Assembly (NCBI RefSeq): GCF_902506435.1
Contig: NZ_LR733215.1
Span: 1,574,097-1,638,096 of the forward strand
Source of the DNA: Nocardioides sp. AX2bis
GTDB taxonomy: Bacteria; Actinomycetota; Actinomycetes; Propionibacteriales; Nocardioidaceae
Direction of reading: 5' to 3'
DNA: 64,000 bases
The notes under the pieces are model-generated. The model was not told where the DNA came from. It did no database searches and saw only the letters and a program-made list of their open reading frames with translations. Below, in pieces: positions 1 to 64,000 of the stretch. The position numbers and the translations under genes were made by a program. The stretch's first letter is position 1. Every line of letters starts with the position of its first letter.

Positions 1-97
1 CCCTAGTGACCCGGGTCCTCGCGTCCACACAATCCACCCCCCACCACCACCATCAGGAGCACAGCTGCTGGGTGCGTGTGTGTGGAGGGGTCATAGA
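1..97 (+). other. spacer upstream of 5S rRNA
   Basis: No gene is seen here. Its position directly before a 5S rRNA suggests the 23S-5S spacer of an rRNA operon, with the 23S gene lying just outside the window. That placement is inferred from the usual 16S-23S-5S order. Confidence 0.6.
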
Positions 98-216
98 GTT
101 ACGGCGGCCATAGCGAGAGGGAAACACCCGGTCCCATCCCGAACCCGGAAGTTAAGCCTCTCAGCGCCGATGGTACTGCAACCGCGAGGCTGTGGGAGAC
201 TAGGACGCCGCCGGAC
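98..216 (+). rRNA. rrf: 5S ribosomal RNA
   Basis: The stretch carries the typical 5S landmarks: the helix I strand GTTACGGCGG at the 5' end, the loop sequence CCCGAACCCGGAAGTTAAG in the middle, GATGGTACTG, and GGGAGACTAGGACGCCGCCG closing the first helix. Length is about 119 nt, as expected. A strong hairpin follows at once and ends the operon. The ends are set by helix I pairing and may be off by 1-3 nt. Confidence 0.95.
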
Positions 217-226
217 AACTTTTTGC

Positions 227-256
227 AAGAGGCCATCGGGCAACCGATGGCCTCTT
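227..256 (+). terminator. rRNA operon terminator
   Basis: A perfect 13-bp stem (AAGAGGCCATCGG against CCGATGGCCTCTT) closes on a GCAA tetraloop of the GNRA type, 10 nt after the 5S gene. It is followed only by a weak T stretch, as is usual in actinobacteria. Confidence 0.85.
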
Positions 257-309
257 CGCATTTCGGCACATCTGGACACAGCAGCACCCAACATCACAGA
301 GGAGACGTC

Positions 310-1257
310 GTGGTCGAGCAACGACGCGGCCCGCGATCGGGCAGTACGAACTCCGGCGCACGGACCGGACGAGGATCCGACGACCGCCCGGGGCGGGGAT
401 CCGACGACCGACGTGGTCGGCCCAGCGACGACCGTCGTGGCGGCGGCCAGCGCCCCACCGGCAACCGGGACAAGCGGTCCGACGACCGCAAGAAGCCCGA
501 GGAGAAGCCGGCACGCATCCGGCGCACCCCCGAGGACCAGGCGATCTACGACGGTCCCGACCTGCCTGACGTCGTGACGGGCAAGGAGCTGGACCGGTCG
601 GTGACCGGGCAGCTGAAGGGTCTCCCCGAGAAGCTCGCGGCCCGGGTGGCACGCCACCTCGCCGCCGCCGGGATGGTCATCGACGACGACCCCGAGCTGG
701 CGTACCGGCACGCTCTCGCAGCCCGTGCTCGGGCGCCCCGGATCGCCGTCGTGCGTGAGGCCGCCGGTGAGGCGGCCTACGCCGCCGGGCACTACGCCGA
801 GGCGCTCTCCGACCTCCGCGCGGCGAAGCGCCTCAACGGTGCGACCGCGTACCTGCCGATCATGGCCGACTGCCACCGCGCCCTCGGCCAGCCGGAGCAG
901 GCGCTGAAGCTCTCGAAGAGCCCCGGCGTGGCGAACTTCGCCCCCGAGGCGCGTGCCGAGATGACGATCGTCGAGGCGGGAGCCCGTCGCGACATGGGTC
1001 AGCTCGACGCCGCCCTCCGGGTGCTCGAGCAGGCGCCGATCAACTCGCAGAACCGGTCCGCCTGGGTCGTGCGCCTGCGGTACGCCTACGCCGACACCCT
1101 GGTCGCCGCCGGGCAGCAGCGGGAGGCGCTCGAGTGGTTCCACCGCACCCACGCGATCGACGCCGACCAGCTCACCGACGCCGAGGCGCGTGCCGCCGAG
1201 CTCGAGCGCCGGCGTGACGACGAGACCGGGCGTCCGCCGGTGGCGACCGAGGACTGA
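310..1257 (+). CDS. TPR-repeat protein with disordered N terminus
   Basis: A 315-residue protein beginning VEQRRGPRSG. The GTG start was chosen because AGAGGAG lies just upstream; the frame is open further back but there overlaps the rRNA terminator. Residues 1-75 are Arg/Gly/Asp-rich with repeated GSDDRRGR-like units and look disordered. The rest is helical with TPR-like pairs such as EAAYAAGHYAEALSDLRAAKR and ALGQPEQALKL. Similar actinobacterial proteins follow rRNA operons. The function is unknown; a protein-protein or RNA-associated role would fit the basic tail but is inference. It is not obviously part of an operon. Confidence 0.85.
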   Translation: MVEQRRGPRSGSTNSGARTGRGSDDRPGRGSDDRRGRPSDDRRGGGQRPTGNRDKRSDDRKKPEEKPARIRRTPEDQAIYDGPDLPDVVTGKELDRSVTGQLKGLPEKLAARVARHLAAAGMVIDDDPELAYRHALAARARAPRIAVVREAAGEAAYAAGHYAEALSDLRAAKRLNGATAYLPIMADCHRALGQPEQALKLSKSPGVANFAPEARAEMTIVEAGARRDMGQLDAALRVLEQAPINSQNRSAWVVRLRYAYADTLVAAGQQREALEWFHRTHAIDADQLTDAEARAAELERRRDDETGRPPVATED

Positions 1258-1264
1258 CCGGAGG

Positions 1265-1876
1265 TCAGCGCGGTGTCCCGGGGGGCAGCACCCGGACCCG
1301 GACGGGTGCGCCCGCCTGCCGGGCGCCGCGGCGCACGCCCTCGGTGAACGTGATCCTCACGGGGTCGATCAGGGCGACGGTGGCGCCGCTTCCGGTGACC
1401 TGGAGCATCAGCTCGTCCTCCGGTCCGAGGTCGGTTCCGGCCGGGTCGACGATGTCGCGGCACGACCCGTCCGGCGCGGTGGTGACGTCCACGTCGCCAC
1501 CGACGCACACGAGGGGCTGGACGGCGATCTCGCGGGTGCTCGTGACATCGACCTGGACCCCGCGCACGTCCAGCGACCGGCCGGCGTCCTCGTCGAGGGT
1601 GTACACGCCGAGGTAGACCGGTTGTCCTGACGGCACCGTGGCCGTCACGGGCGTCTCCTGGACCGCCAGTGGCGGGGGAGTGGTGACGTAGTAGCCGGCG
1701 GACGTCGCCAGCGCCACCACCAGCATCGGCAGCACGACCCCCAGGGTCTGAGGGCGGCGTGAGAGCCGCAGCGACGGGGACGGGGCCACAGCACGCAGGG
1801 TAGGCCACGGTGTCGGTCCCAGGACGTCGACGCGTACTGGTCGAGACCACTGGCGCGCACGGGGCGCATGGGACAC
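1265..1876 (-). CDS. membrane-anchored extracytoplasmic protein of unknown function
   Basis: A 203-residue product converging on the TPR gene with only 7 bp between the stops. It has a basic N-terminal segment of about 45 residues, then one hydrophobic segment (LGVVLPMLVVALATSAGYYV), then a beta-rich domain with DGSC and GTDLGPEDELML. This fits a type II membrane anchor with the C-terminal domain outside. The family is not recognised. The GTG start is uncertain; later GTG codons would still keep the membrane segment. Confidence 0.65.
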   Translation of the reverse strand: MSHAPRARQWSRPVRVDVLGPTPWPTLRAVAPSPSLRLSRRPQTLGVVLPMLVVALATSAGYYVTTPPPLAVQETPVTATVPSGQPVYLGVYTLDEDAGRSLDVRGVQVDVTSTREIAVQPLVCVGGDVDVTTAPDGSCRDIVDPAGTDLGPEDELMLQVTGSGATVALIDPVRITFTEGVRRGARQAGAPVRVRVLPPGTPR

Positions 1877-1955
1877 AATGGACCCACAACTACATGGTCG
1901 TCATTCGAACCACCAGGTCGTGCGAGTCCGCTGGGGAAGGCGTTCCTCGCGCCGA

Positions 1956-1973
1956 GGTGGGAGATCTCCCACC
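1956..1973. promoter_or_regulatory. perfect 18-bp palindrome before DUF3145
   Basis: GGTGGGAGATCTCCCACC is a perfect palindrome ending 20 bp before the ATG of the DUF3145 gene. It could be an operator or, in the mRNA, a hairpin just ahead of the ribosome-binding site. Which of the two cannot be told from sequence. Confidence 0.5.
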
Positions 1974-1993
1974 GTGACCGATGGAGGACAGCG

Positions 1994-2512
1994 ATGACGA
2001 CATCCAGCTCAGTGCGGGTGCCTGCCCGAGGCGTGCTCTACGTCCACTCGGCGCCCTCGGCACTGTGCCCCCACATCGAGTGGGCCGTCGGAGGCGTGCT
2101 CGGTGTTGCGGTCAACCCCTCGTGGACCCCGCAGCCCGCCCAGGCCGGGAGCCACCGGGCAGAGCTCTCGTGGACCGGCGACGTCGGTGCCGCCGCGCGG
2201 ATGGTGTCGGCGCTGCGGGGGTGGGACCACCTCCGCTTCGAGGTCACCGAGGACGCGACAGCGGGTGGTGAGGGTGCCAGGTACTCCTCCACGCCGTCCC
2301 TCGGCGTCTTCCACGCCGTCACCGGCGTGCACGGCGACATCCTCATCCCCGAGGACCGGCTCAAGGCCGCCGTGGTGAAGTCCTCGCTCGGTGAGACGAC
2401 GCTCGAGCTCGAGGTGGACAAGCTGCTCGGGAAGCCGTGGGACGACGAGCTCGAGACCTTCCGCCACGCCGGCGAGGGAGCTCCCGTCCGCTGGTTGCAC
2501 CAGGTCGTCTAG
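1994..2512 (+). CDS. DUF3145 family protein
   Basis: A 172-residue protein starting MTTSSSVRVPARGVLYVHSA. The ATG was chosen over earlier in-frame codons because TGGAGGA lies 7 nt upstream and the family begins here. It matches DUF3145, an actinobacteria-specific family of about 165 residues (motifs CPHIEWAVGG, LSWTGDVGAAARMVSALRGW, LGVFHAVTGVHGDI). The function is unknown. It converges on the fatty-acid operon, a neighbourhood I recall for this family in other actinobacteria, so a link to lipid metabolism is plausible but unproved. Confidence 0.9.
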   Translation: MTTSSSVRVPARGVLYVHSAPSALCPHIEWAVGGVLGVAVNPSWTPQPAQAGSHRAELSWTGDVGAAARMVSALRGWDHLRFEVTEDATAGGEGARYSSTPSLGVFHAVTGVHGDILIPEDRLKAAVVKSSLGETTLELEVDKLLGKPWDDELETFRHAGEGAPVRWLHQVV

Positions 2513-2558
2513 TCGCCTCCCTGGGCCGCCGCGCCGGCGGCCCAGGCAAGCCGCTCGT

Positions 2559-4010
2559 TCAGAGCGGGATGTTGCCGTGGTGGCCGCGGCGGACGCCGTC
2601 GGTCTGCACCGCCTCGTCGATGGCCTTCGCGATGGACGACCTCGTCAGCGCGGGGTCGACGACCTCGTCGACGACCCCGATCTCCACGGCCCGCTCGACG
2701 CCACCCGCGAGGCGCTCGTGCTCGGCGGCCAGCTCGGCCTCGACCTGGGCGCGCAGGTCCGGGGCGACCTCGGCGAGCTTGCGGCGGTGCAGGATCCGTA
2801 CGGCGGCCACCGCGCCCATCACGGCCACCTCGGCCCCGGGCCAGGCCAGCACCCGGGTGGCGCCGAGGGAGCGCGCGTTCATGGCGATGTAGGCGCCGCC
2901 GTAGGTCTTGCGGGTCACCAGGGTGACCCGGGGGACCACGCACTCAGCGAAGGCGTGCAGGAGCTTCGCCCCGCGCCGGACGACGCCGTCCCACTCCTGA
3001 CCGACGCCGGGCAGGTAGCCGGGGACGTCCACCAGCACGACGAGCGGCACGCCCAGCGCGTCGCACAGCCGCACGAACCGCGAGGCCTTCTCGGCCGACA
3101 GCGAGTCCAGGCAGCCGCCGAGGCGCAGCGGGTTGTTGGCCACGACGCCGACGGTGCGGCCGCCGAGTCGGCCGAGGGTGGTCACGATGTTCGGTGCCCA
3201 GCGCGCGTGCAGCTCCTGCGCGGTCCCCTCGTCGAGCAGGCCGTCGACGAGCGGGTGCACGTCGTAGGCCCGCTTGCGCGACTCCGGCAGCAGGGCCTCG
3301 AGGTCGCGGTCGACCACGTCGGTGAGGCGCAGGCTGCCCTGCGTGCCGAGCAGGTGGGCGATGGTGCGCGCCTTGTCGAGCGCCTCGCGCTCGGACTCGG
3401 TGAGGACGTGCACGACGCCGGAGCGGCGACCGTGCGGCTCGGGCCCGCCGAGACGGAGCATGTCGACGGCCTCGCCGGTGACCGAGCGGACCACGTCAGG
3501 GCCGGTCACGAAGATCCTGCCCTCGGGCCCGAGGATCACCACGTCGGTGAGCGCCGGGCCGTACGCGGCCCCGCCGGCGGCCGGGCCGAGGACGACCGAG
3601 ATCTGGGGGATCACCCCGGACGCCTGCGTCATCACCGCGAAGATCCGGCCCACGGCGTGCAGGGACAGCACGCCCTCGGCCAGGCGGGCGCCGCCCGAGT
3701 GCCAGAGCCCGATGATCGGCACGCCGTCGGTGATCGCCCGGTGGTAGGCGTCGACCACGACGCGGCAGCCGTCGTCACCCATGGCGCCGCCCATCACGGT
3801 GGCGTCGGAGCAGAAGGCGACGACGTCGGTGCCGTCGACGCGCCCGCGAGCGGCGAGCATGCCGGACTCGTCGAACTCGGAGAGGAGCTCGCACGTCCCG
3901 TCGTCGAGCAGCGCCTCGAGGCGCAGGAGCGGGTTGCGGGGGTCCTCCTCGCGCGGCAGCTTCGGCGGCTTGCCGCTCGGGGCGGGTGCGGGGTTCGCGA
4001 CCTGCGTCAT
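2559..4010 (-). CDS. accD: acyl-CoA carboxylase beta (carboxyltransferase) subunit
   Basis: A 483-residue carboxyltransferase subunit. It moves CO2 from biotin on the alpha subunit to acetyl- or propionyl-CoA, giving malonyl- or methylmalonyl-CoA. Visible blocks: N-terminal carboxyltransferase half with FCSDATVMGGAMG, LWHSGGARLAEGV and LGPAAGGAAYGPALTD; C-terminal half with VPLVVLVDVPGYLPGVGQE and RKTYGGAYIAMN. The stop of fabF and this ATG share one base (TGATG), so the two are translationally coupled. It is the last gene of the fatty-acid operon, in the place of mycobacterial accD6, which suggests malonyl-CoA supply. Acetyl versus propionyl preference cannot be decided here. Confidence 0.95.
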   Translation of the reverse strand: MTQVANPAPAPSGKPPKLPREEDPRNPLLRLEALLDDGTCELLSEFDESGMLAARGRVDGTDVVAFCSDATVMGGAMGDDGCRVVVDAYHRAITDGVPIIGLWHSGGARLAEGVLSLHAVGRIFAVMTQASGVIPQISVVLGPAAGGAAYGPALTDVVILGPEGRIFVTGPDVVRSVTGEAVDMLRLGGPEPHGRRSGVVHVLTESEREALDKARTIAHLLGTQGSLRLTDVVDRDLEALLPESRKRAYDVHPLVDGLLDEGTAQELHARWAPNIVTTLGRLGGRTVGVVANNPLRLGGCLDSLSAEKASRFVRLCDALGVPLVVLVDVPGYLPGVGQEWDGVVRRGAKLLHAFAECVVPRVTLVTRKTYGGAYIAMNARSLGATRVLAWPGAEVAVMGAVAAVRILHRRKLAEVAPDLRAQVEAELAAEHERLAGGVERAVEIGVVDEVVDPALTRSSIAKAIDEAVQTDGVRRGHHGNIPL

Positions 4011-5248
4011 CAGACGCTCCCGAAGACCACGGCGACGTTGGCGCCGCCGAAGCCGAAGGAGTTGTTCAGCGCCGCGGCGTCGCCGACGGGCAGGTCGCGC
4101 GGCTTCGTGGCGATGTCCAGGTCGACCTCGGGGTCGAGGTCGTCGAGGTTGATCGTCGGCGGGACGGTGCGGTGGCTCAGGGCGAGCACGGTGGCGATCG
4201 CCTCCAGCGCGCCGGCTCCGCCCAGCAGGTGGCCGGTCATCGACTTCGTGCTGGTCACGACGACCTCGGAGGCGTGCGCGCCCAGGGTGGCGTGCAGCAT
4301 CAGGCCCTCGGCGATGTCGCCCTTGGGCGTCGAGGTGGCGTGCGCGTTGACGTGCACGATCGACTCGGCGTCCACGTCGGACTCGTGCAGCGCGCGGAGG
4401 ATGGCGCGCGACCCGCCCCGACCGGCCGGGTCGGGCTGCGCGATGTCGTGGGAGTCGGCGGTGATGCCGGCGCCGAGGACCTCGGCGTAGATGCGGGCGC
4501 CACGGGCCTTGGCGTGCTCCTCGGACTCCAGCACCAGCACGCCGGCGCCCTCGCCGAGCACGAACCCGTCGCGCCCGGTGTCCCAGGGCCGCGAGACCGT
4601 GGTGGGGTCGCCCGCGTTCTTCGACAGCGCCATCATGTTCGCGAAGGCGGCCATCGGCAGCGGGTGGATGGCGGCCTCGGTGCCGCCGGCGAGGACGACG
4701 TCGGCACGACCCAGACGGATCTGGTCGACCGCGAGGCTGATCGCCTCGTTGCCGGAGGCGCACGCCGACACGGGGGTGTTCACCGCGGCACGGGCGCCGA
4801 CGTACAGGCTGATGTTGGCAGCGGGCGCGTTGGGCATCAGCATCGGCACGGCCAGCGGCGACACCCGTCGCGGGCCCTTCTCGATCAGGCTGTCGTAGTT
4901 GGAGAGCAGGGTGTTGACCCCGCCGATCCCGGAGGCCATCGCCACGCCGAGCCGGTCGTGGTCGATCTCGGCACCCTCGAGGCCGCTGTCGCGCCAGGCC
5001 TCCATCGCGGCGACCATCGCCAGCTGGGTCGAGCGGTCGTAGCGGCGCGCCTTGACGCGCTCCAGGACCTCGGTCGGCTCGACCGCGACGCGCGCGGCGA
5101 TCTTGACCGGGAGGTCCTCGGCCCATTCCTCGGTCAGGGCGCGGACGCCGGACCGCCCCGCCAACAGACCCTCCCAGGTGGAGGCCACGTCACCGCCGAG
5201 GGGACTGGTGGTCCCCATCCCGGTGACCACGACACGTGTGCGGCTCAT
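4010..5248 (-). CDS. fabF: beta-ketoacyl-ACP synthase II
   Basis: A 412-residue condensing enzyme that extends acyl chains with malonyl-ACP in type II fatty-acid synthesis. The Cys-His-His triad is complete: C163 in VSACASGNEA, H303 in VNAHATSTPKGD and H340 in STKSMTGHLLGG. The glycine-rich tail NNSFGFGGANVAVVF is typical. Length is normal. It lies 63 bp after acpP and overlaps accD by one base. In mycobacteria this place is held by kasA/kasB; here there is a single copy. Confidence 0.97.
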   Translation of the reverse strand: MSRTRVVVTGMGTTSPLGGDVASTWEGLLAGRSGVRALTEEWAEDLPVKIAARVAVEPTEVLERVKARRYDRSTQLAMVAAMEAWRDSGLEGAEIDHDRLGVAMASGIGGVNTLLSNYDSLIEKGPRRVSPLAVPMLMPNAPAANISLYVGARAAVNTPVSACASGNEAISLAVDQIRLGRADVVLAGGTEAAIHPLPMAAFANMMALSKNAGDPTTVSRPWDTGRDGFVLGEGAGVLVLESEEHAKARGARIYAEVLGAGITADSHDIAQPDPAGRGGSRAILRALHESDVDAESIVHVNAHATSTPKGDIAEGLMLHATLGAHASEVVVTSTKSMTGHLLGGAGALEAIATVLALSHRTVPPTINLDDLDPEVDLDIATKPRDLPVGDAAALNNSFGFGGANVAVVFGSV

Positions 5249-5311
5249 GGTTGGTCGACTCCTCGTGGTGCTGTGCTGGTGAGAGGGTGGTGGGGGCGGT
5301 CCGGCAGGGCC

Positions 5312-5557
5312 TCAGCCCTGGGCGCGCTCGATGTAGGCCACGGCGTCGCCGACGGTCTTGAGGTTCTTGACCTCCTCGTCGGGGATGGTCACCCCGAACT
5401 TCTCCTCGCAGGCCACGACGATCTCGACCATCGAGAGCGAGTCGACGTCGAGGTCGTCGATGAAGGACTTGTCCAGCTGGACGTGGGCGGTGTCGGTGCC
5501 GGCGACCTCGTTGGTGATCTCGGCGAGGTCGGCGCGGATCTCTTCGGTGGTGGCCAT
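5312..5557 (-). CDS. acpP: acyl carrier protein
   Basis: An 81-residue acidic carrier protein that holds growing acyl chains on a 4'-phosphopantetheine arm. The attachment serine is S40 in DLDVDSLSMVEIV. Helix II and the closing LKTVGDAVAYIE match the family. It sits between fabH and fabF, as in Streptomyces. Confidence 0.97.
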   Translation of the reverse strand: MATTEEIRADLAEITNEVAGTDTAHVQLDKSFIDDLDVDSLSMVEIVVACEEKFGVTIPDEEVKNLKTVGDAVAYIERAQG

Positions 5558-5640
5558 CTCTGGTGTCTCCTTCGTGGTGGGGGTCGTGCGGGAACTCGGT
5601 GGGTCGACGCGGGTCGCGCCGAGGGGTCGGCCGGCGCCGG

Positions 5641-6651
5641 TCAGGGCAGCCGGACGACCTGGGCGGCGTAGGCCAGGCCTGCGCCGAAGGCGATGAGCAG
5701 GGCGAGGTCGCCGCTCTTCGCGTCGCCCTCGTCGTACATCCGGGCCAGGGCGAGCGGGATCGAGGCCGCCGAGGTGTTGCCCTGCTCGGCGATGTCGCGC
5801 GCGATCCGTACCCCGGCGGGCAGCTTCATCGCCCGTGCCATGGCGTCGGTGATGCGCATGTTGGCCTGGTGGGGCACGAAGCAGTCGAGCTGGTCGGGGG
5901 TGACCCCCGCGCGGTCCATGGCCTCGCGGCCGATCTTGGCCATCGCGAAGGAGGCCCAGCGGAAGACCGCGTTGCCCTGCATCACCAGGTGCGGGATCAC
6001 GGGCTCCTCGGCCACGAGCACGTCGCGCCAGTCCTCGCGCTGCCGGATCAGGTCGTACTGCTCACCGTCGGAGCCCCAGACGACCGGACCGACGCCGGCG
6101 ACGTCGCTGGGTCCCATCACCATGGCGCCGGCGCCGTCGGCGAAGATGAAGGCGCTGCCGCGGTCGTCGGGGTTGGTGATCTCGGAGAGCTTCTCCACCC
6201 CGATCACCAGCACGTGGCGGGCGCTGCCGGCCCGGATGAAGTCGGCAGCCATCGCGACGCCGTGGCAGAAGCCGGCGCAGGCCGCGGACACGTCGAACGC
6301 GGCCGCCTGCTCGGTGCCGAGCTCGTGGGCGATCAGCGTGGCGACGGCAGGGGTCTGCATCATGTGGCTGATGGTGGCCACCACGACGCAGTCGATCTGG
6401 GCGGCGTCGATCCCCGCGCGCTCCAGGGCCACGCGGCTCGCGGCGACCGACATCGACTGCACGGTCTCGTCCTCGGTGGCCCAGCGACGCTCCCGGATGC
6501 CCGAGCGCTGCTGCACCCACTCGTCGGTGGAGTCGATGCGCCCGACGATCTCGGAGTTGGGCACCACGCGGGAGGGCCGGTAGGCGCCGAGCCCCAGGAT
6601 GGCGGCGTGGGGGGCGCCCTGGCTGCTGCGCAGCTCCACGGGGCCGCTCAC
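5641..6651 (-). CDS. fabH: beta-ketoacyl-ACP synthase III
   Basis: A 336-residue initiating condensing enzyme, joining an acyl-CoA primer to malonyl-ACP. The Cys-His-Asn triad is present: C125 in VSAACAGFCHG, H261 in FVPHQANMRI and N292 in GNTSAASIP. The GTG start overlaps the fabD stop (GTGA), so the pair is translationally coupled. The N terminus is about 15 residues longer than E. coli FabH. Actinobacterial FabH often prefers branched primers, but specificity cannot be read from sequence alone. Confidence 0.96.
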   Translation of the reverse strand: MSGPVELRSSQGAPHAAILGLGAYRPSRVVPNSEIVGRIDSTDEWVQQRSGIRERRWATEDETVQSMSVAASRVALERAGIDAAQIDCVVVATISHMMQTPAVATLIAHELGTEQAAAFDVSAACAGFCHGVAMAADFIRAGSARHVLVIGVEKLSEITNPDDRGSAFIFADGAGAMVMGPSDVAGVGPVVWGSDGEQYDLIRQREDWRDVLVAEEPVIPHLVMQGNAVFRWASFAMAKIGREAMDRAGVTPDQLDCFVPHQANMRITDAMARAMKLPAGVRIARDIAEQGNTSAASIPLALARMYDEGDAKSGDLALLIAFGAGLAYAAQVVRLP

Positions 6652-7841
6652 GAGGCGCTCCCGGTCGGGTGCAGGCGCAGCAGCGGCTGGCCGGGGGCGA
6701 CCGGGTCGCCGTCCTCGACGAGCCACTCGACGACCTGGCCGCCGTGGGCGGCGGGCACGTCGACGGAGTCGCGGGTGCTGGCGACCCGCCCGATCACGGT
6801 GCCCGCGGCGAGGTGGTCGACGTCGGCCTCCGGCGCGCGGTGGAACATCCCCTTGCTCGGGGAGACGACCATCCGCCAGGTCGGGGTCGAGGCGATCAGC
6901 GACCCCTCGCCGTGGCGGGCGCAGAAGGCGCGGGCGTCGTCGAGCTGGTCGGGGGTCTTGAGCGCGAAGGTCTCGACGCCCTTCAGGTTGCGCTTGACGA
7001 TCCCGGTCAGGGTGCCGGCCGGCGGCATCTCCAGGACGCCGGTGACGCCGAGGTCGCTCATCGTCTCCAGGCACAGGTCCCAGCGCACGGGGCTGGCGAT
7101 CTGGCCCACGATGCGGCGCAGCACCTCGGTGCCGTCGTGGACGACCTGGCCGTCACGGTTGCTGATCACCGCGGTGCGCGGGTCGTGGACCGAGACCGAG
7201 CGGGCCAGGTGCGCCAGCCGGTCCACGGCAGGAGCCATGTGGTGGGTGTGGAAGGCGCCGGCGACCGACAGCGAGGTCAGGCGCGCCTTGGTCGGCGGGT
7301 CGTCGGCGAGGGCGGCCAGCTGCGCGGCGGTGCCGGCGGCGACCACCTGCCCGGGGCCGTTGTCGTTGGCGGGGGTGAGGCCGTGCCGCTCCAGCGTGGC
7401 CAGGACGTCGTCGCGGTCGCCGCCGAGCACGGCGGTCATCCCGGTCGGGGTGGCCGCGGCCGCCTCGGCCATGGCCAGGCCGCGCTCGCGGACCAGGACC
7501 ATCGCCTGCTCCGCCGTCATCACGCGGGCGCCGGCCGCGGCGGCGAGCTCACCCACGCTGTGGCCGGCCACGGCGCCGATCTGGTCGAAGGCGTCGTGCG
7601 GGTGCGGGAAGAGCTCGAGGGCGGCGACCAGTCCGGTGCCGACGAGCAGCGGCTGGGCGACCCGGGTGTCACGGATGGCCTCGGCGTCGGCGTCCGTGCC
7701 GTAGTGGGCGAGGTCGAGCCCGGCCACCACCGACAACCACTCCAGGCGCGACGCGAAGGTCGGGTCCTCGAGCCAGGGGCGGAGGAAACCGGGGGACTGG
7801 GCTCCCTGGCCGGGGGCGACGATGACGAGCACGAGGTCCAC
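6648..7841 (-). CDS. fabD: malonyl-CoA:ACP transacylase with degenerate BCCP-like C-terminal domain
   Basis: A 397-residue protein, about 85 residues longer than usual FabD. Residues 1-310 form the transacylase that loads malonate on ACP: GQGAQ at 11-15, the nucleophile S95 in GHSVGEL, H198 in GAFHTHHM. Residues about 322-392 resemble a biotin carboxyl carrier domain: VVSPSKGMFHRAP matches the SPMVGTFYRAP start of BCCP, and GGQVVEWLVEDGDPVAPGQP the second half. The biotinylated EAMKM stretch is replaced by VASTRDS, with R357 where the lysine should be. The start is a GTG with GAGGGG close upstream; a GTG three codons later is also possible. Confidence 0.93.
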   Translation of the reverse strand: MDLVLVIVAPGQGAQSPGFLRPWLEDPTFASRLEWLSVVAGLDLAHYGTDADAEAIRDTRVAQPLLVGTGLVAALELFPHPHDAFDQIGAVAGHSVGELAAAAGARVMTAEQAMVLVRERGLAMAEAAAATPTGMTAVLGGDRDDVLATLERHGLTPANDNGPGQVVAAGTAAQLAALADDPPTKARLTSLSVAGAFHTHHMAPAVDRLAHLARSVSVHDPRTAVISNRDGQVVHDGTEVLRRIVGQIASPVRWDLCLETMSDLGVTGVLEMPPAGTLTGIVKRNLKGVETFALKTPDQLDDARAFCARHGEGSLIASTPTWRMVVSPSKGMFHRAPEADVDHLAAGTVIGRVASTRDSVDVPAAHGGQVVEWLVEDGDPVAPGQPLLRLHPTGSAS

Positions 7842-7900
7842 TGTCCCCTCATCCGGCGCAGGTGTCGCCTCCGGCGCGAACCAATCTCACCGGGGGACCT

Positions 7901-7917
7901 TTGTGGGGTTCCCACAA
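7901..7917. promoter_or_regulatory. inverted repeat between fasR and fabD, candidate FasR operator
   Basis: TTGTGGG-GTT-CCCACAA is a perfect 7-bp inverted repeat with a 3-bp centre, 60-75 bp upstream of the fabD start in the 101-bp gap after fasR. FasR is known to activate this operon from its promoter. Assigning this repeat as the FasR site is inference from position and symmetry. Confidence 0.55.
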
Positions 7918-7942
7918 CTTCTGGACATCCGGGGCCAGGGTG

Positions 7943-9169
7943 TCAGCCCGCCTGCCGCCCCAGCACGAGGGCGAGCTGCAGGGTGAGGGCGTCCCGGGGG
8001 TCGTGCGGGTCCAGGCCGGCCACCTCGGCCACCTGTCGCAACCGGTAGCGCACGGTGTTGGGGTGGACGAAGAGCCCGCGCGCGGTCGCCTCCGTGGAGC
8101 CGGCGTGGGCGAACCAGGCGGCGAGCGTGGACACCAGGATGTCGCGCTCGGCTGCGAGCGGGCGGTAGACGTCCTCGACCAGGTGCCGGCGGGCGTGGCC
8201 GTCGCCGGCCATCACCCGCTCCGGCAGCAGGTCCACGCTGGGCACCGGGCGGGGCGCCTGGGGCCACCCGGTCGCGGCCCGGTAGCCGGACAGGGCTGCC
8301 CGCGCCGACAGGTGGGCCCGGGTCAGGTCGGTGACGACGGGGCCGACCACGACGGGCCCCGGGCCGAAGGTCGGCGCCACCGCGGCCGCAGCGGTGCGGG
8401 CCTCGCGGACACCGCCGAGCAGCACGACGAGGCGCTCGCCCTGGACCGCGCACAGCGCGTCGAGGCCGGCCGCACGGGCGCACCGGCGCACCTCCTCGAA
8501 GAGCCCGGTCTCGGCGGCCGGGTCACCGACGCCGGCCGCGACGTCGCCGAGGACCACGGCGACCTCGCCCCGGGCCTCCCAGCCGACCGCGCTGGCCCGG
8601 GACAGCACGGTCTCGTCGGCCTCGGCGCGGAGCACGGCGTCGACGACCAGGGCCTCGAGCCGGGCGTCCCAGGCCCCGCGCGCCTCGGCGGCGCGGGCGT
8701 AGACCTCGGCGGTGGCGAAGGCGACCTCGCGGGCGTAGCGCGAGACCGCCACCTGCAGGTCGGGTGCGTCGGCGGGGTCGACCATGGCGTCGACGTTGCT
8801 CTCGACGACCTCGATGGTGAGCCGGACCAGGTCGACGGTCTGGGCCAGCGTGATGATGCCGGCCAGGGTCCGCGGTGCGGCCCCGAAGACCGACGCGGCC
8901 AGCGCCGGACCGTGCCCGCCGTGGTCCGGCGCGCCGGAGGTGGCCTCGCCCCGCCGCAACCAGTCGGCGAACCCGCGCACACCGGCCTGGAGGATCAGGC
9001 CGACCCAGGACCGGTTCTCGGCGTCGAGGTCGGAGAACCAGGCGTGCTCGGCCTCCATCCGGGTGACCGCGGCGCTGCTCAGGGAGCCGGTGGACCGCGA
9101 CACCGCGCTCGCGCAGCGCTCGCGCCACTCGGTACGCCGCGCGGTGGCGGGCCCCTGCGGTGCTGGCAC
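7943..9169 (-). CDS. fasR: PucR-type transcriptional regulator of fatty-acid synthesis
   Basis: A 408-residue regulator ending in a helix-turn-helix of the PucR class (STEATARGLFVHPNTVRYRLRQVAEVAGLDP, broken here at residues 360-392). The long N-terminal part is helical with an RALGYR-like diguanylate-cyclase-related middle region and no catalytic signature. Its place directly upstream of fabD matches FasR of Streptomyces and Rv2242 of Mycobacterium, which activate the fab operon in response to acyl-CoA. The GTG start is likely but not certain. The gap to fabD holds an inverted repeat that it may bind. Confidence 0.9.
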   Translation of the reverse strand: MPAPQGPATARRTEWRERCASAVSRSTGSLSSAAVTRMEAEHAWFSDLDAENRSWVGLILQAGVRGFADWLRRGEATSGAPDHGGHGPALAASVFGAAPRTLAGIITLAQTVDLVRLTIEVVESNVDAMVDPADAPDLQVAVSRYAREVAFATAEVYARAAEARGAWDARLEALVVDAVLRAEADETVLSRASAVGWEARGEVAVVLGDVAAGVGDPAAETGLFEEVRRCARAAGLDALCAVQGERLVVLLGGVREARTAAAAVAPTFGPGPVVVGPVVTDLTRAHLSARAALSGYRAATGWPQAPRPVPSVDLLPERVMAGDGHARRHLVEDVYRPLAAERDILVSTLAAWFAHAGSTEATARGLFVHPNTVRYRLRQVAEVAGLDPHDPRDALTLQLALVLGRQAG

Positions 9170-9328
9170 CCCGCGACCCTAGCCCTCCGGGGCGGCCGGG
9201 GAGCTGTCGACCCGGATCCGGCACACTGGACCGTCGGCCACCGCCGGCAGGAGAGAATCGGCGAACTGCAGGATCCCGCAGGGCCGGCGTGGTTGAATCC
9301 GAGACCAGTCCCCTCCCAGGAGGCCCCG

Positions 9329-10288
9329 GTGCCCCAGACCCAGCACGCCTCGCGCCACGAGGTGCAGTTCGTGACGGTGCACGGTCACCGGCGCGCGTAC
9401 GTGAAGGTCGGCTCGGGACCCGTGCTGCTGCTGCTGCACGGCCTCGGCTGCGACCACACCACCTGGGAGCCGGTGATCGACCGGCTGGCCGAGCGCTACA
9501 CGGTGCTGGCCCCCGACCTGCTGGGCCACGGGCAGTCGGCCAAGCCCCGGGCGGACTACAGCCTCGGCGGCTACGCCAACGGCATGCGCGACCTGCTCAC
9601 CGTCCTCGGCATCGACAAGGTGACCGTGGTCGGGCACAGCTTCGGCGGCGGCGTGGCGATGCAGTTCTCCTACCAGTTCCCCGAGCGCACCGAGCGGCTG
9701 CTGCTGGTCTCCTCCGGCGGCCTGGGCCCCGAGGTCAGCCCGGTGATCCGGGCCATCACCACGCCGGGCTACCACCACGCGATGGGCGTGCTGACCATGC
9801 CGGGCGTACGGCACGTCGGCAAGGCCGGGCTGCACCTGCTGAGGGCGACCGGCTCGCGGCACACCCGCGACCTGGCGGAGGTGGCGGCGATCTACGAGAC
9901 CTTCACCGACCCGAACGCCCGGCACGCGATCCGGCACGTCGTGCGTGCCGTGGTCGACTGGCGCGGGCAGATCGTCACGATGGCCGACCGGGCCTACCTG
10001 ACCGACGCGATGCCGATGGCGGTGGTCTGGGGCCGCGACGACCACGTCATCCCCGTGCTCCACGCCGCCAACGTCGCCGCCCTGGCTCCCAAGGCGCGCG
10101 TCGAGGTCTTCGAGGACGCCGGGCACTTCCCGCACAAGGACCATCCCGAGCGGTTCGCCCGCTCGGTCGACGAGTTCGTCCGCGGCACCCGGCCCGCCAC
10201 CTACTCGCGGGCCAAGTGGCGCGCCCTGCTGCGCGGCGGCCTGGACGCCGCGCCGCCGCCGACGCTGACCAGCGTCGAGACCGCCTGA
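9329..10288 (+). CDS. alpha/beta hydrolase
   Basis: A 319-residue hydrolase with the full triad: S104 in the nucleophile elbow GHSFGGG, D237/D238 in VVWGRDDHVIP and H266 in FEDAGHFPHKDHP. The oxyanion motif is LLHGLGCDHTTW. CAGGAGG lies 6 nt before the GTG start. No signal peptide is visible, so it is cytoplasmic or peripheral. The substrate is unknown. The neighbourhood of lipid genes suggests an ester or lipid substrate, but that is inference. Confidence 0.9.
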   Translation: MPQTQHASRHEVQFVTVHGHRRAYVKVGSGPVLLLLHGLGCDHTTWEPVIDRLAERYTVLAPDLLGHGQSAKPRADYSLGGYANGMRDLLTVLGIDKVTVVGHSFGGGVAMQFSYQFPERTERLLLVSSGGLGPEVSPVIRAITTPGYHHAMGVLTMPGVRHVGKAGLHLLRATGSRHTRDLAEVAAIYETFTDPNARHAIRHVVRAVVDWRGQIVTMADRAYLTDAMPMAVVWGRDDHVIPVLHAANVAALAPKARVEVFEDAGHFPHKDHPERFARSVDEFVRGTRPATYSRAKWRALLRGGLDAAPPPTLTSVETA

Positions 10289-10334
10289 GCGACGGCCGGG
10301 CGACCGGCCACCTGCCGCAGCCTGACGTACGACG

Positions 10335-10374
10335 CACGACGGCCGGGCCCCCTCGCGGGGACCCGGCCGTCGTG
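10335..10374. terminator. bidirectional terminator
   Basis: CACGACGGCCGGG pairs with CCCGGCCGTCGTG in a perfect 13-bp outer stem, continued inward by a C-run against a G-run around a TCGC loop. It sits between the convergent hydrolase and aceE genes, so it can serve both. Confidence 0.8.
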
Positions 10375-10399
10375 GCGTGCGGCGCGTCGGCGCCACCGA

Positions 10400-13210
10400 T
10401 CAGGCGTCGCCGCCCTCCTGCTTCACGTCGGACACCGCGGTGGGGTCGTCGATGCGGTACTCGGCGAAGGCCTTCTCGACCTGGCCGCGGTCGACCTGGC
10501 CGGCGTCGGCGAGCGCCTGCAGCGTCTGCACCACGACCGACTCGGCGTCGACGTGGAAGAAGCGCCGGGCGGCCGGGCGGGTGTCGGCGAAGCCGAACCC
10601 GTCGGTGCCCAGGACGCGGTAGTCACCGGGGACCCAGCGCGCGATCTGCAGCGGCACCGCGGCCATGAAGTCGGTGACCGCGACGGTCGGCATCGAGGAG
10701 TCGCCCAGCTTGGCGGTGACCCACGGCGTACGCCCCTCGTCGCCGGGGTGCAGCAGGTTGTGCTCCTCGGTGGCGACGGCCTCGCGGGCCAGCTCGTTCC
10801 AGGAGGTCACCGACCACAGCTCGGCGGTCACGCCCCAGTCCTCGGCGAGCAGGCGCGCGGCCTTCTCGATCCACGGGTAGGCGATCCCGGAGGCCATCAG
10901 CCGCACGCTCGGCCCGTCGCCCTCGGCGGCGGAGATGCGGTGCATGCCCTTGAGCAGGCCCTCGTGGTCGAGGTCCTCGGGCTCCTTGGGCTGCGAGACC
11001 GGCTCGTTGTAGACCGTCATGTAGAAGATGACGTTCTCGCCGTCGGGGTGCTCCTCGGTGCTGCCGTACATCCGCTCGAGGCCGCTGCGCATGACGTGCG
11101 AGACCTCGTAGGCGAACGCCGGGTCGTAGTGCACGACCGCCGGGTTGGTCGCCGCGAGCAGCGGCGAGTGGCCGTCCGCGTGCTGCAGGCCCTCGCCGGT
11201 CAGCGTGGTGCGGCCGGCGGTGGCGCCGAGCAGGAACCCGCGCGACATCTGGTCGGCCATCGCCCAGATCGAGTCGCCCGTGCGCTGGAACCCGAACATC
11301 GAGTAGAAGATGTAGAACGGGATCATGTGCTCGCCGTGCGTGGTGTAGGCCGACCCGGCCGCCGTCGCCGAGGCCATCGCGCCGGCCTCCGAGATGCCCT
11401 CGTGCAGCATCTGGCCCTGCTTGGACTCCTTGTAGGAGAGCAGCAGCTTGCGGTCCACCGACTCGTAGCGCATGCCGCCGGGGTTGTAGACCTTCGCGCT
11501 CGGGAACATCGAGTCCATCCCGAAGGTGCGGTACTCGTCGGGGGCGATCGGGACGATCCGCTGACCGATCGCGGGGTCCTTCATCCAGTCCTTGAGCAGG
11601 CGCACCGAGGCCATCGTGGTGGCGACCTTGTTCTTGCCGGAGCCCTGCTTGAGCTCGGCGTACATCGCGTCACCGGGCAGGTCGAGCATCGTCGCGCGGT
11701 TGACCCGGCGCGGGACGGAGCCACCGAGGGCCTTGCGGCGCTCGAGCATGTACTGGATCTCGTCGGAGTCCTTGCCGGGGTGGAAGAACGGCGCCGCACC
11801 GGTCTCGTCGTAGGACCGCTCGAGGTCGCGGTCCGAGATCGGCAGGTAGAGCCGGTCCCGGAACTTCTTCAGGTCGTCCGGGGTCAGCTTCTTCATCTGG
11901 TGGCTGGCGTTCTTGCCCTCCAGCCCGTCGATGGTCCAGCCCTTGACCGTCTTGGCCAGGATCACCGTCGGCTGCCCGGCGTGCTTCTTGGCCGCGTCGA
12001 AGGCCGCGTAGACCTTGCGGTAGTCGTGGCCGCCGCGGGGCAGCTTCTGGATCTGGCCGTCGCTCATGTGCTCGACCATCTTGCGCAGGCGGGGGTCGAC
12101 GCCGAAGAAGTTCTCACGGACGTAGTCGCCGGTCTCGACCGAGTACGTCTGGAAGGCGCCGTCGGGCGTGCTGTTCATCCGGTTGACCAGGACGCCGTCG
12201 ACGTCGCGGGCCAGCAGCTGGTCCCACTCGCGGCCCCAGACGACCTTGATGACGTTCCAGCCGGCACCGCGGAAGGTCGACTCCAGCTCCTGGATGATCT
12301 TGCCGTTGCCGCGCACCGGGCCGTCGAGCTGCTGCAGGTTGCAGTTGATGACCCAGGTGAGGTTGTCGAGCTCCTCGCGCGCGGCCACGCCGATCGCACC
12401 CAGCGACTCGGGCTCGGCCATCTCGCCGTCACCGAGGAACGCCCAGACGTGCTGCTGGTCGGTGTCCTTGATGCCGCGGTTGTGCAGGTAGCGGTTGAAC
12501 CGGGCCTGGTAGATCGAGTTGATCCCGGTGAGACCCATCGAGACCGTGGGGAACTCCCAGAACTCCGGCATCAGGCGGGGGTGCGGGTAGGAGGGCAGCC
12601 CCTGGCCCTTGCCGTGCTGCACCTCCTGGCGGAAGCGGTAGAGCTGCTGCTCGTCGAGGCGGCCCTCGAGGAAGGCGCGCGCGTAGACCCCCGGGGAGCC
12701 GTGGCCCTGGATGTAGACCTGGTCGCCGCCGCCGGGGGCGTCCTTGCCCTGGAAGAAGTGGTTGAAGCCGACCTCGTAGAGGGAGGCGGAGGACTGGTAG
12801 GTGGCGATGTGGCCGCCGACCTCGAGGCCCTTGCGGTTGGCGCTGGAGACCATGACGGCGGCGTTCCAGCGGATGAACGCGCGGATCCGGCGCTCGGCCT
12901 CCTCGTCACCGGGGAACCACGGCTCCCGCTCCGGCGGGATCGAGTTGATGTAGTCGGTGCTGCGCAGCGCCGGCACGCCGACCTGCGTCTCGCGGGCGCG
13001 CTCGAGGAGGCGCAGCATCACGTAACGGGCACGGTCGCGGCCGCGCTCGTCCAGCATGGAGTCGAAGGAGTCGATCCAGTCCTGGGTCTCCTCCGGGTCG
13101 ATGTCGGGGAGCTGGGTGGGCAGGCCCTCGTGGATCACCGAGACCCGCTCGGGGCGCGTGGTCGCCCCCGGTGCCGTGTCGGTGTCAGGGGTCGTCTTCT
13201 GCTCGGTCAC
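10400..13210 (-). CDS. aceE: pyruvate dehydrogenase E1 component, homodimeric type
   Basis: A 936-residue thiamine-diphosphate enzyme that decarboxylates pyruvate and passes the acetyl group to lipoyl E2. It is of the single-chain AceE type. The ThDP motif is [10 protein letters not shown] followed by the [20 protein letters not shown] region. Also visible are the ExxWxxP-like [27 protein letters not shown], and a C-terminal transketolase-like half. The start is GTG ([10 protein letters not shown]) after a short acidic leader. The E2/E3 genes are not adjacent, as is usual in actinobacteria. Confidence 0.97.
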
Positions 13211-13450
13211 GCTCCCATCGTCGCACGCGCGCGGGGTGCACGGAATCTACCCGCGAGTACGCCGGCAGCGCCCGCGCGGCGCACGTCACGGCAGGTCAGC
13301 GGCGCGCGGGGTTGCGCGGCCGGGCCAACTCCGCTGGACTGTCCATCGGACCGGGCCGAGACCCGCGTCCTCGACGACACCGGACGCGCGCTGCAGCCGC
13401 GACCATCACGCACCACACGTAGGACGGCACCACGCCGACAGGAGGCACCA

Positions 13451-13891
13451 GTGAGCTCGACCGCGGGTGGCGGGTCCACCCAGACAGGCCCCACGACCGG
13501 ACCCGCCGAGAGGCTGGGTCTGAAGTCCGGGATGGTGGTCCAGGAGCTGGGCTGGGACGACGACGTCGACGAGGAGCTGCGCGCCTCGATCGAGGACACG
13601 CTGGACGCCGACATGGTCGACGGCGAGTACGGCAACGTGGTCGACACCGTGCTGCTCTGGTGGCGCGACGACGACGGGGACCTCGTCGACGGGCTCGTCG
13701 ACTCCCTCACCGACCTGGTCGGCGGCGGCGTGATCTGGCTGCTCACCCCGAAGGTGGGCCGCCCCCGGTCGGTGGACGCCGCCGACGTCGCCGAGGCAGC
13801 CCCGATCGCCGGCCTCGCCCAGACCACCTCGGTCACCGTGAGCCGCGACTGGGCCGCGACGCGGCTCGTCGCGCCCAAGCCCCCGGCCTGA
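13451..13891 (+). CDS. DUF3052 family protein
   Basis: A 146-residue protein from a GTG with CAGGAGG upstream. It has a short Ser/Gly/Thr-rich leader, then ERLGLKSGMVVQELGWDDDVDEEL and LTPKVGRPRSVDAADVAEAAP, which mark DUF3052. The family is actinobacterial and of unknown function. Divergent placement next to aceE matches Rv2239c in M. tuberculosis. The 240-bp gap to aceE should hold both promoters. Confidence 0.9.
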   Translation: MSSTAGGGSTQTGPTTGPAERLGLKSGMVVQELGWDDDVDEELRASIEDTLDADMVDGEYGNVVDTVLLWWRDDDGDLVDGLVDSLTDLVGGGVIWLLTPKVGRPRSVDAADVAEAAPIAGLAQTTSVTVSRDWAATRLVAPKPPA

Positions 13892-14000
13892 GGGACTCGG
13901 CCCACACGCCACCGGCCCCGCGCGGGGGGACGCGGACGTCGTCCGGGACGTGGCAGGCTCTGCTGCTGCTCCCTCCTTCCGACGACGTCAAGGACCGCCC

Positions 14001-15641
14001 GTGCTCCAGAACCTCGCCCTCCGTGCCGGCAACGCGGCCGTCAGCCTCAAGGTGCTTGCCGGCGCCGGCGTCATCAAGCCGTACTCGCCGGTGGTGCTCG
14101 CCCGGCTGCTCACGACCCTGAAGGGGTGGGGGACCGGCCCGGCCGGTGGCTTCGCCACCCTGGCCCTGCGCGAGCCGGACAGCGTCGGTCTCGTCGACGA
14201 GCTCGGCTGCCTGACCTTCGACGAGATCCACCGCCGCTCCAACGCGCTGGCCCGCGCCCTGCGCGCCCGTGGCGTGGGGGAGGGCGACTCCGTCGCGCTG
14301 ATGTGTCGCAACCACCGCGGCTTCGTCGACGCCACCGTGGGGGTGGCCAAGCTCGGCGCCGACATCCTCTACCTCAACACCGCCTTCGCCGGCCCGCAGC
14401 TGGTCGAGGTGCTCGAGCGGGAGAGCCCGGTCGTGGTCATCCACGACGAGGAGTTCACCGAGCTCCTGGCCGAGGCGCACGTGGAGAAGCGGGTGGTGGC
14501 CTGGGTCGACGGCGACCCCGACGACCTCGGCGGCGCCGACGTGCTGGAGCGCCTCATCACCGGCGAGGACGACCACGACCTCGAGCCGCCCCAGCGGCAC
14601 GGGCGCATCGTGATCCTGACCTCCGGCACCACCGGCACGCCCAAGGGAGCCCCGCGCAACGAGGCCGGCGTCGACGCCGCCGTCTCGCTGCTAAGCCGGA
14701 TGCCGCTGCGCCGGGGCTGGCGCACCCACATCGCCGCCCCGCTGTTCCACACCTGGGGCTTCGCCCACTTCGCCCTGGCCATGCTGCTCGGCTCCACCGT
14801 CGTGCTGCGCCGCTCCTTCGACCCCGAGCAGTGCCTGCGCACCACCGAGGAGGAGCGCTGCGACTCCCTCGTGGTCATCCCGGTGATGATCCAGCGGATG
14901 CTCGGCCTCGATCAGCAGGTCCGCGCCCGCTACGACCTGGCTCGCGTCAAGGTCGTGGCCGCGTCCGGCTCGGCGCTGCCCGGCGACCTGGCCACCACGT
15001 GGATGGACGAGTTCGGCGACAACCTCTACAACATCTACGGCTCCACCGAGGTGGCCTGGGCCTCCATCGCCACGCCCGAGGACCTTCGCGAGGCACCGTC
15101 GTCGGCCGGTCGCCCGCCGCACGCCACCGTGGTCAAGATCCTCGACCAGGACGACCAGGAGGTGCCGCACGGGGAGTCCGGGCGGATCTTCGTCGGCAAC
15201 GGTCTGCTCTTCGAGGGCTACACCGGCGGCGGGCACAAGGACGTCGTCGACGGGTTGATGTCCAGCGGCGACGTCGGACGCTTCGGCGACGACGGCCGGC
15301 TCTACGTCGAGGGCCGGGACGACGAGATGATCGTCTCGGGCGGCGAGAACGTCTTCCCGCAGGAGGTCGAGGGCTGCCTGACCGACCACGCCGACGTGAC
15401 GGAGGCCGCCGCGATCGGGGTCGACGACGAGGACTTCGGCAAGCGGCTCAAGGCGTACGTCGCGCTGCGCGACGGGGCGACGACCACCGAGGACGACCTC
15501 AAGGCGTGGGTGAAGAAGAACCTGGCGCGCTACAAGGTGCCGCGCGAGATCGTCGTGATCGACGAGCTGCCGCGCAACGCGACCGGCAAGATCCTCAAGA
15601 AGGACCTCGCCGGGATCGGCGAGGAGGACGGGGACACGTGA
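14001..15641 (+). CDS. acyl-CoA synthetase (FadD-like, AMP-forming)
   Basis: A 546-residue adenylate-forming ligase. Motifs in order: the P-loop LTSGTTGTPKGAPR, NIYGSTEVAWA, LMSSGDVGRFGDDGRLYVEGRD (broken here), SGGENVFPQEVE and the catalytic lysine region RNATGKILKKDL. It activates a carboxylic acid as an acyl-adenylate and then the CoA thioester. The GTG start follows AAGGA by 6 nt. The next gene, ahpE, overlaps it by 4 bp. The substrate is probably a medium or long fatty acid; this is inference from the family. Confidence 0.9.
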   Translation: MLQNLALRAGNAAVSLKVLAGAGVIKPYSPVVLARLLTTLKGWGTGPAGGFATLALREPDSVGLVDELGCLTFDEIHRRSNALARALRARGVGEGDSVALMCRNHRGFVDATVGVAKLGADILYLNTAFAGPQLVEVLERESPVVVIHDEEFTELLAEAHVEKRVVAWVDGDPDDLGGADVLERLITGEDDHDLEPPQRHGRIVILTSGTTGTPKGAPRNEAGVDAAVSLLSRMPLRRGWRTHIAAPLFHTWGFAHFALAMLLGSTVVLRRSFDPEQCLRTTEEERCDSLVVIPVMIQRMLGLDQQVRARYDLARVKVVAASGSALPGDLATTWMDEFGDNLYNIYGSTEVAWASIATPEDLREAPSSAGRPPHATVVKILDQDDQEVPHGESGRIFVGNGLLFEGYTGGGHKDVVDGLMSSGDVGRFGDDGRLYVEGRDDEMIVSGGENVFPQEVEGCLTDHADVTEAAAIGVDDEDFGKRLKAYVALRDGATTTEDDLKAWVKKNLARYKVPREIVVIDELPRNATGKILKKDLAGIGEEDGDT

Positions 15642-16108
15642 GCGAGCAGGGTCTGCGCATCGGCGGACCGGCCCCCGACTTCACCCTGCGCGACCAGTTC
15701 GGGCAGGACGTGACCCTGTCGTCGTACCGGGGTCACAAGTCGGTGGCGATCCTGTTCTACCCGTACGCCTTCTCGGGCGTCTGCACCGGGGAGCTGACCG
15801 CGGTGCGCGACCGGCTGGCGGAGTTCGTCACCTTCGACTCCGAGGTGCTCGCGATCTCCTGCGACCCGCTCTACGCCCTGCGGGCCTTCGCCGACACCGA
15901 CGGGCTCAACTTCCCGCTCCTGTCGGACTTCTGGCCGCACGGCGAGGTCGCCCGCGCCTACGACGTCCTGGACGAGGCGCGGGGGGCGCCCCGGCGCTCC
16001 TCCTACGTCATCGACCGCGCGGGGACGGTGCGCTGGTCGGTGCACAACGCGATGCCCGAGGGCCGCGACCTCGACGAGCACCTGCGCCAGCTGCACGCGC
16101 TGGACTAG
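15638..16108 (+). CDS. ahpE: AhpE-type one-cysteine peroxiredoxin
   Basis: A 156-residue peroxiredoxin reducing hydroperoxides. The peroxidatic cysteine is C49 in YPYAFSGVCTGEL; the family's PxxxTxxC motif has serine (S46) instead of threonine, a tolerated change. No second catalytic cysteine sits at the 2-Cys position, though C80 follows in LAISCDPLYAL, which resembles AhpE. GTGA overlap couples it to the acyl-CoA ligase. In mycobacteria ahpE lies in the same aceE neighbourhood. Confidence 0.93.
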   Translation: MSEQGLRIGGPAPDFTLRDQFGQDVTLSSYRGHKSVAILFYPYAFSGVCTGELTAVRDRLAEFVTFDSEVLAISCDPLYALRAFADTDGLNFPLLSDFWPHGEVARAYDVLDEARGAPRRSSYVIDRAGTVRWSVHNAMPEGRDLDEHLRQLHALD

Positions 16109-16155
16109 GCCGGGACTACCGCGCCCTGGCCACCCGACCTACGCTCGTCCCTGAT

Positions 16156-16187
16156 GGACCGCTGGCGACCCGAGACGCCGGCGGTCC
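16156..16187 (+). terminator. terminator after ahpE
   Basis: GGACCGCTGGCG pairs with CGCCGGCGGTCC (12 bp, one T.G pair) around an 8-nt loop, followed by GTCTCTGTCTTCC. It lies 48 bp after the ahpE stop and before the tRNA gene. Confidence 0.75.
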
Positions 16188-16272
16188 GTCTCTGTCTTCC
16201 CGCCCGCGTGCTCCCGCCCGGCAGGGGTTAGTCTGTCGGCGCCCGTCGGCCGCCACGCGCAGGCCCGGGCCG

Positions 16273-16344
16273 GGGCGTATAGCTCAGCGGTAGAGCGCTT
16301 CCCTTACAAGGAAGATGTCGGGGGTTCGATCCCCTCTGCGCCCA
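16273..16344 (+). tRNA. tRNA-Val (anticodon TAC)
   Basis: The 72-nt cloverleaf is complete. The acceptor GGGCGTA pairs with TGCGCCC (one G.T), the D arm is AGCTCAGCGGTAGAGC, the anticodon stem CTTCC/GGAAG encloses CTTACAA with anticodon TAC, and the T arm is GGGGGTTCGATCCCC. CCA is not encoded; the discriminator base is A. Confidence 0.97.
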
Positions 16345-16406
16345 CGTCGGAAATTAGTTCCGTCCCAGACCAATCCGGTCCGCCGTCGGTGTCGAAGGCC
16401 GCGTGA

Positions 16407-16421
16407 TGCGAGTCACTCGCA
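16407..16421. promoter_or_regulatory. 15-bp palindrome before the DUF4331 operon
   Basis: TGCGAGT-C-ACTCGCA is perfectly symmetric and ends 29 bp before the ATG of the first gene of the operon. It is a candidate operator; no cognate regulator is apparent. Confidence 0.4.
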
Positions 16422-16450
16422 GCCACCCTCCTCCAGGACGGACACCCAGC

Positions 16451-16705
16451 ATGAGCGACACCAGCAGAAGGAAGTTCCTCGCCGCCACCGGCGTCACCGC
16501 AGCCGTCGGGGGCGCCGCTCTCGTCGGCACCGCGTCGGCCGCCTCGGCCAAGCCCAGCGCGCGCGCCGCGCGCGAGCGCGTGCTCGTGCTCGTGGACGAC
16601 CCCAAGAGCGACGTCGTCACGCTCCTCGTGGGCGAGGACGAGGTCGTCGTGCGCGACCGCGACCTCGTGACCCGCATCCTCAACGCCGCAGGAGGCACCC
16701 GATGA
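16451..16705 (+). CDS. small Tat-exported protein
   Basis: An 84-residue protein with a twin-arginine signal: SRRKFLAATG at residues 5-14, a hydrophobic stretch rich in Ala/Gly/Val, and an Ala-rich cleavage region (TASAASAKP). The mature part is only about 50 residues (VLVLVDDPKSDVVTLLVGEDEVVVRDRDLVTRIL, broken here). The ATG was preferred over an upstream in-frame ATG because it places the Tat motif at the start. The stop overlaps the DUF4331 start (ATGA). The function is unknown. The next protein has no signal of its own, which raises the possibility that this one carries it out. Confidence 0.8.
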   Translation: MSDTSRRKFLAATGVTAAVGGAALVGTASAASAKPSARAARERVLVLVDDPKSDVVTLLVGEDEVVVRDRDLVTRILNAAGGTR

Positions 16706-18129
16706 GCAGCCACCGCGAAGCACCGGAGATCTCCAAGGACCCGGTCGCCGACGGCACCGACGTCTACGCCTTCCGCAACCCGAACCGCCCTGACAACGTG
16801 GTCCTGATCGCGAACTTCCTGCCGCTGCAGCAGCCCAACGGCGGCCCGAACTTCTACGAGTTCGGCGACGACGTCCTGTACGAGATCAAGGTCTCGAACC
16901 GCAACGACAACAAGCCGGCGGTCACCTACGAGTTCAAGTTCACGACCGAGGTCAAGGGCGAGTCCTTCCTCTACAACACCGGCCCGATCGAGTCGGTCGG
17001 CAGCGAGAACTGGAACCGCCCGCAGTTCTACAGCGTCACCCGGGTCAAGAACGGTCGCCGGCGGGTCCTCGCCGAGCGGCTGCCCACCCCGCCGGTCAAC
17101 GTGGGGACGCGGAGCACCGGTGACTACGCCGCGCTCGCCGAGGAGGCCACCCACACCCGTCGTGGTCGCCGCTTCTTCGCCGGCCAGCGCGCCGACGCCT
17201 TCCACGTGGACCTCGGCAGCATCTTCGACCTCGGCGCGCTGCGTCCGTTCAACGAGAACCACCTGGTCCCGCTCGCGAACATGGACGGCATCAACTCGGT
17301 GCAGTCCTACAACGTCCACTCCATCGCCCTCGAGGTCCCGATCAAGGAGCTCACGCGCGACGGGTCCACGCCCACGAACCCGGCGGCACGCAAGTCCGTC
17401 ATCGGCGTCTGGGCGACGGCGAGCCGTCGTCGTGCGCGCACCTGGAACCCCCAGACCGGCTCCTACGAGGGCACCGGTCCCTGGGTCCAGGTCTCGCGCC
17501 TGGCCAACCCGCTGTTCAACGAGGTCATCGTCCCGATGGGGGAGAAGGACCGCTGGAACGCCGTGGCCCCCTCGCAGGACGCGCCGTTCCGCAAGTACGT
17601 CCAGACCCCGGAGCTCGCCGGCCTGCTGCCGGTGCTCTACCCGGACGTCTTCCCCAACCTCGAGGCGTACGACAAGCCCCGGGCGGACCTCGACGCGATC
17701 CTGCTGACGGGCATCCCGTCCGGCGTGGTCCCCGGGTTCCAGAACTACACCGGGCCCAACCCCGCCGACCTGCTGCGTCTGAACGTGGCGATCCCGCCGA
17801 AGGTGCAGGGCGACGAGGGCTACAGCAACTTCGGTGTGGTCGGGGGCGACCTGTCGGGCTTCCCCAACGGTCGCCGCATCGACGACGAGGTCGTGGCCAT
17901 CGAGCTGCGGGCCGTCGCCGGGGTCACCATCCCGCTGGTGGACCCCTCCTTCACGCCGGACGGCGCCGCCGGCCAGCTCACCGACGGCACGGAGAACACC
18001 AACGCCGACCTGCTGGACGACTTCCCGTTCCTCGGCCTGCCGGGCGGCGGCTACCAGACGGTGCCCGGTACGACCACCGCCGAGCCGACCAACCCCGACG
18101 GTGGCCAGGGCACGGCGGCGCGGCGTTGA
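16702..18129 (+). CDS. DUF4331 family protein without a signal peptide
   Basis: A 475-residue protein beginning MSSHREAPEISKDPVADGTD, a hallmark of DUF4331. Later family blocks include DVYAFRNPNRPDNVVLIANF, AFHVDLGSIFDLGALRPFNENHL and LFNEVIVPMGEKDRWN (each broken from context). From memory many members are secreted, yet this one starts directly at the domain. An AGGAGG site lies 6 nt before the ATG, supporting the start. ATGA overlap upstream and TTGA overlap downstream make a coupled trio. The biochemical role of the family is unknown. Confidence 0.9.
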   Translation: MSSHREAPEISKDPVADGTDVYAFRNPNRPDNVVLIANFLPLQQPNGGPNFYEFGDDVLYEIKVSNRNDNKPAVTYEFKFTTEVKGESFLYNTGPIESVGSENWNRPQFYSVTRVKNGRRRVLAERLPTPPVNVGTRSTGDYAALAEEATHTRRGRRFFAGQRADAFHVDLGSIFDLGALRPFNENHLVPLANMDGINSVQSYNVHSIALEVPIKELTRDGSTPTNPAARKSVIGVWATASRRRARTWNPQTGSYEGTGPWVQVSRLANPLFNEVIVPMGEKDRWNAVAPSQDAPFRKYVQTPELAGLLPVLYPDVFPNLEAYDKPRADLDAILLTGIPSGVVPGFQNYTGPNPADLLRLNVAIPPKVQGDEGYSNFGVVGGDLSGFPNGRRIDDEVVAIELRAVAGVTIPLVDPSFTPDGAAGQLTDGTENTNADLLDDFPFLGLPGGGYQTVPGTTTAEPTNPDGGQGTAARR

Positions 18130-18533
18130 CCGAGCACCCGCGCCCTCCGGACTCCCCGGAGAACCCCGACGCCGGGCAGGGCATGGTCCTGCTCGACATC
18201 GGGGGTGACGTGGGTGCCCTGATCGTGGTGATGCCGACCGACCTGGTCGGTCACGAGGTCGAGGTGCTCGCCGAGGGCGAGCACCCGTCCGGGCCCCAGG
18301 CCGAGCACGGCCACGGTCACGGCCACGGTCACGGTCACGGGCACGACGACGGAGCACCGCAGCACGTCGCCGTCGTACGCCGTCCGCTGGGGCCGGGGCG
18401 TGAGGTGCCGGCCCTGGTCTACCCGGCGCTGCGCGAGGGCGCCTACCGCCTGGTGCCGAAGGGCTCGACCACGGTCGTGCTCGAGGCGACGGTCCGCGGT
18501 GGCGAGGTCACCACGCTCGACTGGCCCGTCTGA
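18126..18533 (+). CDS. His-rich small protein following DUF4331
   Basis: A 135-residue protein from a TTG that overlaps the DUF4331 stop (TTGA); an ATG 19 codons in (MVLLDIGGDVGALIVVMP) is the alternative start. The middle holds six GH pairs in a row ending HDD, a likely divalent-metal-binding run (Zn, Ni or Cu). The flanks MVLLDIGGDVGAL and VYPALREGAYRLVPKGS belong to a conserved actinobacterial family often labelled phosphodiesterase, for which I see no catalytic motif. Coupling with the two preceding genes suggests a joint role. Confidence 0.75.
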   Translation: MTEHPRPPDSPENPDAGQGMVLLDIGGDVGALIVVMPTDLVGHEVEVLAEGEHPSGPQAEHGHGHGHGHGHGHDDGAPQHVAVVRRPLGPGREVPALVYPALREGAYRLVPKGSTTVVLEATVRGGEVTTLDWPV

Positions 18534-18582
18534 ACCCTCCGTCCCACCTCCATGAGAGGTCTCCCACCGTCGCCCGTCGACG

Positions 18583-18612
18583 GTGAGAGGCCTCTCATCG
18601 GTGTCTCACGCC
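18583..18612 (+). promoter_or_regulatory. 30-bp operator-like element, copy 1
   Basis: Contains TGAGAGGCCTCTCA, a perfect palindrome, followed by a second TCTCAC, so that CTCTCAT and GTCTCAC repeat with an 11-bp period. It matches the element at 24185-24214 (minus strand) at 25 of 30 bases. It ends 86 bp before the secreted acidic-protein gene. Repeats one helical turn apart are typical of OmpR-family response-regulator sites, and such a regulator is encoded 3 kb away. A half-copy, ATGAGAGGTCTCC, lies 31 bp upstream. Confidence 0.6.
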
Positions 18613-18698
18613 GGCTTCACCGCGGGCCAGCACAGTGGTGTCCACACCCGGGGAGGAACCCTCCGTACCCGGGTCCCACCCCGCGAGAGGACACCACC

Positions 18699-19151
18699 AT
18701 GAAGCGCTCCACCCTCACCGTCGGCACCACCTTCACCGCCGGGCTCGTCGCCGCCGGCGTGCTCGCCTTCCCGCTGTCGGGTGCGGCCTCCGCCGCCGCT
18801 GACGACCTCCTCAAGCGCGACGAGGAGACCGCCGACGTGGTGCTCGTCGACGACGAGGACGACGACGACACCGGTGACCGCGACCTCACCCAGCTCACCC
18901 GCGACGACGTCGCGGACGACGGCTCCGAGGTCCCGACGAACGACCGGACCATCGGCGCGACCAGCGACCAGACCAACGGCGACCAGACCAACGGCGACCG
19001 GACGAACGCCGACCAGACGAACGGCGACCAGACGAACGCCGACCAGACGAACGGCGACCAGACGAACGACGACGCCGACGACGTCACGAACGATCAGACC
19101 GGCGACGACGACCAGACCGGCGACGACGACCAGACCGGCGACGACGACTGA
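18699..19151 (+). CDS. secreted acidic repeat protein (DQTNG repeats)
   Basis: A 150-residue protein. Residues 1-33 are a Sec signal peptide (basic MKRS, hydrophobic core, cleavage near SAASAAAD). The mature part is strongly acidic (VLVDDEDDDDTGD) and then consists of tandem five-residue DQTNG-type units followed by three DQTGDD units. No enzyme motif is present. It is probably disordered and could bind cations. The Ser/Thr kinase gene follows after 28 bp and probably shares its transcript. An upstream 30-bp operator-like element links it to the Asp-rich gene at 24.1 kb. Confidence 0.8.
   Translation: MKRSTLTVGTTFTAGLVAAGVLAFPLSGAASAAADDLLKRDEETADVVLVDDEDDDDTGDRDLTQLTRDDVADDGSEVPTNDRTIGATSDQTNGDQTNGDRTNADQTNGDQTNADQTNGDQTNDDADDVTNDQTGDDDQTGDDDQTGDDD
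18966..19150 (+). repeat. in-gene tandem repeat, 15-bp units then 18-bp units
   Basis: Seven units of the type GACCAGACGAACGGC (encoding DQTNG/A/D) are followed after a short break by GACCAGACCGGCGACGAC-type units (DQTGDD). Units are nearly identical at DNA level, so copy number probably varies between strains. Confidence 0.85.
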
Positions 19152-19179
19152 CGGCCGCGGGACGGCGGAGGACGACGAC

Positions 19180-20061
19180 GTGACCGGGCGCGACGGGCGC
19201 TGGCGCTTCCGCGACGGTGACCGGATCACCGACGCGCTGACCGCGGTGCGGCTGCTCGGCGGCGGCTCGGCCTACGAGGCGTACCTCGCCTTCGACGAGA
19301 TCACCTACGGCCCGGTCGTGGTCAAGGTCGTCCGGCCGGACCAGGTCGCCGACCCGCACAGCCTGCGTGGGCTGCGGCGCGAGGTCGACACGCTCGCGCT
19401 GGTGAACCACCCGGCGGTGGTCCGCGGCCTGCGCCACGAGCTCGCCGGGGAGCGCCCGCACGTCGTGCTCGAGCACCTCGACGGGCCCCGCCTGTCCAGC
19501 CTCGTCCGGCGGTACGGCCCGCTGCAGGAGGCGCAGTACCTGCCGCTCGCGGTGGAGATGGCCTCGGCGCTGCACTACTTCGGCCACGTCGACGTGGTGC
19601 ACCTCGACCTCAAGCCGAGCAACATCATCATGGGCGCCCCGGCGCGACTGATCGACCTCTCGGTCGCGCGCTCGACGGCCGCGGCCGCGGCACTGACCGG
19701 GCGGATCGGGACCGACGCCTACATGTCTCCCGAGCAGTGCGCCCCCGGCTCGCGCGGTACCCCGGGTCCGGAGAGCGACGTGTGGGGGCTCGGCGCGACC
19801 CTCTTCGAGGCCGTCGCCGGCCACCGGGCCTTCGCCGACCCCCGGCCGTCGGCCGGCGAGCCGGAGGAGCAGTACCCCCAGCTGGTCGACCGCCCCTCCC
19901 CGCTGCCCGACCGGGTCCCTGCTGCGGTGGCCACGATCATCCAGGCGGCGCTCGAGCAGCGCCCCGCCGACCGCCCCGCGCCCCACGAGGTCGCCGCCGC
20001 GCTCGAGCCGGTGCTGGCCGCGCAGCCGGCAGCCCGCCTGACCTTCTCCGTCCGCGGCTGA
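19180..20061 (+). CDS. soluble Ser/Thr protein kinase, non-RD type
   Basis: A 293-residue Hanks-type kinase without a membrane segment or sensor domain. Visible are the glycine loop LLGGGSAYEAY, the ATP lysine K49 in VVVKVV, the catalytic loop HLDLKPSNI (D143; leucine replaces the usual arginine), LIDLSVAR at the DFG position (D159 kept, then LS for FG), and GTDAYMSPEQC. The metal-binding residues are kept, so it is probably active. The GTG start follows GCGGAGGA. It lies 28 bp after the secreted acidic-protein gene. The substrates are unknown. Confidence 0.9.
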   Translation: MTGRDGRWRFRDGDRITDALTAVRLLGGGSAYEAYLAFDEITYGPVVVKVVRPDQVADPHSLRGLRREVDTLALVNHPAVVRGLRHELAGERPHVVLEHLDGPRLSSLVRRYGPLQEAQYLPLAVEMASALHYFGHVDVVHLDLKPSNIIMGAPARLIDLSVARSTAAAAALTGRIGTDAYMSPEQCAPGSRGTPGPESDVWGLGATLFEAVAGHRAFADPRPSAGEPEEQYPQLVDRPSPLPDRVPAAVATIIQAALEQRPADRPAPHEVAAALEPVLAAQPAARLTFSVRG

Positions 20062-20107
20062 GGCGCGAGCGACGACGATAGGCGTGGAGGGGCGAGCGCA
20101 GGGCCTC

Positions 20108-20484
20108 GGTGGTCGAGGAGCGAGCGAAGCGATCGTCACGAGACCAGGACCCCGCCGGTGGTCGAGGAGCGAGCGAAGCGAGCGTCACGAGACCCAGAAC
20201 CACGGTGGTCGAGGAGCGAGCGCAGCACCCGCGGTGGTCGAGGAGCGAGCGCAGCGAGCGTCACGAGACCAGGACCCCGCAGGTCGAGGAGCGGCCGCGC
20301 CCCCAGTGGTCGAGGAGCGAGCGAAGCGAGCGTCACGAGACCCTTACCCGCAGGTGGTCGAGGAGCGAGCGAAGCGAGCGTCACGAGACCCAGGACCCCG
20401 CTGGTCGAGGAGCGAGCGAAGCGAGCGTCACGAGACCCAGAACCCCGCTGGTCGAGGAGCGAGCGCAGCGAGCGTCACGAGACC
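20108..20484 (+). repeat. family A repeat array, forward orientation (locus 1, left)
   Basis: About seven full and two truncated copies of a 38-bp unit made of GGTGGTCGAGGAGCGAGCG followed by AAGCGAGCGTCACGAGACC (or CAGCG...). Copies are separated by 8-12 variable bases such as CAGGACCCCGC. The unit has an internal palindrome, CGCTTCG within GCGAGCGAAGCGAGC. The array fills the gap between the kinase and the HNH gene. Nothing else is seen in the 46 bp before it. Confidence 0.95.
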
Positions 20485-20600
20485 CACACAGCGACTGTTA
20501 CTGAACGTTTGATCGAATGCGACCGCTCTGCTTGTGCAGAACCGCCTCTGACCTGTGGAAACAGCCAAGTACTGTCGGCGGCGAGTGCTTGAATTGATCC
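20485..20600 (+). promoter_or_regulatory. conserved leader of HNH gene, copy 1
   Basis: The 116-bp leader resembles 59819-59934, sharing GCGACTGTTACTGAA, GTTTGATCGAATG and CCGCCTCTGACCTGTGG and the same spacing to the ATG. It is AT-richer than its surroundings and probably carries the promoter and 5' UTR. The exact promoter is not assigned. Confidence 0.5.
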
Positions 20601-21128
20601 ATGGCCACCACCGAGGACACCACCACCGGGCACCCCGTCCCGTGCGGTGTCCGCGCCCTCGCGGCGAGCGTGACGGCCTTGGCCGAACGGCCGTTGTTCG
20701 CGTTGGACGCCGCGACCACCCGCGACACCATCCAGGCGCTGGCGGTCCTGGAATCGAAGGTCACCTCCCTCAAGCTCGCCGTCTTCGCCCACGCCGACGA
20801 AGTCCAGGTCGGCTGTGAGGCGCGGATCATCCCCGTGGTCCTCGGCGGAAACGGTGAGGTCCTCCACCAGGGCAAGGCCCGACGCAAGTACACCGCCGCG
20901 CAGACCTACGCCATGCACGCCCGGGACAAGTCCTGCACCGCGAAGGGCTGTGACTGGCCACCGGGGCTGTGTCACGCCCACCACGACACGATGTTCTCGA
21001 AAGGTGGGAAGACAGACATCGAGGACGGACGGCTGCTCTGCCCGCACCACCACGCCCGCGCCCACGACCCCGCCTACGACATGACCATCCACGCCGACAA
21101 CAAGGTCACCTTCCACCGCAGGACATAG
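20601..21128 (+). pseudogene. DUF222/HNH endonuclease, internally deleted copy
   Basis: A 175-residue in-frame remnant of the 423-residue gene at 59935. Residues 1-71 and 72-175 match the two ends of the intact copy almost exactly. The join (QVG then CEARIIPVV) removes 248 residues, 744 bp, with only about a CT of microhomology. The N-terminal helix bundle is truncated and most of DUF222 is lost, but the HNH domain stays whole (CTAKGCDWPPGLCHAHH, LLCPHHHARAH). It may be expressed as a bare HNH domain or be dead. The start is supported by the shared leader. Confidence 0.85.
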
Positions 21129-21134
21129 GCCGAG

Positions 21135-21380
21135 GGTCTCGTGACGCTCGCTTCGCTCGCTCCTCGACCACCGGGTGCTGCGCGCCGTAGACCACCGGGT
21201 GCTGCGCGCCGTCGACCACCGGGTCCGCGCGCCCTCGACCACCGGGTCCGCGCGCCCTCGACCACCGGAACGCCGGGGGCGCGCCGCGCGTCGATGTGTG
21301 GATCGCGCTCACCTGGTGGATGCAATCCACACATCGACCCCTTGCCCGGTCTCGTGACGCTCGCTTCGCTCGCCCACCGG
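21135..21380 (-). repeat. family A repeats, inverted orientation (locus 1, right)
   Basis: One full inverted 38-bp unit begins 6 bp after the HNH stop (GGTCTCGTGACGCTCGC...CGACCACC). Four shortened units of about 24 bp follow (GGGTGCTGCGCGCCGT + CGACCACC and variants), then a stretch with CACACATCGA repeated around 21296-21340, and a last partial unit at 21348. The array mirrors the forward array left of the gene. Confidence 0.9.
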
Positions 21381-21390
21381 GGCCACCGCC

Positions 21391-21483
21391 CTGTCCGAAA
21401 TCGTCATCTCGAGGCGCCGCGAGCGTCGTCTCGAGGCGCCGGAAGCGTCATCTCGGCTGTCCGCGAGCGTCATCTCGGCGGGG
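21391..21483 (+). repeat. family B repeats (locus 1)
   Basis: Four units of about 20-24 bp with core AGCGTCATCTCG, joined by GCTGTCCGCG or AGGCGCCGG. The array stops 5 bp before the response-regulator stop codon. The same family occurs at 61519-61589 and, inverted, at 31553-31617. Confidence 0.85.
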
Positions 21484-21488
21484 CGGTG

Positions 21489-22160
21489 TCAGGGGTTGAA
21501 GCGGTAGCCCATCCCGCGGACGGTGCTGATCACCTGGGTGCCCAGCTTCTTGCGGAGGTAGCCGACGTAGACGTCGACGACGTTCGAGCCGGGGTCGAAG
21601 TCGAAGCCCCAGGCGTGGTCGAGCAGCTGCTCGCGCGAGAGCACCTGGCCGGGGTTGAGCATGAAGATCTCGGCGAGCAGGAACTCGCGGGCCGAGAGGT
21701 CGATGGCGCGGCCGTGGACGGACGCGCGGCGGGTGCGGAGGTCGAGGCGGACGTCGCCGGCCTCGAGGGCCTCCTCGCGGGGGCCGGCCGCGGCGTCGTT
21801 GGCCTGGCGCAGGCGCAGGCGTACGCGGGCCAGCAGCTCGGCGAAGCGGAACGGCTTGGCCATGTAGTCGTCCGCGCCGCCCTCGAGCGCCGAGACGGTG
21901 TCGTTGACCGAGTCGCGGGCGGTCAGCACGATGACCGGGACGCGCGAGCCCTGGGCCCGCAGCTGGTCGAGCACGTCGATGCCGTCGAGCCCGGGCAGGC
22001 CCAGGTCGAGCACCACCAGGTCGTGGTCGTCGTCCAGCGCCAGCTCCAGGGCCTGCTTGCCGTCGCCGACGACCGTCGTCAGGTGGCCCTCGGCGCGCAG
22101 CCCCTTGTCCAGGAACGAGGCGATCCTCGTCTCGTCCTCCACGATCAGGATCCTCGCCAT
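21489..22160 (-). CDS. OmpR-family response regulator
   Basis: A 223-residue regulator. The receiver domain (1-120) has the acidic pair E8/D9, the phospho-acceptor D52 in VVLDLGLPG, T80 in VLTARD and K102 in AKPF. The winged-helix domain is at about 130-223 (LSAREFLLAEIFMLNPGQVLSR, VVDVYVGYLRKKLG, RGMGYRF; quoted in parts). The gene starts inside the 3' end of the histidine kinase (16-bp overlap). It is the likely reader of the 30-bp elements at 18583 and 24185; this is inference. Confidence 0.95.
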   Translation of the reverse strand: MARILIVEDETRIASFLDKGLRAEGHLTTVVGDGKQALELALDDDHDLVVLDLGLPGLDGIDVLDQLRAQGSRVPVIVLTARDSVNDTVSALEGGADDYMAKPFRFAELLARVRLRLRQANDAAAGPREEALEAGDVRLDLRTRRASVHGRAIDLSAREFLLAEIFMLNPGQVLSREQLLDHAWGFDFDPGSNVVDVYVGYLRKKLGTQVISTVRGMGYRFNP

Positions 22161-23758
22161 GTCTCCTCGGTCTCCTTGCTGTGCTGGGTGGGGTCGGGGG
22201 TGGTCGGGGGGAGGGCCTGTGCGAAGGGTGCCCTGTCGGTGGTGTCCACGCCGTCGCTGGTCGCCTCGGTCCGGGTGTCGCCGGTGTGGTCGCGGCTGTC
22301 GTCGCCGTCGCCGTCGGGCTGCACGAGCGGCAGCGTGATCACGAAGCGGGCGCCGCAGGGCGCGCCCTGATCGTCCGTGCCGTCCTCGACGTGCGCGGAG
22401 CCGTGGTGCGCCGCGGCGATCGCTCCGACGATCGACAGGCCGAGGCCGAACCCCTCGTCGCCCCGGGGGACGACGGAGCGACCGAACCGCTCGAAGATGC
22501 GGCCCCGGTCCGCGGCCGGGACGCCGCGCCCGGTGTCGCGCACCCACAGCCGGGCACGGTCGCCGTCGGTGTCCGCGCCGAGCGCGACGACCTGGCCGGG
22601 GGCGGTGTGCTTGACGGCGTTGTCGGCCAGCTGGAGCAGGGCCTGCGCGATCCGCTGCTGGTCGAGCACGACCTTCTCCCGGCTGCTGGCGTCCAGCCGC
22701 CAGTCCCGGGGCCCCATCGCGGTGGCCTTGGCCAGGGTGCTGGAGACGAGCCGGTGCAGGCGTACGGGCTCGGGGTGCAGGAAGTCGGGCCGCTCGCTCT
22801 TGGCCAGCAGCATCAGGTCGCGCACCAGGCGGCTCATCCGGTCGATCTCGTCGAGCAGCAGCTCCTGCGTCTCCCGGACCTCCGCCGGGTCCTCGGGGTC
22901 GAGCAGCTCCAGGTGGCCCGAGAGCACGGTCAGCGGCGTCCGGAGCTCGTGGCCGGCGTCGTCCAGGAACTGCCGCTGGGCGACGAAGGCGGTCTCCAGG
23001 CGGCCGAGCATCCCGTTGACGGTGCGGGTGAGGGCGGTGATGTCGTCGTTGCCCCGCTCCGGGATGCGCTGGGACAGGTCGGTCTCGCCGATCGACTCGG
23101 CCGCCGTGCGCAGGGTGCGCAGCGGCGCCAGCAGCCGCCCGGAGAGCCACGCGGCGACCGCGGTCACCAGGAGGAGGAGGACCAGCGCGACCAGGGTGTA
23201 GGTGCGCATCGTCTCCAGCAGACCGGACCTCGCGCGGTCCAGGAAGGTGCCGACGACGAGCGCGCCCTCGCCGCCGTCGGCCCCGAAGCGGACGGTCTGC
23301 ACGTCGAGCTGGAGGCGGCCCTCCGGGGTCTCGATGACGGTCGTCCCGTTGTCGGCCAGCAGCGGGCCCACCGCGGCGTCGAAGGACGGGTCCATGACGA
23401 TCTCGTCGTTGCCGAAGGAGAAGCTCCGGGTGGAACCGTCCCACCAGCCGGCGAGCAGCTCGGTGTCGTCGGGGACGTTGCGGGCCAGGAAGGTCCGCAG
23501 GAGCTGCTCAGGGCTGACGAACGGTTCTCTGGTCTCGGGGTCGAGGCCACCGCGCAACCCGTCGAGCTCGGCGAACTCCTGGTCGATCTCCGCGGTGATC
23601 TCCTCGGCACGACGCTGGTCCTCGAAGGTGTAGACCAGCAACCCGGCCGAGGCCAGCGACAGGGCGACGAGCAGAGCGGTGGCCACGGTGAGACGGGTGC
23701 GCACGGAGACACCCGGGCGCCTCGCCCGGGTGTCGTCGTCGGGACCCGCCGTCGTCAC
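22145..23758 (-). CDS. sensor histidine kinase
   Basis: A 537-residue membrane kinase. TM1 is at about 22-43, the extracytoplasmic sensor at 45-185, TM2 at about 187-208 and HAMP at 208-260. The H-box H270 is in DDAGHELRTPL, the N-box is LADNAVKH, and G boxes are DTGRGVP and GFGLGLSI. A 60-residue Asp/Thr-rich tail follows the ATPase domain. Gene order is sensor before regulator, with the Asp-rich secreted gene first, 33 bp upstream. The sensed signal is unknown. Confidence 0.95.
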   Translation of the reverse strand: MTTAGPDDDTRARRPGVSVRTRLTVATALLVALSLASAGLLVYTFEDQRRAEEITAEIDQEFAELDGLRGGLDPETREPFVSPEQLLRTFLARNVPDDTELLAGWWDGSTRSFSFGNDEIVMDPSFDAAVGPLLADNGTTVIETPEGRLQLDVQTVRFGADGGEGALVVGTFLDRARSGLLETMRTYTLVALVLLLLVTAVAAWLSGRLLAPLRTLRTAAESIGETDLSQRIPERGNDDITALTRTVNGMLGRLETAFVAQRQFLDDAGHELRTPLTVLSGHLELLDPEDPAEVRETQELLLDEIDRMSRLVRDLMLLAKSERPDFLHPEPVRLHRLVSSTLAKATAMGPRDWRLDASSREKVVLDQQRIAQALLQLADNAVKHTAPGQVVALGADTDGDRARLWVRDTGRGVPAADRGRIFERFGRSVVPRGDEGFGLGLSIVGAIAAAHHGSAHVEDGTDDQGAPCGARFVITLPLVQPDGDGDDSRDHTGDTRTEATSDGVDTTDRAPFAQALPPTTPDPTQHSKETEETWRGS

Positions 23759-23791
23759 CGGCGCGGCTCGGTCGTCGGCTCAGGTGTCGGG

Positions 23792-24145
23792 TCAGTCGTC
23801 GTCATCGTCCCCGCCGTCGTCGTCATCGTCGTCATCGTCGTCGTCCACGTCCACGGGCTGCGGGATGACCGGTTCGGGTCCGTCATCGTCGTCATCGTCC
23901 TCCTCCACCACCGGGGGGACCGGTGTCGGGCGGGGCGTGGGTGCCGGCTCGGGGACGAAGCGCTGCCCGGGTCGTACCTCGGTGCCGGTCACGGTGGTCG
24001 TCTCCGGCCCGGCGCCTCGGTCCGCGCTCTCGCTGATCACGATGGTCTCCCGCGGGCTGCCCGAGGTGTCGTTGGCCGCGAGCGAGCCCGCGACGAAGCC
24101 CCCCACCGGCAGCAGCACGGCGAGGGTGATCAGGACCTTGAGCAT
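23792..24145 (-). CDS. Asp-rich secreted or membrane-anchored protein
   Basis: A 117-residue protein. An N-terminal hydrophobic segment (MLKVLITLAVLLPVGGFVAG) is a signal peptide or anchor; then come a Thr/Glu region, a Pro-rich linker (PAPTPRPTPVPP) and an acidic tail with runs of six, ten and five Asp. It leads the operon with the histidine kinase and response regulator. The acidic tail may bind cations and could be tied to sensing. A GTG three codons upstream is an alternative start. Confidence 0.75.
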   Translation of the reverse strand: MLKVLITLAVLLPVGGFVAGSLAANDTSGSPRETIVISESADRGAGPETTTVTGTEVRPGQRFVPEPAPTPRPTPVPPVVEEDDDDDDGPEPVIPQPVDVDDDDDDDDDDGGDDDDD

Positions 24146-24184
24146 CGCGGACACGGTCCGAGCATCATGGCCGATCGTGGGTGT

Positions 24185-24214
24185 GGTGTGAGAGCCCGAT
24201 GAGAGGGCTCTCAT
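24185..24214 (-). promoter_or_regulatory. 30-bp operator-like element, copy 2
   Basis: On the minus strand it reads ATGAGAGCCCTCTCATCG then GGCTCTCACACC, 25/30 identical to the element at 18583-18612 and in the same orientation relative to its gene. CTCTCAT and CTCTCAC repeat with an 11-bp period. It ends 40 bp before the Asp-rich gene that starts the two-component operon, so autoregulation is suggested. Confidence 0.6.
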
Positions 24215-24267
24215 CTGCGCCTCCCTCCGGCGGACGACCAACGCCGCACCAACGCTCACCCGACTAA

Positions 24268-24283
24268 GGTGACGCGGGTCACC
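24268..24283. promoter_or_regulatory. inverted repeat before acyl-CoA ligase
   Basis: GGTGAC-GCGG-GTCACC lies 31 bp before the start codon. It could be the site of a TetR- or GntR-type repressor. No such gene is adjacent. Confidence 0.3.
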
Positions 24284-24314
24284 GCACCCTGCCCGCTGCC
24301 CGCCAGGAGGACCT

Positions 24315-25871
<1,557 letters not shown>

Positions 25872-25894
25872 CCGGTCGACGGTCGGCGCGGGCC

Positions 25895-26131
25895 TCAGCC
25901 GCGGCGCTGCATCTCCTCGGCCTCGCGCTCGTCGACCCGGCGCTGCAGCCCGCACCAGGTGCAGTCGACCTGGTAGCGGGTGCCCGCCGGCACCAGCGGC
26001 ACCCAGAACAGCGTGAACCTGCGCCTGATCCGGGTCAGCCGCTGCGCGGCGAGCTCGTGGCCCTGCGGGCACGGCACGCGGAGCATCGCGAGGACGGAGG
26101 CGTAGGACTTGAACCCGAAGATGAGCAGCAC
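25895..26131 (-). CDS. small zinc-ribbon protein
   Basis: A 78-residue protein with a family-typical middle (RRRFTLFWVPLVPAGTRYQVDCTWCG). The C-terminal knuckle CTWC is intact, but the N-terminal one reads CPQGHE, so His may stand in for the second Cys. The hydrophobic MLLIFGFKSYASVLAML start is common in this family. The function is unknown. It is convergent with the ligase gene. Confidence 0.75.
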   Translation of the reverse strand: MLLIFGFKSYASVLAMLRVPCPQGHELAAQRLTRIRRRFTLFWVPLVPAGTRYQVDCTWCGLQRRVDEREAEEMQRRG

Positions 26132-26174
26132 GCCGGGAGCGTACGGCGGGAGGCCCTCACCCTAGGCTCGCCCC

Positions 26175-27305
26175 ATGCCCGTGCTCTCCGAGGTCGTCGC
26201 CCTGCTCGACGCGTGGTACCCGCCCGGCACGGCCGACTCGTGGGACCGGGTCGGCCTGGTCACCGGTGACCCGGACCAGGAGGTGCGGCGGATCCACCTC
26301 GCCGTCGACCCGTCCCCGGCCGTCGTCGCTGAGGCCGTGGGCGCCGGCGCGGACCTGCTGCTGGTGCACCACCCGCTGCTGCTGGCCGGCGTCCACGGCG
26401 TCGCGGCGACCACGCCCAAGGGCCGCAGCGTGTCCGCCCTGGTGCGCGCCGGGTGCGCTCTGCTGACCGCCCACACCAACGCCGACCAGGCGTACGCCGG
26501 GGTGTCCCACGCCCTGGCCGACGCGCTCGGCCTGCGCGACCAGCAGCCTCAGCGACCGCTGCCCGCCCCCGCCCTGGACCAGCTGACCGTCGCCGTCCCG
26601 GCGCCCGAGGCGGCCGCCCTGCGGGCAGCGCTGGCCGCCGCGGGGGCGGGTCGGATCGGTGACTACGACCAGGCGTCGTTCTCCGCCGCCGGGACCGGCC
26701 GGTTCCGGCCCCTGGACGGGGCGACGCCGACCATCGGGACGGTCGGCACGCCCGAGGAGGTCGACGAGGAGCAGGTCCAGGTGGTGCTCCCGCGCCGCGA
26801 CCGCTCCGCCGTGGTCGCAGCGATGGTGGCCGCGCACCCGTACGAGGAGCCGGCCTACGCCCTGGTCGAGCTCGCCGACCCCGGCCTCGGGTCGACCGGC
26901 ACCGGCCGCGTCGGTGACGTGGCGCCGACGACCCTGGCGGAGTTCGCGGCCACCGTGGCCGCCGCCCTCCCGGCGACCGCGCACGGCGTCCGGGTCGGCG
27001 GGGACCCGGACCGGGTGGTGCGCCGGGTGGCGCTCTGCGGCGGCGCCGGGGACTTCCTGCTGGACTCGCTGCGGTCCGGCGACGCCGACGTCTACGTCAC
27101 CAGCGACCTGCGCCACCACCCCGCCTCGGAGTTCCTGGAGCACGACGGCCCGGCGCTGGTCGACGTGGCCCACTGGGCCGCGGAGTGGACCTGGCTCCCG
27201 GTCCTGCAGCGGCGGCTGGCCGAGGCGCTGGGCGGTACGGTGGACACCCACGTCAGCACCCTGGTCACCGACCCCTGGACCTTCCGGGTCGACGCCCCGC
27301 ACTGA
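26175..27305 (+). CDS. Nif3-like dinuclear metal-centre protein
   Basis: A 376-residue Nif3/YbgI family protein. It has metal ligands H65/H66 in LLLVHHPLLL, HTNADQA, and the C-terminal VDVAHWAAEW. A PII-like insert lies between the two halves (VAAHPYEEPAYALVEL), as in the long bacterial form. The family forms hexameric rings with two metal ions; its reaction is not settled. It begins a run of three genes (nif3, cdsZ, RNase H-phosphatase) conserved in mycobacteria. Confidence 0.93.
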   Translation: MPVLSEVVALLDAWYPPGTADSWDRVGLVTGDPDQEVRRIHLAVDPSPAVVAEAVGAGADLLLVHHPLLLAGVHGVAATTPKGRSVSALVRAGCALLTAHTNADQAYAGVSHALADALGLRDQQPQRPLPAPALDQLTVAVPAPEAAALRAALAAAGAGRIGDYDQASFSAAGTGRFRPLDGATPTIGTVGTPEEVDEEQVQVVLPRRDRSAVVAAMVAAHPYEEPAYALVELADPGLGSTGTGRVGDVAPTTLAEFAATVAAALPATAHGVRVGGDPDRVVRRVALCGGAGDFLLDSLRSGDADVYVTSDLRHHPASEFLEHDGPALVDVAHWAAEWTWLPVLQRRLAEALGGTVDTHVSTLVTDPWTFRVDAPH

Positions 27306-27360
27306 CGTCCGTCCGGCCCCAGCACGACCCCGCACCACCGAACCGCACCAGGAGACCGCC

Positions 27361-28101
27361 CTGAAGGCCGACCCGTCCGCCCAGGTCAAGCTGCTCGAGC
27401 TCCAGGAGCTCGACGCCAAGACCGACCAGCTCGCCCACCGCCGCACGCACCTGCCCGAGATCCCGGACCTCGTCGCGCTCGAGGCCTCCCGGGCCCGGCT
27501 CGTCGACGTCGCCCGCGACGCGCGGATCGAGGTCGCGGACCTGACCGCGGAGCAGCAGAAGATCGACGCCGACGTCGAGCAGGTCAAGGCGCGCCGCGCC
27601 CGCGACCAGCAGCGGATGGACGCCGGCAGCGTGAGCCCGAAGGACCTCGAGCGGATCCAGCACGAGCTGGTGTCGCTCCAGCGTCGGATCTCCTCGCTCG
27701 AGGACGACGAGCTGGAGGTGATGGGCCGTCTCGAGGACGCCCAGGGCCGCCTCGACCACGTCGAGCAGGAGCTCGAGGGCACCGAGCGCCGCGCGGCGGA
27801 GCTGCGCGAGTCGCGCGACGCGACCTGGGCCGAGATCGACGGCCAGACCGCGGACGTCGCCGGCACCCGCGCCTGGGCGGCCGAGGACGTCCCGGCCGAC
27901 CTGCTGAAGGTCTACGACCGCGTCCGCGCCCAGCGCGGCGGGATCGGCGCCGCCCTGCTGCGCCAGCGCCAGTGCACCGGCTGCCGGCTGGGCATCGACA
28001 ACCTCGAGCTGGCCCGGATCGCCGCGCTGCCGGCCGACGAGGTCGTCCGTTGCGAGGAGTGCACGCGGATCCTGGTGCGCACCGACGAGAGCGGGCTGTG
28101 A
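27361..28101 (+). CDS. coiled-coil C4 zinc-ribbon protein (CdsZ-like), CTG start
   Basis: A 246-residue protein. Residues 1-180 form a long coiled coil (ELQELDAKTDQLAHRR, PKDLERIQHELVSLQRR). A C-terminal zinc ribbon has CTGCR and CEECTR pairs. The start is assigned to CTG because AGGAGA lies 5 nt upstream, the family begins LKADP-QLKLLELQ, and the first ATG/GTG downstream would remove a third of the coiled coil. The stop overlaps the next start (GTGA). The family is proposed to act as an adaptor; its role is poorly known. Confidence 0.88.
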   Translation: MKADPSAQVKLLELQELDAKTDQLAHRRTHLPEIPDLVALEASRARLVDVARDARIEVADLTAEQQKIDADVEQVKARRARDQQRMDAGSVSPKDLERIQHELVSLQRRISSLEDDELEVMGRLEDAQGRLDHVEQELEGTERRAAELRESRDATWAEIDGQTADVAGTRAWAAEDVPADLLKVYDRVRAQRGGIGAALLRQRQCTGCRLGIDNLELARIAALPADEVVRCEECTRILVRTDESGL

Positions 28102-29306
28102 GCGCGGCTCCTCGGTCGGTGCTCGTCGAGGCCGACGGCGGCTCGCGGGGCAACCCCGGGCCGGCGGCCTACGGCGCGGTGCTCAAGGACGCCGACACCG
28201 GCGAGGTGCTCGCCGAGGACGGCACGACGATCGGGCGGGCGACCAACAACGTCGCGGAGTACCGCGGCCTGATCGGGGGGCTGCGGCTGGCCGCCGACCT
28301 GGCGCCCGACGCCACGCTGGAGGTCCGGATGGACTCCAAGCTGGTCGTCGAGCAGATGGCCGGGCGGTGGAAGGTCAAGCACGCCGGGCTGGTCCCGCTG
28401 GTCGAGGAGGCCCGGGCGCTGGCCCCGGCCGGCACCACCTGGACCTGGGTGCCGCGGGCGCGCAACGCCTACGCCGACCGGCTGGCCAACGAGGCGCTCG
28501 ACGGCACCCGGGACGGCGTGACCGTCATGGGGTCGAGCGACCCGGCCGACGACCCGGCCGACGACCCGGCCGACGACCCGGTCGCCGACCCGGTGGCGGC
28601 CCCGGCGCCGAGGCAGGGCTGGAGCGGGCACGCGCTCCAGGAGCCGACGACGCTGGTGCTGGTGCGGCACGGCGTGACGCCGATGACCGCGGAGAAGCGG
28701 TTCTCGGGCGGCCTGGGCGGCAGCAACCCCGGGCTCACCGAGGAGGGCCGTGACCAGGTGCGGGCGACCGCGGACTGGCTGGCCCCGCTGGCGGAGACCG
28801 TCGACGTCGTCCTGGCCTCCCCGGTGCGCCGCACCCGCGAGTCCGGCGACCTCGTCGGGGAGGTCCTCGGGGTCCCGCTGCGTGAGGAGGCGGCCTTCGC
28901 GGAGATGGAGTTCGGCGCCTGGGACGGGATGACCTTCGGGGAGGTCCGCGAGCGCCACGGTGAGGAGCTCACCACCTGGCTGGGCTCGACCGAGGTCGTC
29001 GCCGGCGGCGGCACGGGGGAGTCGATGCGGGGGGTGCAGGACCGGGTGCTGGCCGGCCTCGACCGGGTGCTGGCCGAGCACGCCGGCCGCACGGTCGTCG
29101 TGGTCAGCCACGTGACGCCGATCAAGGTGCTCCTCGCCCACGCGCTCGGGGCGCCGCTCGAGGCGCTGTTCCGGATGGAGCTCGCCCCGGCCTCGGTCAG
29201 CGTCACGGCCTGGTGGCCGCACGAGGACCCCGAGCAGGGCCACCGCGGCTCGATGCGGCTGTTCAACGCACGCCCGCCCGAGGCCGGCGGCCCCGCCGGC
29301 TGGTAG
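28098..29306 (+). CDS. bifunctional RNase HI / histidine phosphatase
   Basis: A 402-residue fusion. Residues 1-138 are an RNase HI-like domain with the four acidic residues D13 (EADGGSRGNPG), E54 (NVAEYRG), D79 (RMDSKL) and D127 (NAYADRLAN). A linker of repeated DPAD units (148-170) joins it to a phosphoglycerate-mutase-type phosphatase with R190-H191-G192 and a second histidine in VVVSHVTPIK. It corresponds to Rv2228c of M. tuberculosis, reported to have RNase H and CobC-like phosphatase activity. Confidence 0.93.
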   Translation: MSAAPRSVLVEADGGSRGNPGPAAYGAVLKDADTGEVLAEDGTTIGRATNNVAEYRGLIGGLRLAADLAPDATLEVRMDSKLVVEQMAGRWKVKHAGLVPLVEEARALAPAGTTWTWVPRARNAYADRLANEALDGTRDGVTVMGSSDPADDPADDPADDPVADPVAAPAPRQGWSGHALQEPTTLVLVRHGVTPMTAEKRFSGGLGGSNPGLTEEGRDQVRATADWLAPLAETVDVVLASPVRRTRESGDLVGEVLGVPLREEAAFAEMEFGAWDGMTFGEVRERHGEELTTWLGSTEVVAGGGTGESMRGVQDRVLAGLDRVLAEHAGRTVVVVSHVTPIKVLLAHALGAPLEALFRMELAPASVSVTAWWPHEDPEQGHRGSMRLFNARPPEAGGPAGW

Positions 29307-29309
29307 CGC

Positions 29310-30089
29310 TCAGAGCGCCCGGACGACCACGTCGAGCCGGGTGCCCCGGGTGCCCTGGTCGTGCTCCTCGACGGCCCAGCCGAGGTCGCGCAGGGTGCCG
29401 GCGAGGGCGGCGGGCGTCCGCGGGTCCGCACCCTGCTCGAGCAGGGCGCGGACGATCCGGCCCTTGGTGGCCTTGTTGAAGTGGCTCACCACCGAGCGGC
29501 GGCCGTCCTGCTCGTGGAGCACCCGTACGGTCGCCGTCCGCGCCGCGAGGTCGGGCTCCGGCCGCCAGAAGGCGGCGTAGGCCGAGCTGCGGAGGTCCAC
29601 CAGCAGGCCGCTGCCCAGGGCGTCGCGGACGGCCGGGCCGAGCGCCTCGCGCCACTGCCCCGCGACGGGTCCGAGGCCGGGCAGGAGGCTCTGGCCCGAC
29701 AGGCGGTAGGCCGGCACCCGGTCGCCCGGGGCGACCAGTCCGAGGAGTGCCGAGACGATCGCGACCCGGCGCCCGGCCCGCCGCTTCGCGCCCGCGTCGA
29801 GCGAGGCGAGGTCCAGCGCGTCGTAGAGCACCCCGGTGTAGACGCGGTCGGCGCGGGCCGTCGGGGCCGTGGGCAGACCGGCGTTGCGGGAGACCAGGTC
29901 GCGCTGGGTGGGGCCGAGGTCGAGCGCCGCGGCGGCGGCGTCCGGGTCGTCCCGGCACACGGTCACCAGGGCGTCGAGGACACGGCGGCGCGCCGGGCCG
30001 AGCGAGGGGGAGCGGAGGGCGTCGAGGTCGAGGGGCGCGCCGCGGCGGGGCGCGTACTTCCCCTCGCTGGGAGGCAGCAGGACGAGCAC
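29310..30089 (-). CDS. yaaA: YaaA family peroxide-stress protein
   Basis: A 259-residue DUF328/UPF0246 protein with the family markers MLVLLPPSEGK, VYTGVLYDALD, RLSGQSLLPGLGP and VSHFNKATKGRIVRALLE. E. coli YaaA lowers free iron and DNA damage under peroxide stress. The start is GTG. It converges on the RNase H-phosphatase gene with 3 bp between stops and diverges from the RNB nuclease gene. Confidence 0.92.
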   Translation of the reverse strand: MLVLLPPSEGKYAPRRGAPLDLDALRSPSLGPARRRVLDALVTVCRDDPDAAAAALDLGPTQRDLVSRNAGLPTAPTARADRVYTGVLYDALDLASLDAGAKRRAGRRVAIVSALLGLVAPGDRVPAYRLSGQSLLPGLGPVAGQWREALGPAVRDALGSGLLVDLRSSAYAAFWRPEPDLAARTATVRVLHEQDGRRSVVSHFNKATKGRIVRALLEQGADPRTPAALAGTLRDLGWAVEEHDQGTRGTRLDVVVRAL

Positions 30090-30106
30090 GGGCCTAGGCT
30101 CCCACC

Positions 30107-31561
30107 ATGGCGAGCAGTCGCGTGGTCCGGGTCCGGCCGTCCTCGGGGGGCACGCACGACCTCCTGCGCGAGGGCGTACGACGTCTGCAGGAGGAGCTGG
30201 AGGTGTCGCCGGGCTTCCCCGCGGAGGTGGAGCACGCGGCGCGGGAGGCGGCCGCCGCGCCCCGGCTGCCCGACCTCGACCGCACCGACGTGCCGTTCGT
30301 GACGATCGACCCGCCGGGCGCGCGCGACCTCGACCAGGCCGTGCACCTCGAGCGCGACCCGCAGGACCCGTCGGGCTACGTCGTGCGGTACGCCATCGCC
30401 GACGTGGCCGCGTTCGTCGCCGCCGGGGACCCGGTCGACGTCGAGGCGCACCGGCGGGGTGAGACCCTCTACGGCGCCGACTCGAAGGTCCCGCTGCACC
30501 CGCCGGTGCTGTCGGAGGACGCCGCCTCGCTGCTGCCCGACCAGGTGCGGCCGGCGCTGCTGTGGACGATCCGGGTCGACGCGACCGGCGAGGGCACCGA
30601 CGTCGCCGTCGAGCGGGCGCTGGTGCGGTCGCGGCGCCAGCTGACCTACGACGAGGTGCAGGCCGCCGTCGACGACGGCACGGCCGACGAGCCGCTGCGG
30701 CTGCTGCGCGAGGTCGGCGAGCTGCGGCTGGCCCGCGAGGCCGCCCGCGGGGGCGTGTCGCTGCCGCTGCCCGAGCAGGAGGTGGACGTCGCCGGCGACA
30801 CCTGGACCCTGGCCTTCCGCCGCCAGCTGCCGGCCGAGCAGTGGAACGCCCAGGTCTCGCTCCTGACCGGCTTCGGCGCCGCGTCGCTGATGGTCTACGC
30901 CCGGGTGGGGCTGCTGCGCACCCTGCCGCCGGCGGACCCCCGCGACGTCCGCCGCCTGCACCGCACCGCCCGTGCGCTGGGCATCGACTGGCCGGCCGAG
31001 CTGCTCTACCCCGACTTCATCCGCGGCCTGGACCCGTCGGTGCCGGCCGAGGCCGCGATGGTCGTGGCCTGCACCCGGCTGCTGCGCGGCAGCGGCTACG
31101 TCGCCTTCGACGGCGAGGTGCCGGCCGACCCCGACCACGCGGCCCTGGCCTCGGAGTACGCGCACGTGACGGCGCCGCTGCGCCGCCTCGGCGACCGGTA
31201 CGCCGGGGAGGTGTGCGTGGCGCTCTGCGCCGGGGAGCCCGTACCGGCGTGGGTGCTCGAGGCGCTCCCGGACCTGCCGGTCGCGCTGAAGCGTTCCGGG
31301 CAGCTGGCGCGGCGCTACGAGAACGCGGTGCTCGACCTGGTCGAGGCCGGCCTGCTGTCGCACCGCGTGGGGGAGACCTTCGACGCCGTCGTGGTCGAGG
31401 TGGACGACGACGACCCGACCACGGGCACGGTCACCGTGGCCGACCCGGCCGTCGAGGCGCGGGTGACCGGCACCGGCCCGCTGCCGCTGGGCGAGGAGGT
31501 GCGCGTGCGCCTGGTCGAGGCCTCCGTCGCCGACCGCCGCGTCCGCTTCGAGCCGAGATGA
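30107..31561 (+). CDS. RNB-domain ribonuclease (RNase II/R-like)
   Basis: A 484-residue 3'-5' exoribonuclease of the short actinobacterial type. The RNB metal site is at D68, D74 and D76 in TIDPPGARDLDQAVHL; the fourth acidic position is Gln, as is usual in this subgroup. Further blocks are VPLHPPVLSEDAASLLPD and HVTAPLRRLGDRYA. A short S1/OB-like C-terminal part ends RVRFEPR. The stop codon TGA lies inside a family B repeat, so the last residues come from repeat DNA. Confidence 0.92.
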   Translation: MASSRVVRVRPSSGGTHDLLREGVRRLQEELEVSPGFPAEVEHAAREAAAAPRLPDLDRTDVPFVTIDPPGARDLDQAVHLERDPQDPSGYVVRYAIADVAAFVAAGDPVDVEAHRRGETLYGADSKVPLHPPVLSEDAASLLPDQVRPALLWTIRVDATGEGTDVAVERALVRSRRQLTYDEVQAAVDDGTADEPLRLLREVGELRLAREAARGGVSLPLPEQEVDVAGDTWTLAFRRQLPAEQWNAQVSLLTGFGAASLMVYARVGLLRTLPPADPRDVRRLHRTARALGIDWPAELLYPDFIRGLDPSVPAEAAMVVACTRLLRGSGYVAFDGEVPADPDHAALASEYAHVTAPLRRLGDRYAGEVCVALCAGEPVPAWVLEALPDLPVALKRSGQLARRYENAVLDLVEAGLLSHRVGETFDAVVVEVDDDDPTTGTVTVADPAVEARVTGTGPLPLGEEVRVRLVEASVADRRVRFEPR

Positions 31562-31617
31562 CGCTCGCGGACAGCCGAGATGACGCTCGCGGCGCGTCGA
31601 GGTGACGGTTGCGGCGC
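31553..31617 (-). repeat. family B repeats (locus 2, inverted)
   Basis: Two clean units (CCGAGATGACGCTCGCGGA) and one degenerate unit (GTCGAGGTGACGGTTGCGG) fill the whole gap between the RNB gene and the idi stop codon. Orientation is opposite to the arrays at 21.4 and 61.5 kb. Confidence 0.85.
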
Positions 31618-31620
31618 GAG

Positions 31621-32220
31621 TCAGCCCGGCGGGCGGGCCGCCGGTGGCAGGGTCGCGGGATCCTGGTCCGCGGCGGCGAGCGGGTCGGCCGGCAGCGCCT
31701 CGACCTGCTGGACGCACCACGGGCTGACCTCGCGCCGCCCGGAGAGCACCTCGGCGCGGAACTCCGCCCAGTCGACCCACACCGCGGCGTCGACCTCGTC
31801 GGGGTCGGCTCGCGGCTCGTCGTCGGTGACGGCCACGGTGACCGGGCACATCTCGTTCTCGACCGTGCCGTCGGCCATCACCGCGCGGTAGCGGAACGCC
31901 GGCAGGACCAGCCGCAGCTCGGCGAGGTCCAGCCCGAGCTCCTGGCCGACGCGGCGGCGGACGCCGGAGAGGAACGGCTCGTCCGGTGCGGGGTGGCCGC
32001 ACGCGGAGTTGGTCCACACCGCGGGCCAGGTGCGCTTCGACGCGGCGCGCTGCGTCAGCAGGAACCGCCCCTGCCGGTCGAAGACGTAGCAGGAGAACGC
32101 CAGGTGCAGCGGGGTGTCCTGGTGGTGCACGGTGGCCTTGTCGGCACGCCCGACCGCGCGTCCGTCCTCGTCGAGCAGGACGACCTGCTCGACACCCCCG
32201 TCGGTGCCGACGCCGCTCAC
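31621..32220 (-). CDS. idi: isopentenyl-diphosphate delta-isomerase, type I
   Basis: A 199-residue Nudix-fold enzyme interconverting IPP and DMAPP. Active residues are C74 in TNSACGHP and E121/E123 in VENEMCPV; the Nudix-like helix is GVRRRVGQELGL. It is the last gene of a seven-gene operon and overlaps the monooxygenase stop (GTGA). It would supply DMAPP for the prenyl group attached by the UbiA enzyme of the same operon. Confidence 0.95.
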   Translation of the reverse strand: MSGVGTDGGVEQVVLLDEDGRAVGRADKATVHHQDTPLHLAFSCYVFDRQGRFLLTQRAASKRTWPAVWTNSACGHPAPDEPFLSGVRRRVGQELGLDLAELRLVLPAFRYRAVMADGTVENEMCPVTVAVTDDEPRADPDEVDAAVWVDWAEFRAEVLSGRREVSPWCVQQVEALPADPLAAADQDPATLPPAARPPG

Positions 32221-33242
32221 GCCGGCCTCGCCAGCTGGTCGACGGCCAGGCCGAAGAACGCCGGTACGGCGCTCGCCGCCGGCACCAGCGCGCGCCGCAG
32301 CAGCGGCCGACGGGTCGCGCCGAGCAGGCCGCGGGTCAGCAGCTCGTGCCGCCGCCGCAGCCGGCTCCAGCTGCGCTCGTACGACCCGGGGTCGCCCGCG
32401 ACGACGGCGGCGACGACGGCCTCCGCCTCGGCCAGGCCGAGCGCGATGCCCTCCCCGGTCAGGGCGTCGACGTAGCCCGCGGCGTCACCGGCCAGCAGGA
32501 CCCGGCCCGCGACCCGGCGGGTGGAGCGCTGCCGCAGCGGGCCCGCGCCGCGCACCGCGGTCCGGTCGGCCCCGGCGAGGCGTTCCTCCAGCGCCGGGAA
32601 GTCGCCGAGCACCCGGGCCAGCGGGCCCTTCTCGGCGCTGAGCACCGCCACGCCGACGAGGTCGGGGGCGACCGGGGTCACGTACGCCTCCGCGCGCGGG
32701 CCCCAGTGCACCTCGACGAGGTCGCTCCACGGCGCGGTCGCGACGTGGAGGCGCTGGCCGTAGCGGCGCCCGGCAGCGGGGCCGGGGTCGTCGAGGCCGA
32801 GCGAGCGGCGCAGCGGGGAGTGCAGGCCGTCGGCGGCCACGAGGTGACGGGCGGGCTCGCCGTCGACGAGGACGTGGTCCTCGCGCTGCTCGACGAGGTC
32901 GACGCGGCGCTGCTCGACCGGCACGCCGGCGGCCTCGACGCGGTCGGCCAGGGCGGCGTGCAGCGTCGTACGACGGACCCCGCGACCCGGCCCCGCGCGG
33001 AACCGGGCCACGGCCTCGTGGCGCGGGTCGAGGTAGCGGATGCCGTGCAGGTCGACCCCGGCAGGGTCGACGCCGAGGGCGGCGAGCCGGGCCAGGGCCC
33101 CGGGCATCAGGCCCTCGCCGCAGGCCTTGTCGACCGGGCCGGTGCGCGGCTCGCGGACGACCACGTCGAGCCCGGCGGCCGCGGCGTGGAGCGCGACGGC
33201 GAGGCCGACCGGCCCACCCCCGGCGACGACGAGGTCACGCAC
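32217..33242 (-). CDS. FAD-dependent monooxygenase (SrsC/AgqC-like)
   Basis: A 341-residue flavoprotein with the Rossmann motif VVAGGGPVGLAVAL at the N terminus and VLLAGDAAGYVDALTGEGI near residue 260. DKACGEG resembles geranylgeranyl-reductase and phenol-hydroxylase relatives. In the phenolic-lipid clusters srsABC and agqABCD the third gene is a flavin monooxygenase that hydroxylates the methylated resorcinol ring towards a quinone or hydroquinone. The same role is inferred here from gene order. It overlaps both neighbours. Confidence 0.82.
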   Translation of the reverse strand: MRDLVVAGGGPVGLAVALHAAAAGLDVVVREPRTGPVDKACGEGLMPGALARLAALGVDPAGVDLHGIRYLDPRHEAVARFRAGPGRGVRRTTLHAALADRVEAAGVPVEQRRVDLVEQREDHVLVDGEPARHLVAADGLHSPLRRSLGLDDPGPAAGRRYGQRLHVATAPWSDLVEVHWGPRAEAYVTPVAPDLVGVAVLSAEKGPLARVLGDFPALEERLAGADRTAVRGAGPLRQRSTRRVAGRVLLAGDAAGYVDALTGEGIALGLAEAEAVVAAVVAGDPGSYERSWSRLRRRHELLTRGLLGATRRPLLRRALVPAASAVPAFFGLAVDQLARPA

Positions 33243-33795
33243 GGCGACCCCCCGCGGTCGTACGCCCGGCGCCGGGCGCCGGCAGCGTGGCCAGCGCCTC
33301 GTCCTCCACGCGCAGCCGGACCCGCAGCAGCGCGGCGTTGAGCACGGTGAAGACCAGCGCGGTCACCCAGGCGCCGTGGACCAGCGGCAGCGCCACGCCC
33401 TCGACGACGACGGCGACGTAGTTGGGGTGGGAGAAGAACCGGTACGGCCCGCCGGTCACCGGGGCGAGCCCGGGCACCACGATCACGCGGGTGTTCCACC
33501 GGCGGCCCAGCGTGCTGATGCACCACCAGCGCAGGCCCTGGGCGGCGAGGACCAGGACGAGCATCGACCAGGCGAGCGCGCCCGGGACGTCCGGGCGCAC
33601 GACGAACGCCTCGACCAGCATCGCGACCAGCAGCCCGGTGTGCAGCACGACCATGAACGGGTAGTGGCCCTGCCCCGTCTCGCGGCCGCCACGCTCGGCG
33701 CTCCAGGCGGCGTTGCGCTTCGAGACGACCAGCTCGGCGAGCCGCTCGAGGGCGACCAGGACGACCAGGACGGTGAAGGCGGTCAGCGACGTCAC
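33235..33795 (-). CDS. isoprenylcysteine carboxyl methyltransferase-like membrane methyltransferase (SrsB-like)
   Basis: A 186-residue membrane protein with four to five hydrophobic segments and the ICMT signature VTGGPYRFFSHPNYVAVVVE (20 residues) plus a C-terminal LRVRLRVEDEAL. It follows the type III PKS with a GTGA overlap. In srs and agq clusters this family methylates the alkylresorcinol hydroxyl. That role is inferred from context; the sequence shows only the SAM-binding ICMT core. Confidence 0.85.
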   Translation of the reverse strand: MTSLTAFTVLVVLVALERLAELVVSKRNAAWSAERGGRETGQGHYPFMVVLHTGLLVAMLVEAFVVRPDVPGALAWSMLVLVLAAQGLRWWCISTLGRRWNTRVIVVPGLAPVTGGPYRFFSHPNYVAVVVEGVALPLVHGAWVTALVFTVLNAALLRVRLRVEDEALATLPAPGAGRTTAGGRRA

Positions 33796-34862
33796 CGGGC
33801 GTCCTCCGCGCGCAGCAGGACCAGCTCGGAGCAGAAGCCGGGGCCCATCGCCATCAGCACGCCCAGCGAGCCGGGGACCGGCGGGCGGTCGCGCAGCGTG
33901 TCCTCGAGGACGTGCAGGACCGAGGCCGACGAGAGGTTGCCGACCCGGGCCAGGGAGTCCCAGGTGAGCTGCAGCGCCTCGCGGGGGACCTCGAGCGCGG
34001 CCTGGAGGGCCTCGATCACCTTCGGGCCGCCGGGGTGGCAGACCCAGAACCCGATGTCGTCCCGGGCGAGGCCGTGGTCGGCCAGGAACCCGTCGACGTC
34101 CCCGCGCAGGTGGCGCTCGACGAGCGCGGGCACCTCGGCGTCGAGGACGATCCGCAGGCCGCCGCCGGTGACGTCGAAGCCCATCGTGCGCTCGGTGCCG
34201 GGGTACAGCCGGCTGCGGCTGTCCAGGACGCGGACGGGGGAGGCGTCCGGGGTGGTCCGGCGGGCGCCGGCGGCCACGACCGCGCTGGCGCCGTCGCCGA
34301 AGAGGCCGCTGGCCACCAGGTTCGGTACGGAGGTGTCGTCGCGCTGGACGGTCAGCGAGCAGAGCTCGACGGCCACCAGCACCGCGACGTGGTCCGGGTG
34401 GCCGAGCAGGTAGTCGTGCAGCCGGGCGACGCCCGCGGCGCCGGCGACGCAGCCCAGGCCGACCAGCGGCATCCGCCGCACGTCGGGCCGCATCCCGGTG
34501 ACCGCGGCGATCCGCGCGTCCAACGACGGCACCGCGAGCCCGGTGACGGTGGCCGAGATGACGAGGTCGACGTCGCTGGGGGTCAGCCCGGCGTCCTTGA
34601 GGGCGTCCTCGACGGCGCGCGCGCCCAGGCGTACCGCCTCGGCGATGAAGGTGTCGTTGGCCTCGGTGAAGCCGTCGAGGGTGCCGTACCGCTCGAGCGG
34701 CATCGCGAGGTGCCGGTGCCCGACGCCGGCGTTGGCGTGGAAGCGGCGCAGGACGCGCTCGTCGAGGCGGCCCTGGGCGATGACCTCGGAGAAGGCCTGC
34801 GTGATCTCGTCCTGCGGGTAGCGGTGCTCCGGCAGGGCGCCGCGGGCGGTGAGGATCTGCAT
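33792..34862 (-). CDS. type III polyketide synthase (alkylresorcinol synthase-like)
   Basis: A 356-residue chalcone-synthase-fold enzyme with the triad C138 (LVGLGCVAGAAG), H276 (FWVCHPGGPK) and N309 (RVGNLSSAS). It extends a fatty acyl starter with malonyl-CoA and cyclises it to an alkylresorcinol or alkylpyrone. The subfamily is given by synteny with a SrsB-type methyltransferase and SrsC-type monooxygenase. It starts at an ATG 37 bp after the geranylgeranyl-reductase stop, the widest gap in the operon. Confidence 0.92.
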   Translation of the reverse strand: MQILTARGALPEHRYPQDEITQAFSEVIAQGRLDERVLRRFHANAGVGHRHLAMPLERYGTLDGFTEANDTFIAEAVRLGARAVEDALKDAGLTPSDVDLVISATVTGLAVPSLDARIAAVTGMRPDVRRMPLVGLGCVAGAAGVARLHDYLLGHPDHVAVLVAVELCSLTVQRDDTSVPNLVASGLFGDGASAVVAAGARRTTPDASPVRVLDSRSRLYPGTERTMGFDVTGGGLRIVLDAEVPALVERHLRGDVDGFLADHGLARDDIGFWVCHPGGPKVIEALQAALEVPREALQLTWDSLARVGNLSSASVLHVLEDTLRDRPPVPGSLGVLMAMGPGFCSELVLLRAEDAR

Positions 34863-34899
34863 GGTGGTCCGTTTCGTCGGGCGGTCTGGGGGAAGGCTG

Positions 34900-36105
34900 T
34901 CAGGTGGTCGGGCGGACGAGCGGGCGGGTCAGCTCCACGACCAGCGAGCGGCCCAGGCGCGGGGTGATCCGCCCTCCGCCGAGGCCGATCTCGACCAGGT
35001 CGTCGAAGACCCGCTGGTCGCCGCGGGCGGCGCGGACGCCGGCGGCCACGACCCCCCGGCGCTGGGCGAGCGTGCCGGCGGTCCAGGTGTGGCGCAGGTG
35101 GCCGGCCAGCAGCCGGCGGACGTCTCGGCGGTAGCGGCGCCCGGCGCTCCCGGGCCTCCCGTCGGCGACGGCCGCGGCGGCGGCCCGTCCCGCCAGGGAC
35201 CCGGTCGCGACGGCGTAGTAGATGCCCTCGCCGGTCATCGGGTTCACCAGGCCGGAGGCGTCGCCGGCCAGCAGGCAGCGCCCGTCGGGCTGCTGCCAGC
35301 GGAACCCGGAGAGGGGCAGCGGGTGTCCGCGCCAGTCCGTGGCGTCGCCGACGAGGCCGGGCAGCAGGCCGTCGAGCGCGTCGAGCATCCGGGCGCGGGT
35401 GGGTCCGGGGCCGTCGTCGACCAGCTCGCCGTACCCGATGTTGGCCAGGCCGTCGCCGCGGTCGAAGGCCCAGGCGTACGACGGCTGCCGGCCCGGCCCC
35501 CACCGGATGACCTGGCGGCCGGCCAGCCAGTCCGGCGTGGGGGTGTAGCCGCGCAGGGCGAGCGCGCGGCGGGGGCTGGTGAGGTGGTGGCGGTCGGTGA
35601 GGGCCGTGCGGACCCGGGAGTGCGCGCCGTCGGCGCCGAGCACGACGGCGCCGGCCACCTCCCCGTCGCCGGTGTCGAGGACCACCGCGTCGGTGCGGAC
35701 CTCGACCCGGCGCACGCGGGCCCGCCGCAGCTCGGCCCCGCGGGCGACCGCGTGCTCGACCAGGCGCGCGTCGAACGCCCGACGCGGCACGACGTGGACG
35801 TCGCGCGACATCCGGCCGTCCACGACGGTGTCGCCGGCGGCCAGCTCGAGGCGTCGCAGGGGCGTCCAGCCCTCGACGGCGTCCTGCATCCCGTGGGCAC
35901 GGAGCACGTCGACGGCCTGCGCCGCGATGCCGTCGCCGCAGCACTTGTCGCGCGGGAAGTCGGCGCGGTCCAGCAGCAGCACCCGCAGGTCGGGGCGGGC
36001 GTCGAGCGCCGCCACGGCGGCCGTGGCGCCGGCCGGGCCCGCGCCGACGACCACCAGGTCGTAGGCCCCGCTCGCGTCCGCCGCGCGGCTCATCGGGCGG
36101 CTCAC
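34900..36105 (-). CDS. geranylgeranyl reductase family flavoprotein
   Basis: A 401-residue FAD enzyme: VVVGAGPAGATAAVAAL at the N terminus, DKCCGDGIA, and CLLAGDASGLVNPMTGEGI. Members saturate double bonds of prenyl chains. In this operon it is a good candidate to reduce the prenyl group placed by the UbiA enzyme. The GTG start overlaps the ubiA stop; an ATG four codons later is also possible. Confidence 0.9.
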   Translation of the reverse strand: MSRPMSRAADASGAYDLVVVGAGPAGATAAVAALDARPDLRVLLLDRADFPRDKCCGDGIAAQAVDVLRAHGMQDAVEGWTPLRRLELAAGDTVVDGRMSRDVHVVPRRAFDARLVEHAVARGAELRRARVRRVEVRTDAVVLDTGDGEVAGAVVLGADGAHSRVRTALTDRHHLTSPRRALALRGYTPTPDWLAGRQVIRWGPGRQPSYAWAFDRGDGLANIGYGELVDDGPGPTRARMLDALDGLLPGLVGDATDWRGHPLPLSGFRWQQPDGRCLLAGDASGLVNPMTGEGIYYAVATGSLAGRAAAAAVADGRPGSAGRRYRRDVRRLLAGHLRHTWTAGTLAQRRGVVAAGVRAARGDQRVFDDLVEIGLGGGRITPRLGRSLVVELTRPLVRPTT

Positions 36106-37022
36106 CGTGCGGCCGCCAGCACGACGACGTCGACCACGGCGATGCCGACGGCGGCCCGGAAGCCCTGGCGGCCCGGGGCGCGCACGGCCACGACGGCCAG
36201 GCCGACGGCCAGCAGCAGGGCCCCGAGCCGGACGGCTGACGGGAGCGTGGTCGTGGCGGCGACGAGGACCGTGGAGGCCAGGACCAGGAGCAGGGCGGCC
36301 CCGATCCGGGACCCGCGCTCGCCGAGACGGTGCGGCAGGCCGCGGACGCCGGTGGCGGCGTCGTCGGCGAGGTCGGGCACGGCGTTCAGCAGGTGCGCGC
36401 CGGTGCCGAGCAGGGCGCCGGCCAGCACGACCCAGGCCGGCGCGGCGGCGTCGCCGGCGGCCCAGACGAAGGCAGGCAGTGCCCCGAAGGCGACGGCGTA
36501 GGGGACCCCGGAGGCGGCGGTCGACTTGAGGCCGAGGTTGTAGGCCCAGCCCGCGGCGACCACGACGAGGTGGAGCAGCCCGGCGAGGAGGCCGCAGGCG
36601 AGGGAGAGCACGACGGTGGCGAGGAGCGCCCCGGTCGTGGCGGCGCGGACCAGCGGGACCGACAGCGCGCCCGAGGCCAACGGCTTGTCGGTGCGGCCGA
36701 CGGCGCGGTCACGGGCCAGGTCGAGCAGGTCGTTGGACCACCCGATCGTCAGCTGCCCGGTCAGCACCGCCAGCACGACCAGGACGGCGCGCCCGGGAGA
36801 GAGGTCGGCGGGCAGGCAGAGCAGCGCCGCGAGCAGCGTGACGGCCAGGGCCGGGCCCGGGTGGGCGGCCCCGAGCAGCGTGCGTACGACGCGCGTGGTC
36901 CCCGCCTCCTCGTGGCCGGTGGGCCGTGAGGAGGCGGCCCGGGCGTGGACCTCACCGTAGCCGCGGGACACCAGGGCGGTACCCCCGGCGGAGGGGTGGG
37001 GCCCGGGGACGTCAGCCGGCAC
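36102..37022 (-). CDS. UbiA-family prenyltransferase
   Basis: A membrane prenyltransferase of up to 306 residues with about eight hydrophobic segments. The first Asp motif is WSNDLLDLARDR, which binds the prenyl diphosphate through Mg; the second is NAVPDLADDAATG. The first 45 residues are polar, so a later start (for example the GTG of VSRGYGEV) is possible. It overlaps the desaturase end by 11 bp. AgqD of Actinoplanes, in a similar cluster, attaches a geranyl group to a phenolic lipid. Confidence 0.9.
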   Translation of the reverse strand: MPADVPGPHPSAGGTALVSRGYGEVHARAASSRPTGHEEAGTTRVVRTLLGAAHPGPALAVTLLAALLCLPADLSPGRAVLVVLAVLTGQLTIGWSNDLLDLARDRAVGRTDKPLASGALSVPLVRAATTGALLATVVLSLACGLLAGLLHLVVVAAGWAYNLGLKSTAASGVPYAVAFGALPAFVWAAGDAAAPAWVVLAGALLGTGAHLLNAVPDLADDAATGVRGLPHRLGERGSRIGAALLLVLASTVLVAATTTLPSAVRLGALLLAVGLAVVAVRAPGRQGFRAAVGIAVVDVVVLAAAR

Positions 37023-38115
37023 CAGGCGGACCGGACTCGCGCAGGGCGGCGGACAACGGGCACTGGAACGGGTCGCGCGCCCGCAGCCCCACGTGGTTGA
37101 GGTAGTCGACCACGATGGCGTACGACTCGAGCAGCCCGACCTCGGTGTAGGCGATGTCGTGGCGGGCGCAGTGCTCGCGGACCAGCGGCCGCACCCGTCG
37201 CAGGTTCGGACGCGGCATGCTCGGGAACAGGTGGTGCTCGATCTGGTAGTTCAGCCCGCCCATGACGACGTCGACCACGGGGCCGCCCCGGACGTTGCGC
37301 GACATCAGGACCTGGCGTCGCAGGAAGTCCAGGCGCGCGCCGCGGGGGACGATCGGCATCCCCTTGTGGTTGGGCGCGAAGGAGCCGCCGAGGCACACCC
37401 CGAAGACGGCCATCTGCACGGCCAGGAACGCCACGGCCTTCCCCGGGGGCAGGAGGAGGAGCAGCCCCGCGACGTACCCGCCGAGGCGGGTCGTCAGCAG
37501 TGCGAGCTCGCTCCAGCGGTGTCGTACGGGGGCCCGCCCCAGGAGGGTGCGCACGCTGGCCCAGTGCAGGTTGAGTCCCTCCAGCGTCAGCAGCGGGAAG
37601 AACAGCCACCCCTGGTGCCGGACGAACCACCCGGCCGGTCCGGTGTCCCGCGCGGCCGCGATCTCGGCGGTGAAGGCGAGCAGGCCGGGGGCGATGTCGG
37701 GGTCGCGGCCCTCCTGGTTGGGCGCGGCGTGGTGCTGGTTGTGCTTGCCGCGCCACCACCCGTAGCTCAACCCGGCGCCGCCGCCGGAGAGCAGCCGCGC
37801 GGCCCAGTCGTTGGGGCGAGCGCCCACGAAGACCTGCCGGTGCGCCGCGTCGTGCCCGAGGAACCCCAGCTGCGTCACGACCAGGCCCAGGAGGGCGGCC
37901 GGGACCAGCTGCCACCACGTGTCGCCCAGCCCGACGACGAGGACCGCGAGACAGACCAGGGCTCCGACGCACCCGGTGACCATCGCGGCGTAGTAGCCGT
38001 AGCGGCGTCGCAGCAGCCCGCTGGCGCGCACCTCCGCAGCCAGGGCGGTGAACGGCGCGGCGGTGCCGCGCGGCACCCGGAGCGGGGCGACGGCGGAGTG
38101 CTGGTCAGCGGTCAT
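37012..38115 (-). CDS. membrane fatty acid desaturase
   Basis: A 367-residue di-iron desaturase with the three histidine boxes HDAAH, HNQHH and QIEHHLFP, and about four membrane segments. The ATG (MTADQHSAVAPLR) was chosen because GAGGA lies 6 nt upstream; longer in-frame starts lack a ribosome-binding site. It is first in the operon, so it may desaturate the acyl chain used by the type III PKS, or the finished lipid. Confidence 0.92.
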   Translation of the reverse strand: MTADQHSAVAPLRVPRGTAAPFTALAAEVRASGLLRRRYGYYAAMVTGCVGALVCLAVLVVGLGDTWWQLVPAALLGLVVTQLGFLGHDAAHRQVFVGARPNDWAARLLSGGGAGLSYGWWRGKHNQHHAAPNQEGRDPDIAPGLLAFTAEIAAARDTGPAGWFVRHQGWLFFPLLTLEGLNLHWASVRTLLGRAPVRHRWSELALLTTRLGGYVAGLLLLLPPGKAVAFLAVQMAVFGVCLGGSFAPNHKGMPIVPRGARLDFLRRQVLMSRNVRGGPVVDVVMGGLNYQIEHHLFPSMPRPNLRRVRPLVREHCARHDIAYTEVGLLESYAIVVDYLNHVGLRARDPFQCPLSAALRESGPPGAG

Positions 38116-38382
38116 GCGTGGTCCTCGGACTCGGGTGAGTCGTCGGGGTCCGGGACGACGGGAGGGGTGGCCGGACGGCACCGTCCTCATGGCTGACGCT
38201 AGCGCGGCACCCGGCACGCAGGGGTGGGGACGGTGGACGCGGGGGCGAGGGGTCCGTACCGTCGGGGCCCGTCCGCTGCTCGCCGGAATCCTGGGACGTA
38301 CGACCCGTCCTGTCGCGCGACGCAGGGAGGACTTTGGTCTACCTTATCGATCGACAAACATCACCTACGGTGGAGGCACGAC
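38116..38382. promoter_or_regulatory. divergent promoter region, desaturase operon / BCCT operon
   Basis: This is the only gap upstream of both divergent operons, so it must hold both promoters. An AT-rich patch at 38330-38365 (CTACCTTATCGATCGACAA) lies just before the BCCT ribosome-binding site. No clear -35/-10 pair or operator could be assigned. Confidence 0.35.
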
Positions 38383-39951
38383 GTGAACCGCGTGATCAAG
38401 GGAGTCGACCCCGGGGTGTTCTGGGGCTCGGCGCTGGTCGTGTCCGCCTTCGTGGGCTGGGGACTGCTCGCGCCGAAGAGCCTCGGCGGGGTGATGAAGC
38501 CGGGCCTGGGCTGGGTGATCGGCACCTTCGGGTGGGCCTTCGTGCTGCTGGCCTTCGCCTCGCTGGCGTTCTGCGTCTTCCTCGTCCTGCACCCCTGGGG
38601 TCGCACCCGGCTCGGTCCGGACGACTCACGCCCGCAGTTCGGCACGTTCTCCTGGGTCTCGATGATGTTCGCGGCTGGGCTGGGCGCCGGGCTGCTCTTC
38701 TACGGCATCGCCGAGCCCGTCTCGCACTGGAGCGCCCCGCCGCACGGCCTGGCGGAGCCCCGCAGCGAGGAGGCCACCCTGGTCGCGCTGCGGTACACCT
38801 ACTTCCACTGGGGCTTCAACGGCTGGGCGATGTACGCGATCGTCGGCGGCGCGATGGCCTACTTCACCTACCGCAAGGGCCTGCCGACCCTCGTCAGCTC
38901 CACCCTGAGCCCGCTGCTCGGCCCGAAGGCGCACGAGACGCTCGTCGGACGGGTGGTCGACGCGCTGGCCATCGTGGCGACGCTGTTCGGCACCGCCACG
39001 GCGCTCGGCCTCAACGGGCTGCAGCTCAACAGCGGGCTCGACTACCTCTTCGGGGTGCCGAAGTCGAACGCGGTGGCCGTGGTGATCATCGCCGTGGTCA
39101 CCGGGCTGTTCCTGCTGTCGGCGACGTCGGGGGTCGAGAAGGGGATCAACTTCCTGGCCAACCTGGGGTCGCTGGCCACGATCGGTCTCTTCCTGTTCTT
39201 CCTGGTCGTCGGGGGCTCGACGGTGCTGGTGATCTCGAACGGCATCGAGTCGATCGGCGACTACGTCCTGCAGGTGCTCCCGATGTCGCTCGAGACCGGC
39301 GTCGGCGACGAGCAGTGGATGGCGAGCTGGACGATCTTCTACTGGGCGTGGTGGGTGTCCTGGGCGCCGTTCGTCGGGATGTTCGTGGCCCGGATCTCCC
39401 GGGGCCGCACGATCCGCGAGTTCGTGCTCGGCGTGGTCGCGGCACCGACCGGCTTCGGCTTCCTGTGGTTCGCCATCGTCGGCGGGGCCGGGATCGAGCT
39501 CCAGCGCAGCGGACGCGCCGACGTGATCGGCACGCTCGCCACGCCCGAGCTGTCGCTCTTCGTCGCCCTGGATGCGCTGCCGCTGCCGCTGGTCAGCTCC
39601 GCGCTGTGCATCGTGCTGATCGCGCTGTTCTTCATCAGCGGCGCCGACGCCGCCAGCGTCGTGATGGCGACGATGGCCTCGAAGGGGTCGCAGGGGCCCT
39701 CACGGGTCGTGGTCGTCGTCTTCGGCATCCTGATCGGCGCGATCGCCTCCGCCATGCTGCTGGTCGGGGGGCTCGTGGCGCTCCAGCAGGCGGCGGTGCT
39801 GGGGTCGGTGCCGTTCGCGGTGGTCCTGGTCCTGGTGGCGTACTGCTGGATCAAGGCGCTGCGCGAGGAGGCGCGCGACCAGCGCGCGGAGGCCGGGTCC
39901 GGGACGCGTACCGCGGTGGCCGCGACCAGCGAGCCGGGAGGCCCGCGGTGA
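38383..39951 (+). CDS. BCCT-family betaine/choline/carnitine transporter
   Basis: A 522-residue secondary transporter with twelve hydrophobic segments. The BCCT signature is TIFYWAWWVSWAPFVGMF followed by ARISRGRTIREF; GLGAGLLFYGIAEPVSHW and ALRYTYFHWGFNGWAMY are typical. It takes up compatible solutes driven by Na+ or H+. The GTG start follows TGGAGG. Its stop overlaps the start of an osmolyte-binding lipoprotein (GTGA). Confidence 0.95.
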   Translation: MNRVIKGVDPGVFWGSALVVSAFVGWGLLAPKSLGGVMKPGLGWVIGTFGWAFVLLAFASLAFCVFLVLHPWGRTRLGPDDSRPQFGTFSWVSMMFAAGLGAGLLFYGIAEPVSHWSAPPHGLAEPRSEEATLVALRYTYFHWGFNGWAMYAIVGGAMAYFTYRKGLPTLVSSTLSPLLGPKAHETLVGRVVDALAIVATLFGTATALGLNGLQLNSGLDYLFGVPKSNAVAVVIIAVVTGLFLLSATSGVEKGINFLANLGSLATIGLFLFFLVVGGSTVLVISNGIESIGDYVLQVLPMSLETGVGDEQWMASWTIFYWAWWVSWAPFVGMFVARISRGRTIREFVLGVVAAPTGFGFLWFAIVGGAGIELQRSGRADVIGTLATPELSLFVALDALPLPLVSSALCIVLIALFFISGADAASVVMATMASKGSQGPSRVVVVVFGILIGAIASAMLLVGGLVALQQAAVLGSVPFAVVLVLVAYCWIKALREEARDQRAEAGSGTRTAVAATSEPGGPR

Positions 39952-40895
39952 GCCGGCGGGTACGCACCACCGCGACGCTCGCGGTCGCCGCGACCTGCGC
40001 GGTGCTCACCGCCTGCGGTGTCAGCTCCGAGCGCGACGCCTCCCAGCAGCCCCAGGGCGCGACGCTGAGGATCACGATCGGCACCCAGGAGTTCCCCGAG
40101 GGGCGGGTGGTCGGCGAGCTGTGGCGACAGGCCCTCGCCGTCAACGGCTACACCGTCGACCTGCGCAAGGCCGTCGGTCCTGCCGAGGACCTCGACGCCG
40201 CGCTGAAGGCCGGGGAGGTCGACGGCTACGTCGCCTACACCGGGACCGTGCTCTCCGTCGTGGCCGGCGAGGAGGTGTCCGGGCTGGACCCCGAGGAGAC
40301 CTACGCACGGGCCGAGGAGTTCTACGCCGGCCAGGACATGGTGATGAGCGAGATGACGCCGTTCCAGAACAAGGACGCCGTCGCGGTCACCCGGGACCTC
40401 GCCCAGGGCGAGGACCTGACCACCGTGGCCGACCTCGCGGACCTGGCCGGGAGCGACCCGCTCCGCCTTGGCGCCCGGCCGGAGTTCGAGTCGCTCTACC
40501 TGGGCCTGGAGGGCCTGCAGGACGTCTACGGGCTCGACGCGTCGTTCGTCCCGCTCGAGCTCGGCACCCAGTACGACGCCCTCGACGCCGGGGAGGTCGA
40601 CGCGGTGGACGCCTTCACCACCGACCCCCAGCTGTCGTCGGGCGACTACACGGTGCTCGAGGACCCCGAGCTGCTGTTCGGCTCGCAGAACGTGGTGATG
40701 GTCGTGGGCCAGGAGAAACTGGACTCGATCGACGCCGAGGCCTTCACCACGGTCGTCGACGCCGTGAACCGCACCCTCGACGAGGACGCGGTGGTCGCGA
40801 TGAACGCCGCCGTCACCGACGGCCAGGACGAGGAGGACGTGGCGGCCGAGCACCTGCGCGACGTCGGTCTCTCCACCCCGCTCGACCTCGACTGA
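39948..40895 (+). CDS. glycine betaine/choline-binding lipoprotein (OpuAC-like)
   Basis: A 315-residue substrate-binding protein with a lipobox LTAC (C23) after a signal peptide. ITIGTQEFPEGRVVGELW, KAGEVDGYVAYTGT and LELGTQYDALDAGEVDAVDA (20) mark the OpuC/ProX glycine-betaine class. Such proteins normally serve ABC transporters; here no permease or ATPase is adjacent, and the gene is coupled to a BCCT carrier instead. It may deliver ligand to a distant ABC system or to the BCCT carrier. Confidence 0.92.
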   Translation: MSRRVRTTATLAVAATCAVLTACGVSSERDASQQPQGATLRITIGTQEFPEGRVVGELWRQALAVNGYTVDLRKAVGPAEDLDAALKAGEVDGYVAYTGTVLSVVAGEEVSGLDPEETYARAEEFYAGQDMVMSEMTPFQNKDAVAVTRDLAQGEDLTTVADLADLAGSDPLRLGARPEFESLYLGLEGLQDVYGLDASFVPLELGTQYDALDAGEVDAVDAFTTDPQLSSGDYTVLEDPELLFGSQNVVMVVGQEKLDSIDAEAFTTVVDAVNRTLDEDAVVAMNAAVTDGQDEEDVAAEHLRDVGLSTPLDLD

Positions 40896-40923
40896 GCCTG
40901 CCCACCACCCCTAGGAGCGACCC

Positions 40924-41409
40924 GTGCCGACCTCCCGCCGCAACCCCTTCGAGGGCGTCACCGACTTCGTCAGCGAGCTCGGCCGGATGCGCACCCTCGG
41001 CATCCACGGCGGTGAGCACGGCGGCGAGAGCGCCGAGCGCACGCACGCCTCCGCGTGGGTGCCGGCCACCGACATCCTCGCCCGCGGCGACGACCTGGTG
41101 ATCCGCATCGAGCTCGCCGGCGTCGATCCCGAGGACGTCGAGCTGCTCTTCCACCACGGGGTGCTCACCGTGTCGGGCACCCGGGCCTCGCTCGACCCGA
41201 CGGCCGACGACGGGGTGGAGTTCTACGTGAGGGAGCGGTTCTACGGCGCCTTCCGCCGGGTGATCACGTTGCCGGAGGGCACGGAGGCGGCCCACCTCGA
41301 CGCCGAGTTCGACGACGGGCTCGTGGAGATCACCGTCCATGGTGCGGTGCACCCCGTGGAGACCACCCGGATCGCGATGGCCGACAGGTCGCGCGGCGCG
41401 ACCTCGTGA
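40924..41409 (+). CDS. Hsp20 / alpha-crystallin small heat-shock protein
   Basis: A 161-residue holdase chaperone. The alpha-crystallin domain spans about 45-145: WVPATDILARGDDLVIRIEL (20), GVDPEDVELLFHHGVLTVSG (20), FRRVITLPEG, and the closing GLVEITV. It has a GTG start with AGGAGCG 5 nt upstream. It lies 28 bp after the osmolyte-binding gene and may share its transcript, which would fit a stress operon. Confidence 0.92.
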   Translation: MPTSRRNPFEGVTDFVSELGRMRTLGIHGGEHGGESAERTHASAWVPATDILARGDDLVIRIELAGVDPEDVELLFHHGVLTVSGTRASLDPTADDGVEFYVRERFYGAFRRVITLPEGTEAAHLDAEFDDGLVEITVHGAVHPVETTRIAMADRSRGATS

Positions 41410-41565
41410 CGGGTCGCCGAGGACGGCTGAGGCCGGCCGGTGGGCAGCCGTCCCGTCCGTGGCGGACCGCCCACCTGCCCGACCGATCAGGTCCGCCGGC
41501 CCGTGGTCGTTGATAGGAACGAGGCGCAGCCCCTCGCACCGTCGCGACGACCCCTTGGAGACCTC

Positions 41566-41964
41566 ATGCCCGCGTTCCCCCCGATCGGCCACGCCGCCCT
41601 CACCGTCACCGACCTGGAGGCCAGCACCCGCTGGTACACCGCGCTGCTGGGCCTCGAGCCGGTGCTCGACGAGGACGAGACCACGGGTGGCTACCACCAC
41701 ACGGTGTGGGCCTTGGAGAGCGGCCAGCTGTTCGGGATCCACACCCACCCCGATCGCGCGGAGGGTGGCTTCGACGAGCGGCGTACGGGCCTGGACCACC
41801 TCGCCTTCGGCTGCGCCGACCGCGCCGAGCTCGAGACCTGGGCGTCCCGGCTCGACGAGCTCGGCATCACCCACGGCGGCGTCGTCGACGCGCACTACGG
41901 CAGCGGCCTGTCCTTCCGCGACCCCGACGGCATCGCGCTGGAGTTCTTCGCCCCTCCCGCCTGA
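41566..41964 (+). CDS. VOC family (glyoxalase-like) protein
   Basis: A 132-residue vicinal-oxygen-chelate protein: IGHAALTVTDLEASTRWYTA (20), LDHLAFGCADRAELETWASR (20), FRDPDGIALEFFAPP. Metal-ligand positions are H9, H78 and E128-like. TTGGAG lies 5 nt before the ATG. The substrate is unknown. A family A repeat array begins 15 bp after the stop. Confidence 0.9.
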   Translation: MPAFPPIGHAALTVTDLEASTRWYTALLGLEPVLDEDETTGGYHHTVWALESGQLFGIHTHPDRAEGGFDERRTGLDHLAFGCADRAELETWASRLDELGITHGGVVDAHYGSGLSFRDPDGIALEFFAPPA

Positions 41965-41978
41965 CGAGCGCGGGCCCC

Positions 41979-42266
41979 GGTGGTCGAGGAGCGAGCGCGA
42001 GCCCCGGAGGTCGAGGAGCGAGCGTGAGCCCCGGTGGTCGAGGAGCGAGCGCGAGCCCCGGTGGTCGAGGAGCGAGCGCAGCGAGCGTCACGAGACCGGT
42101 CGCGGTGGTCGAGGAGCGAGCGCGAGCCCCGGTGGTCGAGGAGCGAGCGCGAGCCCCGGTGGTCGAGGAGCGAGCGCAGCGAGCGTCACGAGACCGGTCG
42201 CGGTGGTCGAGGAGCGAGCGCGAGCCCCGGTGGTCGAGGAGCGAGCGCAGCGAGCGTCACGAGACC
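41979..42266 (+). repeat. family A repeat array without HNH gene (locus 2)
   Basis: Nine forward units: three full 38-bp copies and six short copies in which the second half is replaced by CGAGCCCC, giving a 27-bp period. No HNH gene or inverted arm follows. From 42267 to 42603 nothing coding is seen; only a copy of the rnpB end lies there. Confidence 0.92.
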
Positions 42267-42360
42267 AGCGCCCCAACGTGGGCGCCGCGCCGCGGGCCGG
42301 TGGAGTCGCGATCCGGTGTCACCAGGTGGCACCAGATCACGACTCGAGAGCGTGCTGGGG

Positions 42361-42382
42361 GCGGACGGGCTGGCCTGTAGGC
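42361..42382 (-). repeat. 22-bp duplicate of the rnpB 3' end
   Basis: The 22 bp beginning GCGGACGGGCTGGCCTGTAG are identical to the 3' end of rnpB at 43231-43252, 870 bp away and in the same orientation. This is the pattern left when an element integrates at an RNA gene 3' end and duplicates it (att-like). No integrase lies between. Confidence 0.7.
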
Positions 42383-42603
42383 GACCGTTTCCAGACGCCG
42401 ATCAGTGGTCATCGACTTCTACAGCACCTGCATCATCGACGGCCTACTGGAGCATCTACCGGCCGACTACGTCCGCCGCCCTCACGTGCCTCCCGAGTCG
42501 CCGACCCTCGGGCTGTCCGACCCGCCATTCGCGGCAGTGCCGACTGGGAGGGCGCCCACCCGCCCACGCCTGGATGGCCGACAACCGCGAGCCCAGTTCG
42601 CTC

Positions 42604-42822
42604 GAGGCGCCGATGGCCAAGGCCGAGGCCGGCCGCGTGGTCTCAGACATCGCCCTCAGCTGCGTGGAACTCACCGGCTCGATCGGCTACAGCGGGGTCG
42701 AGCTGCTCGAGAAGTGGGCCCGCGACTCCAAGATCCTCGACATCTTCGAAGGAACCCAGCAGGTCCAGCAGCTGATCGAGGCACGACGTATCCGCAGGCT
42801 CTCCAGCGCCGAGCTCACCTAG
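42604..42822 (+). pseudogene. acyl-CoA dehydrogenase C-terminal fragment
   Basis: About 72 codons match the last helices of acyl-CoA dehydrogenases: EAPMAKAEAGRVVSDIALSC, then LLEKWARDSKILDIFEGTQQ. The N-terminal 300 residues with the FAD site and catalytic base are absent; upstream codons run into repeat DNA. It lies inside the 870-bp segment bounded by the rnpB duplicates, so it is debris of an insertion. Confidence 0.8.
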
Positions 42823-43186
42823 CCGCAGGCGGGTCCTGCTTGGCCAGCGGCTCCCCGAGCGGGGCGTCGGGCTTCTTGCCCGACGCCTTGAAGGGGTCGC
42901 CCCCGGTCTTGGCGGGGCCCGCCACGGGCACCGGCTTGGCGTCGCGGGAGGCAGGGGCCGCCGACGGGGTCGGGGCCGGGTCTCGATTCGGATGCGGATT
43001 CGATGCAGCGTCCGGGCTGGCCACGGGGGCTCCTTCGGGTCGTGGTCGCAGGGTCACGACCATGCCCAGGCTGTCACGGGCACCAAACGTCAGCGAGCGC
43101 CACCTCAGGACCCGGGCTTCGTCGCGGTCCGCCTCGGCCGATCGCTCGTCGGGCAGCACGAAGGACCGCGTACGCGAAGACGTCAC
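42815..43186 (-). CDS. hypothetical Pro/Ala-rich protein, doubtful
   Basis: A 123-residue reading frame. Residues 1-50 are mixed (SSRTRSFVLPDERSAEADRD), the rest is Pro/Ala/Asp-rich and low in complexity. No family is recognised. It overlaps the tail of the acyl-CoA dehydrogenase fragment and lies within the presumed insertion remnant, so it may be non-coding. Confidence 0.3.
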   Translation of the reverse strand: MTSSRTRSFVLPDERSAEADRDEARVLRWRSLTFGARDSLGMVVTLRPRPEGAPVASPDAASNPHPNRDPAPTPSAAPASRDAKPVPVAGPAKTGGDPFKASGKKPDAPLGEPLAKQDPPAAR

Positions 43187-43230
43187 CGAGAGCCCTTCGA
43201 GTCACGTCTTCGCAGGTCAGATGCGGTGAA

Positions 43231-43633
43231 GCGGACGGGCTGGCCTGTAGGCCGGGTTCTGTCCCTCGGCATCGCTGCCTCGGGGGCGACCATCCATCTA
43301 CGGCTGCCGTTGCCGACAGCCTCCAGCGGTCTACCCGTGCGCTCGGGCGGGCCGCCCTCGAACGCGCACGCACTGCTCCGGAGAGCAGCTTCTTGACCTT
43401 GCTCCAGGTGGGGTTTGCCGAGCCGGTCCGGTCACCCGGACCGCTGGTGGTCTCTTGCACCACCGTTTCACCCTTACCGCCCCGGCCGGAGCCGGGGAGG
43501 CGGTCTGTTCTCTGTGGCACTATCCCGCAGGTTGCCCCGGGTGGGTGTTACCCACCACCTCGCCCTGTGGAGCCCGGACCTTCCTCGGGGACCGGTCTCC
43601 CGGTCCACGCGGTCGCCCAGCCAACCCGTCCGC
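43231..43633 (-). ncRNA. rnpB: RNase P RNA, bacterial type A
   Basis: On the minus strand the 5' end (GCGGACGGGTTGG) pairs with the 3' end (GCCAGCCCGTCCGC), forming P1. CCGAGGAAGGTCCGGGCTCC (the conserved GAGGAAAGTCCGGGCTCC region) and GGCGAGGTGGTGGGTAAC follow. Near the 3' end come ACAGAACCCGGCCTACAGG. The length of about 403 nt fits actinobacterial rnpB. It forms the catalytic RNA that trims tRNA 5' leaders. The last 22 bp are duplicated at 42361. Confidence 0.95.
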
Positions 43634-43744
43634 GGGGCAGCCTACCGGCTCGTCGGGCCGGCCGGGTCGGCTCGACGCCGGCGCGCTCGTGGCGGTGCGG
43701 GCGCCGCGGCCGACGCCGGCGGGTCGAGGTGTAGTTTCCGCCCC

Positions 43745-43942
43745 ATGAGCGAGTTCTGGTACTGCCTGAACCACAAGAAGGTCGAGGGTCGCGACGGGTG
43801 CCGCAACCAGGACCGTCTCGGCCCGTACGACTCCGAGGCGGAGGCCTCCCGGGCCCTCGAGAAGGCCGCCGAGCGCACCGAGGCCTGGGACCGCGACCCC
43901 GACTGGAACGACGACCAGGCGCCCGAGCCGACCGAGGACTGA
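43745..43942 (+). CDS. small SPOR-like protein
   Basis: A 65-residue protein: MSEFWYCLNHKKVEGRDGCR, then DRLGPYDSEAEASRALEKAA. The FWYCLNHKKVE...LGPYDSEAEA pattern matches a small actinobacterial family sometimes labelled SPOR-domain protein. It is cytoplasmic, acidic at the C terminus and of unknown function. The small membrane protein gene follows after 8 bp. Confidence 0.85.
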   Translation: MSEFWYCLNHKKVEGRDGCRNQDRLGPYDSEAEASRALEKAAERTEAWDRDPDWNDDQAPEPTED

Positions 43943-43950
43943 CCGCACCC

Positions 43951-44277
43951 GTGGCGCGCCGCCGCAACGCGGCCCGCGAGGCCCGTCGGGCGGCCCGTCG
44001 GACCCCCAGGCCCCCGGACGCGCCGTCGCCGTGGCCGTTCGTGGGGATGGGCCTGATGGCGGCCTCGTTGTTCCTCCACGGCGCGAGCGTCCTGGTCGCG
44101 CCGTGGTGGGGGGTCGTGCTGCTGCTCGCCCTGTGGGTCGTGGCCTTCGTGGTGTGCGTGCGGTGGTGGACGCCCCACCCGCGCCGGCTGCCGGCGGTGG
44201 CGGCGGTCTCGGTCCTGGGGTGGTTCCTGGTCCTGCTGGCCGGGGCCGTGCTCGGCGGCTGGGGCCAGGGAGCCTGA
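43951..44277 (+). CDS. small membrane protein
   Basis: A 108-residue protein from GTG. An Arg-rich cytoplasmic start (ARRRNAAREARRAARR) is followed by three hydrophobic segments (about 28-46, 50-68 and 80-100). No family is recognised. It probably shares a transcript with the preceding SPOR-like gene. Confidence 0.7.
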   Translation: MARRRNAAREARRAARRTPRPPDAPSPWPFVGMGLMAASLFLHGASVLVAPWWGVVLLLALWVVAFVVCVRWWTPHPRRLPAVAAVSVLGWFLVLLAGAVLGGWGQGA

Positions 44278-44310
44278 CCCGGCCGGTCGACGGCCAGGTC
44301 AGCGCCGAGG

Positions 44311-45552
44311 TCAGCCCCGCGCCGGCTCCACCCGCAGCACGCGGTCGTTGCCGCCGCCGTTGTCGGTGGTCACGACGAGCGCGCCGTCGGCGAGCTGGGT
44401 GACCGAGCGCAGCCGGCCCTGCTCGCGCAGCACCGGCGGCACCTGCACGTCGCGGAGCCGGCCCTTGCCGTCGTAGGCCTGGAACATCATCCGGGTGCCG
44501 CCGAGCACGGCGACGGCGAGCCGGCCGCGGTAACGGCCCCACTCGGCACCCCGTACGAACGTCGCGCCCGACGGGGCGATGGTCGGGTCGCCGGAGCGCC
44601 AGCGGGCGGCGCGCTGCTTGCCGGGCAGCGAGAAGTCGGTCATCGGCACGGACTCGTCGTACCCGGGGCGCGGGTCCCACCCGTAGTTGCCACCGCGGCG
44701 GAGCAGGTTGACCTCGTCGTCGCGGAAGGTGCCGTGCTCGACCGACCAGAGCGAGCCGTCGGCGCGCTGCGCCAGGCCCTGCAGGTTGCGGTGGCCGTAG
44801 GTGAGCACGTAGCGGCGCTTGCGCTGGTCCGACCCGGCCCAGGGGTTGGCCGGCGAGGGGCGGCCGGTCCGCGGGTCCAGCCGCAGCACCTTGCCGTTGA
44901 GCGAGGAGCGGTCCTGCGGGTTGGCACCGACCGCGGCGTCGCCGGTGCCGACCAGCATCGCGCCGCCCTTGGTGATCAGCAGCCGGCAGCCGCCGTGGCG
45001 GCCGCTGGTGGCCTGGATGCCCTTGAGCAGCACGTCGGCGCCGCCGACGGTCGTGCCGTCCTGGCCGAGCCGCCAGGCCATCACGCGCACGTCGTGCCGG
45101 TCGCCGGCGGCGTTGCCGCCCTGGCAGGTGTAGAAGCGGCGGTTGTCGGCGAAGCCGGGGTCGACGGCCAGGCCCATCAGGCCGGTCTCGCCCGAGACCC
45201 AGACCCGCCCGGAGGGGAAGTCCAGGGTGCGGGTGCCGCCGTCGTCGACGATGCTGAGCCGGGCGCGGTCGCGCTCGCTGACCAGGAGGCCTCCGCCGGG
45301 CAGCTCCTGGACGTCCCAGGCGTGGTCGAGACCGCTCGCCAGGGTGGTGACCTCCAGCGCCGGGAACGGCTTCGGTGCGCGGGCGGTCACCGGCGACGGG
45401 AAGGCCGTCATCGGCGCCGTCGGGCCGACGGCCGAGGTCCCGCCCTCCGCCGGCACCGCCGGCTCCGCGCCGGCCCCGGTGGCCGGGAGCAGCGCCGCGG
45501 TCAGCGCCAGCAGGGACGAGGCGGCGAGGGAGGCGACGAGGGGGGCGCGCAT
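44311..45552 (-). CDS. secreted PQQ-dependent sugar dehydrogenase-like protein
   Basis: A 413-residue protein with a signal peptide (1-29) and a six-bladed beta-propeller of the glucose/sorbosone dehydrogenase family: GLDHAWDVQELPGGGLLVSE (20), GETGLMGLAVDPGFADN, GNYGWDPRPGYDE and YGHRNLQGLAQRADGSLW. It would oxidise an aldose outside the cell if PQQ is available. No PQQ synthesis genes are seen here. It stands alone, convergent with the small membrane protein gene. Confidence 0.9.
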   Translation of the reverse strand: MRAPLVASLAASSLLALTAALLPATGAGAEPAVPAEGGTSAVGPTAPMTAFPSPVTARAPKPFPALEVTTLASGLDHAWDVQELPGGGLLVSERDRARLSIVDDGGTRTLDFPSGRVWVSGETGLMGLAVDPGFADNRRFYTCQGGNAAGDRHDVRVMAWRLGQDGTTVGGADVLLKGIQATSGRHGGCRLLITKGGAMLVGTGDAAVGANPQDRSSLNGKVLRLDPRTGRPSPANPWAGSDQRKRRYVLTYGHRNLQGLAQRADGSLWSVEHGTFRDDEVNLLRRGGNYGWDPRPGYDESVPMTDFSLPGKQRAARWRSGDPTIAPSGATFVRGAEWGRYRGRLAVAVLGGTRMMFQAYDGKGRLRDVQVPPVLREQGRLRSVTQLADGALVVTTDNGGGNDRVLRVEPARG

Positions 45553-45606
45553 GCACTCACGCTAACCCCGGGGAGCCTCCGCCGGGAAGGAACGCCCGGC
45601 CTGGTC

Positions 45607-46500
45607 TCAGAACGTGTGCTCGGGGCCGGGGAACGCGCCGGTACGGACCTCGTCGGCGTAGGCCCGGGCACCCTCGAGGAGCACCGAGCGCACGTCGGCG
45701 TACTGCTTGACGAAGCGGGGGAGCCGCCCGGTGCGCAGCCCGAAGGCGTCCTGCCAGACCAGCACCTGCCCGTCGCATCCAGCGCCGGCGCCGATCCCGA
45801 TGGTGGGGATCGTGAGCTCGGCGGTGACCCGGGCGGCGGTGTCGCCCGGCACCATCTCCATCACGACCGCGAACGCGCCGGCCGACTCGACCGCCCGGGC
45901 GTCGGCCAGCACCCGCTCCGCGGCGTCGCCGCGGCCCTGGACGCGGTAGCCGCCGAGGGCGTGCTCGGACTGCGGCGTGAAGCCGATGTGGGCCATCACC
46001 GGGACGCCCCCGCGCGAGAGCCGCTCGATCTGCCCGACCATCTCGACGCCGCCCTCGAGCTTGACGGCCTGGGCGCGGCCCTCCTTCATGAAGCGCGCCG
46101 CGGTCAGGTACGCCTGCTCCGGCGAGGCCTGGTAGGAGCCGAACGGCAGGTCGCCGACCACGAGCGCGCGGCGCGCCGAGCGGGCGACCGCGGCGGTCAG
46201 CGGCAGCAGCTCGTCGACCGTGATCGGCAGCGACGTGTCGTGGCCGAGCACGTTGTTGCTCGCGCTGTCGCCGACCAGGAGCACCTCGACACCGGCCTCG
46301 TCGAAGATCTCGGCGGCGTACTGGTCGTAGGCGGTGAGCATCGAGAACCGCTCGCCGCGCTCCTTCATCTCGCGCAGGTGCGCGGTCCGGACCCGGCGCG
46401 GTCGGGCCGGCTGCACGGACTGCCCGGTCGGGGTGCCGGTGGGTGCGTCGGAGGGCGCGCCGGAGGCGTACGGGGGAGTCTCCTCGGGGCTGGTGGTCAC
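45607..46500 (-). CDS. panB: 3-methyl-2-oxobutanoate hydroxymethyltransferase
   Basis: A 297-residue enzyme that adds a hydroxymethyl group from methylene-tetrahydrofolate to ketoisovalerate, the first step to pantothenate. Visible are [20 protein letters not shown] (20), [15 protein letters not shown] (Mg ligand D), [16 protein letters not shown] and [18 protein letters not shown] 30-residue Pro/Thr-rich extension precedes the fold. The GTG start is divergent from fdhA. Panthothenate feeds CoA and the ACP arm. Confidence 0.95.
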
Positions 46501-46542
46501 CGCTCCAGGCTAGTGCGCGGCGGGCCGCTCGCCACCAGATGG

Positions 46543-46574
46543 GACGTAGGCCATGTGGGGTGTGACGTAGGCCA
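46543..46574. promoter_or_regulatory. direct repeats before formaldehyde dehydrogenase
   Basis: GACGTAGGCCA occurs twice, at 46543 and 46564, a 21-bp period equal to two helical turns, in the panB-fdhA divergent gap. It ends 72 bp before the fdhA start. Likely a binding site for a dimeric activator or repressor; none is encoded adjacent. Confidence 0.45.
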
Positions 46575-46646
46575 CGCGACGTGGGACGGTGGGTCGTCAG
46601 GTACGCCATGCCACGCCCCGCGACGCGGGGAAGAGGGAGGACCACC

Positions 46647-47858
46647 ATGTCCGGAAACCGCATCGTCACCTACCAGGGCCCCGGCGAGGTCAGCATCGAG
46701 ACCGTCGACTACCCGAAGCTGGAGATCCCGAAGGAGGTGGCCGACGCGATGGGCGTCAAGCAGGCCGCCCCGCACGCGGTGATCCTCAAGCTCGTCACCA
46801 CCAACATCTGCGGCAGCGACCAGCACATGGTCCGCGGCCGCACCACCGCCCCGGTCGGCCAGACACTCGGCCACGAGATCACCGGCGAGGTGATCGAGGT
46901 CGGCGACGACGTGCTCTTCGTCAAGGAGGGCGACATCTGCTCGGTGCCCTTCAACATCGCCTGCGGCCGCTGCCGGATGTGCAACGAGGGCAAGACCGGC
47001 ATCTGCCTCAACGTGAACCCGGCCCGCGCCGGCGCCGCCTACGGCTACGTCGACATGGGCGGCTGGCTCGGCGGCCAGGCGCAGTACGTGATGATCCCGT
47101 TCGCCGACTTCAACCTGCTGAAGTTCCCCGACCGGGACGCCGCGCTGGAGAAGATCCTCGACCTGACGATGCTCTCCGACATCTTCCCGACCGGCTACCA
47201 CGGCGCCTACACCGCCGGGGTCACCACCGGCTCGACGGTCTACGTCGCCGGCGCCGGCCCGGTCGGCCTCGCCGCGGCGTTCTCGGCGCAGCTGCTCGGT
47301 GCGTCCCGGGTGATCGTCGGCGACATGCTGGGCGACCGCCTGCGCCAGGCCGAGACGTTCGGCTGCGAGACCGTCGACCTCTCGACGGACGGCAGCCTGG
47401 CCGACAAGATCGCCGAGCTGCTCGGCGAGCCCGAGGTGGACGCCGCGGTCGACGCGGTGGGCTTCGAGGCCCGCGGCCACGGCGCGGGTGCGGCCGAGGC
47501 CCCGGCCACGGTGCTCAACGACATCATGACCGTCTCGCGCGCCGGTGCCTCGCTCGGCATCCCGGGCCTCTACGTCACCGGTGACCCGGGCGCCGTCGAC
47601 GACGCCGCCAAGCAGGGCCAGATCGGGGTCAAGCTCGGGCTCGGCTGGGCCAAGTCGCACGCCTTCACCACCGGTCAGTGCCCGGTCAAGCAGTACAACC
47701 GCCAGCTGATGAACATGATCCTGGCCGGCAAGGCCGACATCGCCAAGGCGGTCAACGCCAAGACGATCGGTCTCGACGACGCCCCCCGCGGCTACCAGGA
47801 GTTCGACGCGGGCGCCGCGACGAAGTACGTCATCGACCCGCACGGCATGGTCGCCTGA
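46647..47858 (+). CDS. fdhA: zinc-dependent formaldehyde dehydrogenase, glutathione-independent
   Basis: A 403-residue medium-chain dehydrogenase of the Pseudomonas FdhA type, oxidising formaldehyde with tightly bound NAD. The catalytic zinc site includes C55 (NICGSDQH) and H76-E77 (LGHEITGEV). The structural zinc uses C107, C110, C113 and C121. The NAD motif is VAGAGPVGLAAAF. AGGGAGG lies 6 nt before the ATG. Two 11-bp direct repeats upstream suggest regulated expression. Confidence 0.94.
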   Translation: MSGNRIVTYQGPGEVSIETVDYPKLEIPKEVADAMGVKQAAPHAVILKLVTTNICGSDQHMVRGRTTAPVGQTLGHEITGEVIEVGDDVLFVKEGDICSVPFNIACGRCRMCNEGKTGICLNVNPARAGAAYGYVDMGGWLGGQAQYVMIPFADFNLLKFPDRDAALEKILDLTMLSDIFPTGYHGAYTAGVTTGSTVYVAGAGPVGLAAAFSAQLLGASRVIVGDMLGDRLRQAETFGCETVDLSTDGSLADKIAELLGEPEVDAAVDAVGFEARGHGAGAAEAPATVLNDIMTVSRAGASLGIPGLYVTGDPGAVDDAAKQGQIGVKLGLGWAKSHAFTTGQCPVKQYNRQLMNMILAGKADIAKAVNAKTIGLDDAPRGYQEFDAGAATKYVIDPHGMVA

Positions 47859-47895
47859 CGGATCCCTCCCGACGGATCTCCCTCCCGACGGAGGC

Positions 47896-49191
47896 TCAGG
47901 CGGGCCCGTCCGTCGTCAGCAGCTCGCGCAGCAGGTGCAGGCAGCTGACGACGGTGCGGGCCCGTACGTGCGTCCGGGAGCCCCCGAGGCGCAGCTCGCG
48001 CGGCTCGTCGCCGTCCGGTCCGCTGACGCAGACGTGCACCAGGCCGACCGGCTTCTCCGCGGTGCCGCCGTCCGGTCCGGCGACGCCCGTGACGCTGATC
48101 CCGAGCGTGGTGCCGAGGCGCTCGCGGGCGCCCCGGGCCATCGCGACCGCGACCTCCTGGCTGACCGCCCCGACCCGCTCGAGCAGGGCCGGGTCGACGC
48201 CCAGCTGGGACGTCTTCACCTCGTTCGCGTAGGTGACGAACCCGCCCAGCAGGTAGGCCGAGGACCCCGGCCGGTCGGCGATCCGTCCGGCCAGCAGGCC
48301 CGCGGTGCAGGACTCCGCGGTGGCCAGGGTGGCTCCCTGGTCGCGCAGCAGGTCGGCGACCACCTCGTCCACGGTGCGGCCGTCGTCGGAGAAGACCTGG
48401 GCGCCGAAGTGGGCGTGCAGCGCCGCGAGCAGGGCGTCGTACGCCGGCTGCGACCCGGGCGCGTACCGCGTCACCACCTCCAGCTCGCCGTCGCGCAGGC
48501 AGGTGGTGACCTCGAGGTCGGCGAAGCCGTCGGCGCCGGGGCCGTCCTCGTGGGTGCGCAGCACCTCGGCGAGCTCGGCCTCGGGCGGCCCCCACAGCCG
48601 TACGGTCGCCTGACGCAGCTCGACGGCGCCGGCCAGCGCGGCCCGGACGAGGTCGTCGGTCACCGCGTCGTCCCACATCGGGCGCAGCTCGCCCGGGGGA
48701 CCGGGCAGCACCACGACCGGGGGGCCGTCGCCGGTCGCCGGCGGCACCACCAGACCGGGGGCGGTGCCGACCGGGGGGAGGACGTGGGCGCCCTCGGGCA
48801 CCATCGCCTGCTTGCGCACGCCGACCGCGGCGGCCCGGCCGGGCTCGCCCCAGCCGCGCTGGGCGTGCAGGGAGGCGACGACCTCGGTGATCCGCTCCTC
48901 GAGCGCGGCGTCGAGGTGGGCGCGGCGGCCCTGGACCTCGGCCACGACCTCGGCGGTCAGGTCGTCGGCGGTGGGACCGAGCCCGCCGGTCGTGATGACC
49001 AGCGCGTGGTCGGCGGCCAGGAACCGGATGGCGCCGGCGAGGTCCTCACGGCGGTCGCCGACGACCACGATCCGACCGACGTCGACGCCGAGCAGCCGCA
49101 GCCGCTCCGCCAACCAGGGCCCGTTCGCGTCGGCCACCCGCCCGGTGAGGACCTCGGTTCCGGTGACGACCACTCCCGCGCGCACGACCAT
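47896..49191 (-). CDS. cinA: CinA: ADP-ribose pyrophosphatase / nicotinamide-nucleotide amidase
   Basis: A 431-residue protein. The N-terminal MoaB-like (COG1058) domain has VVVTGTEVLTGRVADANGPW (20) and ITTGGLGPTADDLTAE. The C-terminal PncC amidase domain has ATAESCTAGLLAGRIADRPG (20), SSAYLLGGFVTYANEVK and ISVTGVAGPDGG. It salvages pyridine nucleotides. An NAD synthetase gene lies close by, which fits. It is convergent with fdhA. Confidence 0.94.
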   Translation of the reverse strand: MVVRAGVVVTGTEVLTGRVADANGPWLAERLRLLGVDVGRIVVVGDRREDLAGAIRFLAADHALVITTGGLGPTADDLTAEVVAEVQGRRAHLDAALEERITEVVASLHAQRGWGEPGRAAAVGVRKQAMVPEGAHVLPPVGTAPGLVVPPATGDGPPVVVLPGPPGELRPMWDDAVTDDLVRAALAGAVELRQATVRLWGPPEAELAEVLRTHEDGPGADGFADLEVTTCLRDGELEVVTRYAPGSQPAYDALLAALHAHFGAQVFSDDGRTVDEVVADLLRDQGATLATAESCTAGLLAGRIADRPGSSAYLLGGFVTYANEVKTSQLGVDPALLERVGAVSQEVAVAMARGARERLGTTLGISVTGVAGPDGGTAEKPVGLVHVCVSGPDGDEPRELRLGGSRTHVRARTVVSCLHLLRELLTTDGPA

Positions 49192-49232
49192 GCCGCGATC
49201 GTAGGCCGGGCGGCCGACACCCCCGTGGTCGG

Positions 49233-49706
49233 TCAGCCCGCGGCGTCGGCGGCCGCCTCGAGGTCGGCGACCACGATCCGCGACATCGTGAGCATCGCCT
49301 GCATGGCGGCCTGTGCGCGGGCGGGGTCCGGGTCGCCGAGGAGGTCGTAGAGCCGCTGCGGGACGATCTGCCACGACAGCCCGAACCGGTCCTTGAGCCA
49401 GCCGCACCGCGACTCCTCCCCGCCGTCGACCAGCGCGTCCCAGTAGCGGTCGACCTCCGCCTGGTCCGCGCACCGCACCGAGATCGAGACGGCCTCGGTG
49501 AAGTGCGCGTGCACCGGCCCGCCGTTGATGCCCCGGAACGGCATCCCGTCCAGCACCCACTCGGCGCCGAGCACCGTGCCGTCGGAGTTGCGGGCCATCG
49601 CCCCGGCGGAGGACCGCGGGAAGATCGACGTGTAGTGGGCGACGGCCTCCTCGAGCCGGTCGTCGAACCACAGGCAGGTGCTCAGGGGCGTGTCGATGCG
49701 CGTCAT
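49233..49706 (-). CDS. VOC family protein, PhnB-like
   Basis: A 157-residue protein of the PhnB/3-demethylubiquinone-methyltransferase-like VOC group: TPLSTCLWFDDRLEEAVAHY (20), GWLKDRFGLSWQIVPQRLYD (20). Members are small metal- or ligand-binding proteins of uncertain role. It lies between cinA and nadE, divergent from nadE by 70 bp. Confidence 0.88.
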   Translation of the reverse strand: MTRIDTPLSTCLWFDDRLEEAVAHYTSIFPRSSAGAMARNSDGTVLGAEWVLDGMPFRGINGGPVHAHFTEAVSISVRCADQAEVDRYWDALVDGGEESRCGWLKDRFGLSWQIVPQRLYDLLGDPDPARAQAAMQAMLTMSRIVVADLEAAADAAG

Positions 49707-49776
49707 GGCAGGACCGACCGTGCGGGGCCGCCGGACTCATCGGCGGACGACCCGTACCGGTCCCTAGAGTGAGCGC

Positions 49777-51824
<2,048 letters not shown>

Positions 51825-51828
<4 letters not shown>

Positions 51829-52547
51829 GCGCAGGCGCGGCCGTCCGGGTGCTGGTCGTCGAGCACGAGGACGACGCCCCCGCCGCCTGGGTCGGGCGGT
51901 GGCTGGTCGACGCCGGCGCCGAGCTGGACGTACGACGGCCCTACCTCGGTCAGGCGCTGCCGGTGGACCTGGCCGACCACGACGCGCTGCTCGTGCTCGG
52001 CGGCGAGATGGGGGCCACCGACGACCACGTCCCGTGGATCGTGCCGACCAAGGAGCTGATCGCGCGGGCGGCGGCCGACGGCGTCCCGACGCTGGGCATC
52101 TGCCTGGGCCACCAGCTGTGCACGGTCGCGCTCGGCGGCGCGGTGGCCCGCAACCCGCGCGGCCAGCAGATGGGCGTGCTCGACGTCGCGTGGGCCGAGG
52201 ACGCCTCCGCGGACCCGCTGCTCGGCGCGGTCGCCGACGCCGCGCTCGCCGTGCACTGGAACAGCGACGTCGTCACCGACGTGCCCGAGGGTGCGCGGGT
52301 GCTGGCCCGCTCCCCGGGCGGTGAGGTGCAGGCCGTACGCCTGGCTCCGTCGGTGTGGGGCGTGCAGCTGCACCCGGAGGTCGACGAGCAGATCGTCGCT
52401 ACCTGGGCGCCCTCCTCCCGCGAGGTGCACGGGGACGGGCCGGTCGACGAGGCCCTGGCCGGCGTCGCGGCCGCGCGTGAGGAGCTGCACGCCTCCTGGC
52501 GCCCGCTGGCCGGGGCGCTGGTGGCGCTGGCCGCCGCACGGCGGTAG
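51825..52547 (+). CDS. type 1 glutamine amidotransferase
   Basis: A 240-residue class I amidotransferase with the nucleophile in GICLGHQLCT, HPEVDEQ near residue 185 and the oxyanion region VLGGEMGATDD. No synthetase domain is attached. Coupled to nadE (GTGA). It may act on its own as a glutaminase or with a partner. A 12-bp terminator stem follows. Confidence 0.9.
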
Positions 52548-52583
52548 CGCCGGTCCGGTGGCGCCGGTCTGTGAGCGCCGGGT

Positions 52584-52615
52584 GGGCGCCTGCCGTCCCC
52601 CCGCGGCAGGCGCCC
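52584..52615. terminator. bidirectional terminator
   Basis: GGGCGCCTGCCG pairs perfectly with CGGCAGGCGCCC (12 bp) around TCCCCCCG, between two convergent genes and 6 bp before the stop of the minus-strand gene. Confidence 0.8.
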
Positions 52616-52621
52616 GGTCTC

Positions 52622-53110
52622 TCAGCAGATGACCCGGAGCAGGTAGTTGCCCTCCGCGGACCCGAAGGAGTCCACGGCGATCCGGTAAGTGACGCCCCGG
52701 ATCGCGTCGAAGGCGACACGACTGGCGAGGCCGTCGCCGCTGTCGTCGTCCGCCGCGATCGGGGACAGCTGCGTCAGACGCCCCCCGCGGTAGACCGCGA
52801 GGACGGTGTCGAAGTCGCTGCCGTTGGTGTTCATCACGACGGTACGGCTCCGCGGGGCCTGCCAGGTCGTCCAGACCGACTGCACCGGCAGCGACCCGGC
52901 GCTGTAGTGAACCGGCTCGCCGGTCTGGCCGGTGGCCTGGGTGTTGCGGCCCTCGGCGGAGGCGTCGCAGCGCTGGGGGGTGAGGTTGTCGGCCCGGCTG
53001 TACAGGTCGTTGCGCGGCTCGGCGGCGTGGGCGGGCACGGTGGCGAGCCCGCCCAGCAGGCCGGCAGCGAGGACCGGGGTGGCGAGGGCGCGGACGGTGG
53101 TGCGGTTCAT
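52622..53110 (-). CDS. secreted protein with PPC-like domain
   Basis: A 162-residue protein. Residues 1-29 are a Sec signal peptide ending PAHAAEP. The mature part resembles a pre-peptidase C-terminal (PPC) beta-sandwich: VWTTWQAPRSRTVVMNTNGS (20), FDTVLAVYRGGRLTQL, RGVTYRIAVDSFGSAEGNYL (20). Two cysteines (C48 and the last residue C162) could form a disulfide. Such domains are usually attached to secreted proteases; here it is alone. The function is unknown. Confidence 0.82.
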   Translation of the reverse strand: MNRTTVRALATPVLAAGLLGGLATVPAHAAEPRNDLYSRADNLTPQRCDASAEGRNTQATGQTGEPVHYSAGSLPVQSVWTTWQAPRSRTVVMNTNGSDFDTVLAVYRGGRLTQLSPIAADDDSGDGLASRVAFDAIRGVTYRIAVDSFGSAEGNYLLRVIC

Positions 53111-53158
53111 GGTGATCTCCTGGTGGTGTGGTCGCCGCGGGTGCGGCGGGACGGGTGG

Positions 53159-53224
53159 TGCGGGTGACGGGCGGTGCGGTGGTGCAGGTGGTGCGGGTGA
53201 CGGGCGGTGCGGTGGTGCAGGTGG
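53159..53224. repeat. 33-bp tandem repeat, two copies
   Basis: Two identical 33-bp units (beginning TGCGGGTGACGGGCGGTGCG) and a partial third lie in the gap upstream of the PPC-domain gene. The gap (53111-53291) holds no convincing gene. Confidence 0.85.
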
Positions 53225-53291
53225 TGCGGGTCGTACGGGTGGTCACGGGTGCGGGAGCCGAGGAGGCGCGCGGCCCCGTCCGGCCCGACGG

Positions 53292-53510
53292 CTAGCCACG
53301 GGACGGCCGGGTGTCGACGGCGTCGGCGGCGAGGCGGAGCACCGCGGCGCACTCGCGGTGACCCGCGACCGAGTCGGGGCAGGGCTGCCAGTAGCGGACC
53401 GTGGCCGCGACGTCCGCCGCGGTGTCCTCCTCGGCCCGGGCCAGCCGGAGCAGCTCGGTGCGCAGGTGCCGGCGCACCAGCACGGTGAGGTCGTGGGTCA
53501 GGGTGTCCAT
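53292..53510 (-). CDS. small hypothetical protein
   Basis: A 72-residue protein, MDTLTHDLTVLVRRHLRTEL (20) then LARAEEDTAADVAATVRYWQ (20) and CPDSVAGHREC near the end. GGAG lies 6 nt before the ATG. It is helical; the CxxxxxxHxxC group might bind a metal. No family is recognised. It is divergent from the Crp-type regulator and shares the box-bearing gap with it. Confidence 0.55.
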   Translation of the reverse strand: MDTLTHDLTVLVRRHLRTELLRLARAEEDTAADVAATVRYWQPCPDSVAGHRECAAVLRLAADAVDTRPSRG

Positions 53511-53594
53511 CTCAGCTCCGTCCGGGTCCGTGTCGGGTGCCTCCCGAGGTGGTGGGGCACGACATCGATGCTGTGACGACGGCGGCCCGGGCGG

Positions 53595-53633
53595 TGTCCG
53601 GGCGCCGACAGCGCGGGTGTCGGGTGCCCGACA
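53595..53633. promoter_or_regulatory. paired 16-bp TGTC boxes upstream of Crp-type gene
   Basis: TGTCCGGGCGCCGACA (53595-53610) and TGTCGGGTGCCCGACA (53618-53633, perfectly symmetric) have starts 23 bp apart. A half-box TGTCGGGTGCC lies at 53531. The symmetry TGTC-N8-GACA is of Crp/Fnr type. They end 46 bp before the regulator start and also face the divergent small gene, so autoregulation is suggested. Confidence 0.6.
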
Positions 53634-53679
53634 CCCCGGCGGTGCCGACGGCTGTCGGCGGGGACCTTGACGGGAGCCG

Positions 53680-54360
53680 GTGCGGTGGTTCACTGGCGAG
53701 GTGGAGTGGCCACTGTTCGACGGGCTCCCCGAGGCCCAGCGACGCGGCCTCGCGGAGGCCAGCCGCCGGCGCAGGTTCGCGCGCGGCGAGGTGCTGTTCC
53801 ACGAGGGCGACGCGGCCGACTCCCTGCACCAGGTGAGCAGCGGCGCCGTGGCCGTCCGGGTCACCACGGCCGCCGGCGACCTGTGCATGCTGGACGTGAT
53901 CGGGCCGGGCCGGGTCTTCGGCGAGCTCGGCCTGCTGGTCACCCACCGCACGCGGACAGCGACGGCGGTCGCCCTCGCCGCCACCGAGACGCGGTCGCTG
54001 CCCTACTCCGCCTTCGACGGGCTCCGCCGCGCCGACCCGTCGGTGGACCGGCTGCTCACGCAGCTGCTCGCCGACCACGTCGACCGGCTCAGCCACCGGC
54101 TGCTGGAGGCGTTGTACGTCAGCGTCGACCGCCGGGTGGCACGGCGGCTCCTGGACCTCGTGGAGGTCTACGACGACGGCGGGGACGGGCCCGTACGGAT
54201 CCCCCTCGCGCAGCGCGAGATCGCCGAGCTCGCCGGCGGGTCACGGGCGACCGTCAACGAGGTCCTGGGCCGGTTGGCCGACCAGGGAGCGGTGTCGCGG
54301 GGACGGGGGGAGCTCGCGGTGCTCGACCGGGCGGTGCTGACCCGCCGGGCCGGGCTGTAG
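53680..54360 (+). CDS. Crp/Fnr family transcriptional regulator
   Basis: A 226-residue regulator. The cyclic-nucleotide-binding domain is at about 15-125, with the phosphate cassette FGELGLL (G81, E82, L83) and R90/R92-T-A in HRTRTATAVA. The dimer helix is at about 120-150, and the winged HTH IPLAQREIAELAGGSRATVN (20) at 174-193. The cassette favours true cNMP binding over an Fnr-type iron-sulfur cluster, for which cysteines are lacking. The GTG at 53680 has GGGAG upstream; a GTG seven codons later is possible. Confidence 0.92.
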   Translation: MRWFTGEVEWPLFDGLPEAQRRGLAEASRRRRFARGEVLFHEGDAADSLHQVSSGAVAVRVTTAAGDLCMLDVIGPGRVFGELGLLVTHRTRTATAVALAATETRSLPYSAFDGLRRADPSVDRLLTQLLADHVDRLSHRLLEALYVSVDRRVARRLLDLVEVYDDGGDGPVRIPLAQREIAELAGGSRATVNEVLGRLADQGAVSRGRGELAVLDRAVLTRRAGL

Positions 54361-54389
54361 CCGGAGGGACCGTCGCGTGTCTCGTCCCG

Positions 54390-54428
54390 TGTCGTCGGGC
54401 GGACACCGGAGGTGTCGGCTCGGCGACA
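54390..54428. promoter_or_regulatory. paired 16-bp TGTC boxes upstream of secreted-protein/cyclase operon
   Basis: TGTCGTCGGGCGGACA (54390-54405) and TGTCGGCTCGGCGACA (54413-54428) have starts 23 bp apart, the same spacing as the pair before the Crp-type gene. They begin 29 bp after the regulator stop and end 157 bp before the next start codon. Confidence 0.55.
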
Positions 54429-54585
54429 GACCGTGGCCGCGGGTGCTGGCAACGTCCGGCACCACCGGAGCCGGCTCGCCGGCCGGCTCCGGGTCGTCCG
54501 TCCGCCACAGCGTTGACCTCCCGTCCCGACCGGCCTAGGTTCGATCGTGGGAAGGTCGTCGTGCCCGACCCCCAGGAGTTCCGCC

Positions 54586-55533
54586 ATGAAGCTCGCCCGC
54601 AGGACCCTCATCCCCGGTGCCGTCGTCGCCGCGCTCACCGCCGCGCTCGCCGCGGCCTGGACGGGCTCGGCCCCGTCCGCCGAGGCCCGGTGGACCTTCC
54701 ACAACGACGCCGTGGGCGAGGTCGTCTCCGCACCCGACGGCGGCACCCGGTCCGACACCTGCCGGGGTCGGCTGCGCGCGGTCGCCGGGTGGGGGACCTT
54801 CGTCGACGTCGAGAACGGGGAGGACCCCGCGGCGGTCCCGGTCCCGCCGGACGCGCTGACGTCGGTGCGGTACCAGGTCTGGAAGGCACCGGCCGGGATC
54901 GACAGCTTCGCCTCGGCGTTCGAGGACCCGGAGACGGGGGCGCTGGTCCTCGTGGCGCCGGACGGCACCCTGCGCGAAGCCGCACTCGCGGGCGCCGCGA
55001 CCACGCCCGCCCGCAGCCTCGTGGAGACCCCGCGACCGGCGGGGGGTGACCCGGGGCGGAGCGGCAGCTTCGTCTTCGCGACGGCGCCGTTCTCGGTCGA
55101 GCTGACCGGGGTCCGACCCGGCGACCTCCTCGGTCTCACCCCGCGCAGCTCGGGCGGGATCTTCGTCGGGCTGCGCGCGATCGACTGCGGGTTGCCGGTC
55201 CTCGGCGCGCGGGTCGACCTGCTGCCAGGCGCGGCGGGGAACGTGGTCAGTCCGCACGACGACGCCCAGCTCGTGCCGGTCCGCGTCTTCGGCGGCCGAC
55301 GCGTCGACGTCCGCCACCTCGACCGGGTCCGTCTCGGCGAGGCCGCTCCGGTCGAGGTGCGCGCCCCCCGTGACCACGACCGTGACGGGAGCCCCGACCG
55401 CGTCTACGTCTTCCGCCAGGGTGACACCGACATCCAGTGCCTCGACGGCCGCGTCACGGTGACCGGCCGTACCGCCGAGCCGGCGCGCATCTCGGCGCGC
55501 GCCCCGATCTCCACCACGGGGTGCGCGGGCTGA
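54586..55533 (+). CDS. secreted protein of unknown function
   Basis: A 315-residue protein with a signal peptide (about 1-33: MKLARRTLIPGAVVAALTAA (20), cleavage near SAEARW). The mature part is beta-rich, with a C-terminal EF-hand-like DHDRDGSPDRV that may bind calcium. Cysteines at about 63, 203, 289 and 313 could form disulfides. CAGGAG lies 8 nt before the ATG. The family is not recognised. The cyclase-like gene follows after 28 bp. Confidence 0.8.
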   Translation: MKLARRTLIPGAVVAALTAALAAAWTGSAPSAEARWTFHNDAVGEVVSAPDGGTRSDTCRGRLRAVAGWGTFVDVENGEDPAAVPVPPDALTSVRYQVWKAPAGIDSFASAFEDPETGALVLVAPDGTLREAALAGAATTPARSLVETPRPAGGDPGRSGSFVFATAPFSVELTGVRPGDLLGLTPRSSGGIFVGLRAIDCGLPVLGARVDLLPGAAGNVVSPHDDAQLVPVRVFGGRRVDVRHLDRVRLGEAAPVEVRAPRDHDRDGSPDRVYVFRQGDTDIQCLDGRVTVTGRTAEPARISARAPISTTGCAG

Positions 55534-55561
55534 CCCCCCGGGTCGGGCACCGCCCGTCGAC

Positions 55562-58500
55562 ATGCGGGGAGCAGCAGGGGTGGACGCCACGGCGATGGCG
55601 CCGGTGCGGTGCTTCACCCACGACCTGTTCGCCGACGGTGCGACGCTGGTGCAGGACGCGACCACGATGGCCGTCGACCTGGCCGGGTTCACCTCGCTGA
55701 CCGACCGTCTGTCGGCGTGGGGGAGCCGTGGCACCGAGCAGCTCAGCCAGGTCCTTCGCTCCTACTTCGAGGGCGTGACCGACCTCGTCGTGGCAGCGGG
55801 CGGCGACGTCGTCGCGTTCGGCGGCGACAGCCTCTCGATCCTCCTCGACGGACCGCCGGCGCCGACGCTCCGGGCCGCGCTGGGCGTCGCGACGAGGATC
55901 CAGGAGCTGACGGCCGCGACCCAGGCGGTCCCCGTGCCTGACGGCGTGACCACCCTCGGCGTGCGGGTGGGGGTGGCTCGCGGCACCGTGGCGACCGCGG
56001 TGGCGCGGTCGGGCGGCCGGCTGCTCCCGGTGCACGTGGGGCCCGGGCTGGACCTGGCGCACGCGGCCCAGGAGTCCGCGGGCACGGGCTCGGTCGCCGT
56101 GGACGGGTCCGCGGTGCCACGGTCCTCCGGAGCCGGTGGCACCGCCCCCCGTCAGAGGTCGGTGCCGGTGTCGGTACCGGTGCCGTGGTCGACGGGCAGG
56201 GTCCCGGTCGCGCTGCGCGGCGACGTGGACGGGCTGCTCCCGTCGGCCCTGCTGGAGCGCCTCCACCGCGGCCGCGAGCCCGAGGAGAGCCACCGGACGG
56301 TGACCGTGGCCTTCGTCCGCTACCCACCCGTGGACCCTGCGGACCTGCGGCCCTTCCTCGACCGCGTGGGCAGCCTCCTGGACCTGGTCCTCGCCTCCGG
56401 CGGCGAGGTGGTCCAGGTCTCCGGTGGCGACAAGGGGGTGCTGGCCATGGTCGTCCTGGGTGCGCCGGTCGCCCACCCCGACGACCCGGTGCGTGCCGTG
56501 CACGCCATGGTCGAGCTGCGGCGCCTCGAGCCCCGCGTCGCCGTCGGGATCGCCACGGGACCGGTCTTCGCGGCGGTGCTGGGATCGACGACCCGGTTGT
56601 TCCCGACCCACACCGGACTGGCCGTCAACGTCGCGGCCCGGCTCGCCCAGCACGCCGGGGACGGGTGCGTCCTGGTCGACGACCGGACCTGGGAGGGCGC
56701 CGCGCGGCACCTGCGGCTGGACGGGCGTCCCCGGCGGCTCTCGGTCAGGGGGTGCGACGCCCCGGTCCTGGTGCGCGGGGTCGCGGGCCGGCGCCGGGCC
56801 CCGGCCCGACCGGCGTCCGCCGCGGTGCCCCTGCTCGTGGGACGTCGGAGCGAGCTGGCGCGCGTCGAGCAGCTCCTGGACGCGGTCGCGACCGGGCGGG
56901 GCGGCGTCCTCACGCTCCACGGGCCGCCGGGCATCGGGGCGTCCCGGATCTGCCGGGAGGCGGTCGAGGGGGCGCGGACCCGTGGGTTCGGGACGGTCTG
57001 CGTCGACGTGGCCGACCATCCGCGGGGCCGGGCGCCCGGCGTGTGGCGCGAGGTCGTCGGGGCGCTGCTGGGCGTCCCGGCCCGGGCGGCGCGCCGGGTC
57101 TGGCTGGACGCGCTGGCGGTCGCGCTGCCGGACGTACCGGACCTCGTGGTGGTCCTCGGCCCCCTCCTCGGGCTGGGCGACGGGCCGTCACGGCGGTCGC
57201 TCGATCCCGGGGTCGAGCAGCTGGCCGCCGAGCTGGCACGGACCGCGCTCGGCCGGCTGCTCGTGCACGGAGCGGGGCGCGAGCCCGTGCTCCTGGTGGT
57301 CGAGCACGCCGACCGCCTCGACGGGACCTCGGCCGACCTCCTGCGGCACCTGGGTGCCGCGGCCTCCCGGTGCGCCGCCGGGGTGGTGCTCACCTGGGGC
57401 CCGGAGGGGGGCCCGGGCCGAACGGCACCCCCGGCCGGCGCGGTCGTGCTGGCCCCGCTCGGCCCGGACGACACCGGGCTCCTGGCGGAGGAGGCCTGGC
57501 GACGCGCGGGCGGTGGGACGCCCCCCTCCTGGCTCGCGGGCCTCGTCGTCCCCTACGCGGGAGGCCACCCCGTGGTCGCCCAGGCGGCGGTCCACGACCT
57601 GCTCGCGCGGTGGCGGCCGGGGGAGCCGCCACCGGCCCCGGGCGCCCTCGCCGGCCCCGCCACAGCCCTGGTGTCCTCCCAGGTCGACCGCCTGCCGGTC
57701 GACGCGGTCGAGCTGCTCACGGTGCTGGCGGTGGCGCAGCGACCGTGCGCGCCGCAGGTGCTGGTCGACCTGCTCCCCACCGGGCACGACCTGAACTCGG
57801 TCCGCCGGACGGCGAGCGCGCTCGAGGACGAGCACCTGGTGACCCACGGCGACGGCTCCGAGGAGACCTACCGGATCCCGCACGAGCTGGCGCGCCGTGT
57901 GGTCTACGACAGGGCCAGCCATGCCGTGCGGGAGCGCCTGCACCGCAGCCTGGTCGAGCGGCTCGCCTCGACCGGTGCGGACCCGGTCGAGGCCGCCGAG
58001 CACGCCCATGCGCTCGCCGACCCCGCGCTGGGGCGTCGGTGGTTCCCCCTGGCTGCGCAGGCGGCACGGGACGGGTGGGACCTCGACGGCGCGCTGGGCT
58101 GGCTGGAGCGGCTCCGGCCGCTGGTGCACGGCGCGGAGCGAGAGCGGGTGGAGCTGGAGGAGCTCGAGGTGCTGCTGGTGGCCGGCCGGGCCGTCGACGT
58201 CCTGGAGCGGCTCGAGCCTCCCGCGGCCGCGGGTCCGACATCGCGCGACCGCAGCCTCCTCGCCCGGCGCCTCCTCGTGCTCGCGGAGGCCGCCTACGGC
58301 TGCGGGAGGCCGGAGCGCACGGAGGAGGTCGCTGCCGAGGTGATGCGGCTGGTCGGCACCACCGACGAGCCGCGCTACCAGCGAGCCGGCGAGCTGCTCA
58401 CCCTGGCGCGGTGCCACCGGGGCGATCTCGAGGGTGCCCTGGTGTCGGGTCGTGCGCTCGTCGCCCGCGCCGCGTCCGGCGAGGACGCCGCGGTCCGGGC

Positions 58501-59485
58501 GACCGCCTCGGCGGCCCTCGCCGTGGTCCTGGTGCTGTCCGGCCGGCCGGGGGACGCGGAGGGGCACTACCGCGCTGCGCTCGCCGCGGCCACGGAGGCC
58601 GGGGACGTGGTCCGGCAGGTGCACGTGCTCAGCGACCTGGCCGGGTGCGCGTACCTGCAGGGCAGGCAGGAGGCGTGCGTGGAGCTGATGACGCAGGCAC
58701 GGGGGAGGGCCGAGACCATCGGCTACCAGCGCCACCTCGCGCTCAGCCTCAACAACGAGGCGCAGCTGCGCGTGGCGCTCGGCGACCGGTACGGACCCGC
58801 GTGCGCCTCGGCGTCGGTCCAGCGGAGCCTGGAGCTCGGCGACCTGGCGCAGGCCGCGGACGCCCTCCAGTCCTGGCTGGGCGCGACCCCGGCGCTCAAG
58901 GCCGACGCCGGGCTGTGGGGCCGACTGGTGCAGGTCGACCTGCGGCTGGGCCGCTCGCTCGAGGCCGCCGCCGGGCGGGCCGAGCTCGCGGTCGTGCTCG
59001 CCCGGTCGGGCCGGTACGCCGCCGCTCGCCGGGCGGCGACGGAGGCCGATGGGGACGATCCGGCCCACAACCCAGACGACGTCCGCCGCCGCGCGGCCCT
59101 CGCCCGGCTGCTGGCCGACGCCGGTGACGGTGCGGGCGGGGACGGGGACCACGTCCGTACCGGCCTGGACCTGCTGGCGGACGACCCGGACCTGGAGCCC
59201 CGCGAGCGCGCCGAGATCGCCCTGGAGCAGTGGCGGCTGACCCGGACGCCCGGGTCCCGGGCCGCTGCGGCGGCCTCGGTGGGCGAGGCGTACGCCGCCG
59301 AGCCGTCCGCGGTCGTGCGCTCCTGGCTCCGGCTCCTCCGGGAGCCCGTGCCGGCGGCCACCGACCGGCTGCCGCCACCGGTGGGGATCACCCGCGTCCG
59401 CTCCGGCCGCCGGGAGCTCGAGCAGGCGTTCGCCGACGTCGAGGCCGCCGTCGCCGCCGCGGCCCCCCCGGTGGTCGAGGAGTGA
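55562..59485 (+). CDS. class III cyclase-like / ATPase / TPR signalling protein
   Basis: A 1307-residue protein. The first cyclase homology domain (30-180) keeps both metal aspartates, D39 (MAVDLAGFTSL) and D89 (VVAFGGDSLSI), but has A85 where the adenine-binding lysine usually sits. The second (245-405) lacks the first Asp (TVAFVRYPP) and reads VSGGDKGVL at the second, with HTGLAVNVAARLAQHAG kept. An AAA/STAND ATPase follows, but Walker A is GPPGIGAS (454-461), with A460 for lysine; Walker B is LLVVEHADRLD. The C-terminal third is TPR-like helices. The last residues (PPVVEE) and the stop come from a family A repeat. A GTG six codons in has the better ribosome-binding site. Confidence 0.9.
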   Translation: MRGAAGVDATAMAPVRCFTHDLFADGATLVQDATTMAVDLAGFTSLTDRLSAWGSRGTEQLSQVLRSYFEGVTDLVVAAGGDVVAFGGDSLSILLDGPPAPTLRAALGVATRIQELTAATQAVPVPDGVTTLGVRVGVARGTVATAVARSGGRLLPVHVGPGLDLAHAAQESAGTGSVAVDGSAVPRSSGAGGTAPRQRSVPVSVPVPWSTGRVPVALRGDVDGLLPSALLERLHRGREPEESHRTVTVAFVRYPPVDPADLRPFLDRVGSLLDLVLASGGEVVQVSGGDKGVLAMVVLGAPVAHPDDPVRAVHAMVELRRLEPRVAVGIATGPVFAAVLGSTTRLFPTHTGLAVNVAARLAQHAGDGCVLVDDRTWEGAARHLRLDGRPRRLSVRGCDAPVLVRGVAGRRRAPARPASAAVPLLVGRRSELARVEQLLDAVATGRGGVLTLHGPPGIGASRICREAVEGARTRGFGTVCVDVADHPRGRAPGVWREVVGALLGVPARAARRVWLDALAVALPDVPDLVVVLGPLLGLGDGPSRRSLDPGVEQLAAELARTALGRLLVHGAGREPVLLVVEHADRLDGTSADLLRHLGAAASRCAAGVVLTWGPEGGPGRTAPPAGAVVLAPLGPDDTGLLAEEAWRRAGGGTPPSWLAGLVVPYAGGHPVVAQAAVHDLLARWRPGEPPPAPGALAGPATALVSSQVDRLPVDAVELLTVLAVAQRPCAPQVLVDLLPTGHDLNSVRRTASALEDEHLVTHGDGSEETYRIPHELARRVVYDRASHAVRERLHRSLVERLASTGADPVEAAEHAHALADPALGRRWFPLAAQAARDGWDLDGALGWLERLRPLVHGAERERVELEELEVLLVAGRAVDVLERLEPPAAAGPTSRDRSLLARRLLVLAEAAYGCGRPERTEEVAAEVMRLVGTTDEPRYQRAGELLTLARCHRGDLEGALVSGRALVARAASGEDAAVRATASAALAVVLVLSGRPGDAEGHYRAALAAATEAGDVVRQVHVLSDLAGCAYLQGRQEACVELMTQARGRAETIGYQRHLALSLNNEAQLRVALGDRYGPACASASVQRSLELGDLAQAADALQSWLGATPALKADAGLWGRLVQVDLRLGRSLEAAAGRAELAVVLARSGRYAAARRAATEADGDDPAHNPDDVRRRAALARLLADAGDGAGGDGDHVRTGLDLLADDPDLEPRERAEIALEQWRLTRTPGSRAAAAASVGEAYAAEPSAVVRSWLRLLREPVPAATDRLPPPVGITRVRSGRRELEQAFADVEAAVAAAAPPVVEE

Positions 59486-59818
59486 GCGAAGCGCCCCCGG
59501 TGGTCGAGGAGCGAGCGCAACCCGGGGGTCGAGGAGCGAGCGCAGCGCCCCCGGTGGTCGAGGAGTGAGCGCAGCGAGCGTCACGAGACCAGGAACCCGC
59601 CGGTGGTCGAGGAGCGAGCGCAGGGCCCACGGTGGTCGAGGAGCGAGCGAAGCGAGCGTCACGAGACCCAGGACCCGGTGGTCGAGGAGCGAGCGCAGCA
59701 CCCCCGGTGGTCGAGGAGCGAGCGCAGCGAGCGTCACGAGACCCAGGACCCGGTGGTCGAGGAGCGAGCGCAGCACCCCCGGTGGTCGAGGAGCGAGCGC
59801 AGCGAGCGTCACGAGACC
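59470..59818 (+). repeat. family A repeat array, forward orientation (locus 3, left)
   Basis: About nine units, full and shortened, from inside the last codons of the cyclase-like gene to the HNH leader. Two copies carry GAGTGAG for GAGCGAG; the first of these supplies the stop codon of the preceding gene. Apart from repeats nothing is seen here. Confidence 0.95.
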
Positions 59819-59934
59819 CCCACCGCGACTGTTACTGAATGTTTGATCGAATGTGCCTGTCCTGGGTGTGCAGAACCGCCTCTGACCTGTGGAAACAGAC
59901 AAGGGTTGTCGGTGGTGAGTGCTTGGATTGATCC
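59819..59934 (+). promoter_or_regulatory. conserved leader of HNH gene, copy 2
   Basis: Homologous to 20485-20600 and equally long. The blocks GCGACTGTTACTGAA, GTTTGATCGAATG and CCTCTGACCTGTGGAAACAG are shared, with the differences concentrated between them. It probably contains the promoter and 5' UTR. Confidence 0.5.
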
Positions 59935-61206
59935 ATGGCCACCACCGAGGACACCACCACCGGGCACCCCGTGCCCTGCGGTGTCCGCGCGTTGTCGGCC
60001 TCGGTGACGGCGTTGGCGGAGCGGCCGTTGTTCGCGTTGGACGCCGCGACCACCCGCGACACCATCCAGGCGCTGGCGGTCCTGGAATCGAAGGTCACCT
60101 CCCTCAAGCTCGCCGTCTTCGCCCACGCCGACGAAGTCCAGGTCGGCTCCGACACCGGCTGCACCTCGACCGGCGTCTGGGCCGCGAACGCCACCCGGTC
60201 CCGCAAGAACGTGACCGCGGCCCAGGTACGTCTCGCGACCGCGTTGGAGTCCCGGTGGCAGCGTGTGCGCGACGCGCTCGCTGCCGGGGCGATGAACGCC
60301 GAGCAGGTCCGCGTCGTGGTCAACGCACTTGAGGACCTCCCCGACGACCTCGACGCCGCCCTGCTCATCCAGGCCGAAGAAGCACTGGTCGGCTACGCGG
60401 CCGAGTTCGACCCCACCGCGCTCCAGCAGCTCGGCGCACACATCCTGACCCTGATCGCACCCGAGGTCGGCGAGGAGATCGACCGCAAGAGGCTCGAAGC
60501 AGCCGAGGCGAAAGCCGCGCAGAAGCGGCGGCTGACCCTGTCCTTCGACGGCCACGGCTCCGCCCACGGCCGCTTCACCATCCCCGAGGTCCAGGGCAAG
60601 ATGCTGCAGAAGCTCCTCCACGGCTTCGCCGCACCCGGCCACATCAACTGCACGAATGATGCCGAGGGCGAAAAGCGGGAATGGACCAAAGGGCGGCCGG
60701 GTCCGCAGAAGCTGGGTGAGGCGTTCTGTGAGCTGATCGAGAACTACCCCCGCCACAACGCCCCCAAGCTCGGACGCACCGACGGCACCTTCATCGCCAC
60801 CACCACCTTCGAGCTCCTGACGACCGCCCTTGGGACCGCCACGTTGGACGACGGCACACCGATGACCGCCGCCCAAGCCATGCGGCTGGCCTGTGAGGCG
60901 CGGATCATCCCCGTGGTCCTCGGCGGCAACGGTGAGGTCCTCCACCAGGGCAAGGCCCGACGCAAGTACACCGCCGCGCAGACCTACGCCATGCACGCCC
61001 GCGACAAGTCCTGCACCGCCAAAGGCTGTGACTGGCCGCCCGGGCTGTGCCACGCCCACCACGACACCATGTTCTCCAAAGGTGGGAAGACGGACATCGA
61101 GGACGGACGGCTGCTCTGCCCGCACCACCACGCCCGCGCCCACGACCCCGCCTACGACATGACGATCCACGCCGACAACAAGGTCACCTTCCATCGGCGG
61201 ACGTAG
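59935..61206 (+). CDS. DUF222 / HNH endonuclease (13E12-type), full length
   Basis: A 423-residue protein of the actinobacterial DUF222-HNH family, which includes the REP13E12 proteins of M. tuberculosis. Residues 1-320 are a helical DUF222 region (VAVFAHADEVQVG-like start, RLATALESRWQRVRDALAAG (20), MNAEQVRVVVNALEDLP). The HNH nuclease is at about 365-410: CTAKGCDWPPGLCHAHHDTM (20), GGKTDIEDGRLLCPHHHARA (20). Zinc-binding Cys pairs and the histidines are kept; the usual central Asn is replaced in DIEDGRL. A deleted sister copy lies at 20601. Its role is unknown. Confidence 0.92.
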   Translation: MATTEDTTTGHPVPCGVRALSASVTALAERPLFALDAATTRDTIQALAVLESKVTSLKLAVFAHADEVQVGSDTGCTSTGVWAANATRSRKNVTAAQVRLATALESRWQRVRDALAAGAMNAEQVRVVVNALEDLPDDLDAALLIQAEEALVGYAAEFDPTALQQLGAHILTLIAPEVGEEIDRKRLEAAEAKAAQKRRLTLSFDGHGSAHGRFTIPEVQGKMLQKLLHGFAAPGHINCTNDAEGEKREWTKGRPGPQKLGEAFCELIENYPRHNAPKLGRTDGTFIATTTFELLTTALGTATLDDGTPMTAAQAMRLACEARIIPVVLGGNGEVLHQGKARRKYTAAQTYAMHARDKSCTAKGCDWPPGLCHAHHDTMFSKGGKTDIEDGRLLCPHHHARAHDPAYDMTIHADNKVTFHRRT

Positions 61207-61227
61207 GCCGATCTGTTCGGCGTACCG

Positions 61228-61507
61228 GGTCTCGTGACGCTCGCTTCGCTCGCTCCTCGACCACCGGGTGCTGCGCGCCCTCGACCACCGGGCCTGGTCT
61301 CGTGACGCTCGCTGCGCTCGCTCCTCGACCACCGGTTCCGCTGCGCTCGCTCCTCGACCACCGGTTCCGCTGCGCTCGCTCCTCGACCACCGGTTCCGCT
61401 GCGCTCGCTCCTCGACCACCGGTTCCGCTGCGCTCGCTCCTCGACCACCGGTTCCGCTGCGCTCGCTCCTCGACCACCAGTTCCGCTGCGCTCGCTCCTC
61501 GACCACC
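61228..61507 (-). repeat. family A repeats, inverted orientation (locus 3, right)
   Basis: Two full inverted 38-bp units and one 26-bp variant are followed by six head-to-tail copies of a 29-bp unit (GGTTCCGCTGCGCTCGC then TCCTCGACCACC) at 61334-61507, identical apart from a G to A at the start of the sixth. The array begins 22 bp after the HNH stop. Confidence 0.95.
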
Positions 61508-61518
61508 AGGGCGCCGCC

Positions 61519-61589
61519 CTGTCCGCAAGCGTCACCTCGAGGCGCCGCAAGCGTCATCTCGGCTGTCCGGGAGCGTCATCTCGGCGGGG
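61519..61589 (+). repeat. family B repeats (locus 3)
   Basis: Three units with core AGCGTCAYCTCG (CTGTCCGCAAGCGTCACC, GCCGCAAGCGTCATCTCGG, CTGTCCGGGAGCGTCATC). Homologous to 21391-21483, including the flanking CCGCCCTGTCCG. It ends 23 bp before glnA2, so it occupies the glnA2 promoter-proximal region. Confidence 0.85.
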
Positions 61590-61612
61590 CCGGGTGCCCT
61601 AGGCTCGCAGCC

Positions 61613-62950
61613 ATGGGCAAGCAAGAGGAGTTCGTACTGCGGGCGCTCGAGGAGCGCGACGTGCGCTTCGTACGGCTGTGGTTCTCAGACGTGCTGGGGT
61701 CGCTGAAGTCGGTGGCCGTCGCGCCGGCCGAGCTGGAGTCGGCCTTCGAGGAGGGCATCGGGTTCGACGGGTCGGCGATCGAGGGCTTCGCCCGGGTGTA
61801 CGAGGCCGACATGCTGGCCAAGCCGGACCCCACGAGCTTCCAGATCCTGCCGTGGCGCGACGAGGGGCCCTCGACCGCGCGGATGTTCTGCGACGTCGTG
61901 ATGCCCGACGGGTCGCCGTCCTACGCCGACCCGCGCAACGTGCTGAAGCGGAACCTGGCACGGGCCTCCGAGCTGGGGTTCAGCTTCTACACGCACCCCG
62001 AGATCGAGTTCTACCTCTTCAAGAACGCCCCTGAGCCCGGCGTCGACCCGATCCCGGTCGACCGCAGCGGCTACTTCGACCACACCGCGCAGTCGATGGG
62101 CGCCGACTTCCGTCGCGAGGCGATCACGATGCTCGAGGCCATGGGCATCTCGGTCGAGTTCAGCCACCACGAGCACGGCCCCGGCCAGCAGGAGATCGAC
62201 CTGCGCTACGCCGACGCGATGAGCACGGCCGACAACATCATGACCTTCCGCACCGTGGTCCGCGAGGTCGCGCTGAGCCAGGGCATCTGGGCCTCCTTCA
62301 TGCCCAAGCCCTTCACCACCCACCCCGGGTCGGGCATGCACACGCACCTCTCGCTGTTCGAGGGCGACCAGAACGCCTTCTACGAGGCCGGGGCGGAGTA
62401 CCAGCTCTCGCGCACCGGGCGGCAGTTCATCGCCGGCATCCTCAAGCACGCGCCCGAGCTGAGCCTGATCACCAACCAGTGGGTCAACAGCTACAAGCGG
62501 ATGATGTTCGGCACCGAGGCGCCGTCCTACATCTGCTGGGGCCACAACAACCGCTCGGCCATGGTCCGGGTGCCGATGTACAAGCCGCTCAAGGGCCAGT
62601 CCACCCGCGTCGAGCTGCGCACGCTCGACCCGGCCTGCAACCCCTACCTGGCCTACAGCGTCGTGCTCGCCGCCGGGCTCAAGGGGATCAAGGAGGACTA
62701 CGAGCTCCCCCGCGAGGCCGAGGACGACGTCTGGACCCTGACCGACCGCGAGCGGCAGAGCCTGGGCATCGACCCGCTCCCGGAGAGCCTCAAGGAGGCG
62801 ATCCTGATCGCGGAGGACTCCGAGCTCCTCGCCGACGCCCTCGGCGAGCACGTCTTCGACTTCGTGCTGCGCAACAAGCGCGCGGAGTGGGCCGACTACC
62901 GCGGGCAGGTCTCGGCCTACGAGCGCGACACGATGCTGCCGGTCATCTGA
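61613..62950 (+). CDS. glnA: glutamine synthetase, GlnA2 type
   Basis: A 445-residue type I glutamine synthetase. It keeps GIGFDGSAIEGF, the metal and ATP blocks EIEFYLF, SHHEHGPGQQEIDLRYADAM (20), MPKPFTTHPGSGMHTHLSL (19) and the Glu flap region NRSAMVRVP. It is shorter than GlnA1, and the adenylylation loop NLYDLP is replaced by KEDYELPREAEDD. In M. tuberculosis glnA2 also precedes glnE. The ATG lies only 23 bp after repeat DNA, so the promoter must be in or beyond the repeats. Confidence 0.95.
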   Translation: MGKQEEFVLRALEERDVRFVRLWFSDVLGSLKSVAVAPAELESAFEEGIGFDGSAIEGFARVYEADMLAKPDPTSFQILPWRDEGPSTARMFCDVVMPDGSPSYADPRNVLKRNLARASELGFSFYTHPEIEFYLFKNAPEPGVDPIPVDRSGYFDHTAQSMGADFRREAITMLEAMGISVEFSHHEHGPGQQEIDLRYADAMSTADNIMTFRTVVREVALSQGIWASFMPKPFTTHPGSGMHTHLSLFEGDQNAFYEAGAEYQLSRTGRQFIAGILKHAPELSLITNQWVNSYKRMMFGTEAPSYICWGHNNRSAMVRVPMYKPLKGQSTRVELRTLDPACNPYLAYSVVLAAGLKGIKEDYELPREAEDDVWTLTDRERQSLGIDPLPESLKEAILIAEDSELLADALGEHVFDFVLRNKRAEWADYRGQVSAYERDTMLPVI

Positions 62951-62960
62951 GCCGGCCGAG

Positions 62961-64000
62961 ATGACCGCACCCACGGGCCGTACGCCGGGCGGGCGCGGGT
63001 CGCTGGCACGCCTCGGGTTCAGCGACCTCGAGGCCGGGCGCCGCGACCTCGCGGCGCTCGAGCGGTACGGCCCCCCGCCGCCCGACGCGCTGCTGGCCAT
63101 CCTGGGGCGCGCCGCCGACCCCGACGCCGCGACCGCGGCGCTGCTCCGGCTGCTCGAGGCGGCCGAGGAGGCACGGGGCGACGGGGGGCGGGTGCTGCTG
63201 GGCGAGCTCCTCGAGGACGAGGGCTTCGCGATGCGGCTGCTCGGCGTCCTCGGGGCCAGCGAGGCCCTGGCCGAGCACCTCGGGCGGCATCCCGAGCACG
63301 CTCGGGAGCTCACCGACCCGACGCTGGGCTCGACCCGCCCACCGGCCTGGGCCGTGCGCGCGGACCTGCTCCGGGCGGTCGGCGCCGACCCGGCGGACGA
63401 CCTCCCGGTCTCGGCCGGCCCGGACGCCGGGGCCGTCGACGCGCTGCGGGTGGAGTACCGCCGGCTGCTGCTGCGCCTGGCCGCACGCGACCTGACCCAC
63501 GACGTCGCCGTCGACGACGCGGCCGCCGAGCTGGCCGACCTCGCCGCCGGCACGCTCGACGCCGCGCTGGCCGTGGCCCGCTCCCGCGTCGGCGAGCAGC
63601 ACGCCCTGGCGCGGCTCGCCGTGGTGGCGATGGGCAAGTGCGGTGGCCACGAGCTGAACTACGTCTCCGACGTCGACGTCGTCTTCGTCCACGAGCCGGT
63701 CGAGGGCGCCTCTCCCGACGCCGCCCTCCGCGCTGCCACCCAGGTGGCCTCCCAGATGATGCGGATCTGCTCCGAGCAGACCGGCGAGGGCACGATCTGG
63801 CCGGTCGACGCCAACCTGCGCCCCGAGGGCAAGTCCGGCCCGCTGACCCGCACGCTGGCCAGCCACGAGGGCTACTACGAGCGCTGGGCGAAGCCGTGGG
63901 AGTTCCAGGCGCTGCTCAAGGCCCGTCCGGTCGCAGGCGACCTGGCGCTCGGCCGGGAGTACCTCGACGTGGTCACGCCCTTCGTCTGGACCGCCGCCGA
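62961..64000 (+). CDS. glnE: glutamate-ammonia-ligase adenylyltransferase, 5' part
   Basis: The open frame runs from ATG, 10 bp after glnA2, to the window end without a stop: 346 codons of an expected 1000 or so. The N-terminal deadenylylase domain is seen, with helices from SLARLGFSDLEAGRRDL and the nucleotidyltransferase signature VVAMGKCGGHELNYVSDVDV (20), followed by GTIWPVDANLRPEGKSGPL (19). GlnE modifies GlnA1 in response to nitrogen state. The remainder lies outside. Confidence 0.95.
   Translation, partial: MTAPTGRTPGGRGSLARLGFSDLEAGRRDLAALERYGPPPPDALLAILGRAADPDAATAALLRLLEAAEEARGDGGRVLLGELLEDEGFAMRLLGVLGASEALAEHLGRHPEHARELTDPTLGSTRPPAWAVRADLLRAVGADPADDLPVSAGPDAGAVDALRVEYRRLLLRLAARDLTHDVAVDDAAAELADLAAGTLDAALAVARSRVGEQHALARLAVVAMGKCGGHELNYVSDVDVVFVHEPVEGASPDAALRAATQVASQMMRICSEQTGEGTIWPVDANLRPEGKSGPLTRTLASHEGYYERWAKPWEFQALLKARPVAGDLALGREYLDVVTPFVWTAA

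What the first reader, a model, noticed from the sequence alone, without database searches (positions are those of the whole stretch)
53531..59485. Crp-type regulator and a cyclase-like giant protein joined by paired 16-bp boxes with identical 23-bp spacing
Two box pairs are visible: 53595/53618 before the Crp-type gene and 54390/54413 before the operon of the secreted protein and the cyclase-homology protein. All four have TGTC and GACA ends 16 bp wide, and both pairs are exactly 23 bp apart. The regulator keeps a cNMP-binding cassette (FGELGLL). Together this suggests a circuit in which a Crp-type protein controls itself and a gene for a possible nucleotide cyclase. Binding and direction of control are inference.
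Basis: partly seen in the sequence, partly recalled or inferred. Interest (0 to 1): 0.8.

Follow-up and report, generated by a model that had tools for sequence, protein, structure and literature searches.

The report
Self-regulating Crp with neighbouring nucleotide cyclase
A soil bacterium (Nocardioides) carries a cAMP-receptor-like switch protein whose gene, and the gene of a probable signal-making enzyme beside it, are each preceded by the same pair of DNA docking sites exactly 23 letters apart, and the same paired sites and the same switch-plus-enzyme neighbourhood recur in many related bacteria, so this looks like a real, previously undescribed private signalling circuit.

Summary
All four TGTC-N8-GACA boxes lie at the stated places, and both pairs are exactly 23 bp apart. 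They are the only exact pairs in this 4.2-Mb genome. A relative with the same locus (G151; Crp 91% identical) keeps both pairs. Around orthologues of this Crp in 37 further loci (Nocardioides, Aeromicrobium, Nostocoides, Patulibacter and others), TGTC-N8-GACA is the most intergenic-enriched of all 4-mer dyads tested (21 intergenic, 0 coding). Spacing 23 gives 16 pairs, against a mean of 0.26 at other spacings. The Crp orthologues sit beside a class III cyclase gene in 16 of 24 loci; housekeeping Crp paralogues do so in 0 of 16. The cyclases have at least six architectures. The window's 1.3-kaa protein is a soluble-adenylyl-cyclase-type protein with most catalytic residues. The Crp keeps the cyclic-nucleotide cassette, but Leu replaces Thr127. 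Best reading: a dedicated cyclic-nucleotide-responsive Crp that binds paired boxes to control itself and its cyclase operon. Binding, ligand, cyclase activity and direction of control are not shown.

The parts
53595..53610 (.). Box 1a, TGTCCGGGCGCCGACA (candidate operator, crp side)
   Evidence: conserved in G151 as TGTCCGCCCGCCGACA
53618..53633 (.). Box 1b, TGTCGGGTGCCCGACA, 23 bp from box 1a
   Evidence: conserved in G151 as CGTCGGGTGCCCGACA at the same 23-bp spacing
53667..53694 (+). Putative crp core promoter TTGACG-N16-TTCACT, followed 6 bp later by a leaderless-type GTG start
   Evidence: read by eye; conserved in G151, and the TT[GC]ACT before the start recurs in many orthologues; not detected by the consensus scanner; inference
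53701..54360 (+). crp-type regulator gene (cNMP_binding + HTH_Crp_2)
   Evidence: AlphaFold model pLDDT 93, best PDB matches M. tuberculosis CRP and GlxR with cAMP
54390..54405 (.). Box 2a, TGTCGTCGGGCGGACA (candidate operator, cyclase-operon side)
   Evidence: G151 has TGTCGGCAGGCCGACG at the same place
54413..54428 (.). Box 2b, TGTCGGCTCGGCGACA, 23 bp from box 2a
   Evidence: G151 has TGTCGGCCGGGCGACA
54513..54541 (+). Putative core promoter TTGACC-N17-TAGGTT of the secreted-protein/cyclase operon
   Evidence: read by eye; TTGACC and a TANNNT-like element kept at the same spacing in G151; not found by the scanner; inference
54586..55533 (+). Secreted protein of unknown family (N-terminal signal peptide by eye), 315 aa; first gene of the cyclase operon
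   Evidence: no family; only G151 of 216 genus genomes has a homologue
55580..59485 (+). Soluble-adenylyl-cyclase-type protein: tandem cyclase homology domains, AAA_16 ATPase, TPR-like C-terminus (ORF opens at ATG 55562; GTG 55580 more likely start)
53292..53510 (-). Small 72-aa protein gene transcribed divergently from crp; box pair 1 lies 92.5/115.5 bp before its start, so it may be a third target
   Evidence: 81% identical in G151; by analogy with small-protein targets in relatives

Best explanation
This is a dedicated Crp-type circuit. The Crp protein binds, as a dimer, 16-bp palindromes close to TGTCGGC-NN-GCCGACA. Two dimers sit side by side on boxes 23 bp apart. One box pair precedes its own gene (and a divergent small gene); the other precedes an operon of a secreted protein and a soluble-adenylyl-cyclase-type protein. 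The cyclase is proposed to make the cyclic nucleotide that switches the Crp, giving a feedback loop. Shown here: the boxes, their spacing and its conservation, the gene neighbourhood and its conservation, and the residues. Inferred: that this Crp binds the boxes, that binding is cooperative, that the ligand is a cyclic nucleotide made by the neighbour, and that the effect is mainly activation (in relatives the pair often sits about 80.5/103.5 bp before a leadered ATG, or 38.5/61.5 bp before a leaderless crp start, which are activator-like positions).
For: Only exact 23-bp pairs in the genome. Both pairs conserved in G151. Unbiased dyad scan and spacing histogram around orthologues: 21 intergenic vs 0 coding, p 3e-18; 16 pairs at 23 bp vs mean 0.26 at other spacings, split as 6 in the first set and 10 in a second set fetched later. 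A triple array at 23-bp steps in Nostocoides. Boxes precede crp itself, cyclase-containing operons (MFS-cyclase in L045, L048, L051, L052; cyclase-crp in L050) and small-protein genes. Cyclase linkage 16/24 vs 0/16 for paralogues. cNMP cassette residues G71, E72, R82, S/T83 kept in nearly all orthologues; recognition helix keeps R180 but changes E181 and R185, which fits TGTC replacing TGTGA while the TGT-N10-ACA frame of Crp sites is kept. P0003 matches human soluble adenylyl cyclase over both domains and keeps metal Asp39/Asp89 and Lys291/Asn356/Arg360.
Against: No binding or expression data. CRP Thr127, which contacts adenine, is Leu in every orthologue, so cAMP may not be the ligand, or ligand dependence may be altered. 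The lysine equivalent to sAC Lys95 is Ala85. In 8 of 24 loci no cyclase is near, and only 13 of 37 loci show a recognisable 23-bp pair. In G151 the cyclase gene is frameshifted after the cyclase domains. Box pair 2 is unusually far from the start codon and from the putative core promoter.
Confidence: 0.75

Rival explanations
1. The boxes are Crp operators and the circuit is autoregulated, but the neighbouring cyclase-homology protein is not the source of the ligand: it is catalytically dead or acts as an NTPase/scaffold, and the Crp responds to another signal or is ligand-independent.
For: CRP Thr127 is Leu throughout the clade; sAC Lys95 equivalent is Ala85; PF00211 matches only the second domain well; 8 of 24 loci lack a nearby cyclase.
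Against: Neighbouring cyclases of at least six unlike architectures recur at Crp orthologues, which is hard to explain without a functional link. The ZnR-type neighbours carry the canonical K and D residues in sequence. In relatives the MFS protein of the module also has a cyclic-nucleotide-binding domain.
Confidence: 0.2
2. The boxes are operators of a different regulator that also acts on these promoters.
For: Palindromes of this kind are used by other families; for example a TGTCAGG...CTGACA pair 27 bp apart precedes a MarR-type gene in this same genome.
Against: The boxes track the Crp gene across distant genomes, precede the crp gene itself, and have the TGT-N10-ACA frame of Crp-family sites. 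No other regulator gene is shared by all these loci.
Confidence: 0.06
3. The protein is a CooA-like heme gas sensor, since CooA sites have the consensus TGTCGGCNNGCCGACA.
For: The box consensus found here is nearly the CooA consensus reported in PMC545781 (compare).
Against: P0001 and its orthologues keep the cyclic-nucleotide phosphate cassette (E72, R82, S/T83). No carbon monoxide dehydrogenase genes were seen beside the locus. The nearest structures are cAMP-bound CRP and GlxR.
Confidence: 0.04
4. Chance occurrence of palindromes in GC-rich DNA.
For: TGTC-N8-GACA is expected about once per window.
Against: Two exact pairs at identical spacing, conservation in G151, and strong enrichment of both box and spacing in two sets of relatives.
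Confidence: 0.01

Closest known systems
GlxR / M. tuberculosis CRP (Rv3676), actinobacterial cAMP receptor proteins
   Same: Same two-domain fold and cNMP cassette; best PDB matches by sequence and by structure.
   Different: About 29% identity; this clade is a separate paralogue (a housekeeping-type Crp is also present in nearly all Nocardioides genomes). Thr127 is Leu, the recognition helix differs, and the sites are TGTC-N8-GACA in 23-bp pairs instead of TGTGA-N6-TCACA.
CooA of Rhodospirillum/Desulfovibrio
   Same: Operator consensus TGTCGGCNNGCCGACA (PMC545781) is nearly identical to the box consensus here.
   Different: CooA is a heme CO sensor controlling coo genes; here the cNMP cassette is intact and cyclase genes are neighbours. 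No paired 23-bp arrangement was seen for CooA in the passages of that paper that were read.
Clr of Sinorhizobium meliloti (cluster G Crp) and its cyclases
   Same: A Crp-type protein that keeps the R180 equivalent, lacks E181, and is linked genetically to class III cyclases (PMC10127613).
   Different: Clr core site is GTNNCNNNNGNNAC and it keeps a Thr-Thr motif at the 127/128 position; the clade here has Leu-Ser.
Human soluble adenylyl cyclase (ADCY10) and bacterial sAC-like cyclase-AAA-TPR proteins
   Same: Tandem cyclase homology domains followed by NTPase and TPR-like region; metal Asp pair and C2 Lys/Asn/Arg present.
   Different: Lys95 equivalent is Ala; activity untested; preceded in the operon by a secreted protein.
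TOMM system kinase/cyclase fusion protein (TIGR03903)
   Same: Weak similarity over cyclase-AAA-TPR (68.6 bits).
   Different: Far below the family cut-off (705.75 bits), no kinase domain, no TOMM cluster seen here.

Membership tests
Crp/Fnr superfamily, cyclic-nucleotide type | cNMP_binding domain plus Crp-type HTH | tested here: met
   PF00027 2.7e-19, PF13545 3.1e-15; model and Foldseek
Crp/Fnr superfamily, cyclic-nucleotide type | Phosphate-binding cassette residues (E72, R82, S83 of E. coli CRP) | tested here: met
   E, R, T in P0001; conserved in the clade, with R82 replaced by H only in G051
Crp/GlxR cAMP receptor proteins (main Crp cluster) | Thr127/Ser128 adenine contacts | tested here: not met
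   Leu/Ser in all but one orthologue (Leu/Gly in G092)
Crp/GlxR cAMP receptor proteins (main Crp cluster) | RE(T/M)VGR recognition helix and TGTGA-N6-TCACA sites | tested here: not met
   RATVNE / RPSVNQ helix; sites are TGTC-N8-GACA
CooA | Operator TGTCGGCNNGCCGACA | tested here: met
   box consensus compared with PMC545781
CooA | Heme ligation in place of the cNMP cassette | tested here: inconclusive
   cNMP cassette intact in P0001, which argues against heme; heme binding itself not testable here and no CooA sequence was aligned
Soluble adenylyl cyclase type (class III) | Tandem C1-C2 cyclase homology domains plus NTPase and TPR | tested here: met
   phmmer to ADCY10 over both domains; AAA_16 1.6e-15; TPR_12 only weak
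Soluble adenylyl cyclase type (class III) | Catalytic residues: two metal Asp in C1; Lys, Asn and Arg in C2 | tested here: met
   D39, D89, K291, N356, R360 (alignment)
Soluble adenylyl cyclase type (class III) | Lys95 of C1 (bicarbonate/ATP contact) | tested here: not met
   Ala85
Soluble adenylyl cyclase type (class III) | Makes cAMP from ATP | not testable with these tools
   needs enzyme assay
TOMM kinase/cyclase (TIGR03903) | Score above curated cut-off, N-terminal kinase | tested here: not met
   68.6 vs 705.75 bits, match starts at profile position 388

The most novel reading that the evidence does not exclude
A previously undescribed clade of actinobacterial Crp proteins (Leu at position 127, altered recognition helix) forms insulated cyclic-nucleotide circuits. 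Most copies travel with their own class III cyclase, and the cyclase type is exchanged between lineages, while a double (sometimes triple) operator with an exact 23-bp period is kept. In many genomes the circuit drives small multi-repeat peptides, an S8 peptidase, a GAF protein and an exporter with its own cyclic-nucleotide-binding domain. The Leu127 change may mean a ligand other than cAMP.
Probability: 0.5. Interest if true: 0.78.

Novelty: new variant of a known kind. Interest (0 to 1): 0.62.

Why it matters
Bacteria often hold many cyclases and few receptors, and how signals are kept apart is an open question. A Crp clade that is repeatedly found beside a cyclase, with its own operator code (TGTC-N8-GACA in 23-bp steps), would be a clean example of a private cyclic-nucleotide channel beside the housekeeping Crp. 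It gives a testable rule for finding the regulon in any genome. It also links the circuit to an unstudied set of repeat-containing small peptides, an S8 peptidase and an exporter.

Tried and rejected
(a) Same cyclase as partner in relatives: rejected, P0003 homologues at E <= 1e-30 occur only in G024 and G026 (elsewhere in the genome, 28-30% identity) and in G151; the partners are other cyclases. (b) Loose genome-wide pair pattern (2 mismatches) as a diagnostic: rejected, 59 of 215 genomes match and many matches look like background. (c) Large regulon in this genome: the other 15 exact single boxes show no second 23-bp pair; one 27-bp pair precedes a MarR-type gene and is probably its own operator. 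(d) P0002 function: no family hit and the single-sequence model is useless (pLDDT 34). (e) Consensus promoter scan found nothing, so the core promoters are by-eye proposals. (f) S8 peptidase/peptide module elsewhere in this genome: not found, best S8 match only 32% identical. (g) One search for P0003 over the genus failed technically and was replaced by searches of chosen genomes. (h) A search of the open literature for Nocardioides cAMP receptor work returned nothing.
Full report
Setting. The window is part of a 4.2-Mb Nocardioides genome (G000; genus inferred from named records that coincide with same-genus genomes). The finding concerns a Crp-type gene (53701-54360), a secreted-protein gene (54586-55533), a 1.3-kaa cyclase-homology protein (to 59485) and two pairs of 16-bp boxes.

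Observation. All four boxes are exactly where stated and both pairs have exactly 23-bp spacing. They are the only exact TGTC-N8-GACA matches in the window (0.88 expected). The genome has 19 such sites, against 5 for the reversed-letter control, and only these two exact pairs at 23 bp.

Conservation in a close relative. G151 has the whole locus in synteny at about 85% nucleotide identity. Its Crp is 91% identical, the secreted protein 71%, the cyclase 68-77% and the small divergent gene 81%. Both intergenic regions keep the box pair with 23-bp spacing: TGTCCGCCCGCCGACA / CGTCGGGTGCCCGACA and TGTCGGCAGGCCGACG / TGTCGGCCGGGCGACA. The inner letters change while the TGTC/GACA ends are almost all kept. 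These are the only pairs with up to two mismatches in that genome. The cyclase reading frame of G151 is broken after its two cyclase domains, by a real change or a sequencing error.

Wider relatives. About 20 of 147 Nocardioides genomes have an orthologue at 40-56% identity, distinct from a Crp paralogue at 33-38% identity found in nearly every genome. In 20 loci of these genomes, exact boxes occur 11 times in 34 kb of intergenic DNA and never in 219 kb of coding DNA. Pairs of boxes between genes occur 6 times at 23 bp and at most twice at any other spacing from 16 to 60 bp. A second set of loci, fetched later from named genomes and including Aeromicrobium, Knoellia, Nostocoides, Patulibacter and Solirubrobacter, repeats this: 10 pairs at 23 bp, at most 2 at any other spacing. 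An unbiased test of all 4-mer inverted repeats with gaps of 4 to 14 ranks TGTC-N8-GACA first (21 intergenic, 0 coding, p 2.8e-18; next 1.4e-6). The combined spacing statistic is 16 pairs at 23 bp against a mean of 0.26 at other spacings from 16 to 120. Related genomes are not independent, so these p-values overstate the evidence, but the pairs lie before different genes in different genomes. Genes were called with a home-made caller, so single gene ends may be off. Only 13 of 37 loci show a recognisable pair.

Which genes are preceded by boxes. In relatives the boxes precede crp itself (L044, L045, L046, L051, L052, L083, L110), operons of an MFS exporter plus a zinc-ribbon-cyclase-AAA-TPR protein (L045, L048, L051, L052), a cyclase-crp operon (L050) and genes of small proteins. 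For the small genes the box centres lie about 80.5 and 103.5 bp before the ATG (L041, L078; 83.5/106.5 in L080 and L098; 85.5/108.5 in L046). In L045 they lie 38.5 and 61.5 bp before a leaderless crp start. If the leader is about 40 nt long these are class-II-like activator positions; this is inference. In the window the pair lies 75.5/98.5 bp before crp, 92.5/115.5 bp before the divergent 72-aa gene and 165.5/188.5 bp before the secreted-protein gene.

Link to cyclases. Genomes carrying the orthologue have on average 5 detected class III cyclase domains. Sixteen of 24 orthologue loci have one within 8 kb, against 0.4 expected, while 0 of 16 housekeeping-type Crp paralogues do. The neighbouring cyclases are of unlike kinds: soluble-adenylyl-cyclase type (window, G151, G042), zinc-ribbon-cyclase-AAA-TPR, cyclase-FHA, 7TM-GAF-cyclase, response-regulator-cyclase and others. 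On a tree of the Crp proteins the partner labels need 12 changes (least possible 8), far fewer than shuffled labels (21.6), and the sAC type needs two; partner type is thus clustered but was exchanged several times.

The proteins. P0001 has the cNMP-binding and Crp HTH domains, a confident model (pLDDT 93), and its best structural matches are M. tuberculosis CRP and GlxR with cAMP. The clade keeps G71, E72, R82 (H in one) and S/T83 of E. coli CRP, but has Leu for Thr127. The recognition helix keeps R180 but replaces E181 by Ala/Pro and R185 mostly by Gln/Glu. Loss of the residues that read the GA of TGTGA, with R180 kept, fits a site that starts TGTC; this is reasoning from CRP structures, not a test. 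The box consensus TGTC-(G/A)-G-(C/G)-NN is nearly that of CooA, TGTCGGCNNGCCGACA (PMC545781), but the cNMP cassette speaks against a CooA-type heme sensor. Clr of S. meliloti also lacks E181 (PMC10127613). P0003 aligns with human soluble adenylyl cyclase over both cyclase domains. It keeps Asp39, Asp89, Lys291, Asn356 and Arg360 (numbered from ATG 55562), but has Ala85 where sAC has Lys95; which sAC residues are catalytic is taken from general knowledge of that enzyme. It carries an AAA_16 domain and weak TPR similarity. P0002 has no known family.

Mechanism. Most likely, Crp dimers bind side by side on the paired boxes and control crp, the cyclase operon and perhaps the 72-aa gene, and the cyclase supplies the nucleotide. 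The constancy of 23 bp suggests contact between neighbouring dimers; a three-box array with the same step exists in Nostocoides. Not shown: binding, ligand, enzyme activity, direction of control. The Leu127 change is the main reason to doubt that cAMP is the ligand.

Side finding. In many relatives the same circuit surrounds a set of genes absent from the window: small acidic peptides with repeats of DVEGH, a GAF protein, an S8 peptidase and an MFS exporter with a C-terminal cyclic-nucleotide-binding domain. The peptides have no credible Pfam match, and an open-literature search for DVEGH gave only unrelated hits among the eight shown.

Verdict. Novelty: a new variant of a known kind (Crp-type cyclic-nucleotide circuit), with an unusual fixed double operator and exchangeable cyclase partners.

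Noticed in passing
L041:7840-8184, L046:5911-6099, L047:5743-6012, L048:4386-4625, L049:11964-12182, L056:4155-4430, L098:8764-8997, L093, L094:11538: Genes for small acidic peptides made of DVEGH-containing repeats, with boxes mostly 73-108 bp upstream; beside GAF, S8 peptidase and MFS genes in most cases. Looks like multi-core precursor peptides; no known family found.
   Followed up: partly
L041:477-2099, L046:8374-10038: MFS exporters with a C-terminal cyclic-nucleotide-binding domain (PF00027) in the same gene neighbourhood, so a second candidate receptor of the same signal.
   Followed up: partly
L099:10393-10454: Three boxes in a row at 23-bp steps before an MFS gene in Nostocoides sp. 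F2B08.
   Followed up: no
L059:6768-6806, L080:6714-6752, L054:6692: In the clade with response-regulator cyclases the box (pair) lies just downstream of crp, about 80 bp before small 60-67-aa proteins ending in HSRLW.LVH..HA.
   Followed up: no
G033:C9:130503, G100:C4:22881, G214:C98:9735: Well-formed box pairs away from the Crp locus in other Nocardioides genomes; downstream genes not examined.
   Followed up: no
L075:3051-3093 (G000:C8:3094550-3094592): Two TGTCAGG...CTGACA palindromes 27 bp apart directly before a MarR-type gene; probably that regulator's own operator.
   Followed up: no
window 59458-59819 and 61228-61507: Arrays of a 29-bp repeat (GGTGGTCGAGGAGCGAGCGCAGC...) that run into the end of the cyclase gene and flank an HNH/DUF222-like gene; also near the G151 locus.
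   Followed up: no
window 52622-53110 (-): A further small secreted protein (162 aa, no Pfam match) next to the 72-aa gene, 77% identical in G151; possibly co-transcribed with it.
   Followed up: no
L040 (G151) about aa 445 of the cyclase: Cyclase gene frameshifted between the cyclase domains and the AAA domain in the only close relative.
   Followed up: no
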